A DNA stretch of 64,000 nucleotides from Streptacidiphilus sp. ASG 303 (GTDB lineage Bacteria; Actinomycetota; Actinomycetes; Streptomycetales; Streptomycetaceae), in assembly GCF_020991365.1 (NCBI RefSeq), contig NZ_JAJLRA010000004.1:186001-250000 (forward strand), read 5' to 3'. Of this stretch, positions 1 to 64,000 are shown piece after piece (positions within the stretch are counted from its first letter, which is position 1; the number at the start of each line of letters is the position of its first letter). The translations under genes were made by a program, and so were the position numbers. The notes under the pieces are model-generated. The model ran no database searches, was not told where the DNA came from, and saw only the letters and a program-made list of their open reading frames with translations.

Positions 1-1
1 G

Positions 2-535
2 GGCGACGGCAGGCACTGGGCGGACCTGCGCGGCCTGCTGCTGCCCGCCCCGCGGCAGGCGGTCGGCCCGGCCGTCCCCGCCTCCGCCGGCCCCGCCGGG
101 AAGGAGTGCGCCGCCTTCGCAGCGCTCTTCGCCGACCCCGCGGCGATCGGCCGCTCGCTCCGGGAGGAGGCCTGCCGGCGCGGCACCGGCCGCAGCTGGA
201 CCACGGCCGCCGGCACCCGCACCGAGATCCGCCTGGTGGGCTTCGCCTCCGCCGACGAGGCGCAGGCCTTCCACGCCGTCGTCATCGAGGCGGAGCCCGC
301 GCGGGTGCGCGGCGGCATCGTCGACACCACCGACGACTTCACCGTCCCGCCCGGCACCAACCTGAACGCCGAGAGCCGCCACGAGGGCCCCGCGGGGAGG
401 CAGCGGACCACCGCCCGGGCCGCGTACCTGCGGTCCGGCGACACCGTCGGCGTCGTCCTCATGACGGACCCCCGGGGCGTGCCGGACACGGCGTTCCGCC
501 AGGTGGTCTCCGACCAGGCCGGCCTGCTCGGCTGA
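2..535 (+). CDS. Unidentified protein, C-terminal part (5' end outside window)
   Basis: An open frame enters from the left edge and ends at TGA 533-535, giving about 177 residues. The visible part starts GDGRHWADLRGLLLP and later has the segment TDDFTVPPGTNLNAESRH. No catalytic motif is recognisable. The frame shows normal Streptomyces third-position GC bias. No membrane segment is visible in this part; the N-terminus is missing, so a signal peptide cannot be judged. It is followed by a strong hairpin, so it is probably transcribed separately from the ABC genes downstream. Confidence 0.6.
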   Translation, partial: GDGRHWADLRGLLLPAPRQAVGPAVPASAGPAGKECAAFAALFADPAAIGRSLREEACRRGTGRSWTTAAGTRTEIRLVGFASADEAQAFHAVVIEAEPARVRGGIVDTTDDFTVPPGTNLNAESRHEGPAGRQRTTARAAYLRSGDTVGVVLMTDPRGVPDTAFRQVVSDQAGLLG

Positions 536-544
536 TCCGAGCCG

Positions 545-586
545 CGCCCCGCGGTGCCGACCCCTAGGGGACGGCACCGCGGGGCG
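545..586 (+). terminator. Strong hairpin terminator
   Basis: Perfect 14-bp arms (545-558 and 573-586) enclose a second small palindrome, CCCCTAGGGG at 561-570. It lies 10 bp after the stop of the preceding frame and about 75 bp before the ABC gene start. There is no T-run, as is usual in Streptomyces. Confidence 0.75.
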
Positions 587-660
587 TACGCCGCGAGGAC
601 CAGGGACGATCACCTTCCCAGCCCATGCCGGCACAGGCCCGGCGGCGCTAGGTTTCCCCC

Positions 661-1731
661 GTGTCGTCAGTCATCGCAACGGACAGCCTCACCAAGCGGT
701 TCCCGCGGGTCACCGCCCTCGACCGGCTCACCGTGGACGTGCAGCCCGGTGTCGTCGGCCTGGTCGGATCCAACGGCGCGGGCAAGTCCACGCTCATCAA
801 GATCCTGCTCGGCCTGGCGCCCGCCACCTCCGGGACCGCGCGCGTCCTCGGCCTGGACGTGGCGGCCGACGGTCCCGCCATCCGCGAGCGGGTGGGCTAC
901 ATGCCCGAGCACGACTGCCTGCCGCCGGACGTCTCGGCGACCGAGTTCGTGGTCCACATGGCCCGGATGTCCGGCCTGCCGGCCGCCGCCGCCCGCGAGC
1001 GCACCGCCGACACCCTGCGCCACGTCGGCCTCTACGAGGAGCGGTACCGGCCCGTCGGCGGCTACTCCACCGGCATGAAGCAGCGGGTGAAGCTGGCCCA
1101 GGCGCTGGTGCACGATCCGCAGCTGGTGCTGCTGGACGAGCCCACCAACGGCCTCGACCCGGTCGGCCGCGACGAGATGCTCGGCCTGATCCGCCGGATC
1201 CACACCGACTTCGGCATCTCCGTCCTGGTCACCTCGCACCTGCTGGGCGAGCTGGAGCGCACCTGCGACCACCTGGTCGTCATCGACGGCGGGCGGCTGC
1301 TGCGCTCCTCCTCCACGGCCTCCTTCACCGAGGCCACCCAGGTCCTGGCCGTCGAGGTCGCCGCCGACGACGGCTGGGCCGACCACGCCGGCCGTGCCGA
1401 CCGGGCCGGCCGGACCGCCGACCCCGAAGCCGCCGTGCGCGAGCACCTCGCCGCCGCCGGGCTCACCGTGCGGGCCGAGGGCGCCCCCGGGGAGCCGGGG
1501 GGCCGGATCACGCTGGTGGAGATCGAGGGCGACGGCACCTACGACACCGTCCGCGACGCCGTCGCGGGCCTCGGCCTCGGCCTGGTCCGCATGGAGCAGC
1601 GCCGCCACCGCGTCGTCGAGGTCTTCCACGACGGCGACACGGACGGCGGCGGCGGGCACGCCGCGGCCGTCCCGTCCGCAAGGACCGCAGCACCCACGGA
1701 AGGGGAGTCCGCAGATGCCGGTGCCGCCTGA
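661..1731 (+). CDS. ABC transporter ATP-binding protein (first exporter)
   Basis: This 356-residue ATPase energises an ABC-2 type exporter at the inner face of the membrane. Visible motifs are Walker A GSNGAGKST near residues 36-44, the signature STGMKQR near 136-142, Walker B LVLLDEPTNGLD near 156-167, and an H-loop in VTSHLLGE. About 130 extra residues after the nucleotide-binding domain carry a Gly/Ala-rich tail, longer than the usual 300-residue family length. The GTG start at 661 fits the domain start. Its 3' end overlaps the permease start by 17 bp, so the two are translationally coupled. The substrate cannot be told. Confidence 0.93.
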   Translation: MSSVIATDSLTKRFPRVTALDRLTVDVQPGVVGLVGSNGAGKSTLIKILLGLAPATSGTARVLGLDVAADGPAIRERVGYMPEHDCLPPDVSATEFVVHMARMSGLPAAAARERTADTLRHVGLYEERYRPVGGYSTGMKQRVKLAQALVHDPQLVLLDEPTNGLDPVGRDEMLGLIRRIHTDFGISVLVTSHLLGELERTCDHLVVIDGGRLLRSSSTASFTEATQVLAVEVAADDGWADHAGRADRAGRTADPEAAVREHLAAAGLTVRAEGAPGEPGGRITLVEIEGDGTYDTVRDAVAGLGLGLVRMEQRRHRVVEVFHDGDTDGGGGHAAAVPSARTAAPTEGESADAGAA

Positions 1732-2617
1732 GGCCGCGACCGCACCCCCGGGGACCGGGGTCATCCACGACATCGGCTACCGCCCCTACACCGGGCCGCG
1801 GCTCGGCCGCGCCCACGCCGCCCGCGCCCTCTTCGTGCAGAGCCTGCGCGCCTCCTACGGTCTCGGCCGCTCGGCGCGGTCCAAGGTGCTGCCGATGCTG
1901 CTGCTCGGCGCGATGTGCGCCCCGGCGCTGATCGTCGTCGCCCTCGCGGTCATGACCCGCCAGGACGAGCTGCCGGTCGACTACCCGGGCTACCTCGCCA
2001 ACACCAGCATCCTGACCGGCATCTTCCTCGCCGCGCAGGCCCCCGTGATGCTCTCCCGCGACCTGCGGTTCATGACGGTGCCGCTGTACTTCTCCCGGCC
2101 GCTCACCCGCACCGACTACGTCCGGGCCAAGACCGCGGCCATGACCGCCGCGCTGCTGGTCCTCACCGCGCTGCCGGTCGTGATCCTCTACGCGGGCGCG
2201 CTGCTGGCCGGCATGCCCGTCGGCCACAACACCGCCCACGCGCTGTACGGCCTCGGCACCGCGCTGCTCTACTCCGTGCTCTACGCCTCCGTCGGCCTGG
2301 TGGTCGCCGCCGCGACCCCGCGGCGCGGCTTCGGGGTGGCGGCGGTCATCGGCGTGCTGATCGTCTCCACCACGGTGGCCGGCATCACCTGGGCCCTGCT
2401 CGACGGGCCCGGCGGCTCCGGCGGTGCCGACTGGGCCTCGCTGCTCTCCCCGTCCACCCTGGTCGACGCGCTGTCCGGCTGGGTCTTCCGGCTGCCGCAC
2501 CAGGACGGCCCGGGCTCGGTCTCCTCCGGGGCCGTGGGAGCCGCCGCCCTCCTCGAGTTCGCCGCCGTCGCCGCCGCCTGCCACCTGCTGCTGCTGCGCA
2601 GGTACCGGAAGTTCTGA
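1715..2617 (+). CDS. ABC-2 type permease (first exporter)
   Basis: A 300-residue integral membrane protein with about six hydrophobic segments, starting with a cytoplasmic stretch containing IHDIGYRPYTGPRLGR, as seen in Streptomyces ABC-2 permeases. The ATG at 1715 lies inside the end of the upstream ATPase gene, with AAGGGGAG about 12 bases before it. It is the membrane partner of the ATPase at 661-1731. Confidence in the class is high, but the transported molecule is unknown. Confidence 0.9.
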   Translation: MPVPPEAATAPPGTGVIHDIGYRPYTGPRLGRAHAARALFVQSLRASYGLGRSARSKVLPMLLLGAMCAPALIVVALAVMTRQDELPVDYPGYLANTSILTGIFLAAQAPVMLSRDLRFMTVPLYFSRPLTRTDYVRAKTAAMTAALLVLTALPVVILYAGALLAGMPVGHNTAHALYGLGTALLYSVLYASVGLVVAAATPRRGFGVAAVIGVLIVSTTVAGITWALLDGPGGSGGADWASLLSPSTLVDALSGWVFRLPHQDGPGSVSSGAVGAAALLEFAAVAAACHLLLLRRYRKF

Positions 2618-2635
2618 CAGGGAGTCAGCCACCTC

Positions 2636-3553
2636 ATGGCCACCATCAGCATCGACGGCGTCTCCCGCTGGTTCGGCAACGTCGTCGCCGTCAACGACGT
2701 CTCGCTCACCGTGGGCCCCGGCATCACCGGGCTCCTCGGCCCCAACGGCGCGGGCAAGTCCACCCTCATCCACATGATGAGCGGCTTCCTGCCGCCCTCC
2801 GCCGGCTCCGTCACCCTCGACGGGCAGCCCGTCTGGCGCAACCGCGAGGTCTACCGGCAGATCGGCCTCGTCCCCGAGCGGGAGGCGATGTACGACTTCC
2901 TCACCGGGCGCCAGTTCGTCGTCGCCAACGCCGAGCTGCACGGCCTGCCCGACCCCGGCGCCGCCGCCGCCCGCGCCCTGGCCACCGTGGAGATGGAGCA
3001 CGCGCAGGACCGGCGCACCGGCACCTACTCCAAGGGCATGAGGCAGCGGGTCAAGATGGCGTCCGCGCTGGTCCACGACCCCGCGGTGCTCCTCCTCGAC
3101 GAGCCGTTCAACGGCATGGACCCCCGCCAGCGCCTCCACCTCATGGAGCTGCTGCGCCGCTTCGGTGCCGAGGGCCGCACCGTCCTCTTCTCCTCCCACA
3201 TCCTGGAGGAGGTCGAGCAGCTCGCCCGCCACATCGAGGTCGTGGTCGCCGGCCGGCACGCCGCCTCCGGCGACTTCCGCCGCATCCGCCGCCTGATGAC
3301 CGACCGCCCCCACCGCTACCTGGTCCGCTCCAGCGACGACCGCGCGCTCGCCGCGGCCCTGATCGCCGACGCCTCCACGGCCGGCGTCGAGGTCGACCTG
3401 CAGGAGGGGGCGCTGCGGGTCCAGGCCGTCGACTTCCACCGCTTCACCCGGCTGCTGCCGCGCGTCGCGGCGGAGGCCGGCATCCGGCTGTACACCGTCT
3501 CCCCGGCCGACGAGTCGCTGGAGAGCGTCTTCTCCTACCTCGTCTCCGCCTGA
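2636..3553 (+). CDS. ABC transporter ATP-binding protein (second exporter)
   Basis: A 305-residue ATPase with Walker A GPNGAGKST (about residues 37-45), signature YSKGMRQR, Walker B VLLLDEPFNGMD and H-loop SSHILEEVE. It has the normal length for DrrA-like exporter ATPases. It starts 18 bp after the first permease, so the four genes form one operon with two ATPases and two permeases. Either they form one heteromeric exporter or two related pumps; the sequence does not decide this. Confidence 0.93.
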   Translation: MATISIDGVSRWFGNVVAVNDVSLTVGPGITGLLGPNGAGKSTLIHMMSGFLPPSAGSVTLDGQPVWRNREVYRQIGLVPEREAMYDFLTGRQFVVANAELHGLPDPGAAAARALATVEMEHAQDRRTGTYSKGMRQRVKMASALVHDPAVLLLDEPFNGMDPRQRLHLMELLRRFGAEGRTVLFSSHILEEVEQLARHIEVVVAGRHAASGDFRRIRRLMTDRPHRYLVRSSDDRALAAALIADASTAGVEVDLQEGALRVQAVDFHRFTRLLPRVAAEAGIRLYTVSPADESLESVFSYLVSA

Positions 3554-3619
3554 GGCCCGGACACCCCCGCCCCGGACCCCGGCCCCCGACCTCCGTCCGG
3601 GCACCGCCCGCCGGGCGCC

Positions 3620-3675
3620 GAACGCCGCACACAGAACGCCGCACACAGAACGCCGCACACGGGACGCCGCACACC
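3620..3675 (+). repeat. Four tandem 14-bp units upstream of second permease
   Basis: The unit GAACGCCGCACACA occurs at 3620-3633 and 3634-3647 exactly, then with small changes at 3648-3661 and 3662-3675. It fills the gap between the second ATPase and its permease, 38 bp before the permease start. It could change the spacing or RNA structure between the two genes, or be neutral. Confidence 0.85.
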
Positions 3676-3712
3676 GGCCGACCGCCACCGGACCAGGGAA
3701 AGGCCCACCACC

Positions 3713-4429
3713 GTGAACCCGACCGTCGCCAGGCTGACCGTACACGGCCTGCTCGGCCGCCGCCGCGGCCTGCTGCTGCTGGTCGTCCCCGCGCTGCTCC
3801 TGCTCCTCGCCGTGCTGGTGCGCGCCACCAAGGGGCAGGACCACGACATCGCCGTGCAGCTCCTCGGGGGCCTCGCCCTCGGCACCCTCGTCCCGCTGCT
3901 CGGCCTGATCTCCGGCACCGGCGCGATCTCCTCCGAGATCGACGACGGCTCCATCGTCTACCTGCTGGCCAAGCCGGAGCCGCGCTGGAGGATCACCGTC
4001 ACCAAGCTGGCCGTCGCGGTCGGCTGCACCGCCGTCTTCGCCGCCCTGCCGACGCTCCTCGCCGGCCTCGTGCTGTACGGCACCGCCGACGGCCTGGCCG
4101 TCGCCTACGCCCTGGGCGCGCTGGCCGCCGGCACCGCCTACAGCGCCCTCTTCCTGCTCCTGGGCACCCTCACCCGGCACGCCGTGGTCGCGGGCCTGAT
4201 GTACTGCCTGGTCTGGGAGAGCCTGGTGGGCAACTTCGTCCACGGCGCCCGCACCCTCTCCGTCCAGCAGTGGGGCCTGGCGCTGGCCCGGGCCGCCGCC
4301 GACCCGGGCGCCGTCACCGCCGACGTCCCCCTCTCCGCCGCCGTCCCGCTGCTGGTCCTCGTCACCCTGGCCGCCACCGCCGCCGCGGCGGTGCGCCTGG
4401 CGGGCCTCACCCTCGCGGGCGAGGAGTAG
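3713..4429 (+). CDS. ABC-2 type permease (second exporter)
   Basis: A 238-residue membrane protein with about six transmembrane segments. The N-terminus has the arrangement RLTVHGLLGRRRG followed by a Leu/Val-rich helix, and the loop SSEIDDGSIVYLLAKP is typical of ABC-2 permeases, where the element is remodelled in pairs with an ATPase. The GTG at 3713 is preceded by AGGGAAAGG. It is separated from its ATPase by 159 bp containing tandem repeats, more than the tight spacing elsewhere in the operon. Confidence 0.88.
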   Translation: MNPTVARLTVHGLLGRRRGLLLLVVPALLLLLAVLVRATKGQDHDIAVQLLGGLALGTLVPLLGLISGTGAISSEIDDGSIVYLLAKPEPRWRITVTKLAVAVGCTAVFAALPTLLAGLVLYGTADGLAVAYALGALAAGTAYSALFLLLGTLTRHAVVAGLMYCLVWESLVGNFVHGARTLSVQQWGLALARAAADPGAVTADVPLSAAVPLLVLVTLAATAAAAVRLAGLTLAGEE

Positions 4430-4453
4430 CCCCGGCGCCGGTACCGGCCGGGC

Positions 4454-5851
4454 CTATCCCAGCACCCGGTCGCGGCCCGCGCCGAAGCCGGCCGCGGCGG
4501 CCACCGCGCACAGCGCCAGCATCAGCCCCAGCGGGACCGTCCAGCCGCCCGTCGCCTGCCGCAGCGCGCCCGCCGCCACCGGCCCGGCCGCCGCCACCAG
4601 GTAGCCCACCGTCTGCGTCATCCCCGACAGCCGGGCCGCCACCGCGGCGCCCCGCGCCCGCAGCACGATGAAGGAGAGCCCCAGGCCCAGCGAGCCGCCC
4701 TGCGCCACGCCGATGAGCAGCGCCCACAGCCACGCCCCGGCCGCGGGGGCCGCGAGCAGGCCGGCGATCCCGGCCGCGTTGAGCGACGCCATGGCGACCG
4801 CCAGCCCGCGCTGGCTGCGCATCCGCCCCGCCGCCAGCGGCACCAGGAAGGCGCCCGCCACCTGCACCAGGTTGCTGGACGCGAAGACCAGGCCCGCCTC
4901 GCCGCGGTCCATGCCCCCGTCCGCCAGGATGGTCGGCATCCACGCCACCAGCGAGTACACCAGCAGCGACGAGATCCCCATGAAGACGCTGACCTGCCAC
5001 GCGGTGCGGGACCGCCACACACCCGCCGACGGTGCGGCGGCGGGGACGGCGGAGGCACCAGCGGCGGGGACGGCGGCGGGGACGGCGGCCCGCGGTACGG
5101 ATCCGCGCCCCTCCGGACCGGCGGACCGGCCCCGCGCCAGCTGCGGCAGCCACCCGGCCGCCGCCACCAGGGCCAGGACCGACCAGGAGCCCAGCGACGC
5201 CCGCCAGCCGCCGAGCGCGTGCTCCAGCGGCACCGACACCGCCGCCGCCAGCGTCGCACCCACCAGCATCGCGGTGGAGTACACCCCGGTCATCGCCGCG
5301 GCCCGCTCCGGGAACTCACGCTTGATCAGCCCCGGCATCGCCACGTTGAGCACCGAGATCGCCACCCCGATCACCACGCAGCCCGCGTAGAGGGCCGCCA
5401 CCGCGGGCAGCACCCGCAGCAGCACCCCCGCCGCCAGCAGCAGGACGGCGCCCAGCACCACCCGCTCGGTGCCGTGCCGCCGCACCAGCCGGGGCGTCAG
5501 CGGGGCACCCGCCCCCTGGAACAGCACCGGGACGGCCGTGACCAGTCCGCTCGCCGCCGACGACAGGCCCAGACCGCGCTGCAGTTCGGCGGCCATCGGG
5601 GAGACGGCGGCCAGGCAGGCGCGCATGTTCAGCGCCACCAGCACGATGCCGGCGAGCAGCAGCCCGGTGCGGGCCGGGCCGCTCCGGGCGGCCCCGGCCA
5701 GGGCCGACCGGCCCGGCGCCCGCCGGGCGCGGTCGGCACCGGGCCGCCGCGCGTCCGGGCCGGTGCCGGGCCGCCGCGCGTCCGGGCCGGTGCCGGGCCG
5801 GAGCGCCGCTCGGGACGGCGGCTGGGGCCGGGGGGATTCGGTGGCGGGCAT
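4454..5851 (-). CDS. MFS transporter, CynX/NimT type
   Basis: A 465-residue major facilitator of the cyanate/nitroimidazole (CynX/NimT) group, with about 12 membrane segments and the early segment VALNMRACLAAVSPM that is typical of the group. The first 60 residues are hydrophilic and contain the repeated peptide GTGPDARRP, encoded by a 27-bp tandem repeat at 5741-5794. The ATG at 5851 follows GAGGAG. The gene lies 180 bp downstream of a FadR-type regulator on the same strand, which probably controls it. The substrate is unknown; a small organic anion is likely from the family. Confidence 0.88.
   Translation of the reverse strand: MPATESPRPQPPSRAALRPGTGPDARRPGTGPDARRPGADRARRAPGRSALAGAARSGPARTGLLLAGIVLVALNMRACLAAVSPMAAELQRGLGLSSAASGLVTAVPVLFQGAGAPLTPRLVRRHGTERVVLGAVLLLAAGVLLRVLPAVAALYAGCVVIGVAISVLNVAMPGLIKREFPERAAAMTGVYSTAMLVGATLAAAVSVPLEHALGGWRASLGSWSVLALVAAAGWLPQLARGRSAGPEGRGSVPRAAVPAAVPAAGASAVPAAAPSAGVWRSRTAWQVSVFMGISSLLVYSLVAWMPTILADGGMDRGEAGLVFASSNLVQVAGAFLVPLAAGRMRSQRGLAVAMASLNAAGIAGLLAAPAAGAWLWALLIGVAQGGSLGLGLSFIVLRARGAAVAARLSGMTQTVGYLVAAAGPVAAGALRQATGGWTVPLGLMLALCAVAAAAGFGAGRDRVLG
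5741..5794. repeat. 27-bp tandem repeat inside MFS gene
   Basis: Two exact 27-bp copies (5741-5767 and 5768-5794) duplicate nine codons in the hydrophilic N-terminus of the MFS transporter. The unit is a multiple of three, so copy number can change without breaking the frame. Confidence 0.9.
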
Positions 5852-6031
5852 GGCGGGCTGCGCTCCTCTCGGTGCGTGCCGGGGCGGCCGGGCGCGCGGG
5901 GCGGCACGCCGGCAGGGGCACGGAAGGACGGACGGGGGGGGACGGACGGGGGGACGGCGGGACGACGGGGCAGGGCCGACGCCGCGTGGCGGAGGCCCCC
6001 GGCCCGGTCGGGGAGGGGAGGGGCGGCGCCG

Positions 6032-6769
6032 CTACTTGCGGGCGGCGTTCTCGGCGAGCAGCTGCTCGACCGCCGCCGTCGGCTCCGCCAGCAGGGCCCG
6101 GCAGGCCGCCTCGGCCCGCTCGGGGTCGCCGCTCTCGATCGCGTCCACCAGGGCGGCGTGGGTGTCCACGGCCACCTCGGGCATCTCGTGGTCGCCGAAG
6201 GCCGTCCGCATCGACTCCCGCACCGAGTCGCCGAAGTACCGGTAGACCTCGGCCAGCGCCGGGTTGTGCGCGGCCTCCACCACCGCGGTGTGGAACTCCA
6301 GGTCGTGCTCGACCGTCTCCCCGCGCCCCGTCCGGTCCGGGTGCGCCGCCAGGACCGCGGCCTCGGCGGCGAGGGCGGCCCGCATCCGGGAGACGTCCGC
6401 GGGGGTGTGCCGCAGGGCGGCGAGCCGGGCGGCCTCCACCTCCAGGGCGCGCCGCACCTCCAGCACGTCGCGGACCCCGGACCGCTGCACGCCGCGCAGC
6501 ACCGACGCCGGGTCGCTGGTGGAGCGGACGAAGGTGCCCTCGCCCTGCCGGGAGACCAGCATCCCGGCGTGCACCAGGACCCGGACGGCCTCGCGCACCG
6601 TGTTGCGGCCGACCTGGAGCTGCTCGGCGAGCTCGTGCTCGGTGGGGATGCGGTCGCCGACCCGCCAGGCACCGGCGGCCAGCTGCCCGCGGAGCTGCTC
6701 GATGGCGGCGTCGACCAGCGAGCGGCGCCCGGCCGCCCGCAGGGTGCCTCCGGTCCCGGCCTCTCCCAC
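6032..6769 (-). CDS. FadR-subfamily GntR transcriptional regulator
   Basis: A 245-residue regulator. Residues about 15-82 form the winged helix-turn-helix (IPTEHELAEQLQVGRNTVRE), and residues about 95-230 form an all-helical FCD ligand domain with the expected metal-site histidines (EHDLEFHTAVVEAAHN, and DTHAALVDAI). Such domains bind small carboxylates through a metal ion. The GTG at 6769 has AGGAGGT at a good distance. It stands upstream of the CynX/NimT transporter on the same strand, suggesting control of that uptake or efflux gene. Confidence 0.9.
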   Translation of the reverse strand: MGEAGTGGTLRAAGRRSLVDAAIEQLRGQLAAGAWRVGDRIPTEHELAEQLQVGRNTVREAVRVLVHAGMLVSRQGEGTFVRSTSDPASVLRGVQRSGVRDVLEVRRALEVEAARLAALRHTPADVSRMRAALAAEAAVLAAHPDRTGRGETVEHDLEFHTAVVEAAHNPALAEVYRYFGDSVRESMRTAFGDHEMPEVAVDTHAALVDAIESGDPERAEAACRALLAEPTAAVEQLLAENAARK

Positions 6770-6790
6770 GGCGCGTCCACCTCCTGTCGC

Positions 6791-6838
6791 TGCCCGGTCG
6801 TCCTGCTGCCCGGTCGTCCTGCTGCCCGGTCATCCTAC
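6791..6838. repeat. Three 16-bp tandem repeats upstream of the FadR-type gene
   Basis: TGCCCGGTCGTCCTGC occurs twice exactly (6791-6806, 6807-6822) and once with two changes (6823-6838). The array begins 22 bp before the regulator start, where promoter or operator sequences are expected. Direct repeats like this could be operator sites for autoregulation, although FadR-type operators are normally palindromic. Confidence 0.85.
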
Positions 6839-7018
6839 AACCATCGCCGACCTGGGCCTTCCGCCACCCCGGGCCTCAGCCGGCCCGCGCCTCGGTCGGC
6901 CCGGGCTTCGGGCAGCCGCGGGCCCGTGGGAGGGGACCCGGGACCGCGGGGGACGGCGGGGCCCTGCCGGACGGTGCGCGCGGCCCCCGTGCGGCGCGGC
7001 GGCCGCACGGCCGCCGGG

Positions 7019-7909
7019 TCACCCGGCGGGGAAGAGCCGCTCCAGGACCAGCGCCACGCCGTCCTCGTCGTGGGAGGCGGTGACCTCGTCGGCGGCCGCA
7101 CGCAGCTCCGGGTGCGCCCCCGCCACCGCCACGCCGCGGGCGGCCCAGCGGAGCACCGGCACGTCGGCGGGCGTGCCGCCGAAGGCGATCGTCCCGGCGG
7201 CGGTGCGGCCCAGGCGGCGGGCGGCGATGGACAGGCCGGTCGCCCTGGTGAGGCCGAGCGGCAGCAGCTCCACGACGCCCTCGCCCGCCGTCGCCACGCC
7301 CACCAGGCCGCCGACGACCGAGCGGGCCGCCTCCGCCAGGGCGTCGTCGTCCATGCGGGGGTGCTGGACGCACAGCCTGCCGAGCGGGGCGTCCCACAGG
7401 CCGTCGCGCCCGTCCAGCCGGGTCGTCGGCAGGCCGGCGACGCGCATCCCGTAGCCGGGGCCGGCCAGCACCACGCCGTCCGGGCCGTCCTGGTGGGCGG
7501 CCACGGCCAGCGGGCCGACCTCGGCCTCGAGCTCGGCCAGGGCGGCCGGCGCCAGCCGCCGGTCCAGGGTGACCGAGGTGAGCAGGCGGTGCGCGCCGGC
7601 GTCGTACACCTGCGCGCCCTGCCCGCACACCGCGAGCCCGGTGTGGCCGACGGCGTCCAGGACCGGCCGGGCCAGCGGGGCCGGGCGGCCGGTGACCACC
7701 ACGTGCACCGCGCCGGCGGCGGCCGCCGCCGCCAGTGCGGCGGCGGTGCGCCCGGAGACCGTCCCGTCGCTCCTCAGCAGCGCCCCGTCGAGGTCGGTGG
7801 CGACCAGCCCGTAGGCGGGCGCCGCCGCCTCCCGCGCGGGGGCGGAGTCCTCCCGCGCGCCGGGCACGGCGGGCTCGCCGTGCAGGGTTCCGTCGGGGGC
7901 GGACGTCAC
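7019..7909 (-). CDS. Cof-like HAD-superfamily protein with altered catalytic motifs
   Basis: A 296-residue HAD-fold protein. Motif I is intact ([14 protein letters not shown], both Asp). The Lys of motif III, usually in a segment like SKATGL, is replaced in LGLTRATGL. Motif IV, normally GDxxND, reads FGGTPADVP, losing the first metal Asp and the Asn. Cof-like members are sugar-phosphate or nucleotide phosphatases; here activity may be reduced or lost. The GTG start overlaps the serS stop as GTGA, so it is coupled to serS. Confidence 0.85.
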
Positions 7910-9183
7910 CGGGCGACCGGCTCCAGCACCTCGCGGCCTCCCAGGAACGGCCGCAGCGCCTTGGGGACCACCACCGAGCCGTCGGCCTGCTGGTGGTTCT
8001 CCAGGATCGCCACGATGGTGCGCGGGACCGCGACCAGGGTGCCGTTGAGCGTCGCCAGCGGGCGGACGCCGCCCTCGCCGCGCATCCGGATGGAGAGGCG
8101 GCGCGACTGGTACTCGGTGGTGTTGGAGGTCGAGGTGACCTCGCGGTACTTGCCCTGGGTGGGGACCCACGCCTCGATGTCGAACTTGCGGGCCGCCGAG
8201 GCGCCCAGGTCGCCGGAGGCGACGTCGATCACCCGGTACGGGACCTCCAGCGCGTTGAGGAAGTCCTTCTCCCACTGCAGCAGGCGGCGGTGCTCGGCCT
8301 CCGCCTCCTCCGGCGTGGTGTAGACGAACATCTCCACCTTGTCGAACTGGTGGACCCGGATGATGCCGCGGGTGTCCTTGCCGTAGGTGCCGGCCTCGCG
8401 GCGGAAGCACGGCGAGAAGCCCGCGTACCGCAGCGGCAGCCGGTCCGCGTCGATGATCTCGTCCATGTGGTACCCGGCCAGCGGCACCTCGGACGTGCCG
8501 ACCAGGTAGAAGTCGTCCTGCTCCAGGCGGAAGACGTTCTCGGCGGCCTGGCCGAGGAAGCCGGTGCCCTCCATGGCGCGCGGCTTGACCAGGGCGGGGG
8601 TGAGCATGGGGGTGAAGCCCGCCTCCACGGCCTGGGCGATCGCCATGTTCACCAGGGCCAGCTCCAGCAGGGCGCCGACGCCGGTCAGGTAGTAGAAGCG
8701 CGAGCCGGAGACCTTGGCGGCCCGCTCGGTGTCGATGGCGCCGAGGATCCGGCCCAGCTCCACGTGGTCGCGCGCCTCGAAGCCCTCGGCGGCGAAGTCG
8801 CGCGGGGTGCCGATCTCCTCCAGGGTGACGAAGTCCTCCTCGCCGCCGACCGGTGCGCCGGGGTCGATGAGGTTGGCGAGCGAGCCCAGCAGGCGCTCGG
8901 CCTCCTCGCGGGCCTCGCCCTGCTCGGCGTCGGCGGCCTTGACCTCGGCGGCCAGCGCGGAGGCGCGCCTCAGCAGCTCGGCCTTCTCCTCGCCCTGGGC
9001 CTTGCGGATCAGGTTGCCGATGCTCTTCTGCTCGCTGCGCAGCTCGTCGAAGCGGCTGCCGGAGGACCTGCGCCGCTCGTCGGCGGCGAGGAGGGCGTCG
9101 ACGAGGCCGACGTCCTCGCCACGGGCGCGCTGCGAGGCGCGCACTCGGTCGGGGTCCTCACGGAGCAGGCGAAGGTCAATCAC
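7906..9183 (-). CDS. serS: Seryl-tRNA synthetase
   Basis: Charges tRNA-Ser with serine in the cytoplasm. It has 425 residues, the usual length. The N-terminal coiled-coil arm (about residues 1-105) binds the long variable arm of tRNA-Ser. Class II motif 2 is at [17 protein letters not shown] and motif 3 at [18 protein letters not shown]. The GTG start at 9183 ([10 protein letters not shown]) matches the conserved N-terminus; longer in-frame upstream sequence has no conserved content. Its leader runs into the DnaA-box cluster. Confidence 0.97.
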
Positions 9184-9342
9184 ACGCGCAAGCCTACCGG
9201 GGCCGCGGGCCGCCGGGCGTCCGCCTTTTCGACGCGGCGGCCGCGGGGAGTGCGGGTGCCCCCGTGTACGGATGCGACCGTTCCGGTGACCCCGGGGAGA
9301 TCCTTTGTCGCTTTCGGCCCTGTTTTCTTCATCCGGGTGCGC

Positions 9343-9610
9343 TGGGGATAACCTGGGATTCCCTGTGGACAACTCGCGCGGTGTCCCCCGTCCGGAGCGT
9401 TTCTCCACAGGTCGTGCCGGGCGGGGCGGGGCCCCCGGGCGCTGCGGCCGGGCGTGTCGCAGAAAGGTGCAAAGCACCTCATGGGCGAAGGATCGATCGC
9501 CCGATCGTGTGAAGTGCCGGCGCTGCCGTGGCGGGATTCCGACATGTCCGACTGGGGGCCGAACGGCCGTAAGCGACGCTTTGTCGATTCGTCCCCAGGG
9601 CTGTGGATAA
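9343..9610. promoter_or_regulatory. Cluster of DnaA boxes between serS and pheA
   Basis: Two exact 9-mer DnaA boxes lie here: TGTGGACAA at 9364-9372 (TTGTCCACA on the other strand, the Streptomyces-preferred form) and TGTGGATAA at 9602-9610 (TTATCCACA). Near-matches with one mismatch are TGGGGATAA at 9343-9351, exactly 21 bp (two helical turns) from the first box, and TTCTCCACA at 9401-9409. A weaker 7/9 match is at 9673-9681. No dnaA or dnaN gene is next to it, so this is not oriC. The 697-bp region 9184-9879 has no convincing gene. Confidence 0.75.
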
Positions 9611-9694
9611 CTCTCGGCCTGTGGAATCCCGTCCTTGTGCCGGGACGGAGCCGAAAGAGCGGTCCCCCGCGCGGTGGAAAAGTCGACTGATTGA

Positions 9695-9716
9695 CACCGA
9701 TCGATCCCGATCGGTG
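9695..9716. promoter_or_regulatory. 8-bp inverted repeat with overlapping TTGACA
   Basis: CACCGATC (9695-9702) and GATCGGTG (9709-9716) are perfect complements around a 6-base spacer. The hexamer TTGACA at 9691-9696 overlaps the left arm. It may be an operator or part of a plus-strand promoter, but no plus-strand gene follows. Weak evidence. Confidence 0.4.
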
Positions 9717-9879
9717 CCGGTCTGCGGCGATCCGCAACGGTCCTCGGTGTTCAGGAGGACTCGTCCCGGGGCGTCCGGGGACGCCTCCCCACCCCTCCGT
9801 CGGGCCCCGGGCGCGTCCGCCGGGAGCCCGCTCCGGGCCCCCGGCGGACGCGCCCGCCGCCCGCCCGGGATCCCCGCGG

Positions 9880-10812
9880 CTACCGCTCGCCGCGCCCGTC
9901 CAGGCACCGCGCCAGCCAGTCCGCGGCGTCCGCGAAGTCCTCGTCCGAGGTGCCGGGCCGCACCGTCGGCCGCACCTCGTCCGCCCGCGGGTACGAGCCC
10001 AGGAAGCGCACCCGGGGGCAGATCCGGTGCAGCCCCATGAGCGCCTCGCCCACCCGCCGGTCCGTGACGTGGCCCTCGAAGTCCAGGGAGAAGCAGTACT
10101 TCCCCATGCCCTCGCCGGTCGGCCGCGACTCGATCCGCATCAGGTTCACCCCGCGCGCCGCGAACTCCTGCAGCAGCTCCAGCAGCGCACCCGGGTGGTC
10201 GTCGCCCAGCCACACCACCGCCGAGGTCTTGTCCGCCCCCGTCGGCGAGGACGTCCGCCCCGGCCGTCCCACCAGCACGAACCGGGTCGTCGCCGACCGC
10301 CCGCCGTGGATGTCGGTGGCCAGCGGCTCCAGCCCGTACAGCCGCGCCGCGAACTCGCCCGCGAACGCCCCGTCGAACCGGCCCTCCTGCACCTGCCGCG
10401 CCCCGTCCGCGTTGGACGCCGCCGACTCCCAGTGCGCGTCCGGCAGTTCGGCCTCCAGCCACCGCCGCACCTGCGGCTGCGCCACCGGGTGGCCGGTCAC
10501 CGTCTTCACGTCCGCCAGCCGCGTGCCGGGCCGCACCAGCAGCGCGAAGGCGATCGGCATCAGCACCTCGCGGTAGATCATCAGCGGGGCGCCGGTGGCC
10601 AGCTCGTCCACCGTGGCGGTCACCCCGCCCTCGACCGAGTTCTCGATCGCGACCAGCGCGCCGGCGGCCTGTCCGCGCCGCACCGCGTCGAGCACGGCCG
10701 GCACCGAGACCATCGGCACCAGCTCGCGGGTCGCCGCCTCGGGGAGCGAGCGCAGCGCGGCCTCGGTGAAGGTGCCCTCGGGCCCCAGGTAGGTGTAGCG
10801 AGTGGCCGACAT
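9880..10812 (-). CDS. pheA: Prephenate dehydratase
   Basis: Converts prephenate to phenylpyruvate in phenylalanine synthesis. It has 310 residues. The N-terminal dehydratase domain starts YTYLGPEGTFTEAAL and contains the catalytic TR-F motif in GGRSATTRFVLVG near residue 175. A C-terminal ACT domain (DDHPGALLELLQEFAARGVNLMRIESRP) gives feedback control by phenylalanine. The ATG at 10812 (MSATRYTYLGPEG) is preferred over an upstream in-frame start because the conserved domain begins there. No chorismate mutase domain is fused. Confidence 0.96.
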   Translation of the reverse strand: MSATRYTYLGPEGTFTEAALRSLPEAATRELVPMVSVPAVLDAVRRGQAAGALVAIENSVEGGVTATVDELATGAPLMIYREVLMPIAFALLVRPGTRLADVKTVTGHPVAQPQVRRWLEAELPDAHWESAASNADGARQVQEGRFDGAFAGEFAARLYGLEPLATDIHGGRSATTRFVLVGRPGRTSSPTGADKTSAVVWLGDDHPGALLELLQEFAARGVNLMRIESRPTGEGMGKYCFSLDFEGHVTDRRVGEALMGLHRICPRVRFLGSYPRADEVRPTVRPGTSDEDFADAADWLARCLDGRGER

Positions 10813-10978
10813 TCCGCCTCCGTGCGCCGTGCTTCCCGGGTGCCCGCCCGTGGGAGCCCGGGCTGCCACGATAACCAGTCCGGCCGCCCGGCCGCGGACC
10901 GTTCCGGCCCCTGGGACCGGGCCGCGCCGCCCCGGGACCGGCCCCCGGCCCGCCCCCGGGGGCCGCGCCGGTCCGGCC

Positions 10979-12319
10979 TCAGGGCTCCAGCAGCGCCTGC
11001 CCCACGTACCCGCCCGGCGCCGCCCCGCCCGGCACCGCGTACAGCCCGCTCGCCTCGTGCCGCAGGAACCGGGAGAGGCTGTCGGCCCGCGCCAGCTTCC
11101 GCTGCACCGGCACGAACCCGGTCAGCGGGTCGGACTGGAAGGCGACGAAGAGCAGTCCGGCGTCCGGGGAGCCGTCCGGCAGGAAGCCGTCGTGGTACGA
11201 GAACCCGCGGCGCAGCATCGCCGCCCCGCCGTTGGCCGACGGCGCCGCCACCCGGACGTGGGCGTCCGCCGGGACCGCCAGGGTGCCGTCCGGGTTCTGC
11301 CGCCCGAGGTCGACAGGTGTGGTCTCCGTGCCGCCGGAGAGCGGGGCGCCGTCGGACTTCCGCCGCCCGACCACCCGCTCCTGGCGGTCCACGGGGAGGT
11401 TCTCCCAGTTGTCCAGCAGCATCCGGATCCGGCGGAACACCGCGTAGGTGCCGCCCGCCATCCAGGCCGGACCGCCGCCCCGCCGCGGCACGAAGACCTT
11501 CTCCTCGAAGCCGGGGTCCGACGGCCTCGGGTTGTTGGTGCCGTCCACCTGGCCCATGAGGTTGCGGGTGGTCATCGGCCGGGCCGTGGCGCCCGGGGAG
11601 CGGCTGAAGCCGGACATCTGCCAGCGGACCCGGGCCGTGCCCGCCGCCTGCTGCTGGAGCATGCGCAGTGCGTGGAAGGCGACCAGGGCGTCGTCGGCGC
11701 CGATCTGCACCCACAGGTCGCCGCCGCCCCGGGACCGGTCGAGGGCGTCGCCGGGGAAGGGCGGCAGCGGGTCCAGCGCGGCCGGGCGGGCCCGGGCCAG
11801 TCCGACGCGGTCGAAGAAGGAGGCGCCGAAGCCGAAGGTCACCGTGAGCGCGCACGGGCCCGCGTCCAGGGCGACCTGGTTCTCGTGCTCCGCCGCCGGC
11901 CGGCCCTCCGCCATCCGCGCCGCCGACTCCGACCAGCGCCGCATCAGCGCCGCCGCCTGCGTCCGGCCCGCCCCGTCGGCGAGGTCGAAGGCGGCCAGGT
12001 GCACCCGTGCCTGCTGGACCTGCAGGATGCCCGCCTGGTGGACGCCGTGGAACGGCACCCGGGCCGCACCCGGCGCTGCGGCGGCGCCGGGGCCGGCGCC
12101 GGCCGGGCCCTCCTCCGCCGCCGCGCGGCCGAGGACCCCGCCGGCCGCCCCCACCGCCAGCCCGGCGGCCCCGGCCGCGCCGAGCAGCCGGCGCCGGCCG
12201 AGCGTGCGGGCCCGGCCGGCACCGGCCCCGGCGGCCCCGTCGGCCCTGGCGGTTCCGGGCCGGTCCGCCGCCGTGCCCGGACCGGGCCGGTCCGTCCCCG
12301 CGTCCTGCCGCCCGCTCAC
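10979..12319 (-). CDS. Tat-exported Dyp-type haem peroxidase (EfeB-like)
   Basis: A 446-residue Dyp-type peroxidase. The N-terminus carries a twin-arginine signal (GRRRLLGAAGAAGLAVG, about residues 41-58), so the folded haem protein is exported. The family motif GxxDG is present as GQVDGTNNP near residue 250, with its distal Asp, and the proximal haem His is expected in the C-terminal half. EfeB-like members act with EfeU/EfeO in iron uptake, but no efeU or efeO is in the window. It lies downstream of the copper genes on the same strand, 121 bp from CopC-CopD. Confidence 0.9.
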   Translation of the reverse strand: MSGRQDAGTDRPGPGTAADRPGTARADGAAGAGAGRARTLGRRRLLGAAGAAGLAVGAAGGVLGRAAAEEGPAGAGPGAAAAPGAARVPFHGVHQAGILQVQQARVHLAAFDLADGAGRTQAAALMRRWSESAARMAEGRPAAEHENQVALDAGPCALTVTFGFGASFFDRVGLARARPAALDPLPPFPGDALDRSRGGGDLWVQIGADDALVAFHALRMLQQQAAGTARVRWQMSGFSRSPGATARPMTTRNLMGQVDGTNNPRPSDPGFEEKVFVPRRGGGPAWMAGGTYAVFRRIRMLLDNWENLPVDRQERVVGRRKSDGAPLSGGTETTPVDLGRQNPDGTLAVPADAHVRVAAPSANGGAAMLRRGFSYHDGFLPDGSPDAGLLFVAFQSDPLTGFVPVQRKLARADSLSRFLRHEASGLYAVPGGAAPGGYVGQALLEP

Positions 12320-12440
12320 CGCGCCGCACCCCCGCCGGACGCCTCCGTGCCCGCCGCCACCGCCACTGCTCCCACCACTGCTTCCGTTCCTGTTCCCGTT
12401 CCCGCGGCGTCCGCTCCCCGCGCCCGCGCCCCGGTCCGCC

Positions 12441-14534
12441 TCATCCGACGTGCACCTGCGCGGTCTCCTCGACCTCGTCGATGTCCGAGGACCGCACCGT
12501 CAGCGTGAGCCTCCAGTCGCCCGCCACCGGCAGCTGCACCTGCGCCGTCCAGTGGCCCGCGTCGACCTTCTCCAGCACCGGCCGGAGCGGCCCGAGGTTC
12601 CTCGCGGGCAGGGTGAGGGCGGCCCGGACCTCCGGCACGTCCACCGGGCGACCGGCGGGGTCCGAGAGCGTCACGTGCACCGCGTTGCCCCCGGTGCGCC
12701 CCGGGTCCAGGGTGACGGCGGCGGTGCCCTTCGCCCCGGGGCCGTCGCCGCCGGTGTCGTACGGGACGGTGAGGCTCACCGGCCGCGCGGCGGCCGGGGC
12801 GGCCGCGGCGGCGGTGCGGCCGGGCGGGGAGTTCGTGAGCAGCGTGGTGACGGCCAGGACGGCGGCCGCGACCGCGACCTCCGCCAGGACCGACCGGCGC
12901 AGCCCGGAGCGGCCGCCCCCGGCCGCCCGCTCCCGGGCCAGCGACTCCGACCTGGTCCGGCGTTCGGCCGCCGCCGCGCGGGCGGCGCGCTGCCGGTCCA
13001 GCTGCGCCCGCCGCACGGGGTCCGGGACGTCCTCGCCGCCGGCCGGCTCTGCGGCGTCCCGCCGTCCGGCGGCTCCGGCGGGTACCGCCGCCTCCCCGGC
13101 CCCGGCGGCGTCCGCCGCCCCGGGCGCCGCCGTGCGCAGCCGCGCCGTCCAGGCCCGCGAGGACCAGGCGGCGCCCAGCAGCACCGCCACCAGGCCGATC
13201 TTGACCAGCAGCAGCCGCCCGTAGTCCGTCGAGGTGAAGGCGCCCCAGGTGCCCAGGCCGCGCCACGACTGGTACACGCCGGTGGCGACGAGCACCGCGA
13301 CGCAGACGAACGCGGTCCGGGAGAACGCCTCCGCCGCGGCCGGTCCGGCGCCGCCCCGCTCCCGGGGGATCCGCAGGCCCGTCAGGAGGGCGGCGAGACC
13401 GCCCAGCCACACGGCCATGGCCAGCAGGTGCAGCACGTCCAGCGGCAGCGCCAGGCCCGCCTGCAGGCCGACCGAGGCGTGGTCGGCGGCGGCCCAGGTG
13501 GCGGCGAGGGCGGCGGCGAGCAGCAGTCCGGCGCCGGCCAGGCCGATCCGGGCCTCGCGCTCGGGCCGTGCGGCGGCCCGCTCCTCCAGCCGCCGCAGCT
13601 CGGCGGCCTCGGGGTCGTCCGGCTCCCCGGCGTCCCCGGCGTCCTCGTCGTCCCCGGTGTCCCCGGCGTCCGGCCTCCTGCCGGACGCCGCCGCGGGCTC
13701 CTGCCCCAGCTGCCCCACCAGCAGTGACAGGAAGACGCCGGCCGCCGCGAGCAGCAGCAGCCGCGCCGCGAGCGCGGTCCCGAGCCGCTCGTCCAGGGTG
13801 GCCCGCACCAGGGAGAGGTCGAGGGCGTCGCCGAGCCCGCTGCCCCGCTCGTACGGGCCCCGCAGCAGCAGCACCGCCACGGTGGAGACCAGCAGGCCGC
13901 CCCAGCCGGCCATCAGCAGCCGCTGCACCTGCCGGGTGGCCGCCCCCCGCGGCCAGCACAGCAGCACGAACGCGGCCGCACCCACCAGCAGGGCGAACGC
14001 GCCGAACGCCGCCGCGCGGGCGGTGCCGTAGAGGACGCCGACCGCGGTGCTCCCGCCGTCGCGGCGGGCGACCTCGGAGGGCACCGCGCTCTGCGTCCGC
14101 TTCCCCACGGAGAAGGTGAAGGCGCCGGAGACCGGGTGGGAGTCGTCCGAGACCGCCCGCCAGGAGACCGTGTAGGTGCCCTGCGGCAGGCCGCTCCCCA
14201 GGCCGACGGCGGCGGTGGCGGTCCGGCCGCCGTCGTGCGCCGCCGGACCCCGGTCGACCCGCCGCCCGGACGGGTCGAAGACCTGCACCGCGTCGGCGGC
14301 GAGGGTGACGCCCTCGCTGAACGTGAGCACGACCCGGGAGGGAGCGGTGGCGACCACCGCGTCCTGCGGGGGGTCGGTGGAGACCAGCGCGGCGTGCGCG
14401 GACGCGGGGCCCGCACCGCCGAGCAGCAGGGCGAGCACCGTGCCCAGCACGGTCAGCAGGGCGGCGGCCCGGTGCCGTCCGCGCCGCGGCGGCCCGGCGG
14501 CGGGGTGCGCCCGGTGGTCCTGGGGGGAGTTCAT
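12441..14534 (-). CDS. CopC-CopD fusion, copper resistance/import protein
   Basis: A 697-residue protein with a signal peptide ending ASA-HAALVST, so the mature N-terminus is the His used by CopC to bind Cu(II). The second CopC ligand region is DDSHPVSGAF. The CopC domain covers about residues 48-140. Eight or so membrane segments of CopD follow (about 155-440), and a C-terminal extracytoplasmic domain (about 560-697) ends in a beta-rich VRSSDIDEVEETAQVHVG stretch. A long acidic/Arg linker interrupts the CopD region. It starts 16 bp after the PCu(A)C gene. Confidence 0.9.
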   Translation of the reverse strand: MNSPQDHRAHPAAGPPRRGRHRAAALLTVLGTVLALLLGGAGPASAHAALVSTDPPQDAVVATAPSRVVLTFSEGVTLAADAVQVFDPSGRRVDRGPAAHDGGRTATAAVGLGSGLPQGTYTVSWRAVSDDSHPVSGAFTFSVGKRTQSAVPSEVARRDGGSTAVGVLYGTARAAAFGAFALLVGAAAFVLLCWPRGAATRQVQRLLMAGWGGLLVSTVAVLLLRGPYERGSGLGDALDLSLVRATLDERLGTALAARLLLLAAAGVFLSLLVGQLGQEPAAASGRRPDAGDTGDDEDAGDAGEPDDPEAAELRRLEERAAARPEREARIGLAGAGLLLAAALAATWAAADHASVGLQAGLALPLDVLHLLAMAVWLGGLAALLTGLRIPRERGGAGPAAAEAFSRTAFVCVAVLVATGVYQSWRGLGTWGAFTSTDYGRLLLVKIGLVAVLLGAAWSSRAWTARLRTAAPGAADAAGAGEAAVPAGAAGRRDAAEPAGGEDVPDPVRRAQLDRQRAARAAAAERRTRSESLARERAAGGGRSGLRRSVLAEVAVAAAVLAVTTLLTNSPPGRTAAAAAPAAARPVSLTVPYDTGGDGPGAKGTAAVTLDPGRTGGNAVHVTLSDPAGRPVDVPEVRAALTLPARNLGPLRPVLEKVDAGHWTAQVQLPVAGDWRLTLTVRSSDIDEVEETAQVHVG

Positions 14535-14550
14535 CGGTCCGGTCCTCCGG

Positions 14551-15063
14551 TCAGCCGCCCGCGCCGGCTGCGGCGCCGGGCGGCCGGTACGTGAGGGGTT
14601 CGACGGGCACCTGCACCGACACGGTCCCGGTGCGGGCGAAAATGAGGTCGAGTTCCACGCGGTCGCCGAGCGCGGGGCGGCGGTCGAGACCGGTGATCAT
14701 CAGGTGGTCGCCGCCGCGGGAGAGCGCGGCGGTGCCGTGCGCGGGCACGTCCAGGCCGTCCAGCGGCAGCATCGAGCCGGCCGTCGACCGGTGCATCGTG
14801 ACCGAGCGGGCGGCCGGGCTGGTGACGCCGAGCAGCCGGTCGGCGGTGCCGCCGGCGTTGTGCAGGACGAGGTAGCCGGCGGCCACCGACGGGGAGGGCG
14901 GCAGCGGGATGTAGGCGCCCGTGACGCTGATCCGGGCCGGGCCGCCGTCCATCCGGGCCGCCGCCCGCCCGCCGCCGTCCGCCGGCCCGCAGCCCGCGAG
15001 GACCGCCGCGGCCGCGGCCAGGGCGGCGGCCGCCGGTACGGCGCGGCGCGGACGCCGGGTCAC
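14551..15063 (-). CDS. PCu(A)C copper chaperone lipoprotein
   Basis: A 170-residue lipoprotein with lipobox VLAGC near residue 25. The copper site follows the family pattern with His and Met ligands in TMHRSTAGSM and GGDHLMI. PCu(A)C proteins pass Cu(I) outside the membrane to cytochrome oxidase, often with Sco1. The GTG start overlaps the Sco1 stop by 4 bp (GTGA), which ties the two together physically. Confidence 0.93.
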   Translation of the reverse strand: MTRRPRRAVPAAAALAAAAAVLAGCGPADGGGRAAARMDGGPARISVTGAYIPLPPSPSVAAGYLVLHNAGGTADRLLGVTSPAARSVTMHRSTAGSMLPLDGLDVPAHGTAALSRGGDHLMITGLDRRPALGDRVELDLIFARTGTVSVQVPVEPLTYRPPGAAAGAGG

Positions 15064-15743
15064 GGCGTGACCCCCTTGGCGAGCAGCGGCAGGTCGTGGG
15101 CGAAGACGTCCACCGAGCTCTGGCTGAGGTAGAGGACGTGCGCCTTGTCGTCCGAGGGCAGGAAGGCGAGCACCTGGGCGCCGTGGCTGGAGGTGACGCT
15201 GCCGTCCTTGTTGACGACCGGGTCCTCGACCAGGATGCCGAGCGTCCTGGCGGCTGCCTTCACCTTCCCCAGGTCGCCGGTGAGGCCGACGAACCGGGTG
15301 TCGAAGGAGTCCAGCCAGGTGCGGAGCGTCTTCGGGGTGTCCCGCTGGGGGTCGGTGGAGACGAAGACGACCTCCACCCTGTCCCGCTGGGCGGGGGGCA
15401 GCTTCTTCATGGCGACGGCGATGTCGCCCATGGTGGTGGGGCAGACGTCGGGGCAGCTGGTGTAGCCGAAGAAGAGCAGCACCGGCTTGCCGGCGGTCCG
15501 CTCGCGCAGGGGGAAGGGCTTGCCGGAGGTGTCGTCGAGGACGAGGTCCGGCTTGGTGAAGGGCCTGCTGAGGGCGGTGCCGAGGTAGGGGGAGCCGTTC
15601 GGCTCCCGGGAGGCGGTGACCTCCTGCGCCGTGCTGCCGGAGGAGGGGCCGCCGCAGGCGCCGAGGGCGAGGGCGGCGGTGAGGGCGAGGACGGCCGCGG
15701 CGGCGGGGCGCCGGCTCCGGCCCTGCCGGGGGGTGCGGTTCAT
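15060..15743 (-). CDS. SCO1/SenC copper chaperone lipoprotein
   Basis: A 227-residue lipoprotein (lipobox LGACG near residue 30) with a thioredoxin-like fold. The copper site CxxxC is in SCPDVCP and the distal His is in SSHGAQ. It delivers copper or reduces cysteines for the CuA centre of cytochrome c oxidase. It is translationally coupled to the PCu(A)C gene. A pentanucleotide tandem array lies 17 bp before its start. Confidence 0.95.
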   Translation of the reverse strand: MNRTPRQGRSRRPAAAAVLALTAALALGACGGPSSGSTAQEVTASREPNGSPYLGTALSRPFTKPDLVLDDTSGKPFPLRERTAGKPVLLFFGYTSCPDVCPTTMGDIAVAMKKLPPAQRDRVEVVFVSTDPQRDTPKTLRTWLDSFDTRFVGLTGDLGKVKAAARTLGILVEDPVVNKDGSVTSSHGAQVLAFLPSDDKAHVLYLSQSSVDVFAHDLPLLAKGVTP

Positions 15744-15760
15744 GCGTGGGGTCCGATCAT

Positions 15761-15796
15761 CGGTGCGGTGCGGTGCGGTGCGGTGCGGTGCGGTGC
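15761..15796. repeat. Seven CGGTG pentamers upstream of the Sco1 gene
   Basis: CGGTG is repeated seven times in succession, then C. The array begins 17 bp before the Sco1 start codon, within the leader or promoter. Short repeats of this kind gain and lose units by slippage and could alter promoter spacing. Confidence 0.95.
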
Positions 15797-15903
15797 CCGG
15801 GGCCTCGCGGCCCCGGGCCGTGCACGGGGGGTGGGGGCGGTACGGGTGGGACGGTGCGGGCGGGGCGGACGCGCCGGGCGGCCGCCCGCCCGCACCGCCG
15901 CCG

Positions 15904-16659
15904 TCAGGAGGCGGAGCCGGACCGGCGGCGCAGGCCGAGGACGCCGAGTCCGGCGCCGACCACGCCGACCACGATCCCCGCCACGCCCAGGGCGCGGGCG
16001 GTGGAGTCGTCGCCGGAGGCCGCCGGGGCCGCCTCGACCCCGTCCGCGTGGTCGCCGCCGGCCGCGCCCGCCGCCGGGGCCGCGCCGTGGTGGTCGCCGC
16101 CGACCGCGGCGGCCTTGGTGAGGGCCAGCGTCGGCGCCGGGTGCTCGGGCTCGGGCTTGCCCTCCTCCGCCACGTCGATCCAGCGGACGACCTGGCCGTC
16201 GGCGTAGGTCTGCAGGGCCTTGAAGACCATCGACGCGGTGTCGGCCGGCAGCGGGCCGAGCGACACGTCGAACTCCTGGAACTGCCCCGGGCCGATCCTC
16301 GCGCCCTTGTCGGCGGTCCAGGTGATCTTCGTGACGGCCTCGGTGATCTGGCCGTCGTCCGAGGTCAGCGGCTTGTCCAGCGTGCTCTTCTCCACGGCCG
16401 CGGTCCAGCCGGGCAGCGGCCGGACGGACACGGACGCCACCGGGTGGTCCTTCGGCAGGTCGACCTCGACCCTGGTGGTCGAGGAGTCGTCCCGCTCGTT
16501 GGGCACCCGGAAGGCGACCTTGGTGTAGCTGCCCTGCACGGCCTCGTCCGGGTTCACGCTCACGTGCGCGGAGGCCGCGCCGGCCGCGGCCAGCACGGCG
16601 GTGGCTGCGGCCGCGACGACGGTCGCGGAGCGGCGGGCGAGGGCGGTCCTGCGGTTCAT
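15904..16659 (-). CDS. YcnI-family copper-binding membrane-anchored protein
   Basis: A 251-residue DUF1775/YcnI protein. The signal peptide ends GAASA-HVSVNPDEA, leaving an N-terminal His that binds Cu(II) in this family. The body runs to about residue 170; a His/Asp/Ala-rich linker (GGDHHGAAPAAG, GGDHADG) follows, and a C-terminal membrane helix with RRRSG tail anchors it outside the cell. The ATG at 16659 is chosen because the signal peptide begins there. It stands in the copper block with Sco1, PCu(A)C and CopC-CopD. Confidence 0.92.
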   Translation of the reverse strand: MNRRTALARRSATVVAAAATAVLAAAGAASAHVSVNPDEAVQGSYTKVAFRVPNERDDSSTTRVEVDLPKDHPVASVSVRPLPGWTAAVEKSTLDKPLTSDDGQITEAVTKITWTADKGARIGPGQFQEFDVSLGPLPADTASMVFKALQTYADGQVVRWIDVAEEGKPEPEHPAPTLALTKAAAVGGDHHGAAPAAGAAGGDHADGVEAAPAASGDDSTARALGVAGIVVGVVGAGLGVLGLRRRSGSAS

Positions 16660-16818
16660 GTCGGATCTCCGTCCGGCGGATGGGCACGCGCGGGCCGCGA
16701 CGGGCGGCCCCGGGGGCGTGCCGGGAGTGGTCTGGTTCGGCATACGCACGGCGCGACCGACCGGACGGTTCCTCCCGCACCGGGACGCGCCGCAGCGCGG
16801 CGCCGCCCGGGGAGCCGG

Positions 16819-17682
16819 TCAGATCGCGTGCACCGCCGCCGGCGGGCCGCGCCGGACCACGGAGTGCCGCAGCGGAGCCGCCCCCGGCAGCCGCCATCCG
16901 CCCCGCTCCGGCCCGTACGGGCGCAGCGGACGGACCGGGGACGCCCCGGTCAGGCCGCGCAGCAGGGCCCCGGCCACCGCGAGGACGGCGCGCAGCGGCG
17001 CCGCGCACTCCCGTACCGCGTCCTGCACCGCGGAGCCCGCCAGCCGCACCAGCCGCCACAGCGCGGCCTCGCCGCGCCGCAGCCACCAGCCGGCCGCCAG
17101 CGCGGCCGCGAGGTGGCCGGCCAGCATCAGCGGGGAGAGGCCCAGGACCCCGGCGTGCCACCAGGGGACGGACGGCGCGGCGTACGCGGACGGGTCCAGG
17201 CCCGCCCGGGTCAGCAGCTGCTCCGGGGTCGTGCCCGGCGGGAGCAGCGGTGCGCCGTGCGCGAGGCCCTCGTGGCAGAGCAGCCGCTCCGCCACCGCGG
17301 CCGCCCCGGACCGGCCGCCCGTGCCGCCGCCCATGCCGGCCATGCCCGCGCGGGCGGCGGACCCGGCCATGCCCCGGGCCGAGTGGAAGAGCAGGTGGAG
17401 CGCCAGCTGCCCGGTGACCAGGCCGCCGGCTATCGCCGTCAGCGACCGCTCCCGGCCGCCGAGCAGGGCGGCCAGGACGCACACCGCGGCGAAGCCCGCC
17501 GCGAGCGTCCCCGCGGGCACCGGACCGCCGGAGGCGGCGGCGTGCCCGGCGGCGGCCGCCAGGGTGCAGACGGCCGCGAAGGGGACGGCCCGGAGCACGC
17601 GCAGGTCCCAGGCGGCGGCGGGCACCGGCTGCTGCGGTGCCGCGGCGGCCCGGTACGGGACGGCTGCGCGCTGGACGGACAT
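16819..17682 (-). CDS. Polytopic membrane protein of the copper block, unknown function
   Basis: A 287-residue protein with five or six hydrophobic segments. The middle is rich in Met and His (LHLLFHSARGMAG, MAGMGGG), as in proteins that handle copper, and it also has CHEGLAHG and two Trp/His pairs (WWHAG). It lies 159 bp upstream of ycnI on the same strand and is the first gene of the copper run. I do not recognise the family. A copper role is inferred from position and composition only. Confidence 0.7.
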   Translation of the reverse strand: MSVQRAAVPYRAAAAPQQPVPAAAWDLRVLRAVPFAAVCTLAAAAGHAAASGGPVPAGTLAAGFAAVCVLAALLGGRERSLTAIAGGLVTGQLALHLLFHSARGMAGSAARAGMAGMGGGTGGRSGAAAVAERLLCHEGLAHGAPLLPPGTTPEQLLTRAGLDPSAYAAPSVPWWHAGVLGLSPLMLAGHLAAALAAGWWLRRGEAALWRLVRLAGSAVQDAVRECAAPLRAVLAVAGALLRGLTGASPVRPLRPYGPERGGWRLPGAAPLRHSVVRRGPPAAVHAI

Positions 17683-17754
17683 GGTCCCGCCATCATCCCA
17701 CCGGCCGCCCCCCGGCCGGTCCGGGGGTGGTCCGGGGGTGGGGAACCCCACTCC

Positions 17755-17892
17755 GGGCCCCGCCCGCGGGACCCGCCGGGCCCCGCCCGCGGGACCCGCC
17801 GGGCCCCGCCCGCGGGACCCGCCGGGCCCCGCCCGCGGGACCCGCCGGGAGCCGCGTCCGGGGGCCGCCGGGAGCCGCGTCCGGGGGCCGCC
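17755..17892. repeat. 23-bp minisatellite, six units in two variants
   Basis: Four exact 23-bp units begin GGGCCCCGCCCGCGGGACCC (17755-17846). They run directly into two exact units of a variant of the same length beginning GGGAGCCGCGTCCGGGGGCC (17847-17892), and a third partial copy. It lies between the divergent copper-block gene and the anti-sigma-type ATPase gene, and covers the likely promoter zone of the former. Confidence 0.93.
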
Positions 17893-18067
17893 GGGAGCCG
17901 CGCCGTCCGCCCCGCCGCCTCCCCGGCCGCATACCCCCGCCCGTGCTCGCCCGCGCGCTGCTTCCTCCGAACGGGCGGTCCAGGCCGCCGGAGGAGATTG
18001 GCGGCACGGAGCGTCGGCAATACCTAGCTGTATGTGGACCCGCGGCCAGGGCCAGGAGGAACCCGTC

Positions 18068-18844
18068 GTGGACATCTGGTGGACGCTGCACCTCAAACGC
18101 GAGCCTGCCAGCGTCCCGCTGGCCCGCCGCATCCTGCTGGGCACGATGGAGACCGCGGGTGTGGACGCCCAGGTCGCCCACGAGATGGGGATCGCCCTCA
18201 GCGAGGCCTGCGCCAACGCCGTCGAGCACGCCGCGGTCGCCGAGCCCGACCAGGGCTTCCAGGTCACCGCGTCCATCGACGGCGACCGGCTGAGCATCGA
18301 GGTGGTGGACTGCGGACCGGCCCTGCCGCCGGGCGCCGGCCCCGCCCTGCCGCCGCCCCCGCCCGGCGTCCCGCTGCTGGCGCCGTCCGCGCCGCGCGTG
18401 CAGCGCCGGCCCCTGGCCGTGCCCGTGGCGCCGGCCCACAAGGCGCCGGCCCGCCCGGCGCCGCGCTGCCAGAGCAAGCGGGGGCGCACCACCGTCATCA
18501 GCCGGGCCGCGGTGATGGCCTCCCTCAGCCCGGCCGCCTCCGCCCGCCGCCTGCGCGGCACCGAGCGGCCCGCGCCGTACGACGCCCACGTCCTCACCGC
18601 AGGCCTGTCCGACGGCCCGGCCGACCCCCTGGCCGGCTCCCCGTCCGACGGGCTGCCCGCGCTGCCGCTCGACATCGGCACCGAGCTGCCCGACCCGGCG
18701 GCGGAGAGCGGCCGCGGCCTCTTCCTGATCCGGGCGCTGACCGACCACATGCAGCTCCGCAGCCACCCCCGCCAGGGCACCATCGTCAGCTTCGACAAGG
18801 TGCTCACCTGGCAGGAGAACGCGCTGCTGCGCGCCGTCTCCTGA
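18068..18844 (+). CDS. Anti-sigma-type histidine-kinase-like ATPase with Pro-rich insert
   Basis: A 258-residue RsbW-like ATP-binding protein. The N box is in SEACANAVEHA, the G1 box in VVDCGPALPPGAG, and the G2 box in ESGRGLFLIRALTDHM. Between G1 and G2 it has about 120 extra residues rich in Pro and Ala, much longer than in typical 140-residue RsbW proteins. The GTG at 18068 follows AGGAGG; an in-frame ATG at 18032 lacks a ribosome site. Such proteins bind a sigma factor or phosphorylate an anti-anti-sigma factor; no partner gene is adjacent. Confidence 0.88.
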   Translation: MDIWWTLHLKREPASVPLARRILLGTMETAGVDAQVAHEMGIALSEACANAVEHAAVAEPDQGFQVTASIDGDRLSIEVVDCGPALPPGAGPALPPPPPGVPLLAPSAPRVQRRPLAVPVAPAHKAPARPAPRCQSKRGRTTVISRAAVMASLSPAASARRLRGTERPAPYDAHVLTAGLSDGPADPLAGSPSDGLPALPLDIGTELPDPAAESGRGLFLIRALTDHMQLRSHPRQGTIVSFDKVLTWQENALLRAVS

Positions 18845-18900
18845 CCGCCGCCCGCGCACCGCCGCCCGACCCCGCCGCCGGGCCGCCGGACCGGCCGGCC

Positions 18901-19890
18901 TCACGCGCCGCCCAGCAGCACGGCCTCCTTCTCCGGCGGCAGGCCCACCGCCGGCCGGTCCGCCCGCTGCGGCGGCCCGCCGGGCAGGGAGCGCAGCCAC
19001 GCCCAGGTGTCGGCGACCGTCTCCTCCACCGGCCGGCACCGCAGCCCCGCGGCCAGGGCCCGGGAGACGTCGGACCGGTGCATCGCGTCGTGGCCCTCGC
19101 CCGGCGGCAGCCACACCGGCAGCTCCAGCCAGGGCTCGACCCCGGCGGCGAGGATCCGCTCGGGCGCGGTCCAGCGCAGCTCCGCCCGGGAGCCGGTGGC
19201 CGCCGCGCAGGCCTCCAGCAGCCCGCCCGTGGTGGTGTGCCCGGAGGGGCTCACCAGGTTGTACGGGCCGCCGAGCCCGCGGGCGGCGGCGTCCAGCGTC
19301 CACTCCGCCAGGTCGCGGGCGTCGATGTACTGCAGTGGCAGGTCGCGCGGGCCCGGCGCCACGACGGGGCCGCCGCGGGCGGTCCGCAGCAGCCACCAGG
19401 GCAGCCGCCCGACGTTCTCGTACGGGCCGAGGACCAGGCCCGCCCGCACCAGCAGCGCCCGGTCGCCGAAGGCCGCCCCTGCGGCGAGCTCGCCGCCGCG
19501 CTTGGCCCGGGCGTAGTCGGCGTGGCCGTCGTCGTCGGGGGAGGCGTCGACGACGGGGCCGTCCTCCGTCAGTCCGGCGGGTGCGGGCCAGGTGTACACC
19601 GAGCGGCTGGACACGTAGGCATAGCACCCGGCCCGGTCGGCGAGCAGGCGCGCCGCGTCCCGCACCGCGCGGGGCGCCCAGGACCAGGTGTCCACCACCG
19701 CGTCCCACGTGCCCTCCGTGAGCGCGGCCAGGCCGTCCCGGGCGGTGCGGTCGCCCCGCAGGGGCCGGGTCCCGGCCGGGGCCTCGCCCCGGCCCCGGTT
19801 GAACACGTCGACGTGCCACCCGCGGGCGACGGCGGCCTCGGCGACGGCCCGCCCCACGAACTCCGTACCGCCCAGCACCAGAAGTCTCAT
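18901..19890 (-). CDS. NAD-dependent epimerase/reductase
   Basis: A 329-residue extended short-chain dehydrogenase-like protein. The dinucleotide site is LVLGGTEFVGRAV at the N-terminus, and a substitute for the YxxxK region is seen in HADYARAKRGGELA. It keeps typical features such as VSSRSVYTW and the later YIDARDLAEWTLD. The ATG at 19890 (MRLLVLGG) is used because the Rossmann fold begins there. The substrate is unknown. Confidence 0.88.
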   Translation of the reverse strand: MRLLVLGGTEFVGRAVAEAAVARGWHVDVFNRGRGEAPAGTRPLRGDRTARDGLAALTEGTWDAVVDTWSWAPRAVRDAARLLADRAGCYAYVSSRSVYTWPAPAGLTEDGPVVDASPDDDGHADYARAKRGGELAAGAAFGDRALLVRAGLVLGPYENVGRLPWWLLRTARGGPVVAPGPRDLPLQYIDARDLAEWTLDAAARGLGGPYNLVSPSGHTTTGGLLEACAAATGSRAELRWTAPERILAAGVEPWLELPVWLPPGEGHDAMHRSDVSRALAAGLRCRPVEETVADTWAWLRSLPGGPPQRADRPAVGLPPEKEAVLLGGA

Positions 19891-20025
19891 GCCGGGCACC
19901 CTGCCCCGTCCGCGGCTGCGCCGGAACCCCGTCACGCCCTGGGCGGAATCGCCCTCGGCGAAAATGGCTGACGCAACATCAGGTCAGTTGTTCCCGGCGC
20001 CCCTCCGCCCCGCCTTCTTGCAGCC

Positions 20026-20047
20026 GCCCGTGGACCCTTCCACGGGC
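20026..20047. terminator. 9-bp hairpin in the divergent region 19891-20211
   Basis: GCCCGTGGA (20026-20034) and TCCACGGGC (20039-20047) enclose a 4-base loop. It lies between two divergent starts, where a terminator is not expected. It may be a regulatory hairpin or operator. Nothing else is evident in this 321-bp gap. Confidence 0.4.
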
Positions 20048-20211
20048 AGGGCCGGTGCGGGCAGGGCCGTCACGGGCGTGTCGCCGGGGCGGGGCCGGAC
20101 GCGCGAAAGGCCCCTGTCCGCAGGTGGGGATCGTCCCGGGCACCGACCCCGTTCGAGTGCAGTACGGGTGAAAGCGGGGCGGAACCGGCGGCCGGTCCCC
20201 AGCATGGGGAC

Positions 20212-20597
20212 GTGCTGACGCTCCACCGCCCTCCCGGCCCCGGCCCCGACCGCGATCCCGTCCCGCTCCGCGAGGCCGTGACCGCCTGCCTGCGGGAGCT
20301 GGAGCGCGCCCGGGCCGAGCGGCGCGGCCCCGAGGACCCCGGGCCGGCGGCCGCACGGCCTGCCGCCGGTGCGGCGCGGCCGCGGAGTGGCACCCCACCC
20401 TGCGCGGCCGGTGGCTGCTGCTCGAACCGGGGGAGCGGCCCGTCTCCGCGGTCCCGCCCGGCCGCCGGTGGCGGATCGCGGGCGACGGCACCGCCGTCGG
20501 CCTCGGCCGGGCCTTCCCCTCCGGCACCTGCCGGGTCAGCCACGTCGACGGCTGCGACGCGCCCCCGGTGTCACTCCCCGGCGCCGTCGCGGGCTGA
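20212..20597 (+). pseudogene. DUF6083-like gene broken by a one-base frameshift
   Basis: From GTG 20212 one frame encodes a helical N-terminus (REAVTACLRELERARAERRG). From about 20350 the coding signal moves to the frame starting at positions divisible by three, giving TACRRCGAAAEWHPTLRGRW and then LLLEPGERPVSAVPPGRRW up to TGA 20595-20597. That part has the CxxCG, EWH, LLEPG and RWRIAGDGTAV pattern that I associate with DUF6083. Joining the frames needs a one-base change in the GC-rich stretch about 20335-20365. It is either a real frameshift or a sequencing error. Confidence 0.6.
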
Positions 20598-21608
20598 CCG
20601 GGGCGCACCGACCGGCCGACCCCCGTCCGCCGTCCGCCCGTCCGCCATGCGTCCGTCCGCCGTGCGTCCGTCCGTCGGCCAGCTCTCCAGGGGCGTGCAC
20701 CAGGGCAGCCCGTCCACCGGCCGGTCGGTGCAGAAGCGGGCGATGACCTCGGTGAACTCCTCCATCCGCTCCAGGTGCACCAGGTGGTCCGCCTCCCGGA
20801 CGGTGGTGAACCGCGCCCCCGGCAGCCGGGCCGCCACCTCCCGGCCCATCCGGGGCGTGGTGAGGATGTCGTGCTCCCCGGTGAGCACCAGGACCGGCAG
20901 CGGCGGCAGCGGCTCGGGCCGGTACCACTCGTGGTTCACCAGGCGGACGTTGTGCTCCAGCCACATCGCCAGCTCCCGCGGGCTCTGCGCCACGAACTGC
21001 CGGTACAGGAAGCGGGCCATCGCCGCCTGCTTGCGGACCTCCGCCGTGCCGGGCGGCGCCGTGAACCAGGCCGCCAGCTCCCGGGCGAGGTCGTCGACGC
21101 GGCCCTCGTCGAGCATCCGGGACCAGCGCGGCACGCTGTCGCCGTAGTGGTCGCGCGGCTCGACCGTGGTCATGCCCGCCAGCACCATCCGCCGCACCGT
21201 CCCCGGGTGGTGCTGGGCGAAGCGCAGCCCCACCGCCCCGCCGAAGCAGGCCCCGACCAGGTTGACCTCCGCCATCCCCAGCTCGGTGAGCATGTGCCGC
21301 ACCGCGGCGGCGAGGAAGTCGATGCCGTACCGGGCGGGCAGGAAGTCCGCCGTGCCGTAGCCGGGCAGGTCCACGGTGACCACCGTGCACAGCGGGGTGA
21401 GCCAGCGCTCGTGGCGCACCCAGGACCTGCGGTCCTGGGCCGAGCCGCCCAGCAGGACGAGCGGCGCCGTCGCCGGGTCGTCCTGCCGGACCACCCGGCA
21501 GGTGTAGCGGAAGCCCCCGAAGGACAGGTCCCGTTCCTCGGCGCTGCGCACACCGGTGCTCGTGCCCGTGGCCCCGGGGCCGGCGGGACGGGCGGTGACG
21601 ACGGACAT
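20571..21608 (-). CDS. Alpha/beta hydrolase with Cys at the nucleophile elbow
   Basis: A 345-residue alpha/beta hydrolase. The nucleophile elbow, usually GxSxG, reads LVGACFGGAVGL, with Cys in place of Ser. The acid is in LTGEHDILTTP and the His in READHLVHLE. The oxyanion segment is VLLGGSAQDRRSW. Cys nucleophiles occur in dienelactone hydrolases (a different subgroup). The last 35 residues are low complexity (TADGRMADGRTADG) from 15-bp DNA repeats. Its 3' end overlaps the broken DUF6083 gene by 27 bp. Confidence 0.88.
   Translation of the reverse strand: MSVVTARPAGPGATGTSTGVRSAEERDLSFGGFRYTCRVVRQDDPATAPLVLLGGSAQDRRSWVRHERWLTPLCTVVTVDLPGYGTADFLPARYGIDFLAAAVRHMLTELGMAEVNLVGACFGGAVGLRFAQHHPGTVRRMVLAGMTTVEPRDHYGDSVPRWSRMLDEGRVDDLARELAAWFTAPPGTAEVRKQAAMARFLYRQFVAQSPRELAMWLEHNVRLVNHEWYRPEPLPPLPVLVLTGEHDILTTPRMGREVAARLPGARFTTVREADHLVHLERMEEFTEVIARFCTDRPVDGLPWCTPLESWPTDGRTADGRMADGRTADGGRPVGAPRSARDGAGE
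20639..20678. repeat. 15-bp tandem repeats at the 3' end of the hydrolase gene
   Basis: CGTCCGCCATGCGTC (20639-20653) and CGTCCGCCGTGCGTC (20654-20668) plus a partial third copy encode the repeated DGR-TADG tail. The unit keeps the reading frame. Confidence 0.8.
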
Positions 21609-21740
21609 GGCGGACTCCCCGGATCGCGGTCGGACGCCGAACCCGCCATCAGTAGCACCCGGCGCGCGCCGCCCGCGGGTCCGCCACCCGTTCGTGGGCG
21701 AGCCCCTCACCCGTCCGCCGCAGTACCGTGCGGAACGGGC

Positions 21741-21778
21741 TTGACCCTCACGCCGCGTGAGGCCCGAGGCTCGTGCCG
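21741..21778 (+). promoter_or_regulatory. TipA-type promoter and autoregulatory operator
   Basis: TTGACC at 21741-21746 serves as the -35 box. A perfect inverted repeat CCTCACG (21746-21752) / CGTGAGG (21756-21762) sits between it and a weak -10 near 21766-21771, giving the long 19-bp spacer of MerR-type promoters. The sequence closely resembles the known tipA promoter, where thiostrepton-bound TipA activates its own gene. Confidence 0.8.
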
Positions 21779-21796
21779 GGAAGGAGGGAGGAGCCC

Positions 21797-22585
21797 GTGG
21801 ACTACTCCGTGGGAGAGGTCGCACGCCTGGCCGGGGTGACCGTGCGCACGCTGCACCACTACGACGAGGTCGGCCTGCTGCGCCCCAGCGGCCGCACCCC
21901 GTCCGGCTACCGGCGGTACGACGACGCGGACCTGGACCGGCTGCAGCAGGTCCTCTTCTACCGGGAGCTGGGGTTCCCCCTCGACGACATCGCGGCCGTC
22001 CTCGACGACCCGGAGCGCACGCCGACCGAGCACCTGCGCCGGCACCACCGGATGCTCACGGAGCGCATCGGGCGCCTGACGGAGATGGCCGCGGCCGTGG
22101 AGAGGGCCATGGAGGCACGCAGGATGGGGATCAACCTGACACCCGAGGAGAAGTTCGAGCTCTTCGGGCCCGAGTACGAGGGCTGGGCGGACGAGGCCGA
22201 GCAGAACTGGGGCGGCACCGAGCAGTGGCGCCAGTCGCAGCGGCGGACCGCCGGCTACACCAAGGAGGACTGGGTCCGGATCAAGGAGGAGGGCGACGAC
22301 CTCAACCGCCGTCTCGCCGAGGCGGTGGACGCCGGCACCGACCCCCGCAGCGGCCCGGCCATGGACCTGGCCGAGGAGCACCGGCAGCAGATCGTGCGGC
22401 ACTTCTACGACTGCTCGTACGCGGTCCACCGGGGCATCGGGGACATGTACCTCGCCGACCCCCGGTTCACCGCCACCTACGAGCAGGTCCGCCCGGGCCT
22501 GGCGCAGTGGCTGCGCGACGCGGTCCACGCCAACGCCGACCGCGCCGAGAGCGGGGCCGCCGAGGGCGGGGCCGGGGAGGGCTGA
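21797..22585 (+). CDS. TipA-like MerR regulator with TipAS antibiotic-binding domain
   Basis: A 262-residue protein. Residues 1-70 form the MerR winged helix (GVTVRTLHHYDEVGLL), about 75-110 the coiled-coil, and 115-250 the TipAS domain, marked by MGINLTPEEKFELFG and YTKEDW. The Cys that binds thiopeptides covalently in TipA is kept in FYDCSYAVH. An alternative TipAS product could start internally at the MGINL Met. GTG 21797 follows GGAGG; an upstream GTG at 21773 lies in the -10 region and is unlikely. Its own operator is directly upstream. Confidence 0.92.
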   Translation: MDYSVGEVARLAGVTVRTLHHYDEVGLLRPSGRTPSGYRRYDDADLDRLQQVLFYRELGFPLDDIAAVLDDPERTPTEHLRRHHRMLTERIGRLTEMAAAVERAMEARRMGINLTPEEKFELFGPEYEGWADEAEQNWGGTEQWRQSQRRTAGYTKEDWVRIKEEGDDLNRRLAEAVDAGTDPRSGPAMDLAEEHRQQIVRHFYDCSYAVHRGIGDMYLADPRFTATYEQVRPGLAQWLRDAVHANADRAESGAAEGGAGEG

Positions 22586-22593
22586 GCCCGGAC

Positions 22594-22634
22594 GCCGCGG
22601 GCCCGGCACCCCAGGGGGGTGCCGGGCCCGCGGC
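22594..22634. terminator. 19-bp bidirectional terminator
   Basis: Perfect 19-bp arms (22594-22612 and 22616-22634) with a 3-base loop lie between the convergent tipA-like and pepP genes, 9 bp after each stop codon. It serves both strands. Confidence 0.85.
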
Positions 22635-22643
22635 CGCGGTGCG

Positions 22644-24185
22644 TCAGCCGGCCAGGCCGCGCATCCACTCCTCGACCTCGGCGGAGCGGCGCGGCAGCCC
22701 CGCCGACAGGTTGCGGCTGCCGTCGGCGGTCACCAGGATGTCGTCCTCGATCCGCACGCCGATGCCGCGGTACTCCTCCGGCACCGTCAGGTCGTCGGCC
22801 TGGAAGTACAGGCCCGGCTCCACGGTGAGGACCATGCCCGGCTCCAGCACCGCGTCGACGTACGTCTCCGTCCGCGCGTGGGCGCAGTCGTGCACGTCCA
22901 GGCCCAGCATGTGGCCGGTGCCGTGCAGGGTCCAGCGGCGCTGCAGGCCGAGCTCCAGCACCTTGTCGACGTCCTGGTCGAGCAGGCCCCACTCCACCAG
23001 CCGCTCGGCGAGCACCCGCTGCGCGGCCTCGTGGAAGTCCCGGTACCGGGCGCCGGGGCGGACCGCCGCGATGCCCGCCTCCTGGGCGTCGTACACCGCG
23101 TCGTAGATGCGGCGCTGCAGCGGGGTGAAGGTGCCGTCGACCGGCAGGGTGCGGGTGACGTCCGCCGTGTACAGGGTGTGCGTCTCCACGCCCGCGTCCA
23201 GCAGGAGCAGGTCGCCGGGCCGCACCGGGCCGTCGTTGCGCACCCAGTGCAGGGTGGTGGCGTGCGGGCCGGACGCGCAGATGGAGCCGTAGCCGACGTC
23301 GTTGCCCTCGACGCGGGCACGCCGCCAGAAGGTGCCCTCGATCCACCGCTCCGAGGTGGCGACCGCCTGCGACAGCTCGCGCACCACGTCGGTGAAGCCG
23401 CGGACGGTGGAGTCGCAGGCGGCCTGGAGCTGCCCGACCTCCCAGTCGTCCTTCACCAACCGCAGCTCGCTCAGGAAGACCCGCAGCTCCTCGTCGCGCT
23501 CCTCGGCGGCGGTGGGGGTGTCGGCGTCGGTGCGCTGCTCGGCGCGGTCGGCCTCGGCGGCCGCGAGGGCGGCCTCCAGGCCGGCGTCGTGGCGGCGCAC
23601 GATGCGGGTGGGGACCGGGTTCGCGGCGACCGCCGCGGCGATCTCCTCGGCGGCCTTCCGCACGTCGCGGCAGGGCAGGCCGAGCAGCCGCTCGGCCTCG
23701 GCCAGGCTGTGCCGGCGGCCGACCCACAGCTCGCCCTGGCCGTCGAGCCAGAACTCGCCGTTCTCCCGGTCGGAGCGCGGCAGCAGGTAGGCGGTGGCGT
23801 CGTGGCCGCCGCCGGCCCGCGGCTCCAGCACCAGCACCGCGTCCTGCGTCTGGTCGCCCGTGAGGTGGACGTACTCGCTGGAGGGCCGGAAGGAGTAGTC
23901 GTCGTCGTTGGAGCGGGTCTTGAGGTTGCCCGCGGGGACGACGAGCCGCTCGCCGGGGAACCGCGCGGAGAGCCGCGCCCGCCGCTCGGCGGCGTACGGG
24001 GACTGCTCCCGCGGCTGCAGGTCGCGCAGCTCGGTGTCGGCCCAGCCGCTCCTCATCAGCGCGGCCAGCTCGTCGGAGACCTCCGGGTAGAGGCCGTTCT
24101 TGCGTCCCTTGATCGGCTTCTCGCCCTCGTCGGGCACGGCCGACTCGGGGTTCTCCGCCGCCGCCGGGGTGCGGTCCTGGGTCAC
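22644..24185 (-). CDS. pepP: Aminopeptidase P (Xaa-Pro aminopeptidase)
   Basis: Removes N-terminal residues that precede proline. It has 513 residues, slightly longer than the E. coli enzyme because of an acidic insert (about 225-240). The two-metal site is complete: Asp pair in LLLDAGVETHTLYTADVTRT, His in HGTGHMLGLDVHD, Glu in LTVEPGLYF and Glu in GVRIEDDILVT. The GTG at 24185 has GAGGAGGCGAC upstream. It is convergent with the TipA-like gene. Confidence 0.94.
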   Translation of the reverse strand: MTQDRTPAAAENPESAVPDEGEKPIKGRKNGLYPEVSDELAALMRSGWADTELRDLQPREQSPYAAERRARLSARFPGERLVVPAGNLKTRSNDDDYSFRPSSEYVHLTGDQTQDAVLVLEPRAGGGHDATAYLLPRSDRENGEFWLDGQGELWVGRRHSLAEAERLLGLPCRDVRKAAEEIAAAVAANPVPTRIVRRHDAGLEAALAAAEADRAEQRTDADTPTAAEERDEELRVFLSELRLVKDDWEVGQLQAACDSTVRGFTDVVRELSQAVATSERWIEGTFWRRARVEGNDVGYGSICASGPHATTLHWVRNDGPVRPGDLLLLDAGVETHTLYTADVTRTLPVDGTFTPLQRRIYDAVYDAQEAGIAAVRPGARYRDFHEAAQRVLAERLVEWGLLDQDVDKVLELGLQRRWTLHGTGHMLGLDVHDCAHARTETYVDAVLEPGMVLTVEPGLYFQADDLTVPEEYRGIGVRIEDDILVTADGSRNLSAGLPRRSAEVEEWMRGLAG

Positions 24186-24411
24186 GTGCGTCGCCTCCTC
24201 GCGTCGTCGGACCGCCCGGGGCGCACTGCCGGGTCTCGGACGTGCGCTCGGGCGGTCCTCCCCATGGTAGGCGGGGGTCCCGGCGCGGCGTCCGGGGGCG
24301 TGCCCGGGGCGGCGGGCGCCGTCCGCCGGGCCCGGCGGTGCGGGAGCGGTCCGGACGCGGTCCCGGCCGGGGCGGCCGGTCCCGGCCGGGCGGTCCGGCC
24401 GGACGGAGGGA

Positions 24412-25860
24412 TCAGCCCAGGCGGGCGGCCAGCAGCACAAGGTCGTCCGTCGTGCCGGCCGCGCCCCCGCCGGCCAGGCAGACCGCCTCCAGGTGGGCGC
24501 AGAGCCGCTCCGGGTCCTGCCGGACCTCGGGCGGTGCGTCCGCCGCGGCCGCCCGCAGCCGGGCCTGGCCCGCGTCCAGGCCGGGTCCGCACCGCCGGGC
24601 CGCGCCCTCGGTGTAGAGGACCAGCACGTCGCCCGGGTCGGCGCGCAGCTCCACCGCGGGCGCCTCCCAGCAGCCCAGCATGCCGAGCGGCGCGGAGAGG
24701 GAGGTCTCGACGAAGTCCGCGCCCCGCCCGCCGACCAGCAGCGGCGGGCAGCTCCCCGCCCCGGCCAGCGCGACCTGCCGCTCCGCCGGGTCCACCCACG
24801 CGTACAGCGCCGTGGCGGACCGGGCCGGCTCGGTCGTCCGCAGCAGCACCTCCAGGTCGCCGAGGACCGCCACCGGGTCCTCGCCCTCCAGGACCGCGTA
24901 GGCGCGCAGAGCGGTCCGCAGGCGGCCCATCGCGGCGGCCGCGCCCGTCCCGCCGCCGCAGACGCTGCCGACGCTGAGCGCGAGCATCCCCTCCGGCAGC
25001 GCGAGGGCGTCGTACCAGTCGCTGCCCGCGGAGCGGTCCAGTCCGGCGGCCGCGTGCCGGACCGCGAGCCGCACCCCCGGGACGCGGGGCAGCAGGTCGG
25101 GCAGCAGGCCGCGCCGCAGGGCGTCGCAGTCGCGCCGCAGCCGCTCCCGCTCCAGCTCCCCGGCGACCAGCGGCGCGGCGAACGCGCAGTAGAGGCGGGC
25201 GAGGTGCCGCTGCCGGCGGGAGGGCTCGGCCGGCCCGTCGTAGAACCAGACGGCCGCGCCGACCGGCCCGTCCTCGGGGGTGGCCAGCGGCAGCGCGCAG
25301 GAGGCGCCGATGCCGAGCTGGGCCGCGACGGCGCGGTAGCGGGGGTCGGTGCCGGGGCTACGGGCGAGGTCGGTGTGGAGGACCAGGGCGGGCCGGTCCT
25401 CGCGGGCGAGCAGCCCGGCGTAGGGGCCTGTGTCGCGGGGGACGGTCTCCAGGGCGCCCCGCTCCGGGCGGTCGAGGCCGAGACCCGCCGCGTCGCCGTG
25501 GCGGCCGCGGAGCACCAGCAGGCCGCGGCGGGCGCCGAGGAGGGCGGCCCCGGCCTCCAGGACGGTGTGCAGGACGGCGGCGGTGCCCCGGGCGGAGGCC
25601 AGGCGCCCGGTGTGCTCGTGCAGGCCGGCCAGGTCGGAGAGGTCGGAGAGCCGGGCCGCGAGCCCCTCCCGCTCGGCGTCCTGCCCCAGGGGGGCGCCGG
25701 GGAGCGGCAGGCCGAGGACGGTGTCCGGGGCGGACCGGGCCCGGTGGGCGGGGGCCTGCCCGTCGAGGTCCTGCTCGGCCCGGCGGGGCGACGCGTGCTC
25801 GTGGTCGGGGACGGCGGTCAGCCTGCCGGCGCCGGTGGGGGAGGGATGCGTTTCGGTCAT
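24412..25860 (-). CDS. GAF-PP2C (SpoIIE-type) phosphatase with degenerate metal site
   Basis: A 482-residue protein: N-terminal linker, GAF domain (about 85-235, TRG-GLLVLRG onward), then a PP2C/SpoIIE domain (about 250-482). The motif normally written GDVxGxG, with the metal-binding Asp, reads SVGSVCGGGTGAA, so Asp is Ser. YTDGL is YTEGA. The C-terminal TTDDLVLLAARLG is kept. Active relatives dephosphorylate anti-anti-sigma factors. This copy may be inactive or use a changed metal site. The ATG at 25860 is preferred to an upstream in-frame ATG. Confidence 0.88.
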   Translation of the reverse strand: MTETHPSPTGAGRLTAVPDHEHASPRRAEQDLDGQAPAHRARSAPDTVLGLPLPGAPLGQDAEREGLAARLSDLSDLAGLHEHTGRLASARGTAAVLHTVLEAGAALLGARRGLLVLRGRHGDAAGLGLDRPERGALETVPRDTGPYAGLLAREDRPALVLHTDLARSPGTDPRYRAVAAQLGIGASCALPLATPEDGPVGAAVWFYDGPAEPSRRQRHLARLYCAFAAPLVAGELERERLRRDCDALRRGLLPDLLPRVPGVRLAVRHAAAGLDRSAGSDWYDALALPEGMLALSVGSVCGGGTGAAAAMGRLRTALRAYAVLEGEDPVAVLGDLEVLLRTTEPARSATALYAWVDPAERQVALAGAGSCPPLLVGGRGADFVETSLSAPLGMLGCWEAPAVELRADPGDVLVLYTEGAARRCGPGLDAGQARLRAAAADAPPEVRQDPERLCAHLEAVCLAGGGAAGTTDDLVLLAARLG

Positions 25861-26114
25861 GACATCCGCCCTTCGGGAGGCTGACCGGCATGGCCGGTAC
25901 ACCCCCATGTGATGCCATAAGGCAAGGAATGACCTCACTTCTACACAGGCCGATCGGGGCGTGTCCAGAACTGCGGCCCTGCCGGGTGACTGGTGTCATG
26001 GCCGGAGAACATGGCCGGAAAACATCCCGGACCGCCCCTCGGCGTGAGGCGGGCGGGGGGCGGGCGCGGATCCGCGCCGCCCGGGCGGCAGGCGCCCCGG
26101 GGTGAGCGCCGCGA

Positions 26115-26171
26115 CCCCTGGTCCCGGCGGGACCAGGGGGGCCCGTGGTGGGTGAACCGGCCACCACGGGC
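26115..26171. terminator. Two adjacent 11-bp hairpins in an 824-bp divergent region
   Basis: Hairpin one: CCCCTGGTCCC (26115-26125) with GGGACCAGGGG (26129-26139). Hairpin two: GCCCGTGGTGG (26141-26151) with CCACCACGGGC (26161-26171). Both are perfect. They lie between the phosphatase start (25860, minus) and the primase-polymerase gene (26685, plus), where no gene should end. A 71-codon plus frame 25890-26105 ends just before them but lacks a ribosome site and any recognised similarity. Otherwise the region 25861-26684 shows nothing I can name. Confidence 0.55.
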
Positions 26172-26684
26172 GCCCCCGACCGGCCCCTCCTCCGAACCGC
26201 CTGCGTGCCGGGCGCGATATCGGAGAGACGAAGGTGCAGGCGCGGCCCGTACGGGGCCGCCGTCCGAGCGGGAGGGAGGGGGCGCGATGGCCGCGACCGG
26301 CGCCGCCGGGGGTCTGCTGCGCCCCCGGTCCCGGCCGTACGATGGACGTGCGCCCGGGCGGCCGGAATCCGCTCCCCCGTCCGGCGGAACCACCGCTCCT
26401 CGCGCCGCGTCACCCCGAACACCGGGGGGTGCTCCTCCGGGACCGGCACCACCGCAGCCCCGCACCGATCCGGGCGCCGCCGACGCACAACGGGCCCCGG
26501 GTCTCCCCACGGCCGCCCGCAGCGAAACCTCCGCGGAGGCCGCGGGGGGCAAACGCCACCATCCGCCACCCCTCGCCACATACCGGAAACGGCGCGGCCG
26601 TGGTGCGCTTGTCCAGGCGCCCGCTCACGCCGCCCCGTGTGTCACTGCCCGAGCCTCAACGGTCACGGAAAGGAACGAGCGCAC

Positions 26685-27452
26685 ATGCGCGAGATCCTCG
26701 GAAGGCGACGGAGGAAGAGGTCGGCGCTGCCGGCCGCGGCCCTGACCTGCGCGGAGCAGTGGAAATGGCCGGTGCTGCCGGGCGCCGGGACCCAGCCGCG
26801 CCCGCTCCGCGACCGCTTCGCCGAGCGCGCCGGCGGCATCGGGGCCGCCGACGGCGGCGGGGACGCCGCAGGGGGTCCCGGAGGCCGCCAGGGCCGCGGC
26901 GACCGCCGCCGGACGGTCCGCTGCTGCGCCTGCCCCCGGCCGGACTGCCCGGTCCCGGGCGCCCACCCCCACGACCCGCCGCTGCTCGCGGCCACCACCG
27001 ACCCGGCGATGGTCCGGTGGTGGTGGACCCAGCGGCCCGACGCCCCGATCGTCGTCGCCACCGGAGGCGCCGTCGCGGCGGTGAGCCTCCCCGCCGCCGC
27101 CGGCGCCCGGGTCCTCGACTACTTCGACGCGCTGCACGTGCGGACCGGTCCGGTGGTGGCCACCCCGACCCGCCACGTGCTGCTCGTCGCGCCCTTCGGC
27201 TTCGACGAGCTGGGCGAACTGCTGGTCCGTCAGGAGAACGTGCCCACCTCGCTGCGCTACCACGGGCCCGGCGGCTACGTGGTGCTGCCGCCGTCCCGGA
27301 CCGGCCGCGGCGCGGTGCGGTGGGAGCGCCCGCCGGCGGCCGCCGACGGCGCGCCGGGCGGGGCCCCCTGGCTGCCGCGGGTCGGCGACCTCCTGGACGC
27401 GCTGGTGGCGGCGAGCACCGCGACGCCCGACGGCAGCCGTCTGGCGTACTGA
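26685..27452 (+). CDS. Primase-polymerase (Prim-Pol) N-terminal domain protein
   Basis: A 255-residue protein resembling the N-terminal part of bifunctional DNA primase/polymerases, with CPRPDCPVPGAHPHDPPLL and WWTQRPDAPIVVATGG, as in the many short Streptomyces homologues. The usual catalytic acidic residues of active Prim-Pol are not clear: the segment that should carry them reads VAAVSLPAAAG. These short homologues lack a helicase domain and their role is unknown. The ATG follows GGAAAGGAACGAG. Confidence 0.75.
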   Translation: MREILGRRRRKRSALPAAALTCAEQWKWPVLPGAGTQPRPLRDRFAERAGGIGAADGGGDAAGGPGGRQGRGDRRRTVRCCACPRPDCPVPGAHPHDPPLLAATTDPAMVRWWWTQRPDAPIVVATGGAVAAVSLPAAAGARVLDYFDALHVRTGPVVATPTRHVLLVAPFGFDELGELLVRQENVPTSLRYHGPGGYVVLPPSRTGRGAVRWERPPAAADGAPGGAPWLPRVGDLLDALVAASTATPDGSRLAY

Positions 27453-27919
27453 GGCCCGGCGGAACGGAGCCGTGCCGACGGGCCCTGCCCGGGCCGGGAC
27501 GGTGCCTGACCGCGCCGGTGCCGGGCCGCCGGCCGTCCGGTGCGCGCCTCCGCCGGAGGGGCCGCGGGGCCCCGGTACGCCGACGGCCCGCCACCGGGCC
27601 GCAGGGGCCGGGGACGGGCCGGGAAGTCGAACGCCCGGCCGCTGGCGACGGGGGATGCACCAGCGACCGGGCTGTTTAAACGGTAACAAGGATCGGACGA
27701 TCCGCAAATTCACACGACCGATCCCGACCTGGATGTTCGGTCGCGACGACGGAAATGTGACAGGTCTCACGCGATTCGTGACCGGTCCGGTGCGGAGCCC
27801 GTCCCGATCCCGACGGATCCGCCTCGCGGGCGGTCCGCCGCCGGCGGGGCGCCGTCTGCGGGGAAGCGGCTGCGGGGGCCGGCTGCGGGCCCCGCCGCGG
27901 GGGGCGGGGCCCGGAACGG
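27453..27919. other. Convergent intergenic region with AT-rich, dyad-rich island
   Basis: This 467-bp gap lies between two genes that end towards each other, so no gene starts here. Positions about 27672-27790 are strikingly AT-rich for this genome (GTTTAAACGGTAACAAGG, GGAAATGTGACAGG). It holds dyads GGATC/GATCC (27690-27703), GACCGA/TCGGTC (27716-27742) and GTGA/TCAC (27757-27770). It could be an RNA gene promoter or protein-binding region. No confident coding frame was found. Confidence 0.5.
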
Positions 27920-28918
27920 TCAGCCGAGGGTGATCTGGCGGTTCACCAGACCCGCCCGCACCCGGCGCTCCTCCGCCGTGAGCGGCGCGGGCGCGGCCAG
28001 GACGTCGGCCAGCCGCTCCGCGAAGGCCGCCGCCGGCTTCTCGCAGTCCGCCGCCGACATCTCCCGGGGCAGGTCCCAGACCGGCACGGTCAGCCCGTGC
28101 GCCCGGAACGAGCCCACCAGCCGGGTGCCCTCGCCGAGCGAGGCCTCGCCGGCGGCGGAGAGCCGTGCCAGCGCGTCCAGCAGTTCCTCCTCCGGGTGGG
28201 TGGTCACCCACCGCAGGTGGTTCTTCTCCGGCGTGCCGCACCAGTACGCGGACTCCACGCCCTGCAGCCGCTCGGTGGGGATGACCGAGGCGTTCGCCCG
28301 CTCCAGGGACGCCGCCACCTCGCCGGAGGCGGTCTCCGCGTCCTCCAGCCAGAAGTCGAAACCGGTGTGGACGGTCGGCACCACCGGCGCGGACAGATCC
28401 AGCAGGTCCTGCAGGCGCGGACCGCCGGGCGCGGGGCGGCGCCCCGGCACGGGGCTGCCCGGCTCGGCCGCCAGCGCCTGCTCCAGGGCGTCCGCCAGGT
28501 CCCGGCTGACGTCGCCGGAGGACGCCTGGGTCTGCAGGCCCAGCAGCACCGAGCCGTCCGCGCGGCGCATCGCCGGCCAGGCCATCGGCAGCACCGTGGC
28601 CAGCGTCACCGACGGCTGCTCCCCCTCGCCGGCGACGCCCTGGCGGAGCGTCAGGGGCGCGGTGGCGGCGGGCACCAGCTCGCGCATCGCCACCCAGTCC
28701 GCCTCGCCGGGCAGCCCCTCGAACGGGCGCTGCACCAGCTGCTGCACGGCGTGCGCGGCCTCCCGGCCGTGGCAGGCCTTGTACCGGCGGCCGGACCCGC
28801 AGGGGCAGGGCTCGCGGGCGCCGACGACCGGGACCGATCCGGGATCGGCGGCGGTCTCCTGCGACGCGGCGGCGGACGGCTTGCGCTGGGACGCCTTCTT
28901 GGCGGCCTTCTTGGCCAT
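27920..28918 (-). CDS. SEC-C motif protein (DUF5926-like)
   Basis: A 332-residue cytoplasmic protein. After a Lys/Ala-rich start (MAKKAAKKASQRK) comes a zinc-binding SEC-C motif, PCPCGSGRRYKACHG (about residues 37-51). The remaining 280 residues are the conserved region common to actinobacterial members, with FDFWLEDAE and WVTTHPEEELLDALARL. SEC-C motifs bind zinc and often bring proteins to ribosomes or SecA substrates, but the role of this family is unknown. The ATG at 28918 fits the start of the Lys-rich segment. Confidence 0.85.
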   Translation of the reverse strand: MAKKAAKKASQRKPSAAASQETAADPGSVPVVGAREPCPCGSGRRYKACHGREAAHAVQQLVQRPFEGLPGEADWVAMRELVPAATAPLTLRQGVAGEGEQPSVTLATVLPMAWPAMRRADGSVLLGLQTQASSGDVSRDLADALEQALAAEPGSPVPGRRPAPGGPRLQDLLDLSAPVVPTVHTGFDFWLEDAETASGEVAASLERANASVIPTERLQGVESAYWCGTPEKNHLRWVTTHPEEELLDALARLSAAGEASLGEGTRLVGSFRAHGLTVPVWDLPREMSAADCEKPAAAFAERLADVLAAPAPLTAEERRVRAGLVNRQITLG

Positions 28919-29107
28919 GGTGCGGGTCTCCCCAATGCGGTGACGCGACCGGCGGTGCCGGGTGCGCGGTTCTCGGTGCGTGGTTCTCGGTACGCCGTTC
29001 CCGGCGGGTGGTTCTCTCCGCCGGGAAGCGTATCCGGGCGTGCCGGGGCCGAGGCCGCTTCGGCGCGCCCGCCCCGCGGCGGCGGCGCGTCGGACGGGCC
29101 GCCGTGC

Positions 29108-29183
29108 CGGGGCGGGGGAAGCCGGGGGCGGGGGAGGCGACGGGCCGGGGCGGGGGAGGGGGAGGGGCCGGGGCGCGGGGGCG
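29108..29183 (+). other. G-run tract able to form G-quadruplexes
   Basis: Ten or more runs of three to five G separated by one to four bases fall within about 76 bp on the plus strand (GGGGCGGGGGAAGCCGGGGG is one part). It lies in the 472-bp gap 28919-29390 between the SEC-C gene start and the end of the next minus-strand gene. The gap also has a loose repeat of GGTTCTCGGT near 28967-29012. No gene was found in it. Confidence 0.6.
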
Positions 29184-29390
29184 GTCCGGTCGGCGTGCGT
29201 CGCGTGCGCGTGCCCGTCGGCCGTCGCCGAAAAGGGCTGACGGAATATCAGGAATTCCTCACCGCAGGGACTGCCGCACAGGCTCCGCCGCCGGCCTCCC
29301 GCCGCGGGGACCGACCGCCCGCCGCCCCGGCCGGCCGCCGTGCTGCCCGCCGTGCCGCGCGGCCCGGTGCGCCTGCGTTGCCACGCCCCG

Positions 29391-30068
29391 TCAGGCGGGT
29401 TCGCCGCCCGCCGCCGGGGGCCGCGCCGCGGACAGGCCGAGGTCGGACGCCGCGGGGACCTGCAGCGCGGCCGGCCGGCGGCCGTGCGCCGTGCGCCGCG
29501 CGTGGCGCGCCCGTACGGGGAGCACCGCCCAGACCGTCACCTCGCCGGGGGCGTCGCGCACCCCCCAGTCCGAGGCGAGCCGGCCGACGATGCTCAGGCC
29601 GCGGCCGCCGTGCGAGGTGAGCGAGGGCCGGGCGCTGCGCGGCCGGGTGGCCGCACCGCCGTCGGTGACCTCCAGGGTGAGCAGCCCGTCCTCGTGGACC
29701 TGCCAGCCCACCAGGACGCCGCCGACGTCCTCCGCGTCCCCGGACTCCCAGGGCCCCCGGTGCTCCCCGGGTCTCCCGTCGGCAGCCCTCCGGCCCGCCT
29801 CCCCGGAGGCGGCCCCGCCCGCCGGTCCGCCGGGGCCGTGGGCGGCCCGGTCGAGGTCGGGCAGCGGTGCGAGCGGCCGTGCGTGGCGGCACGCGTTGCT
29901 GAGCAGTTCGGACAGGATCAGGACCGCGTCGTCGACGACCGTCTCCGGTACCCGCCGGTCGCAGAGCTCCCGGCGCAGGCGTCGCCGCGCGGCTCCGACA
30001 CTCGCTGGACCATGCGGCAGTGCCATGGTCGACGTAGTCGGCACCTCGTGCGCCATCACCAACGCCAC
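29391..30068 (-). CDS. Anti-sigma-type histidine-kinase-like ATPase
   Basis: A 225-residue RsbW-like ATPase. The N box is ILSELLSNACRHA, the G1 box VTDGGAATRPR, and the G2 box GGRGLSIVGRLASDWG. About 60 residues rich in Gly and Pro are inserted between N and G1. The GTG at 30068 is chosen because AAGGAGGT (30076-30083) lies seven bases before it; an ATG four codons later is also possible. It is a single gene without an adjacent sigma factor or anti-anti-sigma factor. Confidence 0.85.
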   Translation of the reverse strand: MALVMAHEVPTTSTMALPHGPASVGAARRRLRRELCDRRVPETVVDDAVLILSELLSNACRHARPLAPLPDLDRAAHGPGGPAGGAASGEAGRRAADGRPGEHRGPWESGDAEDVGGVLVGWQVHEDGLLTLEVTDGGAATRPRSARPSLTSHGGRGLSIVGRLASDWGVRDAPGEVTVWAVLPVRARHARRTAHGRRPAALQVPAASDLGLSAARPPAAGGEPA

Positions 30069-30257
30069 CCCCGAGACCTCCTTCACCGCATGCCTACCGC
30101 ATGCCGAGAGGTGAATGCCCAGGGTGAATGAACGGGAAACGGGTATTCCACGATCGCCCGAAGTCGGAATATGACACACAACACGATGGAGACAATCGGT
30201 AATGTGATGATTACCCGAGGTCGTGCCCGGGGATTGGTCCTGTCCGGGCGGAACCGG

Positions 30258-31307
30258 TCAGCTCCGGTCCCGTTCCCGGCCGGGAGCGCGGCCCGGCGTC
30301 CGGCCCGAGGCCGCGCCGGGGTCCGGAAGGAGCCCGCCGGCGCCCGTCCGCGGCCCCTCCGCGACAGGCCGCACGCCCGGCGACCCCCCGCCGCGGCCCA
30401 GCTGGCCGAGCACCTGCCGCGGCCGGTTGGTGATGATCGCGTCCACGCCGAGCCGCAGGCACAGCTCCACGTCCGCCGGCTCGTCCACCGTCCACACGTG
30501 CACCCGGTGCCCCGCCCGGTGCAGCCGCGCCACGAACCCCGGGTTGGCCCGCACCAGGTCGATGCCCGGCCCGGCGATCCCCGTGCCGCGCGGCAGCGAC
30601 CCGTCCCGGAACCGCAGCGGGAGGCGCTCCATCAGGAAGACCGTGGGGATGCTCGGCGCCGCCTGCCGCACCCGGCGCAGCGACAGCTGCGAGAAGCTCA
30701 TGATCCGCACCGGCGGCGGCTCCGCGCCCCCGCCCGCCCGCCCCCCGCCGTGCCCCGGCAGCCCGAAGCGGTGCAGCAGCCGCAGCAGCTCCGCCTCCAC
30801 CCGGCCCGCGTACCGGGTCGGGTGCTTGGTCTCGATCGCCAGCTCCACGCGGCGTCCGGCGTCCGCGACCAGCTCCAGCAGCCGCTCCAGCGTCAGCACC
30901 GAGGACCGCTCCGGATCGGCCTCCCGGCCCGCCGCCGTCCCCGTACCGGCCGGGCCCGGCGCCGGCGGCACCCGGTCCGGCGCCTCCGGCTCCCCGGGCG
31001 GCCCGCCGTCCTTCCACGACCCGAAGTCCAGCTCCGCGAGCTGCGCCAGCTCCAGCGTCGACACCACCCCGCGGCCGTCGGAGGTGCGGTCCACCCGGCG
31101 GTCGTGCACGCACACCAGGTGGCCGTCGGCGGTCAGCCGCACGTCGCACTCCAGGGCGTCCGCGCCCTCCTCGATCGCCAGCCGGTAGGCGGCCAGGGTG
31201 TGCTCGGGCACGGCGTCCGACGAGCCGCGGTGGGCGACCACGCGGACGGCGGACCGGTTCGGCACGGCCAGCAGGGGCACGGGTGCGGGGGGTGTCGCTG
31301 TGCTCAC
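30258..31307 (-). CDS. Glycerophosphodiester phosphodiesterase
   Basis: A 349-residue GDPD family enzyme that splits glycerophosphodiesters to glycerol 3-phosphate and an alcohol. The catalytic segments are VVAHRGSSDAVPEHTL, with the two His/Arg region, ALECDVRLTADGHLVCVHD with metal Glu and Asp, and ELAIETKHP. The end is VDEPADVELCLRLGVDAIITNRP. There is no signal peptide, so it is cytoplasmic. A Pro/Gly insert near residues 100-135 and a low-complexity tail after about 305 are unusual. Confidence 0.93.
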   Translation of the reverse strand: MSTATPPAPVPLLAVPNRSAVRVVAHRGSSDAVPEHTLAAYRLAIEEGADALECDVRLTADGHLVCVHDRRVDRTSDGRGVVSTLELAQLAELDFGSWKDGGPPGEPEAPDRVPPAPGPAGTGTAAGREADPERSSVLTLERLLELVADAGRRVELAIETKHPTRYAGRVEAELLRLLHRFGLPGHGGGRAGGGAEPPPVRIMSFSQLSLRRVRQAAPSIPTVFLMERLPLRFRDGSLPRGTGIAGPGIDLVRANPGFVARLHRAGHRVHVWTVDEPADVELCLRLGVDAIITNRPRQVLGQLGRGGGSPGVRPVAEGPRTGAGGLLPDPGAASGRTPGRAPGRERDRS

Positions 31308-31376
31308 GCGGCCCAGCGTACGGGCGACCCGCCCCCGGCCGTCCGCGACGCCGCGGACGGCCGGGTGAACACCGCG

Positions 31377-32798
31377 CTACGGGCGGGCGGCCGCCTCCGG
31401 GGCGTCCTGCGCGGGGGCCCCCGCGCCCCGGCCGCGCCGGCCCAGCGGCACCAGGGCCCAGGTCACCAGGGCGGGCACCAGGAAGGCGAGGAGCGACGCC
31501 GAGGTCCACTCCTGCGGGCCGAAGCCCGCCCAGCCGTGCACCCGCCCCCAGAAGTCCGTCCACCAGGCGCCGATGTCGGACGGGGCCAGGAACTGGTACG
31601 TCACGAAGCCCAGCAGCCACGGCAGCAGCATCAGCGGCCGCGACGGCGCCCCGTCGGACATGTCCCAGCCGCCGTGCCGCCCGCGGCCCAGGAAGAAGTC
31701 GACCGCCAGCACGGCCAGCAGCGGCACGAAGACCGAACCGATCAGCCCGAGGAAGCCGTAGTACCAGTCGGCGAACTCCTTCACCGGCAGCGCCAGCACC
31801 GTCACCAGCACGCCGGTCCCGACGGTCAGCACCCGCCGGTCCACCCGGGGGAAGAGGTTGTGGACGGACATCGCGGTCGAGTACACGTTGGCGAAGGACT
31901 GGTCCGTCTCGCGCAGCACCAGCACGGCGAAGAACAGCCAGCCGGCGGTGACCCCGAGGAAGGTGTCGAAGATCTTCGTGCTGTCCCCCTGGACCTGCAG
32001 CAGCGCCATCAGCCCCAGGACGAAGCACCACACCTGGGCGACCGTGTAGCCGGCGAAGGTGCCCCAGAACGCCGAGCCGGGGGTCCGCGAGTGCCGCGTG
32101 TAGTCGGCGGCCAGCGGGACGAAGGAGATCGACACCGCCAGCACGTAGTCGGTGGCGCCCAGGAAGCCGTGCCAGTTGCCCGCGCCCGGGTCCGGCACCC
32201 CCTGCCGCACCAGCTGCACCGTGAAGTACACCATCGACACGCCCACCGCCACGGCCACGTACCGGCGCAGCAGGGCGATCGCGCCCAGCGGCCGCACGGT
32301 CAGGGCCGTGGTCACGGCGCCCGCCAGCACCACGTACAGCCAGTGCCAGCCGCGGCCGTGGGTGAGCGCCTCGGCGCCCATCGCGATGACGGTCAGCTCG
32401 TACACGCCCCAGCCGACGCACTGCACGATGTTCAGCACGGTCGGCACGTAGGAGAGCCGGGTGCCGAACAGGCCGCGCAGCACCGCCATGGCGGGCGCCC
32501 CGGTGCGGGCGCCGATGACCGCCGCCACCGCCAGCATCGCGGTGCCGACCGCGGTGCCGACCGCGATCGCCGTCACCGAGGCGGCGAAGGACAGCTGGGC
32601 CTTCCCGGTGCCGAGCACGGTCACCGCGCTGCTGAAGCCGATGAGGCTCACGCCCAGGTTCAGCCAGAAGGCCGCCTGGTCGCGGAAGCCCAGCGGGCGG
32701 GGCGGGTCGGTGTCCAGGACCAGCGGGGCCTCGCCCGGGGGCTGCGACGCCCCCGCGGAGGCCGGTGCGGACAGGGACGTGGACGATGAAGCCGTCAC
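31377..32798 (-). CDS. cytX: NCS1-type transporter, CytX-like (probable hydroxymethylpyrimidine uptake)
   Basis: A 473-residue membrane protein of the NCS1 (nucleobase:cation) family with about 12 segments, including FWLNLGVSLIGFSS and FVPLAADYTRHSR. A TPP riboswitch directly upstream ties it to thiamine supply, which in this family points to hydroxymethylpyrimidine (CytX). The GTG at 32798 is translated from a GGGAG in the 3' end of the riboswitch. The symbol rests on family plus riboswitch context; the substrate is inferred. Confidence 0.88.
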   Translation of the reverse strand: MTASSSTSLSAPASAGASQPPGEAPLVLDTDPPRPLGFRDQAAFWLNLGVSLIGFSSAVTVLGTGKAQLSFAASVTAIAVGTAVGTAMLAVAAVIGARTGAPAMAVLRGLFGTRLSYVPTVLNIVQCVGWGVYELTVIAMGAEALTHGRGWHWLYVVLAGAVTTALTVRPLGAIALLRRYVAVAVGVSMVYFTVQLVRQGVPDPGAGNWHGFLGATDYVLAVSISFVPLAADYTRHSRTPGSAFWGTFAGYTVAQVWCFVLGLMALLQVQGDSTKIFDTFLGVTAGWLFFAVLVLRETDQSFANVYSTAMSVHNLFPRVDRRVLTVGTGVLVTVLALPVKEFADWYYGFLGLIGSVFVPLLAVLAVDFFLGRGRHGGWDMSDGAPSRPLMLLPWLLGFVTYQFLAPSDIGAWWTDFWGRVHGWAGFGPQEWTSASLLAFLVPALVTWALVPLGRRGRGAGAPAQDAPEAAARP

Positions 32799-32802
32799 GG
32801 CC

Positions 32803-32918
32803 AGTGCTCCCTACGCCGGCATTACCCGGTCAGGTTCCGGCGGTCGGCGCCCCCTCGGTCCGCTGCTGCGGCCGACCGGCGCCCTCTCAGCCTGGTCTGG
32901 GTCCAAGCTCCCGCGTGT
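32803..32918 (-). promoter_or_regulatory. TPP riboswitch (THI element)
   Basis: On the minus strand the conserved elements occur in order: GGGAGC near 32912-32907, CTGAGAG at 32890-32884, GGAACCTGA at 32838-32830, and GGGTAATGCCGGCGTAGGGA ending near 32808. These match the TPP aptamer, with a GC-rich variable arm between CTGAGAG and GGAACCTGA. The 3' GGGAG serves as ribosome site for the transporter start 9 bases later, so thiamine pyrophosphate binding should block translation. Confidence 0.93.
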
Positions 32919-33090
32919 CAGTTCGAGAAGACATGGTAGGCGTAAGGGCAGGCTCCGCCAAGGCCGGCGACCTGCACACATCAAACCGGCCTAAGGAACC
33001 CGTCGTCCGCACGGGTGTGCTGCTTACGGCGCCCAGACGGACGATGGGAAATGCTGGGGACCAAGGTCCTGTCATCCATGGAGGTCGTCC

Positions 33091-34671
33091 GTGAGCACCG
33101 AGCACGAGAGTGGGTTCACCGGGCCGCAGGGGGCACAGCCCGCCGGCGGCCACGACGCGGTGGGTCCGGCTCCCGACCGTACGGCGCCGCAGCCCGCCGT
33201 GCCGTCGGACGGTGCGGCGCCCGCAGCCCCGGCGGCGGACCGCCCGTACCCGGCAGCCCCTCCGCCGCCGCAGCAGCCCGCGGGGGCGTACCCGCCGCCC
33301 TCCGCCTACCCGCTTCCGCCCGCCCACGACGCGCCGTACGGCGTCCCCGCGGGCGCGCCCTACGGCCCCGGGCAGGGCGCCGGCCCGGCCGGCCCGGCCG
33401 GGAGCGCGGCCGACCGCGCCTCCTGGCCGCCGCCCAGCGGCCACCCCTTCGGCGCCGGGCACCCCGTCGGCGGCTGGGGCGCGCCCGGACAGCCCGGCGG
33501 TCCCGACCGTGACGGCGGCGCACCGCGCCGCGGGCGCGGCGGCATGGTCGCGCTGATCGCCGCCGTGGCCCTCGCGGCCGGCGGCATCGGCGGCGGCATC
33601 GGCGCCTGGGCCGCGGACGACTCCGCCTCCGGCTCCTCCACCACCAGCACCACCGTCTCCTCGACGGTCGACAAGGCCGCCCTCAACCGGGCCCCCACGT
33701 CGGTCGCCGGCATCGCCGCCAAGGCGCTGCCCAGCACCGTCACCATCAAGGCCGAGGGCTCCCAGGAGTCCGGCACGGGCACCGGCTTCGTCTACGACAC
33801 CGAGGGCCACATCCTCACCAACAACCACGTGGTCGCCCCGGCGGCCGACGGCGGCAAGCTCACCGTGAAGTTCTCCGACGGCTCCAGCTACCGCGCCTCC
33901 GTGGTCGGCCGCGCCGAGGGCTACGACGTGGCCGTGGTCAAGCTCGACAACCCGCCCAAGGGCCGGCTGAGCCCGCTGCCGCTCGGCGACTCCGACAAGG
34001 TCGCGGTCGGCGACGCCACCGTCGCCATCGGCGCCCCCTTCGGCCTGGAGGGCACCGTCACCACGGGCATCGTCAGCGCCAAGGACCGGCCCGTCGCCTC
34101 CGGCGACTCCACCGGCGCCCAGGCGTCATACATGAACGCCCTCCAGACGGACGCCTCCATCAACCCCGGCAACTCCGGCGGCCCGCTGCTCAACGCCGGC
34201 GGGCAGGTCATCGGCATCAACTCGGCCATCCAGTCCACCGGCGGCGGTGGCGGCAGCAGCCCCTTCGGCGGGCAGACCGAGCAGGCCGGCAGCATCGGCC
34301 TCGGCTTCGCCATCCCGATCAACCAGGCCAAGTGGGTCGCCGACACGCTGATCCGCACCGGCCAGCCGGTGTACGCCATCCTCGGCGTGCTGCGGAACGA
34401 CAACTACAACGGCGACGGCGCCCAGATCATGCCGTCCGACGTCCAGGGCACCCCGGCCGTCACCCCCGGCGGACCCGCCGACAAGGCCGGCCTCAAGCCG
34501 GGCGACGTCATCACCAGGCTCGACGGCGTGCCGATCGACAGCGGACCGACCCTGGTCAGCGAGATCTGGTCGCACCGGCCGGGCGAGAAGGTGGAGGTCG
34601 TCTACACCCACGACGGCCAGAGCCGCACCACCACCATCACCCTCGGCGAGCGCAAGGGCGACAGCCGGTAG
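33091..34671 (+). CDS. HtrA/DegP-type serine protease with PDZ domain
   Basis: A 526-residue membrane-anchored protease. Residues 1-148 are a Pro/Ala/Gly-rich cytoplasmic region, about 150-175 a single membrane helix (MVALIAAVALAAGGIGGGIG), 200-420 the trypsin-like domain, and 425-520 a PDZ domain (GGPADKAGLKPGDVITRLDG). The catalytic triad is His in TNNHVV, Asp in GYDVAVVKL and Ser in GNSGGPLL. It degrades misfolded extracytoplasmic proteins; in Streptomyces such genes answer to secretion stress (CssRS). The GTG at 33091 has GGAGG upstream. Confidence 0.94.
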   Translation: MSTEHESGFTGPQGAQPAGGHDAVGPAPDRTAPQPAVPSDGAAPAAPAADRPYPAAPPPPQQPAGAYPPPSAYPLPPAHDAPYGVPAGAPYGPGQGAGPAGPAGSAADRASWPPPSGHPFGAGHPVGGWGAPGQPGGPDRDGGAPRRGRGGMVALIAAVALAAGGIGGGIGAWAADDSASGSSTTSTTVSSTVDKAALNRAPTSVAGIAAKALPSTVTIKAEGSQESGTGTGFVYDTEGHILTNNHVVAPAADGGKLTVKFSDGSSYRASVVGRAEGYDVAVVKLDNPPKGRLSPLPLGDSDKVAVGDATVAIGAPFGLEGTVTTGIVSAKDRPVASGDSTGAQASYMNALQTDASINPGNSGGPLLNAGGQVIGINSAIQSTGGGGGSSPFGGQTEQAGSIGLGFAIPINQAKWVADTLIRTGQPVYAILGVLRNDNYNGDGAQIMPSDVQGTPAVTPGGPADKAGLKPGDVITRLDGVPIDSGPTLVSEIWSHRPGEKVEVVYTHDGQSRTTTITLGERKGDSR

Positions 34672-34740
34672 CCCGCCCCGCGCGGCATGCCGATCTCCGC
34701 ACCCCGGCCCGGCCGCGACCCGTTAGGCTGACCTCCGCCA

Positions 34741-34829
34741 GGAGGGCTGCCCGAGTGGCCTAAGGGAACAGTCTTGAAAACTGTCGCCAGGGGTGACCCT
34801 GGCCGAGGGTTCGAATCCCTCGCCCTCCG
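34741..34829 (+). tRNA. tRNA-Ser (anticodon UGA)
   Basis: An 89-nt class II tRNA. The acceptor arms GGAGGGC (34741-34747) and GCCCTCC (34822-34828) pair, discriminator G at 34829; CCA is not encoded. The anticodon stem is 34768-34772/34780-34784 with UGA at 34775-34777. The long variable arm (about 34786-34803) marks it as Ser. Its 3' part from 34771 is the attL copy left by the integrated element. Confidence 0.97.
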
Positions 34830-34831
34830 CG
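34771..34831 (+). repeat. attL (61-bp direct repeat, in tRNA-Ser)
   Basis: Identical to 50046-50106. It starts in the 3' side of the anticodon stem region and runs two bases past the acceptor end, so integration leaves a complete tRNA gene at this end. Confidence 0.95.
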
Positions 34832-34843
34832 CGAGCCGTACAA

Positions 34844-34880
34844 ACCGGCCCCTGACCAGTACCAACGGTCAGGGGCCGGT
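34844..34880 (+). terminator. tRNA-Ser terminator, element-borne copy
   Basis: ACCGGCCCCTGACC (34844-34857) and GGTCAGGGGCCGGT (34867-34880) form a perfect 14-bp hairpin just after the tRNA. A nearly identical hairpin follows attR. As the element supplies the DNA right of the crossover, this copy comes from the element. Confidence 0.85.
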
Positions 34881-34934
34881 GGCGTGTCTGGTGACCCTTG
34901 CTTCCCGGGACTCCCCGTTGCTCCCCGCCCGTCA

Positions 34935-34952
34935 TGGCACGCGAATGGCACG
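34935..34952. promoter_or_regulatory. Candidate integrase arm-type site, left
   Basis: TGGCACGCGAATGGCACG occurs here and exactly once more at 49946-49963. In the excised circle the two copies flank attP as direct repeats, each about 80-105 bp from the core, as arm-type sites do in pSAM2. The motif itself contains GGCAC twice. Confidence 0.65.
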
Positions 34953-35020
34953 GCATGCTCCGCTGGATCCTCCGGCGACGGGCACGCGGCGCGCTCGGTC
35001 TGCTCGGCGGGCGTCTGCGG

Positions 35021-35464
35021 CTACGGCCGGGCTGTGTGATCCGGATGGCCGTGGGTACGCCGGTCCTCCTTCATCCACGCCTCGTACAGGTGCTCACGCC
35101 CCTGGACGAGCTCGCCGCGGATCTTCTCCTCGACCGCCGCGAACGGGCGGTAGTAGGTGGCGTTGTACGCCTCGATGATCTGGAAGGTCCAGTGCCCGGG
35201 GATGACGTTGCGGCCCACCACCTCGGTCTCCAGCAGCCCGGCAGCCTCCTCATGCCCTGCCTCCCTCAGGAGGCGCACAGCCTCCCCCAGAGCCAGGTCT
35301 GCGCCTCCTGTGAGCTGGTGGAAGGCGTACAGGTGGCCTCGGGCCCTCTCTGTGGTCTCCAGGGCCTCTGAGAGCTTTCCCACCGCCTCCACGGTCGTCT
35401 TGTCCACACTGGCCGGCCACCGGTGTGCCTCGTCTGGCTGCTCTTGCTTCGGTGCGGGACTCAT
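35021..35464 (-). CDS. Unidentified AICE protein
   Basis: A 147-residue protein, predicted mainly helical and soluble, with TTVEAVGKLSEALETTERARG, LYAFHQLTGGADLALGEAV and the end KEDRRTHGHPDHTARP. I know no function for it. The ATG at 35464 (MSPAPKQEQPDE) follows AAGGGTCC weakly; in-frame codons further upstream lack normal codon bias. It is the gene closest to attL. Confidence 0.7.
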   Translation of the reverse strand: MSPAPKQEQPDEAHRWPASVDKTTVEAVGKLSEALETTERARGHLYAFHQLTGGADLALGEAVRLLREAGHEEAAGLLETEVVGRNVIPGHWTFQIIEAYNATYYRPFAAVEEKIRGELVQGREHLYEAWMKEDRRTHGHPDHTARP

Positions 35465-35771
35465 GCGAGGACCCTTCCCCGCATGCCCAAGCGTGATCGG
35501 AGGGGCACCCAAACTGGTGATGCCCCGCAAAGCTGCTGTGCTTCCCGGCCGGGCACGGGTGCTGGCTTGTTCCGCCCGGCAGCCAGAGCAGGGTTCAGCC
35601 TCGTTGCCGTCGCTGTGGCTGATAGGAGACCGCTCTCTGGACATTGGCATGATCTCTCGTCGACAGACCTCCCGCGATTGGAATCATAAGACGGCTGGCG
35701 ATGCAGTCGCCCGAATCAAAGGCGTGGCAGCGAAAGTCAGATTAGCCAAGAATTCTCAGTCTGCCGCATGA
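35465..35771. other. Intergenic region of the AICE without a recognised gene
   Basis: About 300 bp between two minus-strand genes. GC content falls towards the right (TTGGAATCATAAGACGG near 35680). It should hold the promoter of the gene at 35021-35464. No confident frame is seen. Confidence 0.4.
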
Positions 35772-35812
35772 GCGGAGAAGGCGCTGAAGTAATACCGCTA
35801 CACCTTCTCCGC
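35772..35812 (-). terminator. Terminator after the restriction enzyme gene
   Basis: GCGGAGAAGG (35772-35781) and CCTTCTCCGC (35803-35812) are perfect 10-bp arms around a 21-base loop, 30 bp past the stop codon of the minus-strand gene at 35842. Confidence 0.65.
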
Positions 35813-35841
35813 CCTTATCTGCAAGGCGGCCGTAAATAGAC

Positions 35842-36918
35842 TTACACTGGCTCTTCGTAAAGATCCTTAATGAACTCATCGACCCGCTCAACCAGGCTTG
35901 GGTTCTTTTGGATCTGACCCAAAAAGAACCTGACCGAACGCACCGCATTTTCCTGCTTTGGCACGTCCCATAGGCTGACAGTGTGAATCATTTCATTTCG
36001 AGTGAAGCAACGTACTTCCGCCTCGCACAGGACATCCTGGATGTAGGAGTCAAATGACCTTGCAAAGACAACAGCATCCAAGTCCGGGAATGCCGAAGAC
36101 TCTGTGATAAAAGTCATCAGGTCGGCCTCGTCTGCCTTGGTTAGATGCTTGTCCTTAGCCTCAGCCGCAAGGACGACATGCTCCCCAAGGAAACCACTAA
36201 CATCGCCGATTACCCCGGCCCGACGAGAACCCGTATTTACGCGCTGAGAAATTACAGTCAAGGTAGGCGAGTCGGCATAAAGGTAGCCATAGACGAGGGA
36301 CTGGAAAACCGCCCCGCCAGTCGTGCCAGAACCAGTCTCAAGATCCTTCAGCATCTCGTAAAAGGGGCGCGGCTGACGCTCCCTGTGAGAAGTGCTAACG
36401 GTCATTTGCCTATCGAGTACGCCATGCTTCCATACCCACTGGGCAACTGCCAGGCGTCCACCCGGGCTAGCTGCTATAACGCTCTCGATGAAAGGCTTGT
36501 ACATTTCCCACTTTGACGTTGCGTGCCCGGGGCTGGAAGGGTGATGCCTTCGCATTTGGACCATGATTACTTCAGCGGCAAAGTTATAGAAGCGCCTAAC
36601 AGGGATTTCTGTTTCGCCTACCACCCAAGTCAGCTGATCAACCGCCCGAGCTGCCGAGGTCTCACGGCGTTTAATCGAGGTGAACGCGTTTGGGTGACTC
36701 TGCTCGGAAAGTTTTGCCAGCAGAATCTCTGCCTGCGCTACAAAGGCCAAGGTCAGCGCTGGCCAGAAGTTGTGGCGCTTCGGTCTCGAGTTCTCCAGCC
36801 ACTTGATTGCGCGCGCGGCCTCCACCTCGTTCGGCTCTGGCGCGCGCGCAGTGAACCCATAAGGGAGTTCGAGCATGGCTTCGAAGCCGGCCAGCGGGCG
36901 ATTGAACTGATCCGTCAT
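35842..36918 (-). CDS. Probable type II restriction endonuclease (PD-(D/E)xK)
   Basis: A 358-residue protein without a family I can name. It follows a DNA cytosine methyltransferase by 22 bp on the same strand, the standard arrangement of a type II pair. A PD-(D/E)xK-like active site is visible: Asp239 in VIGDVSGF, then Glu253 and Lys255 in AAEAKDKHL. The GC content is only about 52% in a sampled line, far below the rest of the window, which shows recent transfer. The recognition sequence is unknown. Confidence 0.78.
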   Translation of the reverse strand: MTDQFNRPLAGFEAMLELPYGFTARAPEPNEVEAARAIKWLENSRPKRHNFWPALTLAFVAQAEILLAKLSEQSHPNAFTSIKRRETSAARAVDQLTWVVGETEIPVRRFYNFAAEVIMVQMRRHHPSSPGHATSKWEMYKPFIESVIAASPGGRLAVAQWVWKHGVLDRQMTVSTSHRERQPRPFYEMLKDLETGSGTTGGAVFQSLVYGYLYADSPTLTVISQRVNTGSRRAGVIGDVSGFLGEHVVLAAEAKDKHLTKADEADLMTFITESSAFPDLDAVVFARSFDSYIQDVLCEAEVRCFTRNEMIHTVSLWDVPKQENAVRSVRFFLGQIQKNPSLVERVDEFIKDLYEEPV

Positions 36919-36940
36919 GGGCGCATGCTAGCGATGTTGG

Positions 36941-37993
36941 TCAGGCCCAGTGGTCGGGATCGAGCAGAGCCTGCCCGAGCGCCTGAGCAAGCAGGGGAGG
37001 AACGGCGTTTGCAACCTGAAGCCGCTGACTTGTCGAAGGGCCAGTGAAGATGTACGTGTCCGGAAATGACTGCAGACGGGCGCCTTCGCGAGTTGTGAGG
37101 CCTCTATGCTGAAACGGGTGAATGCAACGTGTCCCGCTAGGCTTGCCCATATTTTGCGTGACCGCCACCGCGGGAAGCCACGAAGCGAGTCGGCTATAGG
37201 AATTGTGAAAACCAGACTTCGGTTGAAGATTCGGAGGAATCTCGGTCCGGTTTCCGCCATCGGAAATGTGCCTGATTGCCTCAATGAGATGCGGCGGGTG
37301 CTTCGATGCGGAATGCCCTTGGAGCGTCTTGCTTCCCGCGCGCATAAGCCGCTGGTAGTCGGACTCGGCAGGCTTGTTGTAGATCGTGGCAGTCTCACCC
37401 GGCTGAAGCTCGGGAAGGTCCCCAATTGCTGCCTTCACCGAAACATACTGATCTGCCTGAAGCGCAGCATCGATCCCCTTGAATTCTTTTTGCTTGTGCC
37501 CAATGAAGAGCACGCGTCGACGAAGCTGAGGGACTCCGTGATCAGCTGCACTTGCTACTTGAAAGTGCACACGATAGCCGCACTCTTCGAATGCGCTGGC
37601 GACTTCTCGTTCAAAGCTCATGTCCTTCAGGCCAAGAACGTTTTCGATCACAAATCCATCCGGCCCGACATGCTTGACCACGCGCAAGAAATGCTCAAAG
37701 AGTCGGTTACGTTGATCGTCACGATTCCGCTTTCCAACGGTGCTATACCCCTGGCACGGCGGGCCACCAACGATCCAACCGGGCTTCTCGGGCAAGACCT
37801 GGTTGAGGTGTGCTGCTGTCAAGTCGGCGATGTCACCACACTCGACGAGGTGGCCCGTAATGTTCGCTTTGTACGTGTCAACTGCGTCTGACCATTTATC
37901 TTGGGCGTAGATGGGAGTGAACCCGGCGCGCTTCAGGCCGAGAGTGAGGCCGCCGGCCCCAGCAAAGAGGTCAACGAAGGTGCGGTCAGACAT
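36941..37993 (-). CDS. DNA (cytosine-5) methyltransferase of a restriction-modification pair
   Basis: A 350-residue C5 methyltransferase. Motif I is FAGAGGLTLG (about 10-19), motif IV GGPPCQGYS with catalytic Cys80, motif VI FVIENV (117-119), motif VIII QLRRRVLFIG and motif X QVANAVPP. It protects host DNA from the endonuclease encoded directly downstream. Base composition is lower in GC than the neighbours, as for its partner. It is transcribed first, so methylation precedes cleavage. Confidence 0.95.
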   Translation of the reverse strand: MSDRTFVDLFAGAGGLTLGLKRAGFTPIYAQDKWSDAVDTYKANITGHLVECGDIADLTAAHLNQVLPEKPGWIVGGPPCQGYSTVGKRNRDDQRNRLFEHFLRVVKHVGPDGFVIENVLGLKDMSFEREVASAFEECGYRVHFQVASAADHGVPQLRRRVLFIGHKQKEFKGIDAALQADQYVSVKAAIGDLPELQPGETATIYNKPAESDYQRLMRAGSKTLQGHSASKHPPHLIEAIRHISDGGNRTEIPPNLQPKSGFHNSYSRLASWLPAVAVTQNMGKPSGTRCIHPFQHRGLTTREGARLQSFPDTYIFTGPSTSQRLQVANAVPPLLAQALGQALLDPDHWA

Positions 37994-38145
37994 GAGGGAT
38001 ACAGTAGTCTACCGGTCTGACAGCGGATGGCCCGCGTGGCGAATCATGCGCGGTGGGGCTACGCGGACGCCGTAGCACTCAGCATCCCATTGCAACAGGA
38101 TGCCGCCGTGGACCGCCCGTCCAAGCGTTGCTGCACGCATCCTCG

Positions 38146-38294
38146 CTGCCATCCCGTCCGCCGTCGACCCACACGTCCGTGGAGCGGGCTTGCCCTCTGG
38201 GGTCCAGGTGGAGCGCGCCACTGTACGAACGACCTGGACCCCAGAGGGCAAGGCTGCTCGGCTCTGCCTGGGTCGATGGTGGGCGGGATGGCAG
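38146..38294. repeat. Long imperfect inverted repeat in noncoding DNA (candidate single-strand origin)
   Basis: Arms 38146-38209 and 38232-38294 are about 63 bases each. The inner 20 or so bases are perfectly paired (TTGCCCTCTGGGGTCCAGGT against its complement), and the outer ends CTGCCATCCCG and CGGGATGGCAG also pair, with mismatches between. It lies in the 589-bp gap 37994-38582 with no good gene. A second perfect hairpin, GCGCCGCGC/GCGCGGCGC, is at 38467-38487. A rolling-circle element needs a folded single-strand origin, and this is a candidate. Confidence 0.65.
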
Positions 38295-38582
38295 TCCTAC
38301 CTCGCCCCCTATGGTCTGCACTCTAGGCACGGCCTCCGGTCATCCCGGTGCCGGCTGATCCCAGCCGTTTGGACGGTCAGTCCGATGCCTGCCCTTTCCC
38401 ACTTGCGGTCCGTCCCGCCGGGCGGCGCGGGGCGAAGACAGGAGCGCGCCCGAGCGGGGGCGGGCCGCGCCGCGCTGTGCGCGGCGCCTTGAACCCGTAG
38501 AGAAGGTTTTTACGCACCACCACGCATCTTCTTCCTGGACTTTCCGGTGCCATGGGGACCGTTGCTGCTGGGCATGGCGCGT

Positions 38583-39065
38583 TCAGTCCCAGGAGTTGAA
38601 GATCACTTGGCCGATGCTGGTTGGTCGCCAGTGGCGAATCGCCTGCCGCTCACCGGCCGCCAGGGTGGAGGTGTCCGCCTTGGACAGCGGCGAGTTGAGC
38701 TGATGGAGGCTCAGCACTACGAAGGCCGCGTCGGTGAAGGCGCTCGACCACGTAGGTGCCTCCCGGAACTCGTCTGAGTAGGAGTATCGCTGATCGGCGA
38801 CGAAGGCGATGAGGGGGAAGTGAGCGTGGCACAGGATGACGTGCGCTCCGTGGCCGTTGGTGATCGTGGCGGTGTGGAACGTCCGCGGGTACGTCTGCGG
38901 GATGAAGTTGCCGACTCGTCCACAGGCGATCCGGGCAGCGGTGTGCCAGCCGGCGCGGAAGGCGCTCACATCGACCATCGGCAGTGGTCCGGTCTTCGGG
39001 TCGTAGAACCCGGTGACACCCCGGTCCAGTCGGAACACCGGCTCCGGGCCGAGCTCAGACCGCAT
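38583..39065 (-). CDS. Unidentified protein of the XRE-Nudix operon
   Basis: A 160-residue soluble protein with GVTGFYDPKTGPLPMVDVSA, TATITNGHGAHVILCHAHFP and the end RPTSIGQVIFNSWD. The pattern of His and Asp is not a motif I know. Its ATG (39065) overlaps the end of the Nudix gene by 11 bp, so it is coupled to it. Its role is probably linked to the Nudix protein. Confidence 0.75.
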   Translation of the reverse strand: MRSELGPEPVFRLDRGVTGFYDPKTGPLPMVDVSAFRAGWHTAARIACGRVGNFIPQTYPRTFHTATITNGHGAHVILCHAHFPLIAFVADQRYSYSDEFREAPTWSSAFTDAAFVVLSLHQLNSPLSKADTSTLAAGERQAIRHWRPTSIGQVIFNSWD

Positions 39066-39546
39066 GGCCGGCAGGTTGGCCGTGTTCGAGGTAGACCGGG
39101 GCCTGTCCGGCGCGGGCGTGGGCTGCGGCGGTGATGCGGCGGGCAAGGCGCGGGATGGTGCGCTCGCCGATGGCGGCGATGGGCACGAACTGGACACCTC
39201 GCAGTTCGTCGGGCTGGAGGGTGACGGCTTCGAGGGCGGCGGGGGTGAGATGGCCTCCGTCGAAGAGATACAGGACCTTGTCGCCCTCGTGGTCGCTGGG
39301 TGCCCAGTCGACCGCAAGCAATTGGCCAATGAGCGGGGTGATGCCGAGTTCTTCGCGTACCTCGCGGATGCAGGCTTGCAGGGGGGATTCGCCGGTCTCG
39401 ACGTACCCGCCGGGGATCTCCCAGTAGTCCTTGTAGGTCGGCTCCACCATGAGGACGCGGTCGGCGTCGTCGAAGAAGAGCGCACCCGCTGCCATTCGCG
39501 GGTGCGCCATCTTGGCTTCGTGCTCGTTGGGGGCCATGGGCTCCAC
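39055..39546 (-). CDS. Nudix hydrolase, candidate Pif-like immunity factor
   Basis: A 163-residue Nudix protein with a complete Nudix box: Gly47, Glu53 and REVREELGI at 61-69. In the related element pSAM2, the immunity factor Pif carries a Nudix motif and blocks redundant transfer between cells that already have the element; this gene is in a comparable place. Identity with Pif is inferred, not shown. GTG 39546 or ATG 39537 may be the start; neither has a clear ribosome site. It follows the XRE gene by 10 bp. Confidence 0.85.
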   Translation of the reverse strand: MEPMAPNEHEAKMAHPRMAAGALFFDDADRVLMVEPTYKDYWEIPGGYVETGESPLQACIREVREELGITPLIGQLLAVDWAPSDHEGDKVLYLFDGGHLTPAALEAVTLQPDELRGVQFVPIAAIGERTIPRLARRITAAAHARAGQAPVYLEHGQPAGHAV

Positions 39547-39556
39547 AGTACCCAGG

Positions 39557-40780
39557 TCAGACGACGTGCAGTCGCTGGGCGAGGTCGGCGAGCGGGCGGC
39601 CGGGGCGGGTGCGCTGGTTGCGGACCCAGTTCAGGACGAGTTCGCGGGCGAGGTAGTGGTGCCGGACCTGCTCGGGCGCCCACTGCTCGGCTTCGAGGAC
39701 CATGGACAGGGCATCGTCGGCCTGGTTGCGGGCGCTCATAGCGCGGGCTACTTCGAGGTTGTGGCGGGCGCGCCGTTCGGTGGGCAGGCCGGCGGTGTCG
39801 ACCTGTGGACCGAGTTCGACGGCGACCTGCATGTCTCCGAGTTCTGCGGCCGTGGCCACCTGGTGGATGGCGACGTTGGTCGGGCCGAAGGCGGTCCACA
39901 TGTGGTTGGCGTCGTGGCCCATGCGCTCGGCGGCGCGGCCGGCCTCGGTGAGGAAGTCCCGAGTGGTGTTGCGGTCATCGGCGCGGGCGGTGGCCATGGA
40001 GCCGGCGAGCAGGAGCGTCCCGAAGATCGACAGGTATTCGGGTGTGGCGTCGCGCAGTCCGGGCCGCAGGTAGCCGGCGGCGTCCTGGACAAGTTGGACG
40101 GCGGAGTCATAGCGACCGTTGGAGAGCAGGCAGTGTGCGACGGAGCGGAAGAGGGAGCCGACGATGATCGGGCTTCCGCCCTGCTGGGCGGCGGACAGTC
40201 CGCGGTCGGCTGCGATCCAGGCGAGGTCGGTCTCGCCGAGCTTGGTCAGCACCATGGCGGCGCCCTGGTAGCTCATGGCCAACAGCTCGTGGGCCTGCGT
40301 ACCGTCCCGGCCGGTGTAGGACTGGGCGGCCAGGATGGCGTCCGCGAGGATCAGCGGGAGTCGGCGGGTGGCATAGCCGTACCGCGATGCCTGGTAGGCG
40401 TCCCAGACGTCGGCGACGTCCCGGCGGAGTTCGGCGAGGTCGGTCGGCTCGCCTTCGGTGGGAACCCCGAGGAGCGGGGTGAGCTGGCGGTAGTTCATCA
40501 GGGCTTCGCGCAGGACAGGAACGGTGCGCCGGCCGCTCTCAGGAGTCCACTCCATGAGGGAGGGTTCGGCGAGCAGGTCGCCCAGAGTCACGTCCAGGGC
40601 GTCGGCCAGGCTCTTGATGACCGACAGCCGGTCCAGCTCGATGCGGTTGTTCTCGGCCTTGCTGAGCCAGTCGGTGGTCCGGCCGACCAGCCCGGCGAGC
40701 ACGTCCTGAGACATGCCACGCCGCCGCCGGTACCAGGCCACTCGTTCGCCGATGGTGAGGTTCGTCGTCATTCCTCGCAT
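39557..40780 (-). CDS. XRE-family regulator with TPR-like C-terminal domain
   Basis: A 407-residue protein. The HTH covers about residues 10-70 (RRGMSQDVLAGLVGRTTDWL) and the rest is helical repeats like those of actinobacterial peptide- or ligand-sensing regulators. It is the first gene of a three-gene minus-strand operon with the Nudix and unidentified proteins, and is divergent from a small gene at 40914. A perfect 11-bp inverted repeat at 40810-40836 is a likely operator. ATG 40780 or 40771 is the start. Confidence 0.88.
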   Translation of the reverse strand: MRGMTTNLTIGERVAWYRRRRGMSQDVLAGLVGRTTDWLSKAENNRIELDRLSVIKSLADALDVTLGDLLAEPSLMEWTPESGRRTVPVLREALMNYRQLTPLLGVPTEGEPTDLAELRRDVADVWDAYQASRYGYATRRLPLILADAILAAQSYTGRDGTQAHELLAMSYQGAAMVLTKLGETDLAWIAADRGLSAAQQGGSPIIVGSLFRSVAHCLLSNGRYDSAVQLVQDAAGYLRPGLRDATPEYLSIFGTLLLAGSMATARADDRNTTRDFLTEAGRAAERMGHDANHMWTAFGPTNVAIHQVATAAELGDMQVAVELGPQVDTAGLPTERRARHNLEVARAMSARNQADDALSMVLEAEQWAPEQVRHHYLARELVLNWVRNQRTRPGRPLADLAQRLHVV

Positions 40781-40809
40781 GGCTTCAGCGTCGCTCCCCT
40801 GTACACGGG

Positions 40810-40836
40810 GACCCCGGAAAAGGATTCCGGGGTCCT
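40810..40836. promoter_or_regulatory. Palindromic operator candidate upstream of the XRE gene
   Basis: GGACCCCGGAA (40810-40820) and TTCCGGGGTCC (40826-40836) are perfect 11-bp arms with a 5-base spacer, between the divergent starts at 40780 and 40914. The position fits autoregulation by the XRE protein. Confidence 0.6.
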
Positions 40837-40913
40837 GGCGGCGGTTGCTTCTAGCGTTGCGGTCAACCTCGAACGTACGTCGGACCCACGAGCGGTGCAG
40901 GAGGGGAGTCGCA

Positions 40914-41108
40914 GTGCTGACTCCGGCGGAGCGCGATCACATCGCAGAGCTGATCAGGGAGTTGGGGGAAGAGCTGGTTCAGATGTCCCGGCGAACGGAT
41001 CGAATCGTCACTGCGCTCGCAACTGGTGACGCACAAGATCTTCGAGCTGGTCCAGACGCTTGCCGAGCTGCCGAACGTCCTGGTGCATCGCGGCCAGACT
41101 CGCAGTGA
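40914..41108 (+). CDS. Small helical protein, unknown
   Basis: A 64-residue frame starting MLTPAERDHIAELIRELGEE, with AGGAGGGG at a good distance before the GTG. The first 45 residues are amphipathic helix; the end is low complexity. Its 3' end overlaps the convergent GntR-type gene by 101 bp, which lowers confidence. Similar small genes stand beside XRE regulators in other Streptomyces elements, but I do not know a function. Confidence 0.5.
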   Translation: MLTPAERDHIAELIRELGEELVQMSRRTDRIVTALATGDAQDLRAGPDACRAAERPGASRPDSQ

Positions 41109-41373
41109 TCAGCTCGTACTCAGGGGTGTGCTTCGCAGCCGCACCGGTGGGTTCGGCCGCGAACCGGCCCTTCCCCTGGTGTGAGGTCGCGTAGCCATCC
41201 TCCACGAGCCGGTTCATTGCTTGGCGGGCAACGGTCCTGGAGACGTTGTGCTCCCGGACGATCTCCGCTTCGGACGGCAGTAGATCTCCTGGGTGCAGCT
41301 CGCCGACTCGGATCTGCCGCTTGATCTCGTCGGCGATCTGCAAGTACATCGCCCTGCCGCTGTGCTCTGCCAT
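41008..41373 (-). CDS. GntR-family repressor, KorSA-like
   Basis: A 121-residue regulator. Residues 5-72 hold the GntR winged helix (LLPSEAEIVREHNVSRTVARQAM) and the rest is a short coiled-coil (AMHQDVRQLGKRLDQLEDLV) with no ligand domain. KorSA of pSAM2 is of the same kind and represses the activator gene pra. Here it faces a Pra-like gene across a spacer with three copies of a palindromic site, so the same circuit is likely. Confidence 0.88.
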   Translation of the reverse strand: MAEHSGRAMYLQIADEIKRQIRVGELHPGDLLPSEAEIVREHNVSRTVARQAMNRLVEDGYATSHQGKGRFAAEPTGAAAKHTPEYELITASLAAMHQDVRQLGKRLDQLEDLVRHQLRAQ

Positions 41374-41386
41374 GGCCCCTCTCCCA

Positions 41387-41493
41387 CTTGACGTACCAAG
41401 TGCAGCACAAGCGAGAGATGCAGTCGAGCACGAGCACTTGACACTCTTGGCATACCAAGTCACCCTCAAGCCATCGCCACTTGGAGTACTAAG
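41387..41493. promoter_or_regulatory. Three operator copies for the KorSA-like repressor
   Basis: CTTGGCATACCAAG (41446-41459) is a perfect palindrome in its arms CTTGG/CCAAG. Variants with one arm mismatch are CTTGACGTACCAAG (41387-41400) and CTTGGAGTACTAAG (41480-41493). They lie between the repressor start (41373) and the Pra-like gene start (41524) and would let the repressor close both promoters. Confidence 0.8.
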
Positions 41494-41523
41494 AACTTCA
41501 AGTAAGTCGACAGGAGAGCAGTC

Positions 41524-41874
41524 ATGCCGTCCTTCAAGATCGACACTTCTACCGCGATCGTGTTCGTGGCCGTTCCGGCCGCGCCGAAGGTGGTCAACAA
41601 GCAGACGGGCGAGATCGCCCTCGACCGGGAGACCGGCGCGCAGATGATGACCGTGGGCCTGACCGTCGCCGACGAGGGGGAGGCCAACCTCTACACCGTG
41701 TCCATCCCGGCGTCCGGCATCCCCGAGGGTCTGCAGGTGGGCATGCCGGTCTCGGTCGTGGGCCTGAAGGCGCGGGACTGGGAGAACGAGTTCAACGGGC
41801 AGAAGCGGCACGGCATCTCGTTCCGTGCGGTGGCGCTCGTGCCGGCCCAGTTCCCGGCTGCGGTGCAGGGCTGA
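41524..41874 (+). CDS. Pra-like replication/excision activator candidate
   Basis: A 116-residue soluble protein, predicted beta-rich (VGLTVADEGEANLYTVSIPA, VSVVGLKARDW). It is first in the plus-strand run of the element, straight after the repressor sites, where pSAM2 has pra, the activator of rep-xis-int. Layout and size agree, and a pattern TGxxxxxVGLTV resembles annotated Pra proteins, but the similarity was not measured. AGGAGAG precedes the ATG. Confidence 0.65.
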   Translation: MPSFKIDTSTAIVFVAVPAAPKVVNKQTGEIALDRETGAQMMTVGLTVADEGEANLYTVSIPASGIPEGLQVGMPVSVVGLKARDWENEFNGQKRHGISFRAVALVPAQFPAAVQG

Positions 41875-41880
41875 TCCGCC

Positions 41881-43257
41881 GTGGCTGACTGGACCCCTCT
41901 CCTGGAACTGGGTGGCCCGCTGGTCGCCGGCGGTGCCGGGGCCGCCTACGCCCGGGTCAAGGCGCCCCGCGCGTACTGGTCGGCGATCGGTCTGCCGGTG
42001 ACCGCGGCCCGGATCGCCCACTCCTATGCGGAGGTGATGGAGGCGTGCGGGCTGGCGGTGGAGCCGTCGATGTGGCGCACGCTGGTCGCCCGGGGTGAGG
42101 AGCGGCAGGGGCTCAAGCCGACGCCGCCGCGGGTGCGGGGGGTGCGTCCGACCGCGACGGGGCTGCGGCTTCGGCTGCGGCTGGCCCGGGGGCAGGAGAC
42201 CGCGGATGTGGTGGCCGCCGCCGAGCGGCTGCGGCACGCGTGGGGGGTGCACGCCGCCTACGTGAGCGAGATACGCCCCGGGGTGGTGGACCTGCGGCTG
42301 GTCGGCTTCGACGTGCTGCGGCGTGTGCGGATGCCGCGTGCGGTGCGGGCCGGCCACCCGGTGCGGGTGCCGGTGGCGCTGCGTGAGGACGGGACCGTGT
42401 TCGTGCGCGACTACCGGACCGAGCCGCACTCGCTGATCCTGGGGGCCGGGCAGGCGGGCAAGTCGACGTTCGTCCGCAATCTGGTCTGCGCGCTGGCTGT
42501 GCGGCCGGTGGCGCTGGTGGGGATCGACTGCAAGCGCGGGGTGGAGCACGCCCCGTTCGCCCCGCGGCTCTCCGCGCTGGCCACCGACCCGGATGCGGCG
42601 CTGGACGTGCTGCGGGCGCTGGTGGCGGAGATGGACGCCCGCTACGACCTGATCCGCGCCCAGCAGGGCATCCCCGGGTGGGTGCCGGACGAGCAGGTCA
42701 CCGCCGACATCTGGGGCCTGCCGGCCACGGTGCGGCCGGTGCCGGTCGTGGTGGTGGTCGATGAGATCGCGGAGCTGTTCCTCGTGGCCACCAAGGCGGA
42801 CGAGAAGCGGCGCAACGAGATCGTCACCGCCCTGGTCCGGCTGGCCCAGCTCGCCCGCGCGGCCGGGATCTTCCTCGACGTCGCCGGGCAGCGCTTCGGC
42901 GCCGACCTGGGCCGGGGGGCGACGCTGCTGCGCTCGCAGCTCACGGCCCGGGTCGTGCACCGGGTCAATGATGTGGAGACTGCCCGCATGGGGCTGGGGG
43001 ACATCTCCGAGCAGGCCATGGCCGCGGCCACGCAGATCCCGCCCGGCACCCCGGGGCTGGCGGTGGCCGGGGACGCCTCGGGCGCCTGGTCCCGTATCCG
43101 CCCCGCGCACCTGTCCCTCGCGGACGCGGCCCGGATCTGCCGGAACAGCGCGCACCTGGTCCCGGACCTGCCCCGGCTGGATGCGTTCCGGCCGGTCGCG
43201 GCGGTGCCGGCGCCGCGGATCCCGCCCAAGCCCACCCGGGTCCCGGCCATCCCCTGA
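41881..43257 (+). CDS. FtsK/SpoIIIE-type conjugal transfer ATPase (TraSA-like)
   Basis: A 458-residue DNA translocase. Walker A is GAGQAGKST at about 188-196 (Lys194) and Walker B VVVVVDEIAE with Asp294/Glu295. The N-terminal 185 residues lack clear membrane helices. Streptomyces elements transfer double-stranded DNA between mycelia with one FtsK-like protein of this kind; no type IV secretion genes are needed or seen. The GTG start is 6 bp after the Pra-like gene. Confidence 0.92.
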   Translation: MADWTPLLELGGPLVAGGAGAAYARVKAPRAYWSAIGLPVTAARIAHSYAEVMEACGLAVEPSMWRTLVARGEERQGLKPTPPRVRGVRPTATGLRLRLRLARGQETADVVAAAERLRHAWGVHAAYVSEIRPGVVDLRLVGFDVLRRVRMPRAVRAGHPVRVPVALREDGTVFVRDYRTEPHSLILGAGQAGKSTFVRNLVCALAVRPVALVGIDCKRGVEHAPFAPRLSALATDPDAALDVLRALVAEMDARYDLIRAQQGIPGWVPDEQVTADIWGLPATVRPVPVVVVVDEIAELFLVATKADEKRRNEIVTALVRLAQLARAAGIFLDVAGQRFGADLGRGATLLRSQLTARVVHRVNDVETARMGLGDISEQAMAAATQIPPGTPGLAVAGDASGAWSRIRPAHLSLADAARICRNSAHLVPDLPRLDAFRPVAAVPAPRIPPKPTRVPAIP

Positions 43258-43342
43258 CCCGCCCCGCCCTCCTCGGTCGGCGCGACCGCCTCGCGCCACG
43301 TCCCTACCCCCGCCATGCCCGAACCCGGAAGGAGCACCACCC

Positions 43343-43519
43343 ATGCCCCGAGGACCCTCCGCCCGCGAGATCGCAGCCCTCCTCGCCGCCCTGGACGACG
43401 ACGACCCGGCCGACGACCGGGCCGGCCTGCCGGAGCGCATCGCCGACACCCGCCCCGACGACAGGCAGACGGCTCGCGACGCCCGCACCGTTGCCGACCG
43501 TGCCCGTCGGGACCGGTGA
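43343..43519 (+). CDS. Small acidic/basic AICE protein, unknown
   Basis: A 58-residue protein (MPRGPSAREIAALLAALDDD) with many Asp and Arg, no membrane part. GGAAGGAG precedes the ATG. It overlaps the next gene by a GTGA junction. Function unknown. Confidence 0.7.
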   Translation: MPRGPSAREIAALLAALDDDDPADDRAGLPERIADTRPDDRQTARDARTVADRARRDR

Positions 43520-43704
43520 GCGCGGTGGCCGCCCGCAAACGCCCCGCCCCTGCTCCGGCGCCGCCGGCCTGCGACGGCTGCCAGGGATCCGGCTGGGTGG
43601 AGGAGACCCACCGGGTCGGCCGCGGCAAGACCGCCCGCCCGGTCGGCCGGACCGCGGCCCTGTGCCCGACCTGCCTGGGCACCGGCACCAACCCCGACGA
43701 GTAG
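43516..43704 (+). CDS. Small CxxC zinc-finger-like protein
   Basis: A 62-residue protein with two CxxCxGxG units, CDGCQGSG and CPTCLGTG, as in the DnaJ zinc domain. They probably bind one zinc ion. The GTG start overlaps the stop of the gene before. Several genes of this kind occur in this element, and their role is not known. Confidence 0.75.
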   Translation: MSAVAARKRPAPAPAPPACDGCQGSGWVEETHRVGRGKTARPVGRTAALCPTCLGTGTNPDE

Positions 43705-43789
43705 CACCCCGCGCCGCCGGGATCGGGCGGCAGGCCCACCGCGCCCCGCCCGGTCCCGGCCCCGACCCACCTGGAAGGAGGAACCGCCG

Positions 43790-44518
43790 ATGTCCCGACT
43801 GCCCCGCCCGGACGCCGTCCTGGTGCAGGCCGTGATCGCCGGTGCCCTGTCCTTCGCCCATCTCCACGACATCGCGGCGGCGGCCGGCCAGGACGGCTGG
43901 AAGGCGTGGGCCTACCCCGTCTCCGTGGACCTGCTGCTGGTCGCCGCCTGGCGCCGGATGCGCACCCTGCGCGCGGTTGGGGCCCCGGCGCGCTCGGCCT
44001 GGACCTGGTTCGCCACCGCCCTGACCGCCTCGCTCGGCGCCAACGTCGCCACCGCCGGACTCCTCGACCTGGCCGCGGTTCCGGACTGGCTGCGGATCCT
44101 TGTCGCCGGATGGCCCGCCGTCGCCTTCTTCGGCGGCACCCTCCTCGCCCACACCCGGACCGGCACCGATGAGGCGGAGCCTGCCGAGACCCCGGACTCC
44201 GTCTACACCGCCCCGGCCCCCGCGGCCGAACCCGCCGAGACCCCCTCCCCGGAGCCGGAACTGGTCCCGGCCCCCGACCCGCGGCCGGCCCTGCTCCCAG
44301 CCGCATTGCAACCGCCGGCGCCCGCCCCGGCCGCGGCTGCCCCCGTCCCGGCCCCGGCGGCTGCTCCTGCGGTGCCGGCGGCGCTGGTCGACCACGCCCG
44401 CAAGGTCGCCGACGCGCACCGCGCCCGCACTGGGGCGCCGATCGACGCGGCCACGCTGCGCGCCCGGCTCGGGGTGGCCCCGCAGCTCGCCGACGCTCTC
44501 ACCGCCCACCTCACCTGA
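43790..44518 (+). CDS. DUF2637 membrane protein, SpdB-like spread protein
   Basis: A 242-residue protein with about four membrane segments in the first 125 residues (VQAVIAGALSFAHLHDIA, WAYPVSVDLLLVAAWR) and a Pro/Ala-rich cytoplasmic linker before a small helical end domain (about 185-242). Spd proteins help intramycelial spread of transferred DNA in Streptomyces. AAGGAGGAA precedes the ATG. Confidence 0.87.
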   Translation: MSRLPRPDAVLVQAVIAGALSFAHLHDIAAAAGQDGWKAWAYPVSVDLLLVAAWRRMRTLRAVGAPARSAWTWFATALTASLGANVATAGLLDLAAVPDWLRILVAGWPAVAFFGGTLLAHTRTGTDEAEPAETPDSVYTAPAPAAEPAETPSPEPELVPAPDPRPALLPAALQPPAPAPAAAAPVPAPAAAPAVPAALVDHARKVADAHRARTGAPIDAATLRARLGVAPQLADALTAHLT

Positions 44519-44529
44519 GGAGACCTGTC

Positions 44530-44724
44530 GTGTCCGTCTCGCTCCCCCTCGTCCTGGTCCTCGGCGTCGTCGCCTGGCTGGTCGTGAAGTTCTTCCGGCT
44601 GCGCTGGTGGGCCGTGCTCGCCCTGGTCCTCTTCGGCTTCTACCTGGCCGGCACCATCTTCGCCCCGCTCATCGACGACACCACCCGCTCCGGGGTGGAC
44701 GCCGTCAACCACACCACCAAGTAA
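44530..44724 (+). CDS. Small two-helix membrane protein (spread-associated)
   Basis: A 64-residue protein with two membrane helices (VLVLGVVAWLVVKFF and WAVLALVLFGFYLAG) and a soluble tail. It sits between SpdB-like and SpdD-like genes, 11 bp after the first. GAGGAG precedes the GTG start. Confidence 0.8.
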   Translation: MSVSLPLVLVLGVVAWLVVKFFRLRWWAVLALVLFGFYLAGTIFAPLIDDTTRSGVDAVNHTTK

Positions 44725-44747
44725 CCGCCCTCGGAAGGAGACCCCCC

Positions 44748-45071
44748 ATGTTGCGGCCCAAGCTCCCCGCCCCCGTTCACGTGATCACCACCGCAGGGCA
44801 GCCCGCAGCAGCCCCGGCCTGCACCTGCTACCACGGCATCGCCCCGGCTGCCTACGCGCCGCCGACAGTCGTCCACGCCCCGCACCCGGCTCCCCGCCGA
44901 CCGGTCGCCCCCTACGTCGCGGCCGGTGCCGCCGCGGTGGCGGGTGTCGTGGCCCTGGCCACCGTGCTGACCGCGCTGCTGCTCGCCGTCGCCGTGACTG
45001 CCGTCTCGGTCGCGGTCGCCGCCGTGGTGCTGCGCTCCCTGGTCGGCGGCCCCGGCTCCCCGCGCCGCTGA
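44748..45071 (+). CDS. SpdD-like membrane protein
   Basis: A 107-residue protein with a Cys/His-containing N-terminus (APACTCYHGIAP) and a hydrophobic C-terminal half (about 55-95). Size, membrane part and place after SpdB agree with SpdD. GGAAGGAG precedes the ATG. The stop overlaps the first base of the 60-bp repeat. Confidence 0.75.
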   Translation: MLRPKLPAPVHVITTAGQPAAAPACTCYHGIAPAAYAPPTVVHAPHPAPRRPVAPYVAAGAAAVAGVVALATVLTALLLAVAVTAVSVAVAAVVLRSLVGGPGSPRR

Positions 45072-45130
45072 CCGGTCCCCGGGACGGCCTCGATACCGCC
45101 AAGCATCCGCCGCCCCGCAGACCTCAACCC
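45071..45130 (+). repeat. 60-bp direct repeat, copy 1, before the GGDEF gene
   Basis: Matches 45721-45780 at 58 of 60 positions. It contains GGCCTCGATACCGCC between partly paired arms. Both differences from copy 2 break pairs of the hairpin. Confidence 0.92.
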
Positions 45131-45165
45131 CCATCTCGCACTGCCGCCCGGAAAGGACCCGCCCG

Positions 45166-45717
45166 ATGGACCTCGCCCCGCTCCTCGCCGCCGCCGGCGT
45201 CCCGCTCGCCGGATGGACCGCCCACGGCGCGGTGCTCACCCGCCGCCTGGCCGGCGCCCGCCGTGACCCGCTCACCGGCCTGCACACCCGCGACGGCTTC
45301 ACCGCCCGCGCCGACCACCTGATCCGCACCCGTCCCGCCCGGGTCACGGTGCTGCTGGTCGACCTGGACGACTTCAAGCACACCAACGACACCCACGGCC
45401 ACGCCGCCGGGGACGCCGTCCTGGCTGCTGCTGCCGACCGGCTCGCCGCCTGGACCGGCCGCATGGGCGTCGCCGCCCGCCTCGGGGGTGACGAGTTCGC
45501 CGCCGCCGTCCTGGACGGATCCGACCGGCTTCCCGCCCTGCGCTCCGCGCTGCGCCGGCCCGTCCCGCACGGCGGGGTGCTGCTGCCGCTGTCCGCCTCC
45601 GTCGGCGCCGCCCGCGTGGCGGACCTGCCGATGCCCGTGCTGAGTGACGCGCTCGCCGCCGCGGACGCCGCGATGTACGCGGCCAAGCCCTCGGGCCGCA
45701 CCGCGCGCCGCCGCTGA
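45166..45717 (+). CDS. GGDEF diguanylate cyclase on the AICE
   Basis: A 183-residue protein that is almost only a GGDEF domain, which makes cyclic di-GMP from two GTP. The signature is intact (RLGGDEFAAAV, residues 107-111), as are the metal site LLVDLDDFKHTNDTHGHAAGD and the start RDPLTGLHTRDGF. No inhibitory RxxD site stands five residues before GGDEF, so it may lack product feedback. The first 30 residues are weakly hydrophobic, without a sensor domain. The gene is flanked by the two 60-bp repeats. Confidence 0.93.
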   Translation: MDLAPLLAAAGVPLAGWTAHGAVLTRRLAGARRDPLTGLHTRDGFTARADHLIRTRPARVTVLLVDLDDFKHTNDTHGHAAGDAVLAAAADRLAAWTGRMGVAARLGGDEFAAAVLDGSDRLPALRSALRRPVPHGGVLLPLSASVGAARVADLPMPVLSDALAAADAAMYAAKPSGRTARRR

Positions 45718-45720
45718 AAG

Positions 45721-45780
45721 ACCGGTCCCCGGGGCGGCCTCGATACCGCCAAGCATCCGCCGCCCCGGAGACCTCAACCC
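45721..45780 (+). repeat. 60-bp direct repeat, copy 2, after the GGDEF gene
   Basis: In this copy CCGGGGCGGC (45729-45738) pairs perfectly with GCCGCCCCGG (45759-45768), with CTCGATA near the loop. Copies lie exactly 650 bp apart. Confidence 0.92.
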
Positions 45781-45813
45781 CATCCCGAACCCAAGAGCCC
45801 GGAAGGGACCTCC

Positions 45814-46005
45814 ATGATGCCCCAGACCACCCCCGCCCCGGTCCGCGTCTGCCCCGACTGCGACGGCCACGCCACCGCCGCCGTCAGCCTCGGCCCCCGA
45901 CGCGCGGACGGCACCCTGCCCACGGTCACGGTCGCCTGCCGCACCTGCCACGGCGCCGGAGCCGTCCCCGCCCGCCGCCTGGCCCTGGCCGCGGCCGGCC
46001 GGTGA
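45814..46005 (+). CDS. Small CxxC zinc-finger-like protein
   Basis: A 63-residue protein with CPDCDGHATA and CRTCHGAGAV, a DnaJ-type pair of CxxC units like the protein at 43516-43704. GGAAGGGA precedes the ATG. It overlaps the next gene by GTGA. Confidence 0.75.
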   Translation: MMPQTTPAPVRVCPDCDGHATAAVSLGPRRADGTLPTVTVACRTCHGAGAVPARRLALAAAGR

Positions 46006-46187
46006 GTGTCGTGGCCCTCCTCGACTGGCGCGACGCCCGCCACTGGGCCCCCAAGCCCGCCCCCTGCGGGGTGTGCGAGCAGCCCACCAACCTGCGCTCC
46101 GGCCGCGGCAAGCCGGTCCACAAGGTCTGCGCCGAGCAGTGGACCGACACCCACCCCGCCCCGGCCGAGAGCCGTCCCGCGTCCTGA
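46002..46187 (+). CDS. Small CxxC protein, unknown
   Basis: A 61-residue protein with CGVCEQPTNLRSGRGKPVHKVC, a likely Cys3His zinc site. Its GTG start overlaps the gene before it. The function is unknown. Confidence 0.7.
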   Translation: MSVVALLDWRDARHWAPKPAPCGVCEQPTNLRSGRGKPVHKVCAEQWTDTHPAPAESRPAS

Positions 46188-46261
46188 CCGCCCGGCCCCG
46201 GATCGCCCCGCACCTTCGGGCCGGTCCGGGGCCCCTCCTCCCTTCCGAAGGGGGTACTGCC

Positions 46262-47272
46262 ATGCCCGCACCCGCCCGCATCCTTGACCTGTTCGCCGGC
46301 CCCGGCGGCTGGACCCAGGGCCTCGCCGCCCTCGGCCACCGGGACATCGGCCTGGAGACCGACCCCGCCGCCTGCGCCACCCGCGCCGCCGCCGGGCACA
46401 CCACCGTCCGCGCCGACGTCGCCGCCCACCCCACCGCGCCCCTGGCCGGGAAGGTCGCGGGGCTGATCGCCTCCCCGCCGTGCCAGACCTGGTCCGCCGC
46501 CGGACGCCGGGCCGGAAGCGACGACCTGCCCCTGTGCCTGCAGGCCCTGGACGACCTCGCCGCCGGCCGCGACACCCGCACCGCCCTGCGCACCGCCTGC
46601 ACCGACCCCCGCTCCCTGCTGGTCGCCGAACCCCTGCGCTACGCCCTCGACCTGCGCCCCGGCTGGATCGCCCTGGAGGAGGTCCCTGCCGCCGCCCCGG
46701 TGTTCGCCCACACCGCCCGCCACCTGGCCGCCGTCGGCTACGCCACCTGGACCGGCGTGCTGAACGCCGCCGACTACGGCGTCCCCCAGACCCGCCGCCG
46801 CGCCTTCCTCCTCGCCTCGACCCTCGCCCCCGTCGCACCGCCGCAGCCCACCCACGCCAAGAACCCCGGCCCTGAGACCCTCTTCGGTTCCGCCCCCGCC
46901 CCGTGGGTGAGCATGGCCGACGCCCTCGGCTGGGGCGCCACCGACCGCCCAGCTCCCACCGTCACCGCCGGCGGCGGCAGGAGCGGCGGACCCGAGCCCT
47001 TCCCCACCCAGGCCCGCAACGCCCTCAAGCAGGCCCAGCAGCGCGGCGCCTGGGCGCTCCGCAACGGCGGCAACCGCCCCGACGGCGCCGACTCCGTCCG
47101 CATCACTGTCGCCGAAGCCGCCGCCCTGCAGACCTTCCCGCCCGGCTACCCCTTCCAGGGCACCAAGACCAAGCAGTTCGAGCAGGCCGGCAACGCCGTC
47201 CCCCCGCGCCTGGCCGCCGCCGTCCTCCGCACCCTGGTCCCCGCCGCCGACCGCGTAGGGGTGGCTGCCTGA
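46262..47272 (+). CDS. Second DNA (cytosine-5) methyltransferase, coupled to rep
   Basis: A 336-residue C5 methyltransferase. Motif I is LDLFAGPGGWTQG, motif IV SPPCQTW with Cys74, motif VIII QTRRRAFLLAS and motif X QAGNAVPPRLA. Motif VI, normally ENV, reads LEEVPA, so the usual Asn is missing. No endonuclease gene is adjacent. Its stop overlaps the rep start (TGATG). It may protect transferred DNA from host restriction or mark the origin. Confidence 0.92.
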   Translation: MPAPARILDLFAGPGGWTQGLAALGHRDIGLETDPAACATRAAAGHTTVRADVAAHPTAPLAGKVAGLIASPPCQTWSAAGRRAGSDDLPLCLQALDDLAAGRDTRTALRTACTDPRSLLVAEPLRYALDLRPGWIALEEVPAAAPVFAHTARHLAAVGYATWTGVLNAADYGVPQTRRRAFLLASTLAPVAPPQPTHAKNPGPETLFGSAPAPWVSMADALGWGATDRPAPTVTAGGGRSGGPEPFPTQARNALKQAQQRGAWALRNGGNRPDGADSVRITVAEAAALQTFPPGYPFQGTKTKQFEQAGNAVPPRLAAAVLRTLVPAADRVGVAA

Positions 47273-48618
47273 TGCCCGCCGCCACCCCGCCCCCGGTCGC
47301 CGACCTGCAGCAGATCGCCCAGCTCGGCACCATGCCCGCCCTGATGCGGCAGCTCTCCGGCCTGGCCGGCTGCACCCGCCCCATCCGCCTCGACGGCTGG
47401 CGCACCGAGATCCACGCCCCGACCGGCGAAGTCCTGCACCACTTGGAATCCGCCAACCTGCCCGCCGGGAACCTGCTGCTGCGCTGCGGCAACCGCCGCG
47501 CCACCCGCTGCGCCCCCTGCGCGGAGACCTACCGCCGCGACACCTACCACCTGATCACCGCCGGCCTCACCGGCGGCAAGGGCGTCCCCGCCACCGTCGC
47601 CGCGCACCCGCGGGTCTTCGCCACCTTCACCGCCCCCTCCTTCGGCCCCGTCCACCACCGCCGCAAGGACGCCCGCCCCTGCCGCTGCGGCACCCTGCAT
47701 GGCGAGGACGACCCGGCCCTCGGCACACCGATCGACCCCGGCACCTACGACTACCGGGCCGCGGTGCTGTGGAACGCCCACGCCGGCGCCCTGTGGGCAC
47801 GCTTCACCATCCACCTGCGCCGCGAACTCGCCCGCGCCGCCGGGCTGACCCAGCGGGAGTTCAAGAACCACGCGCGGGTCTCCTTCGGCAAGGTCGCCGA
47901 GTACCAGCGCCGCGGCGCCGTGCACTTCCACGCCGTGATCCGCCTCGACGGCCCCGAGGGCGGCGACACCCCGCCCCCGCCCTGGGCCACCCCCGGGCTG
48001 CTCGCCGACGCCATCCGCGCCGCCGCCGCCCGCGCCTGCCCGCCCGCCCTGGACCACGGCGGCCGCTCCTACGAGTTCCGGTTCGGCCCCCAGCTCGACA
48101 TCCGCACCATCCGCTCCGCCGACTTTGACGGCCCCACCCCCGTCACCGAACGCGCGGTCGCCGCCTACATCGCCAAGTACGCCACCAAGGGAGCCGAGAC
48201 CGCCACCGGCGCCCTCGACCGCCCGGTGAGGTTCCTCGCCGAACTCGCCCACCTCGACATCTCCGAGCACGCCCGCCGCCTGGTCCGCACCTGCTGGGAC
48301 CTCGGCGCGGACCCCGAGTTGGGCGATCTGCGGCTGCGGGCCTGGGCTCACATGCTCGGCTTCCGCGGCCACTTCTCCACCAAGACCCGCCGCTACTCCA
48401 CCACCCTCGGCGCCCTGCGCGAGGCCCGCGCCGCCTGGCGCCGCGCCCAAGCCGCCGAACACCTCCACGGCCCCGACACCCCGCCCGCCGACGAGGAGAC
48501 GGCCCTCGTCCTCGCCCACTGGGCCTTCGCCGGCACCGGCCTCACCCCCGGCGAGACCTGGCTCGCCCAAGCGATCGCCCCCGCACCCGGAACGGAAGGA
48601 GAACCCACCCGTGCCTGA
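47272..48618 (+). CDS. repSA: RepSA-like rolling-circle replication initiator
   Basis: A 448-residue initiator. The HUH metal motif is VHFHAVIRLDG (His218, His220) and the catalytic Tyr lies in YIAKYATKG (Tyr299 or Tyr303). Two CxxC pairs near residues 70-85 (RCGNRRATRCAPC) and 140 (CRCGTLHG) probably bind zinc. It nicks the double-strand origin to start rolling-circle replication of the excised circle. Start codon overlaps the methyltransferase stop; the end overlaps xis by 8 bp. Confidence 0.92.
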   Translation: MPAATPPPVADLQQIAQLGTMPALMRQLSGLAGCTRPIRLDGWRTEIHAPTGEVLHHLESANLPAGNLLLRCGNRRATRCAPCAETYRRDTYHLITAGLTGGKGVPATVAAHPRVFATFTAPSFGPVHHRRKDARPCRCGTLHGEDDPALGTPIDPGTYDYRAAVLWNAHAGALWARFTIHLRRELARAAGLTQREFKNHARVSFGKVAEYQRRGAVHFHAVIRLDGPEGGDTPPPPWATPGLLADAIRAAAARACPPALDHGGRSYEFRFGPQLDIRTIRSADFDGPTPVTERAVAAYIAKYATKGAETATGALDRPVRFLAELAHLDISEHARRLVRTCWDLGADPELGDLRLRAWAHMLGFRGHFSTKTRRYSTTLGALREARAAWRRAQAAEHLHGPDTPPADEETALVLAHWAFAGTGLTPGETWLAQAIAPAPGTEGEPTRA

Positions 48619-48823
48619 CGGCCTGCTCACCATCGCCCAGGTTGCCGAGATCCTCAGCACGACCGAGCGCTTCCCGCGCCGGCTCATCGAGGAGCGGCGG
48701 ATCACGTTCGTCAAGGTCGGACGCCACGTCCGCATCCCGGCCGATGCCCTCGCCGCCTACATCGCGGCCAACACCGTGCACCCGGCTCCCCTGCGCCGGC
48801 CTCGGCTGGGGGTGGCTGCCTGA
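48611..48823 (+). CDS. xis: Excisionase (Xis)
   Basis: A 70-residue winged-helix protein of the MerR-like excisionase type (LLTIAQVAEILSTTERFPRR, then FVKVGRHVRIPADALAAYI). It bends DNA at the att sites to favour excision. It overlaps rep and int at both ends, giving a coupled rep-xis-int unit as in pSAM2. Confidence 0.93.
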   Translation: MPDGLLTIAQVAEILSTTERFPRRLIEERRITFVKVGRHVRIPADALAAYIAANTVHPAPLRRPRLGVAA

Positions 48824-50007
48824 TGGCCAGGAAGCGCGTCGGGCGCCGCCAGTTCGGCGCCATCCGCAAGCTCCCGTCCGGCCGCTACCAGGCACGCTAC
48901 GTGGGCCCGGACGGCGTTCTGCGGCCTGCTGACCGGACCTTTGCCACGGTGACGGACGCTGACCTCTGGTTGGCCAAGAAGCGCATAGAGATCGAGGACG
49001 GGCGGTGGCTCGACCCTGACGCCGGGCGGATCACCGTGGAGACGTGGGCGTACCGCTGGCTGGCATCGGTGGAGCCGCAGCTCAAGCCGAAGACGCGGGC
49101 TCTCTACCGGGGGCTGATCAGGTCGCGGATCGCCCCGGCATTCGGTGATCGGGAGGTGGCCGCGGTCCGTCCGATCATGGTGGGGGAGTGGGTGGCTGCC
49201 ATGGGGGCCGAAGGGCTCAGCGCGTCCCGCATTCGGCAGGCCTACCGGCTGATGTCCCAGGTGATGCGCTCGGCGGTGGCGAACGGTCTGCGGCGGGAGT
49301 CGCCCTGCGTGGACGTCCGACTGCCTCGGATGCCGGAGACTGAACCGCACATCCTCACGCCACTGGAGGCGGCCCGCCTCGTGCGCGAGACGCAGCAACC
49401 GTATGACGTCCTGGTGGCCCTGCTCGCCTTCGCCGGCCTCCGGATCGGGGAAGCATTCGCCCTACGGCGCTCGGACGTTGACCTGGCAGCCGGCCTCCTC
49501 TTGGTGGACGAGAACCTGTCCGACGCAGGGGGCGTGCTGACCTTCGACACGCCCAAGTCGCACCAGAAGCGCACGCTCGCGCTGTCGCCGTCGCTGGTGA
49601 AACGGCTGGCCGTCCACCTCGATGGACTGCCGGCGGCCCGGGACACGCTGCTGTTCACGACCCGAAGCGGCACGCCGCTGCGCTACAACCAGTGGCGCAA
49701 AGCCTGCTTCGACCCCGCGGTGACGGCCGCCGGCCTGGAGGACGTGACTCCTCACGACCTTCGCGCGTCGCATGCGTCCTGGGTCGCCGACCGGCACGGG
49801 GTCATGACGGCCGCCCGTCGGCTCGGTCACTCCAACGGCAGCGTCACCACCCGCCACTACGCCCGGCCCGTGCCCGGCCGTGACGCAGAGGTCGCCATGG
49901 CCATGGACGGATGGTTGGGCGACGAACGGCACGGCGGGCCCGAAGTGGCACGCGAATGGCACGCCGACGGGAGCGGCACCGAAGATGGGGCCTCGGAGGC
50001 TCCCTGA
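48823..50007 (+). CDS. int: Tyrosine recombinase integrase
   Basis: A 394-residue integrase with N-terminal arm-binding domain (about 1-65), core-binding domain (about 70-175) and catalytic domain. The active site is Arg207 (GLRIGEA), His311/Arg314 (PHDLRASH), His336 (RLGHSN) and Tyr346 (TRHYARP). All are intact. It recombines attP with the 3' end of tRNA-Ser(UGA). Its last codons contain the right arm-type site. The stop is 38 bp before attR. Confidence 0.96.
   Translation: MARKRVGRRQFGAIRKLPSGRYQARYVGPDGVLRPADRTFATVTDADLWLAKKRIEIEDGRWLDPDAGRITVETWAYRWLASVEPQLKPKTRALYRGLIRSRIAPAFGDREVAAVRPIMVGEWVAAMGAEGLSASRIRQAYRLMSQVMRSAVANGLRRESPCVDVRLPRMPETEPHILTPLEAARLVRETQQPYDVLVALLAFAGLRIGEAFALRRSDVDLAAGLLLVDENLSDAGGVLTFDTPKSHQKRTLALSPSLVKRLAVHLDGLPAARDTLLFTTRSGTPLRYNQWRKACFDPAVTAAGLEDVTPHDLRASHASWVADRHGVMTAARRLGHSNGSVTTRHYARPVPGRDAEVAMAMDGWLGDERHGGPEVAREWHADGSGTEDGASEAP
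49946..49963. promoter_or_regulatory. Candidate integrase arm-type site, right
   Basis: Exact second copy of the 18-bp sequence at 34935-34952, inside the integrase 3' end (coding AREWH). See the left copy. Confidence 0.65.
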
Positions 50008-50045
50008 CCAGCGCATTCACGCCGCCGGCTGCGGCTGGTGGTGCT

Positions 50046-50106
50046 GTCTTGAAAACTGTCGCCAGGGGTGACCCTGGCCGAGGGTTCGAATCCCTCGCCC
50101 TCCGCG
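50046..50106 (+). repeat. attR (61-bp direct repeat, 3' fragment of tRNA-Ser)
   Basis: Identical to 34771-34831. Only the 3' half of the tRNA is present, so it is not a functional gene; this is the original host tRNA 3' end displaced by integration. Confidence 0.95.
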
Positions 50107-50118
50107 GGAGCTGCACGA

Positions 50119-50155
50119 ACCGGCCCCTGACCAGCACCATCGGTCAGGGGCCGGT
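50119..50155 (+). terminator. Original host terminator of tRNA-Ser
   Basis: A perfect 14-bp hairpin (50119-50132 with 50142-50155) with the same stem as 34844-34880 and two changes in the loop. It lies 13 bp after attR. Confidence 0.85.
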
Positions 50156-50381
50156 CGCATGCCAGGGTGTTGTGCCCGGCTGCCCGTACCTGCCTTTCGC
50201 CGTGGAACCGGACAGGAGGAGGAGGCGGGCCGTACGCCCCGCTTGTCGGCGTCAGCCCTCGTAGCCGCCCTGTGCGGGCCGGAGCGGCCCATCGACGGCG
50301 ACCCGGTCGAGGATTGTGCGGCAGAACCCGGCTCCGGGGTGGCGGTGGCCTTCCGGAACGCCGTCGACACACGAACGCCAC

Positions 50382-50400
50382 TGTCATACATTTGTCATAC
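50382..50400 (+). promoter_or_regulatory. Direct repeat operator candidate upstream of toxin-antitoxin genes
   Basis: TGTCATAC occurs at 50382-50389 and 50393-50400, one helical turn apart, in an AT-rich spot 59 bp before the antitoxin start. Ribbon-helix-helix antitoxins bind such repeats. The rest of the gap 50156-50458 shows nothing else. Confidence 0.55.
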
Positions 50401-50458
50401 GCGATGGCGTCCTCCGTCGTGCACCGTCGTGCCGCACCAGATGGGGAGAGGGCCGGAC

Positions 50459-50863
50459 ATGGCAGCCAGAGACGCGACCGCACCCTCGGAGAAGCCCGGG
50501 CGGACCCGGGGTGCCGCCCTGGACAAGCCCATGCGGGGAAGCCGCGCCTCCGGCCCCACGGGCAAGGGCGGCAGGTCCGCAAGGAAGCCCGTCCTCGCCC
50601 AGATGCGCCTCCAGCCCGGCGACGCGGACAGGCTGGAGGAGATCCGCGAGGTCTTCGGGCTGGACAGCACGTCCGACGTCCTGCGGGAGGCGGTGCGCCG
50701 TCTGGCGATCGAGGCCGACGAGATCCGTGCGGCGCAGAACATCGGCGACCACTACGGTGACGGGCCCGCCCCGCTTCCCGAAGGCGTGGCTCCGGCGACC
50801 GAGGAGGAGCTGGCGGCAGCCGACGCAGAGATCGAGCGGGGCATTGCCGAGGGCCGGTGGTAG
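50459..50863 (+). CDS. Ribbon-helix-helix antitoxin candidate
   Basis: A 134-residue protein. The N-terminal third is Lys/Arg/Gly-rich. The middle (VLAQMRLQPGDADRLEEIRE and DVLREAVRRLAIEADEIRAA) fits a ribbon-helix-helix fold, and the acidic C-terminus fits toxin binding. It overlaps the PemK-like gene by 7 bp. GGAGAGGG precedes the ATG at 50459; an ATG 18 bp earlier is possible. Confidence 0.8.
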   Translation: MAARDATAPSEKPGRTRGAALDKPMRGSRASGPTGKGGRSARKPVLAQMRLQPGDADRLEEIREVFGLDSTSDVLREAVRRLAIEADEIRAAQNIGDHYGDGPAPLPEGVAPATEEELAAADAEIERGIAEGRW

Positions 50864-51195
50864 GCCCCAGGACGCCCCTGCGCGGAGAGGTGTGGCTGGC
50901 GGCGGTCCCCGTCGCCGGTGTCCACCCGGTCGTCGTCCTGACCGCCAACCGCATCGCCCGGCCGCTGTCGGCGGTCACCGTCGTCCTGGTCACGGGCACG
51001 GAGGGCCCCGAGGAGACCAGAGTCGCCCTGGACGCGGGCAGCGGCCTGGTGAAGTACCACGAGTCCTACGCCGACTGCACCAGCATCCACACCCTCGACA
51101 AGCCCCGATTGCGCAGGTGCATGGGCCGGGTGCAGGCCGCCGAGATGGCCCGTATCGAGGACAGCGTGCGCATGGTCCTGGGGCTGCGCGCCTGA
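50857..51195 (+). CDS. PemK/MazF-type endoribonuclease toxin
   Basis: A 112-residue toxin of the PemK/MazF family. The start PLRGEVWLAAVPVAGVHPVVVL is the typical first strand with catalytic Arg, and DCTSIHTLDKPRL is the later conserved loop (Thr/Ser and Lys). It cuts RNA when free of antitoxin. It follows the antitoxin as a coupled gene. The pair stands 350 bp outside attR, so it appears chromosomal. Confidence 0.9.
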   Translation: MVGPRTPLRGEVWLAAVPVAGVHPVVVLTANRIARPLSAVTVVLVTGTEGPEETRVALDAGSGLVKYHESYADCTSIHTLDKPRLRRCMGRVQAAEMARIEDSVRMVLGLRA

Positions 51196-51306
51196 TCCGG
51201 CCGACCGCGCCGGCCCTTTCGTGTGGTCTTCCGGAGGCTCGGCCCGGTCCTTCTCCTCCGGCGGCGGTGCGGACGGCCTCACCACTGCTGATCGGGCTCG
51301 TTCACT

Positions 51307-51339
51307 GTGGCAGGACCCGCAGGGAACGGGTCCTGCCAC
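51307..51339. terminator. Terminator between toxin and the minus-strand membrane gene
   Basis: Perfect 13-bp arms (51307-51319 and 51327-51339) with a 7-base loop lie between the convergent genes ending at 51195 and 51387. Confidence 0.8.
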
Positions 51340-51386
51340 GGTGCCCGAGGAGCGGCCGGGGAACGCTGCCGCCCCGCGAGGGCGGC

Positions 51387-51944
51387 TCAGTAGTGCCAGT
51401 GCGGCCTTCCGGAGACCATGCCGCAGGTGATGCGGCGGCCGGCGGCGTCGGTGGTGGTCCTGCCCAGGTCGGCCTTCCGGCAGAACTGCCCCGCCTCGTA
51501 GCAGTTCCCCGCGTTGGAGCGGATGCTGCACCGTTCCGCTCCGCCGCCGGAGCCGCTCCCGCCGCCGCTCGTGCGGCTTCCCGAGCTGTGGGTCGCCGTG
51601 CCGCCGCCGGAGTGGGACGCGGGCCTGGAGCTCTTCGCGCTGCTGCCGGCGGTCCCGGCCCTCGCGGTCACGGTCGCCGTCACGGTGGCTTCGGCGGTGC
51701 GGGTGACGGTGACGGTGGGCGCCGGCGCCGCCTCGGCCGTGACCGTGACCGTGGCCGTGGTGGTGGCGGTGACGGTCGCGGCGGGCTTCGCCGTGGAGCC
51801 GCCGCTTCCGGCGGCGGCCCCGATGCCGCCGATGAGGAGGAGCAGCGCGAGGAGGCCGCCGCAGCCGATGGCCGCGATCTTCGGACCCCTGCGTCCGGGC
51901 GGACCGGCGGGCTGGGCGGGCGGCTGCTGGTACGGGTTGTGCAT
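51387..51944 (-). CDS. Membrane-anchored protein with Thr-Val repeats and small Cys domain
   Basis: A 185-residue protein. A cytoplasmic N-terminus (MHNPYQQPPAQPAG) is followed by one membrane helix (IAAIGCGGLLALLLLIGGIG), an extended TVT/ATV repeat, a Ser/Gly linker, and a 45-residue domain with four Cys (CSIRSNAGNC, FCRKAD, RITCGM) that probably form two disulfides outside the cell. The domain name is not known to me. Confidence 0.8.
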   Translation of the reverse strand: MHNPYQQPPAQPAGPPGRRGPKIAAIGCGGLLALLLLIGGIGAAAGSGGSTAKPAATVTATTTATVTVTAEAAPAPTVTVTRTAEATVTATVTARAGTAGSSAKSSRPASHSGGGTATHSSGSRTSGGGSGSGGGAERCSIRSNAGNCYEAGQFCRKADLGRTTTDAAGRRITCGMVSGRPHWHY

Positions 51945-52462
51945 GGCGTCCCCGATGTTGTGGCGATCTTGTGGCGACAGCGTGTCAGCCGGGTGTCGCC
52001 CGACGGTATGGGGACGGGTGGTTCGTGGCCGAGCCGTTACTCCGGGGGTCCGGTAGGGGCCGATCTGTCCGCGGTGCGGCAGGCTCCGCCCGAACCGGCG
52101 GGGCCGCGTGCAGACGGGTGGCGGATCCCTCCGTCCCCGCGGGGCGAAGCCGCGTGGAGCCGCGGCGGATCCACGGCTGTGCAGGAATGAACGGGACTGC
52201 CGTGGAAGGGAGGTGTCGGTGCGACACCTGACTTGGCGGGAGGCCGCCTGAGCCCCGAGGTGCCAGGCTTCTGCGCCCGGCAGGAGCGTCCACTGGAGCA
52301 GGTGGTCCGTCAGGTGGCGAAGTGCGGAGCCGTGGGTGCTGTCGACCCGTCCCCGGTGGACCGTCCCGCCTCACGAGGCCCTCGGCACACGCCTCCCGCC
52401 CTGCGGGCAGCAGAGGGACCGCCGCGGCGGGACGGCCGCTCCGGACGGTGGGGACCCGCCGG
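51945..52462. other. Intergenic region without a recognised gene
   Basis: This 518-bp gap should hold the promoter of the gene ending at 51387. TTGTGGCGA is repeated at 51958-51966 and 51969-51977 in its leader. Open frames here lack codon bias and ribosome sites. Confidence 0.4.
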
Positions 52463-52828
52463 CTACATCGCCACGAACTCCGTCAGGATCGCCTGCACCT
52501 CGTAGATGTCCACGCCCTTGGTGAAGGTCTTCTGAATCGGCAGCTGGGTGCCGGAGACCCAGATCTTCAGCTCGGCGTCGAGATCGAAGGTGCCGGCGGT
52601 CTCCACCGCGAAGTGGGTGATGCTCCGGTACGGGATCGAGTGGTACTCCGTCTTCTTGCCGGTGATCCCCTGCTTGTCGACCAGGACGAGCCGGCGGTCG
52701 GTGAAGAGGATCGTGTCGCGTATCAGCAGGTAGGCGGCGTGCACCTGCTCGTTCTTCCCCAGCAGGCGCGCGTACTCCTCCTGCGCCGCCCCCGGGTCGA
52801 CGGCATGGGCGTTCCCGAACAGTGCCAT
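52463..52828 (-). CDS. Bacterial PH-domain protein
   Basis: A 121-residue protein made of one bacterial pleckstrin-homology-like domain: YLLIRDTILFTDRRLVLVDK, the Tyr/Ser/Ile stretch KKTEYHSIPYRSITHFAVET and the end IQKTFTKGVDIYEVQAILTEFV. Such small proteins are common and of unknown use; they may form rings. The ATG at 52828 fits. Confidence 0.9.
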   Translation of the reverse strand: MALFGNAHAVDPGAAQEEYARLLGKNEQVHAAYLLIRDTILFTDRRLVLVDKQGITGKKTEYHSIPYRSITHFAVETAGTFDLDAELKIWVSGTQLPIQKTFTKGVDIYEVQAILTEFVAM

Positions 52829-53160
52829 GGCTGGCCTCCGCAGGTCGGTGACGGATGGTCATGGGACCGTACAGCGGTCGCCGCCGCGGCGTCCCTGCTC
52901 CGACGACATCCGTTCTGCTCCCCGCGGTGCGAAGCCGGGGGCGGCGGAGGGAGGCGGCGGCAGGGAAACGGCGGCTCCGGTGCTGCCGTGGCCGGCGGCG
53001 GTCCCGGTGCTCCTCGGCACCGGCAGGTCCGGGCGGACGGGCAGGGCCGCGTGCACGTCGCATCGCCGGCCGGTCCACGGGGCGTGCCGTGGTCTCGCGG
53101 CGGCGCTCTCCCCGGATCCCGGCTTCCTGCGGGGGACCGGGGGACGCTCCCGGCCCCGGG
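52829..53160. other. Intergenic region without a recognised gene
   Basis: About 330 bp between two minus-strand genes. It should hold the promoter of the PH-domain gene. No good frame or clear repeat seen. Confidence 0.35.
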
Positions 53161-53652
53161 TCAGCGGGAGCGGAGCAGGCCCTTCTCCCGCATGGCGGCC
53201 GTGAAGGCGAGGGTCTGGTCCGCGTCCAGGGCGGCGGCGGGCAGGGCCATGCCCGCCCGGGGGGACATCCGGAGCACCCAGAAGTCCCCGACGCGCGAGA
53301 CGCTGCGGAACGTCGTCCACGTCCGCGAGGTCGCGCGGTCCGGGCCCTGCGTGCGGTACTCGGTGTCCGTCAGGGTGACCGTGACCTCGCGGGTGCCCTT
53401 CAGGTACGGGGCGAGCCGGCGTCGTACCGCGCGCTCGCGCAGAGCGAAGAACACCACGCCCCATGCCGCGAGCACCGCCCCGGGCCAGGGCGGTGTCCGG
53501 GCGCCCGACAGGGACGCCGCGACGCCGGCCAGGCCGACCGCCACGCAGCCGGCGCTGACCAGCCACCGCTGCACGTACCCGCGGCGGCCGAGGGCCCGGT
53601 ACGAGGCCATGACCGTGGCCGGGGTGGTGGTGAAGGTCGCCGTGATGTCCAT
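53161..53652 (-). CDS. YcxB-like membrane protein
   Basis: A 163-residue protein with two membrane segments near residues 30-75 (WLVSAGCVAVGLAGVAASL and WPGAVLAAWGVVFFAL) and a C-terminal beta-rich domain ending in AGMALPAAALDADQTLAF, the pattern of YcxB-type proteins. Function unknown. ATG at 53652. Confidence 0.8.
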   Translation of the reverse strand: MDITATFTTTPATVMASYRALGRRGYVQRWLVSAGCVAVGLAGVAASLSGARTPPWPGAVLAAWGVVFFALRERAVRRRLAPYLKGTREVTVTLTDTEYRTQGPDRATSRTWTTFRSVSRVGDFWVLRMSPRAGMALPAAALDADQTLAFTAAMREKGLLRSR

Positions 53653-53835
53653 GCGGTCCTCTGCGGAATGGCCGGGGCCGGTCGTCCGCCGTCCGCCGCT
53701 CCGTGCGGCCGGCCGGTGGGACCACCGTCGGAATCCAACCACCAGCCCCGGTCCCGGCGTACCGCGGCCCCGGCATCCTCCCGGTCCGGCTACGGTCCCG
53801 CCCCGGCATCGCCGTCCCCCGCGACCGTCTGACCG

Positions 53836-53871
53836 GCGCTTCCCGCGCTTCCGGCGCTTCTCGCGCTGCCC
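53836..53871. repeat. Four 9-bp tandem units in the 373-bp gap 53653-54025
   Basis: GCGCTTCCC, GCGCTTCCG, GCGCTTCTC and GCGCTGCCC follow each other. They lie about 155 bp before the large signalling gene. The remaining gap shows other GC-rich degenerate repeats and no gene. Confidence 0.75.
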
Positions 53872-54025
53872 GCTCTGCCCGGTGTGTCCGCCGGTCCGGG
53901 CCGTACCCCGGGCCGCACCCCAGGCCGGGCACCGGGCCGGACACCGGAACAGCGTCACGGGGGAGGCGTCCGGGGCCGTCGGGGTGAAGAATGGGCGGGA
54001 GCCGGACCACAGGTGGTTCCCGACC

Positions 54026-57000
54026 ATGCGCGCAGACCAGTCCGACACCGCCGACCAGCCCGACACCGGAGGCCAGTCCGAGATCGAAGGCCAGCCCCTC
54101 TCCTCCCGCAGCGCCGGCCGCCCTGGTGCCGCCGGCGGGCTCCCGCCTGCCGCGGGGCCGGTCCACGCCGCCGGGACCGCCCCCGCCGTCGACGGCCCGC
54201 CCGGACGGACCGGCCCGCCCGGCCCGGCGGCCCCCGGGGGCGCCCCGGCCCTCCCGGCGCCCGCGCCGCCGCGCCCCGAGCGGGCGGGCGGCCTGCTGGT
54301 GGTGCCCCTGGCCACGGCCCTGATCGGCGACGACGGCCGCATCCTGCACTGGAGCGACGGCGCCGAGTCCCTGCTGGGGTATCCGCCCGCCGAGGCGGTC
54401 GGCCGCTTCTCGCTGGACCTGCTGGTCCCCGAGGACCTGCGGAAACGCGGCATGGAGCTGTTCACCCGCATCCTGTCCGGCAGCAGCTGGTCCGGCGCCT
54501 TCCCGATGCGGCACCGCGACGGGCACCAGGTCGAGCTGGAGTTCCGCACCCACCCGGTGACCGGCCCGGGCCTCCGGCCGATGGTGCTGGCGGTGGCCAC
54601 CGACGTGCGCTCGCTGCGCCGCGTCGAGGAGGACCTGGCGGTCCTCGACGCGTTCTTCGCGCAGGCCCCGATCGGACTGATGGTGTACGACACCGACCTG
54701 CGGTTCGTGCGGGTCAACGAGGCGCTGGCCCGGATGAACGGCGTGTCGCAGGAGGGGCACCTCGGGCGGCGGCTGAGCGAGGTGCTGCCGGGCATCAACG
54801 GCCTGGAGATCGAGGCCGTGATGCAGGAGGTCCTCGACACCGGGCGGCCGGTGGTCGACGCCCGGTCGCACGGCCGCACGCCGGGCGACCCGGACCGCGA
54901 CCACGCCTGGTCGGCGTCGTACTTCCGGCTGCAGGACCCGGCCGGCCGGATCCTCGGCGTCTGCTCGTCGCTGATCGACGTCACCGAGCGGTTCGAGGCC
55001 GACGCGCGGGCGGCGCGGGCCCGCGACCGGCTGGCGATGCTGGTGGAGGCCACGGGCAGCGTCGGCACCACCCTGGACCTGCGGGAGACGGCCCGCGAGC
55101 TCGCCGCCGCCATGGTGCCGCAGCTCGCCGACGTCGGCACGGTGTTCGTCCTGGAGCACCGGGTCTCCGGGGCGGAGGCGGAGCCCGGCTGGGAGTCCGA
55201 GCCGGTCCGCCGCATCGCCGCCGCCGCGGCGGACCCCGCCCTCCCGCTGCAGGACCTGGAGCTCGACGAGGTCTGCCCGGTGCCGCCGGGCTCGCCGTAC
55301 GCGCAGGCCCTGGCCACGGGCCGCACCGTGGAGGTGCCCTGGCCGACCCGGGACCCGCTGACGGAGATCCGCACCGCCCGGCTGCGCCGGTACGTCGACC
55401 GCACGTCCTGGTCGGTGCGGGCGACGCCGCTGGTGGCGCGCGGCCGTGTGCTGGGCCTGGTGGTGTACGCCCGGCACGGCGAGCGCGAGCCGTTCGAGGA
55501 CGAGGACACCACCCTCGCCGACCAGTTGGCCGCCCGCGCCGCCGTCTCCATCGACAACGCGTGGCTGTACACCAGGGAGCACAGCACCGCGGAGGCCCGG
55601 CAGCGGGCGCTGCAGGAGGCCAACGCGGCCCGCGAGCGGCTGCTGCTCATCAACGAGGCCGGCACCCGGATCGGCACGACCCTGGACATGGGCCGCACCG
55701 CCCGCGAGCTGATGGACGTGGCGGTGCCCCGCCTGGCGGACGCCGCCGCGGTGGCCGTCCGCGAGTCGGTGGTCCACGGCGCCCCGCCCGCCGCGCCGGA
55801 CCCCGACTGGCAGGTCCGGCTGCGCACCCTGGCCGTCGGCCCGGAGCAGGACCGGCCGATGACGGCGGAGGGCATCGACGCCGCGGGCACCGCCAAAGGG
55901 TGGGGCGCCGACACCTACCACGCCCGCTGCCTCGCCTCGGGCCGCCCGGTGCTCGTCCCCGAGGTGGGCCCCGCGGACCTGGAGCGCATCGCGAGCGTCC
56001 CCTCCCGGGTGGAGGTCTTCCGCCGGGAGGGCCTGCACTCGTACATGGCGGTGCCCATGCGGGCCCGCGGCCTGGTGCTGGGCGGGGCCGAGTTCGTCCG
56101 CCTGCGGGACACCCCCGAGCCGTTCACCGCCGAGGACCTGGCGCTGGCCGTGGAGATCACCGCCCGCGCCGCCATCTCCATCGACAACGCGCGGCTCTAC
56201 ACGAGCCAGCGCGAGTCCGCCCGGCAGCGGCAGCAGGCCCTGGAGGAGGCCCAGACCGCGCAGGCCCGCCTCGCGCTCATCAACGAGGCCGGCAGCCGCA
56301 TCGGCACCACCCTGGACCTGCGGCGCACGGCCGAGGAGCTGGTGGAGCTGGCGGTGCCGCGCTTCGCCGACCTGGTCACCGTGGACCTGCTGGACCCGGT
56401 GCTGCGCGGGGAGGAGCCGTCCACCGTGCCGGAGGACGGCCCGGTGCTGCTGCGCGCCGTCGCGGTGGGCCGCGCCCGCGGGCCGGGCGCCTCGCCGGTG
56501 ACCGACACCGTGGGGGAGACCTCCGAGTTCGGCTCCTCCAAGCTCTACGCCCGCAGCCTGCGCACCGGCCGCTCGGTGCTGGTCGCGGACGTCACCGAGG
56601 ACGACGTGCGGAGCATCGTGGCCACCCCGGACCGGGTGGCGCCCGCGCTGGAGGCCGGGGTCCGCTCGTACCTGATGGTGCCGCTACTGGCCCGGGGGGC
56701 GGTGCTGGGCGGCGCGGAGTTCGTGCGGCTGCGGGGCTCGGAGCCCTTCGGGCCGGAGGACGTGGCCCTCGCCGAGGAGCTGGTGAGCCGCGCCGCGGTC
56801 TGCGTCGACAACGCCCGCCTGTACCGGCGCGAGCGCGCCACCGCGCTGACCCTGCAGCGCAGCCTGCTGCCGCAGGAGGTCCACCCGACGCTGGGCCTGG
56901 AGATCGCCCACCGGTACCTGCCGAGCAGCCTGGTCAGCGAGGTCGGCGGCGACTGGTTCGACGTGGTGCCGCTGTCCTGCGGGCGGGTCGCGCTGGTGGT

Positions 57001-57922
57001 GGGCGACGTGATGGGGCACGGCATCCGGGCCGCCGCCACCATGGGGCAGATCCGCACCGTCGCCCGCACCCTCGCCACGCTGGACATGCCGCCCGAGCAG
57101 CTGCTGACCCGGCTCGACGAGACGACCTCGGGCATGGGCGAGGGCCAGTTCGCGACCTGCGTCTGCGCCGTGTACGACCCGGTGGAGCGCAGCTGCACGG
57201 TGGCCAGCGCCGGGCACCTGCCGCCGGTGGTGTCCTGCCCCGACGGCAGCAGCCGGCCGGTGGACGTGCCGTCGGGGGTGCCGCTCGGCGTCGGCGGCGC
57301 GGTCTTCGAGAGCGTGGACCTCACCCTGCCCGAGGGCGCCGTGCTGGTGCTGTACACCGACGGCCTGGTCGAGCGCCGCGGCGAGGACATCGACCAGGGG
57401 ATCGGCCTGCTCTGCCGGACCGTCGCCGAACGCCGCGGCACGCTGGAGGAGACCTGCGACGCCGTCGTCGAGACCCTGGTGCGGACCGGCACCGAGGACG
57501 ACGTCGCGGTCATCATGGCCCGGGCCACGCCCGTCCCCGCCGACCGGGTCGCCACGCTGCCGCTGGACCGGGACCGCACGACGGCGAGCGAGGCCCGCCG
57601 CTTCACCCGGCAGGTCCTGCAGGACTGGCGGCTGAACGCCCTCTCGGACTTCGCCCAGCTGCTGGTCAGCGAGCTGGTCACCAACGCCCTGCTGCACGCC
57701 GGCGCGCCCAAGCAGCTGCGGCTGATCCGCGACCGGGTCCTCACCGTGGAGGTGGCGGACATCGGGCACCAGCCGCCCCGGCTGCGGCGTGCCTCCGCGG
57801 AGGACGAGGGCGGCCGCGGCATGCGGCTGGTCAACGAACTGGCGCACCGGTGGGGCAGCCGGACCACGCCGCTCGGCAAGGTGGTGTGGGCGGAGCTGGA
57901 GCTGCCGCCCGGGCACGGGTGA
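54026..57922 (+). CDS. PAS-PAS-GAF-GAF-GAF-SpoIIE phosphatase-HATPase signalling protein
   Basis: A 1298-residue soluble protein. Order: disordered Pro/Gly region 1-88, PAS about 89-198, PAS 200-325, three GAF domains (about 332-515, 535-725, 747-935), PP2C/SpoIIE phosphatase 945-1165 and an HATPase 1180-1298. The phosphatase metal site is intact (GGDWFDVV, VVGDVMGHG, YTDGLVE, EDDVAVIMA). The HATPase has LLVSELVTNALLHA and EGGRGMRLVNELAH. It joins phosphatase and anti-sigma kinase functions in one chain. The three GAF domains share near-identical starts (LINEAG-RIGTTLD), so they arose by duplication. ATG 54026 follows AGGTGG. Confidence 0.93.
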   Translation: MRADQSDTADQPDTGGQSEIEGQPLSSRSAGRPGAAGGLPPAAGPVHAAGTAPAVDGPPGRTGPPGPAAPGGAPALPAPAPPRPERAGGLLVVPLATALIGDDGRILHWSDGAESLLGYPPAEAVGRFSLDLLVPEDLRKRGMELFTRILSGSSWSGAFPMRHRDGHQVELEFRTHPVTGPGLRPMVLAVATDVRSLRRVEEDLAVLDAFFAQAPIGLMVYDTDLRFVRVNEALARMNGVSQEGHLGRRLSEVLPGINGLEIEAVMQEVLDTGRPVVDARSHGRTPGDPDRDHAWSASYFRLQDPAGRILGVCSSLIDVTERFEADARAARARDRLAMLVEATGSVGTTLDLRETARELAAAMVPQLADVGTVFVLEHRVSGAEAEPGWESEPVRRIAAAAADPALPLQDLELDEVCPVPPGSPYAQALATGRTVEVPWPTRDPLTEIRTARLRRYVDRTSWSVRATPLVARGRVLGLVVYARHGEREPFEDEDTTLADQLAARAAVSIDNAWLYTREHSTAEARQRALQEANAARERLLLINEAGTRIGTTLDMGRTARELMDVAVPRLADAAAVAVRESVVHGAPPAAPDPDWQVRLRTLAVGPEQDRPMTAEGIDAAGTAKGWGADTYHARCLASGRPVLVPEVGPADLERIASVPSRVEVFRREGLHSYMAVPMRARGLVLGGAEFVRLRDTPEPFTAEDLALAVEITARAAISIDNARLYTSQRESARQRQQALEEAQTAQARLALINEAGSRIGTTLDLRRTAEELVELAVPRFADLVTVDLLDPVLRGEEPSTVPEDGPVLLRAVAVGRARGPGASPVTDTVGETSEFGSSKLYARSLRTGRSVLVADVTEDDVRSIVATPDRVAPALEAGVRSYLMVPLLARGAVLGGAEFVRLRGSEPFGPEDVALAEELVSRAAVCVDNARLYRRERATALTLQRSLLPQEVHPTLGLEIAHRYLPSSLVSEVGGDWFDVVPLSCGRVALVVGDVMGHGIRAAATMGQIRTVARTLATLDMPPEQLLTRLDETTSGMGEGQFATCVCAVYDPVERSCTVASAGHLPPVVSCPDGSSRPVDVPSGVPLGVGGAVFESVDLTLPEGAVLVLYTDGLVERRGEDIDQGIGLLCRTVAERRGTLEETCDAVVETLVRTGTEDDVAVIMARATPVPADRVATLPLDRDRTTASEARRFTRQVLQDWRLNALSDFAQLLVSELVTNALLHAGAPKQLRLIRDRVLTVEVADIGHQPPRLRRASAEDEGGRGMRLVNELAHRWGSRTTPLGKVVWAELELPPGHG

Positions 57923-58097
57923 GCCGGTGCGGCGCCGCGTGCCGCACCGGGGCGCCGCACCCGGCGGCCGCGGGCCGCGCCGCGCCGCGTTCACCCGGCC
58001 TCCCGGCCCGACCGGCCCCGCGGGCCCGACCGGCCCGACCGGGTGAACGGGACCGCGCGGACTGGACGGGCCGCCGCCTCCTGCCGATAACGCCCCC

Positions 58098-59357
<1,260 letters not shown>

Positions 59358-59472
59358 CCTGCGTTCCGCAGGGGCCGCGGCCCGTTCCCCGACAGGGGGT
59401 CAGCGGCTTTCCGGGAAAGCAGGCATGAAGGTGCCGGCCGGGGGCAAGCGCGGAGCCAGGAGGTGGGACACA

Positions 59473-59643
59473 ATGATTCCTTTGCTGCTGGTTCTGCTGC
59501 TTGCTCTGGTCCTTTTCGGTGCCGGTTTCGCCCTCAAGGCGCTCTGGTGGATCGCCGTCATCGTCCTGATCGTCTGGGCGCTGGGCTTCGTCTTCCGGAG
59601 CGCGGGCTCCGGCGGCGGCCGCGGCCGCTGGTACCGCTGGTAA
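59473..59643 (+). CDS. Small hydrophobic membrane protein
   Basis: A 56-residue protein with two membrane helices (IPLLLVLLLALVLFGAGF and WWIAVIVLIVWALGFVF) and a Gly/Arg/Trp tail. AGGAGGT stands 8 bases before the ATG at 59473. Streptomyces genomes annotate such proteins simply as hydrophobic protein; their role is unknown. Confidence 0.85.
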   Translation: MIPLLLVLLLALVLFGAGFALKALWWIAVIVLIVWALGFVFRSAGSGGGRGRWYRW

Positions 59644-59669
59644 CCGCGCACCGGACGACCGGCACGTGC

Positions 59670-59698
59670 AGGGGCCCCGCCGCACCGGCGGGGCCCCT
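59670..59698. terminator. 13-bp terminator
   Basis: AGGGGCCCCGCCG (59670-59682) and CGGCGGGGCCCCT (59686-59698) with loop CAC lie between the hydrophobic protein gene and the convergent regulator gene. Confidence 0.85.
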
Positions 59699-59739
59699 CT
59701 GCTTCCCGGGGACATGACGCCGCGTCGGCCGACGCGGCG

Positions 59740-60630
59740 TCAGCCGCTCTCCAGGGAGAGGGCGTGCAGACGGTCCAGGCGGGCGCGGGTCGCGTCGTCC
59801 ACCGGTGTGTAGGTGATCAGGCGGGTGCCCATCCGCGGCGAGAGCCACAGGTGGGTGAAGTCGAAGGCGAGCAGCCCGACGTGAGGGTTGAGGAAGCGCT
59901 TGGAGCCGCCGGCGTCCGGCTGCGCCACCTCGTGCCGCTCCCAGGCGGCGGCGAACTCCGGCGAGGCCGCACGCAGCCGCTTGACCAGCGCCTTCCAGGC
60001 GGGCTCGGCGACGTGGTTCGCCATCGTCGCCCGGTAGCGGGCCACCATCGACGCCAGCGCGGCGTCCCGGTCGACCATGGCCTGCCGCCACGCGGGGTGG
60101 GTGAACGCCAGCCACAGGCCGTTGCGGTCCTCTGCGGGCAGCGCGTCCAGGTCGTCCACGAGCCGGGCGTAGGTGCGGTTGTAGGCGAGGATGTCGTACC
60201 GGCCGTTGATCACGCAGGCGGGCAGCGGCTCCAGCCGGGCGATCATCTCCCGCAGCGCCGGGGTGAGGTAGGCGCACGTCCGGTCCGGGGAGGGGTCGAC
60301 CGTGCCGGCCAGCAGGAAGAGGTGGGCCCGCTCGTTCGGGTCGAGCATCAGGGTGCGGGCGACCGCGTCCAGCACCTGCGCCGACACCTGGATGTCGCGC
60401 GCCTGCTCCAGCCACGTGTACCAGGTGACGCCGACGGCGGAGAGCTGGGCGACCTCCTCGCGCCGCAGGCCCGGGGTGCGGCGGCGGCCGCCCGAGGGCA
60501 GGCCCACCTGCTCCGGGGTGATCCGCTCCCGGCGGCTGCGGAGGAAGGAGGCCAGCTCCCGGCGCCGCACCCGGTCGCCGGGGGCGGCGGTCGGCGGGGA
60601 GGCCGGCGGGGCGGTGGCAGCGGTGGTCAT
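59740..60630 (-). CDS. XRE-family regulator with MmyB-like ligand domain
   Basis: A 296-residue regulator. The HTH (about 22-95) has RRRTPGLRREEVAQLSAVGVTWYTWLEQ, the hallmark of this group, followed by a PAS-like MmyB ligand-binding domain. Members usually repress a divergent oxidoreductase or exporter gene and respond to small lipids or drugs. Here the divergent neighbour is a DHA2-type exporter. ATG at 60630. Confidence 0.92.
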   Translation of the reverse strand: MTTAATAPPASPPTAAPGDRVRRRELASFLRSRRERITPEQVGLPSGGRRRTPGLRREEVAQLSAVGVTWYTWLEQARDIQVSAQVLDAVARTLMLDPNERAHLFLLAGTVDPSPDRTCAYLTPALREMIARLEPLPACVINGRYDILAYNRTYARLVDDLDALPAEDRNGLWLAFTHPAWRQAMVDRDAALASMVARYRATMANHVAEPAWKALVKRLRAASPEFAAAWERHEVAQPDAGGSKRFLNPHVGLLAFDFTHLWLSPRMGTRLITYTPVDDATRARLDRLHALSLESG

Positions 60631-60662
60631 GGTCCCAGCATGGCGCAGAGGCGATCCCTGTG

Positions 60663-60683
60663 CCAGGTACTGGTGATACCTGG
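60663..60683. promoter_or_regulatory. Operator candidate between regulator and exporter
   Basis: CCAGGTA (60663-60669) and TACCTGG (60677-60683) are perfect arms with a 7-base spacer, 33 bp from the regulator start and 49 bp from the exporter start. A partial third half-site, CTGGTACC, is at 60695-60702. Confidence 0.7.
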
Positions 60684-60731
60684 ATAACCACACTCTGGTA
60701 CCCCTCTGAAGGGTGGCACAGAGTGGGTCCC

Positions 60732-62264
60732 GTGAACGAGACGACCGAACGGACCGCAGCCCGCGCGGCCACCGCCGCGCCCCCCTCCCGCGCCACCGTG
60801 CTGCCCCGGGTGATCCGCCCGGGCGGCGCCCCGCGCACCGTCGCCGCCCCCGTCGCCGCGGCCCCCGCTTCCCCCGCGGCCGCACTGGGCCCGCTGGGGC
60901 TGGCCACCGTGCTGCTGGGTGCCTTCCTCCCGATGCTCGACTTCTTCATCGTCAACGTCGCCCTGCCCACCATCGACCACGAGCTGTCCGCCGGACCGGC
61001 CGTGCTGGAGCTGGTGGTCGCCGGCTACGGCGTCGCCTACGCGGTCCTGCTGGTGCTCGGCGGCCGGCTGGGCGACACCTTCGGCCGGCGCCGCCTGTTC
61101 ACCGCCGGGGCCGTCGCCTTCGCGGCGACCTCCCTCGCCTGCGGCCTCGCCCCCACCGCCGGCACGCTGGTCGCCGCCCGGATCGCCCAGGGCGCCGCGG
61201 CCGCGCTGATGCTGCCGCAGGTGCTGGCCACCATCCAGGCCACCACCACCGGGCACCACCGGGCCCGCGCCCTGAGCCGCTACGGCGCGGTCGGCGGGAT
61301 CTCCGTGGTCGTCGGGCAGGTCCTGGGCGGGGTGCTCGTCTCCGCCGACCTGTTCGGCACCGGCTGGCGGGCGATCTTCCTGGTCAACGTCCCGGTCGCG
61401 CTGGCCGCCGCCGCGCTGGCGCTGCGCGCCGTCCCGGAGAGCCGCTCCCCGCACCCGGCCCGGGTGGACGTCGCGGGCACGGCGCTGCTGGCGGCCTCGC
61501 TGCTGGCGCTGCTGGTGCCGCTGACGGAGGGCCGGGCCCTGGGGTGGCCGCTGTGGACCTGGCTGCTGCTGGCCGCGTTCCCGTTCGCCGCTGCCGCGTT
61601 CGCCGCGGTGGAGCGGCGGGGCGAGCGGGCCGGCCGGGTGCCGCTGGTGCCGCCGTCGCTGCTCGCGGTGCCGGGGCTGCGGCGCGGGCTGGCGCTGGGG
61701 CTGCCGTTCTTCACGGGCTTCGGCGGGTTCATGTTCACGGTCGCGGTGGCGCTCCAGCAGGGACTGCGGCTCGGCCCGGTCGCGGCGGGGGCGGCCCTGG
61801 TGCCGATGGCGCTGGGCTTCTTCGCCGCCTCGCTGGCCGGCCCGCGGCTGGTCGGCCGGTACGGCAGCCGCACGATCACGGCCGGCGCGCTGCTGCAGGG
61901 CGCCGGACTGGTGGTGCTGGCCGCGACCTTCCTGCGCGGCTGGCCGGACCTCGGCCCGCTGGACCTGCTGCCGGGGACCGCGCTCGCCGGGGTGGGGCAG
62001 GGCCTGGTGATGACGCCGCTGTTCCGGGTGGTGCTGGCGGACGTGCCGGTGGAGCGGGCCGGGGTGGGCAGCGGCGTGCTCGTCACCACCCAGCAGTCGA
62101 GCCTCGCCCTGGGCGTGGCGACGCTGGGCACGCTCTTCCTCTCGCTCGCGCCGGCCTCCGCGCTGGGGATGCGGGACGCCGTCGTGCTGGTGCTCCTGCT
62201 GCAGCTGGCCGGTACGGCGGCGGTCGTGCTGCTCAGCACCCGGCTGCCGCGCACGGTGGGGTGA
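60732..62264 (+). CDS. DHA2-family MFS drug exporter (EmrB/QacA type)
   Basis: A 510-residue transporter with 14 membrane segments. Hallmarks are LDFFIVNVALPTIDHEL in helix 1, RLGDTFGRRRLF in the loop 2-3, and the antiporter motif near GVGQGLVMTPLF. The first 55 residues are Ala/Pro-rich and hydrophilic. GTG at 60732 is the start. It is divergent from an XRE/MmyB regulator that probably represses it. The substrate is unknown. Confidence 0.93.
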   Translation: MNETTERTAARAATAAPPSRATVLPRVIRPGGAPRTVAAPVAAAPASPAAALGPLGLATVLLGAFLPMLDFFIVNVALPTIDHELSAGPAVLELVVAGYGVAYAVLLVLGGRLGDTFGRRRLFTAGAVAFAATSLACGLAPTAGTLVAARIAQGAAAALMLPQVLATIQATTTGHHRARALSRYGAVGGISVVVGQVLGGVLVSADLFGTGWRAIFLVNVPVALAAAALALRAVPESRSPHPARVDVAGTALLAASLLALLVPLTEGRALGWPLWTWLLLAAFPFAAAAFAAVERRGERAGRVPLVPPSLLAVPGLRRGLALGLPFFTGFGGFMFTVAVALQQGLRLGPVAAGAALVPMALGFFAASLAGPRLVGRYGSRTITAGALLQGAGLVVLAATFLRGWPDLGPLDLLPGTALAGVGQGLVMTPLFRVVLADVPVERAGVGSGVLVTTQQSSLALGVATLGTLFLSLAPASALGMRDAVVLVLLLQLAGTAAVVLLSTRLPRTVG

Positions 62265-62506
62265 GGCCCCGGGGAGCGGCCCCGGCTGCGGTCCCTGGCC
62301 CGGCCGGGGCCGTGGTCCGGGCTGCGGCCCGGTCCGCGACCGGGTTCGGCCGGACGGGTGGCGGGGGCCCGGAGGGGGTTTGGCGGGGCGATGTCACACC
62401 TACGGGCTAAATGAACCGTTCGTGCTGGAACTTTGTCGATTTGTTGCGGAACGCTGGTCCCGGCGTCGCAGCCCGCACATCCGACTCCAGCCTCCCGGAG
62501 GACACC

Positions 62507-62830
62507 ATGGCTCGTTTCCGGACCGCCCGCCCGACCGGCCTCCTCGCGGCCGCGCCCCTGGCGGCGGCCCTGCTCCTCGCCGGGGCGGCCGCCGCCCAGG
62601 CGGCCCCCGGCGTTCCGGCCGGCGACGGCTCCAGCGGCTCCGCCGTCTCCGCCACCGGCAGCGGGAACGTCTTCGGCCGGGTCGACGGCAACACGGACTG
62701 GGCGCAGCAGACCGCCACCGGCTCCGGCGCCTCCAACCAGGACAACACCCTGGGGGTGAGGGGCAACTCCGGCCAGCTCTACTCCACGCAGAACAACCTG
62801 AACATCCACTACGCGCAGCCCGCCGGCTGA
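62507..62830 (+). CDS. Small secreted protein, unknown
   Basis: A 107-residue protein with a signal peptide (LLAAAPLAAALLLAGAAAAQA, cleaved near residue 33) and a mature part of about 75 residues rich in Gly, Ser, Asn and Gln (SATGSGNVFGRVDGNTDW, QNNLNIHYAQPAG). The composition resembles surface-active or fibre-forming Streptomyces proteins such as rodlins, but no family motif is clear. GGAGG precedes the ATG. Confidence 0.8.
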   Translation: MARFRTARPTGLLAAAPLAAALLLAGAAAAQAAPGVPAGDGSSGSAVSATGSGNVFGRVDGNTDWAQQTATGSGASNQDNTLGVRGNSGQLYSTQNNLNIHYAQPAG

Positions 62831-62870
62831 CGGGGGCCTCCGGCGGCGGAAAGGGTCACCGCACGCCGGT

Positions 62871-62908
62871 CCCGGGGGGGCGGCACCGCCACGGTGCCGC
62901 CCCCCGGG
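62871..62908. terminator. Terminator between secreted protein and EamA genes
   Basis: CCCGGGGGGGCGGCACCG (62871-62888) and CGGTGCCGCCCCCCGGG (62892-62908) pair with one bulged G and a 3-base loop, between convergent genes. Confidence 0.8.
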
Positions 62909-62985
62909 CCTCCGCGCGCCGGGCGGTCGCGCCGGGCCGCCGCACAGGGGCCCGGCCGAGCCCCGGGCGGCCCGCCCCGGAGGGC

Positions 62986-64000
62986 TCAGCCCGCTCCGCG
63001 TCCGGTCAGGGTCGCCCCGGCGCTGGCCGCCACCACGCAGGCGATGCCGAGCGCCTGCGGCAGCCCCACCAGCTGCCCCAGCACCACCGCGCCGACCCCG
63101 GCGCTCACCGCCGGCTCCAGGCTGACGACCACGCTGAACACCCGCTGCGGCAGGTGCCGCAGGGCGGTCATCTCCAGGGCGTAGGGGATGACCGGGAAGA
63201 GCATCGCCACCCCCGCGACCCGCAGCAGCAGGGCCCACGGGTGCGGGTCCGCCACCAGTCCGTGCCAGGCCGGGGCCAGTCCGACCGGGGCGAGCACGAC
63301 GGCGCCGACCGCGATGGAGACGGCCAGGCCCTCGAAGCCGCGGAACGCCGCGCCCACCCGGTGGGTGAGCAGGATGTACCCGGCGTAGCAGGCGGCCGCG
63401 CCGAACGCGCAGGCCAGGCCGGCCGGGTCGAGGCCCGTGTGCCCGCCCCCGCCCCCGGCGCCGTGGCCACCGGCCGCGGTGAGCAGCACCACGCCGCCGC
63501 CGGCCAGGCACGCCCACAGCACGTGGCCGAGGCGGCGGGCGAGGGCGAGGGACACCGCGAGGGGGCCGAGGAACTCGATGGTGGCGGCGGTGCCCATCGG
63601 CAGCCGGTGCACCGCCCCGGCGAAGAGCAGGGTCATCCCCGCCGAGGCGACGCCGAGCAGGCCGGCCGAGGCGAGGTCGCGCGGGGACCGGCCGCGCAGC
63701 CGGGGCCGGGTGGCGGCGAGCAGCACCGCGGCGGCGACGACCAGCCGCAGGAAGGTGGTGCCGGTGACGCCGAGCGGTCCGAAGAGCGGGGTGGAGAGCG
63801 CGATGCCCGACTGCACGGTCCCCATGGCGAGGAGGCAGAAAAGCGGCGCCGGGACCGAGTCCAGGCGCCGCAGCAGGGTCGGGGTCCGCCGCCCCGGGGG
63901 GCGGGGGGCCGGTCCGGGCGCGGGGCCCGGGTCCCCGGTGCGGACGGCGCCTCGTCGCCACCCGCCGCGCTCGCCTGCGGGCTCGCCCTTGGGGGAGGGC
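62986..64000 (-). CDS. EamA/RhtA-type transporter, 5' end outside window
   Basis: The visible part holds about ten membrane segments of a DMT-superfamily exporter (FLRLVVAAAVLLAATRPRLR, AGYILLTHRVG, FSVVVSLEPAVSAGVGAVVL). In frame before the Met at 63825 stands LDSVPAPLFCLLAMGTVQSG, the typical first helix of RhtA-like proteins, and the frame stays open to the right edge without a start codon. So the start lies outside. RhtA-like proteins export amino acids such as threonine or homoserine. Confidence 0.87.
   Translation of the reverse strand, partial: PSPKGEPAGERGGWRRGAVRTGDPGPAPGPAPRPPGRRTPTLLRRLDSVPAPLFCLLAMGTVQSGIALSTPLFGPLGVTGTTFLRLVVAAAVLLAATRPRLRGRSPRDLASAGLLGVASAGMTLLFAGAVHRLPMGTAATIEFLGPLAVSLALARRLGHVLWACLAGGGVVLLTAAGGHGAGGGGGHTGLDPAGLACAFGAAACYAGYILLTHRVGAAFRGFEGLAVSIAVGAVVLAPVGLAPAWHGLVADPHPWALLLRVAGVAMLFPVIPYALEMTALRHLPQRVFSVVVSLEPAVSAGVGAVVLGQLVGLPQALGIACVVAASAGATLTGRGAG

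Follow-up and report, generated by a model that had tools for sequence, protein, structure and literature searches.

Diguanylate cyclases (DGCs) carried by mobile elements are a known kind of gene. Those of the SXT/R391 integrative and conjugative elements (ICEs; PMC2791158), which the original prediction for this locus named as a precedent, and Dgc137 of a Vibrio genomic island (PMC10672970) are able to alter host behavior, as may the gene described here, although they belong to other bacteria with other transfer machinery and affect biofilm and motility. Chromosomal DGCs of Streptomyces (CdgB, CdgC, and others) share the GGDEF catalytic fold and act via c-di-GMP and BldD (PMC4151990), but they are mostly multidomain proteins with PAS, GAF, or TM sensors (PMC6205966). 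The pSAM2-type AICEs resemble our element in their RepSA, Xis, Int, TraB, Spd, and Nudix genes and their tRNA att site, whereas a GGDEF gene goes unmentioned in a survey of actinobacterial ICEs (PMC3218068). The role of such a gene in AICEs was expected to be little explored, which fits the open-licence literature, although one plasmid-borne family member, pCdgG of Streptomyces venezuelae, had been catalogued earlier, as a prediction and no more than that, among the DGCs (PMC6205966). What is new here is a family of predicted I-site-free DGCs dedicated to mobile elements and tied to Streptomyces transfer modules, along with a common hairpin leader.

The window we analyzed is a stretch of 64,000 nucleotides from Streptacidiphilus sp. 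ASG 303. Identical 61-bp repeats lie within the 3′ part of a tRNA-Ser (TGA) gene (attL, 34771–34831, + strand; tRNA, 34741–34830) and just past the integrase gene (attR, 50046–50106, +), and we therefore identify an integrated AICE of ~15.3 kb. Between these att repeats we found the tyrosine integrase, Xis, RepSA, and FtsK-type TraB of a pSAM2-type element; judged by this gene content, the element is an AICE and is predicted to be mobile. Its conserved run, all on the + strand, opens with a SCO3933-family regulatory protein (41524–41871; NF051478, 143.7 bits against a cutoff of 80), followed by a TraB/FtsK-type DNA translocase (41881–43257; PF01580, 1.5e-34), an Spd-like membrane protein with DUF2637 (43790–44518; PF10935, 7.1e-20), a small membrane protein recognized from the ORF list and kept in syntenic AICEs (44530–44724), and a small Spd-like membrane ORF, recognized from its sequence, immediately 5′ of the GGDEF cassette (44748–45071). 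After the GGDEF gene (45166–45717) come a small CxxC zinc-finger-like ORF (45814–46005), a C5 cytosine methylase with an inferred start (46262–47272; PF00145, 2.7e-31), the rolling-circle replication initiator RepSA (47272–48618; PF20199, 3.5e-155), Xis (48611–48823; TIGR01764, 3.7e-15), and the tyrosine integrase (48823–50007; PF00589, 2.4e-17). This order therefore places the GGDEF gene inside the transfer and replication run of a conjugative element, as had been claimed for it.

Several other genes of the element deserve mention. The C5 methylase gene is inserted between the zinc-finger-like ORF with its preceding hairpin and repSA, and the same is seen at locus L253. On the − strand, an XRE/TPR regulator (39557–40780; HTH_31, 7e-11) is weakly similar to NsdA, its match to NsdA_fam_reg (E 4.7e-9) falling under that model's cutoff; members of the NsdA family are repressors of sporulation and antibiotic production. 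A Nudix hydrolase is encoded at 39055–39546 (−), and its family likeness is to Pif, the conjugal immunity protein of pSAM2 (PMC3218068).

The GGDEF gene encodes a minimal protein of 183 aa that matches PF00990 (E 6.7e-29; 101 bits against a cutoff of 23.8) and TIGR00254 (92 bits against a cutoff of 37.4), with the GGDEF motif at residues 107–111. Its metal-, GTP-, and guanine-binding residues are all in place (D66, N74, D75, H79, D83, R105, and the motif itself); D83, the Asp of HxxGD, we take to be the equivalent of PleD D344, which gives guanine specificity. Positions G-9 and G-6 of the I-site are both glycine, so the protein has no RxxD five residues before GGDEF, the feature of a feedback-type I-site. 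An AlphaFold model built from 42 sequences (mean pLDDT 91.1) has a helix at residues 4–31 and then a GGDEF fold, the top Foldseek matches to this model were solved diguanylate cyclases or GGDEF domains (E 1e-14), and sequence matches in the PDB agreed, solved diguanylate cyclases again being best. The protein thus belongs to the GGDEF family by domain score, residues, and modeled fold, and is a predicted diguanylate cyclase; the original description of a minimal GGDEF protein with an intact active site and without an inhibitory RxxD was correct. A Hypr-type GGDEF that makes cGAMP or c-di-AMP is disfavored because the Asp equivalent to PleD D344 is invariant. DGCs need to dimerize; apart from its one helix, the protein lacks any recognized dimerization domain, and it has no known sensor domain. 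The hydropathy of that helix is borderline, under the usual transmembrane strength in most copies of the family, and membrane placement and a coiled-coil dimer are both candidate roles for it.

Of 101 genomes from the host's family, 38 contain a relative at E<1e-30 and 74 contain RepSA. A search of other AICEs for the gene between spd and rep had been suggested, and we found it there in nine Streptomyces contigs from a homology search (56–67% identity, with differing integrases) and at 16 RepSA loci of the 101-genome sample. These 16 are the copies with RepSA directly downstream, among 49 GGDEF copies and 150 listed RepSA loci. The gene is missing beside the other 134 listed RepSA loci; transfer in itself therefore does not require it, and it is optional for these elements. 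Copies outside the RepSA setting occur in other element kinds, such as one with Prim-Pol, AAA, SSB, and integrase genes by Pfam (L196); at another locus Pfam shows the GGDEF gene overlapping a DUF2637 gene by 4 bp (L198). Under a looser limit, relatives were present on 190 plasmid records, 179 of them from Streptomyces, a number that stands as a count rather than a fraction (the window's Spd protein, used as a plasmid probe, matched 2 records). The carriers include MOBF circular plasmids (e.g., pFP1), linear plasmids, and the S. venezuelae plasmid; there were no SXT elements among the relatives found in this search of plasmid records. The host genome alone holds four family copies, three besides that in the window (C145:231166, C77:69892, C189:203197, and C156:374434); RepSA AICEs carry two of the four, and a different integrase-bearing kind of element (L010, L011) carries the remaining two. 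Because the published pan-genome survey excluded plasmids (PMC6205966) and this one genome has four copies, the core chromosome by itself is not enough to infer c-di-GMP networks in Streptomyces.

Conservation within the family suggests that selection keeps an active, uninhibited enzyme, since catalytic residues are invariant, RxxD is absent, and dN/dS is low. In 53 element-borne copies, down to ~45% identity, D66, F70, K71, N74, D75, G78, H79, G82, D83, R105, and G107–E110 are invariant, and K174 is kept in 52. RxxD was found in 0 of 52 mobile copies compared with 63 of 104 other GGDEFs. The gene is under purifying selection, with a dN/dS of 0.17–0.50 (eight pairs), similar to that of rep and tra; these values, the intact residues, and the syntenic homologues in other species rule out a chance ORF or a pseudogene. 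The minimal architecture, with its want of dimerization and sensor domains, would also suit a protein that is inactive or that is a nucleotide-binding partner, for example by dimerizing with host DGCs, and is kept for binding rather than catalysis. We regard this as very improbable, as binding-only GGDEFs usually lose catalytic residues and here all of them, including the GGDEF motif, are invariant. In a tree built by a rapid method, in which some branches are long, the element-borne copies all fall on one side of a branch (SH-aLRT 98) from 31 chromosomal GGDEF rows, which represent the sampled GGDEFs. These chromosomal proteins, several of which keep RxxD, thus form a separate branch, and the best reading of the tree is that, within this sampling, the element-borne copies are a family of their own, specific to the mobile elements of actinobacteria. 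Two further origins or roles were considered: PADLOC gave no match for the GGDEF protein as an anti-phage gene, and a phage origin was set aside, with a single weak phage record found.

We detected two copies of a hairpin flanking the GGDEF gene, one 34 nt 5′ of its start codon (45070–45131, +; model R1, 67.6 bits) and one ahead of the rep block's small ORF (45720–45781, +; R1, 73.2 bits), a position it also has in related AICEs, where the zinc-finger-like ORF comes after it. The two are 62-nt direct repeats that are 97% identical, and their 23-nt core had no other occurrence in the host genome at up to 3 mismatches. A comparison of the gaps upstream and downstream of the gene revealed the same pair in most close relatives. 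An alignment of 40 copies has a stem and an almost invariant loop, CGCCAA, and across 73 copies all seven pairs change on both sides. The covariation score of these 73 copies, in an alignment fitted to the model, is 0.266, compared with 0.096 for shuffled alignments (none of 500 reached the observed score) and no more than 0.079 when slid; the first, unfitted alignment scored 0.272 against 0.114. Single-sequence folding compared with shuffles gave z 0.66 for copy 1, 0.40 for the L009 copy, and −2.85 for copy 2, so the case for the structure rests on covariation, the first two folds being no stabler than their shuffles.

Among the 101 family genomes, 51 gave hits to the covariance models R1/R2, and for 77 of 97 hairpin hits a same-strand RepSA gene follows at a distance of no more than 4 kb. 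Other hairpins lie ~15–36 nt 5′ of TraB-like, Prim-Pol, sigma-like, and small membrane genes, and on pFP1 and CP108398 the hairpin is 24–27 nt 5′ of the GGDEF gene. It looks like a leader common to rep, tra, and DGC genes, a candidate RNA or DNA element. Rfam had no match up to E 5 at 45070–45131 or 45720–45781, which speaks against a known RNA such as a c-di-GMP riboswitch, and the hairpin is newly noticed here. Its place upstream of repSA and a complement that reads CTTGG could indicate a rolling-circle origin; this reading is disfavored on two grounds: a pair of direct copies at a spacing of 650 bp would be expected to be unstable, and the hairpin also precedes tra, Prim-Pol, and other genes, as well as GGDEF on pFP1, which is listed as a theta-type plasmid (PMC3583192). 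As a recurrent leader, the hairpin offers a handle on gene coordination in these elements and merits its own study.

The GGDEF gene and its hairpins form an optional module that has been gained or lost at one fixed place. An AICE in the same genome (C118) is without the gene and is closely related at the spd–rep locus to the AICE at C77. Their aligned segments adjoin precisely where spd stops and rep starts, and the extra ~1.03 kb of C77 contains hairpin, GGDEF, and hairpin, leaving C118 as a clean empty site. On a RepSA tree, gene presence clusters in two clades and needs about seven or more changes, an approximate count in which the window's own element (L106) was scored as lacking the gene, the methylase having pushed GGDEF beyond the stretch examined. 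Such a module might be cargo that aids the host in another way, through antibiotic output, glycogen use, or adhesion, rather than a tool of the element; c-di-GMP is also reported to regulate glycogen breakdown and secondary metabolism in Streptomyces (PMC9530166, PMC7026642). This seems quite unlikely: AICE cargo genes are often decayed (PMC9513070), yet an internal stop occurs in only 1 of 49 listed copies, and the gene always takes the same position, between spd and rep, behind a hairpin leader that it has in common with rep.

High c-di-GMP from a DGC arrests S. venezuelae in vegetative growth in a BldD-dependent manner (PMC4151990), and the BldD of our host carries the c-di-GMP motif RGD-X8-RQDD. 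Intramycelial spread of AICEs and plasmids delays development and sporulation (PMC9513070), and invaded mycelium has long been known to show slowed growth and late sporulation, seen as pocks (PMC4170104). On balance we favor the reading that the window protein is an active, I-site-free c-di-GMP synthase of the element's transfer and replication module that prolongs the vegetative mycelium via BldD and RsiG–WhiG. Behind the same hairpin leader as rep, the gene would be expressed when the element is active, for instance after entry into a recipient hypha. The uninhibited enzyme would then raise c-di-GMP, which would favor repression of sporulation by BldD-(c-di-GMP) and RsiG–WhiG, and the vegetative mycelium would be prolonged while the element replicates, spreads, and transfers. 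That the host would be held in vegetative growth through these two regulators is plausible. Counting against this reading are the presence of an adjoining copy at only 16 of 150 listed RepSA loci, the 33 of 49 copies with no RepSA gene after them, and the lack of a dimerization domain beyond one helix.

Pocks have been credited to spd genes, for example on pIJ101, with no DGC mentioned, and Spd proteins are unlike any functionally characterized protein (PMC4170104). Given that elements can do without the GGDEF gene and that pock formation relies on spd, the gene would at most have a modulating role. Placement amid spd, tra, and rep genes, and a short, possibly membrane-associated hydrophobic helix at the N terminus, could instead suggest that an active DGC supplies c-di-GMP locally, to the element's own transfer or spread proteins or to growth near the transfer site, with host development unchanged. 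We consider this unlikely: Pfam and profile scans recognized no c-di-GMP-binding domain among the element's proteins scanned, the weak hydropathy of the helix in most copies speaks against membrane association, and family members were found in elements with unrelated transfer genes. If host development is indeed the target, as we prefer, the many transferable elements with the same gene family may keep host bacteria in the phase of growth at which DNA transfer occurs, and the family connects element transfer with the c-di-GMP/BldD developmental switch directly and in a way that can be tested. Our broader proposal is tentative, and rather doubtful as a whole: that actinobacterial conjugative elements share a family of uninhibited DGCs that overrides the host's developmental clock and is expressed with rep and transfer genes via a previously undescribed hairpin leader. 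If true, some of the delay in sporulation that accompanies element spread would be accounted for.

The plasmid-borne members have gene neighborhoods of their own. Like the window protein, pCdgG (plasmid NZ_CP018075) is a minimal GGDEF protein of the same clade (57% identity over residues 17–117), and its gene lies near TraB-type transfer genes; unlike the window gene, it is on a linear plasmid, with WhiB and Lsr2 genes downstream of it. On linear plasmids we observed a tight run of GGDEF, a small gene, and then WhiB and Lsr2 genes (L206, 11920–14403; L207, 8920–11460; L256, 35795–38326), an arrangement that resembles a plasmid-borne module for silencing and for host development. A gene annotated as a "Pycsar system effector family protein" lies immediately 5′ of GGDEF on one plasmid (L097, 8203–9597) and ~5 kb upstream on another (L098, 3372–3842), and a nucleotide-signal link between the two genes is possible, if not a tight one.
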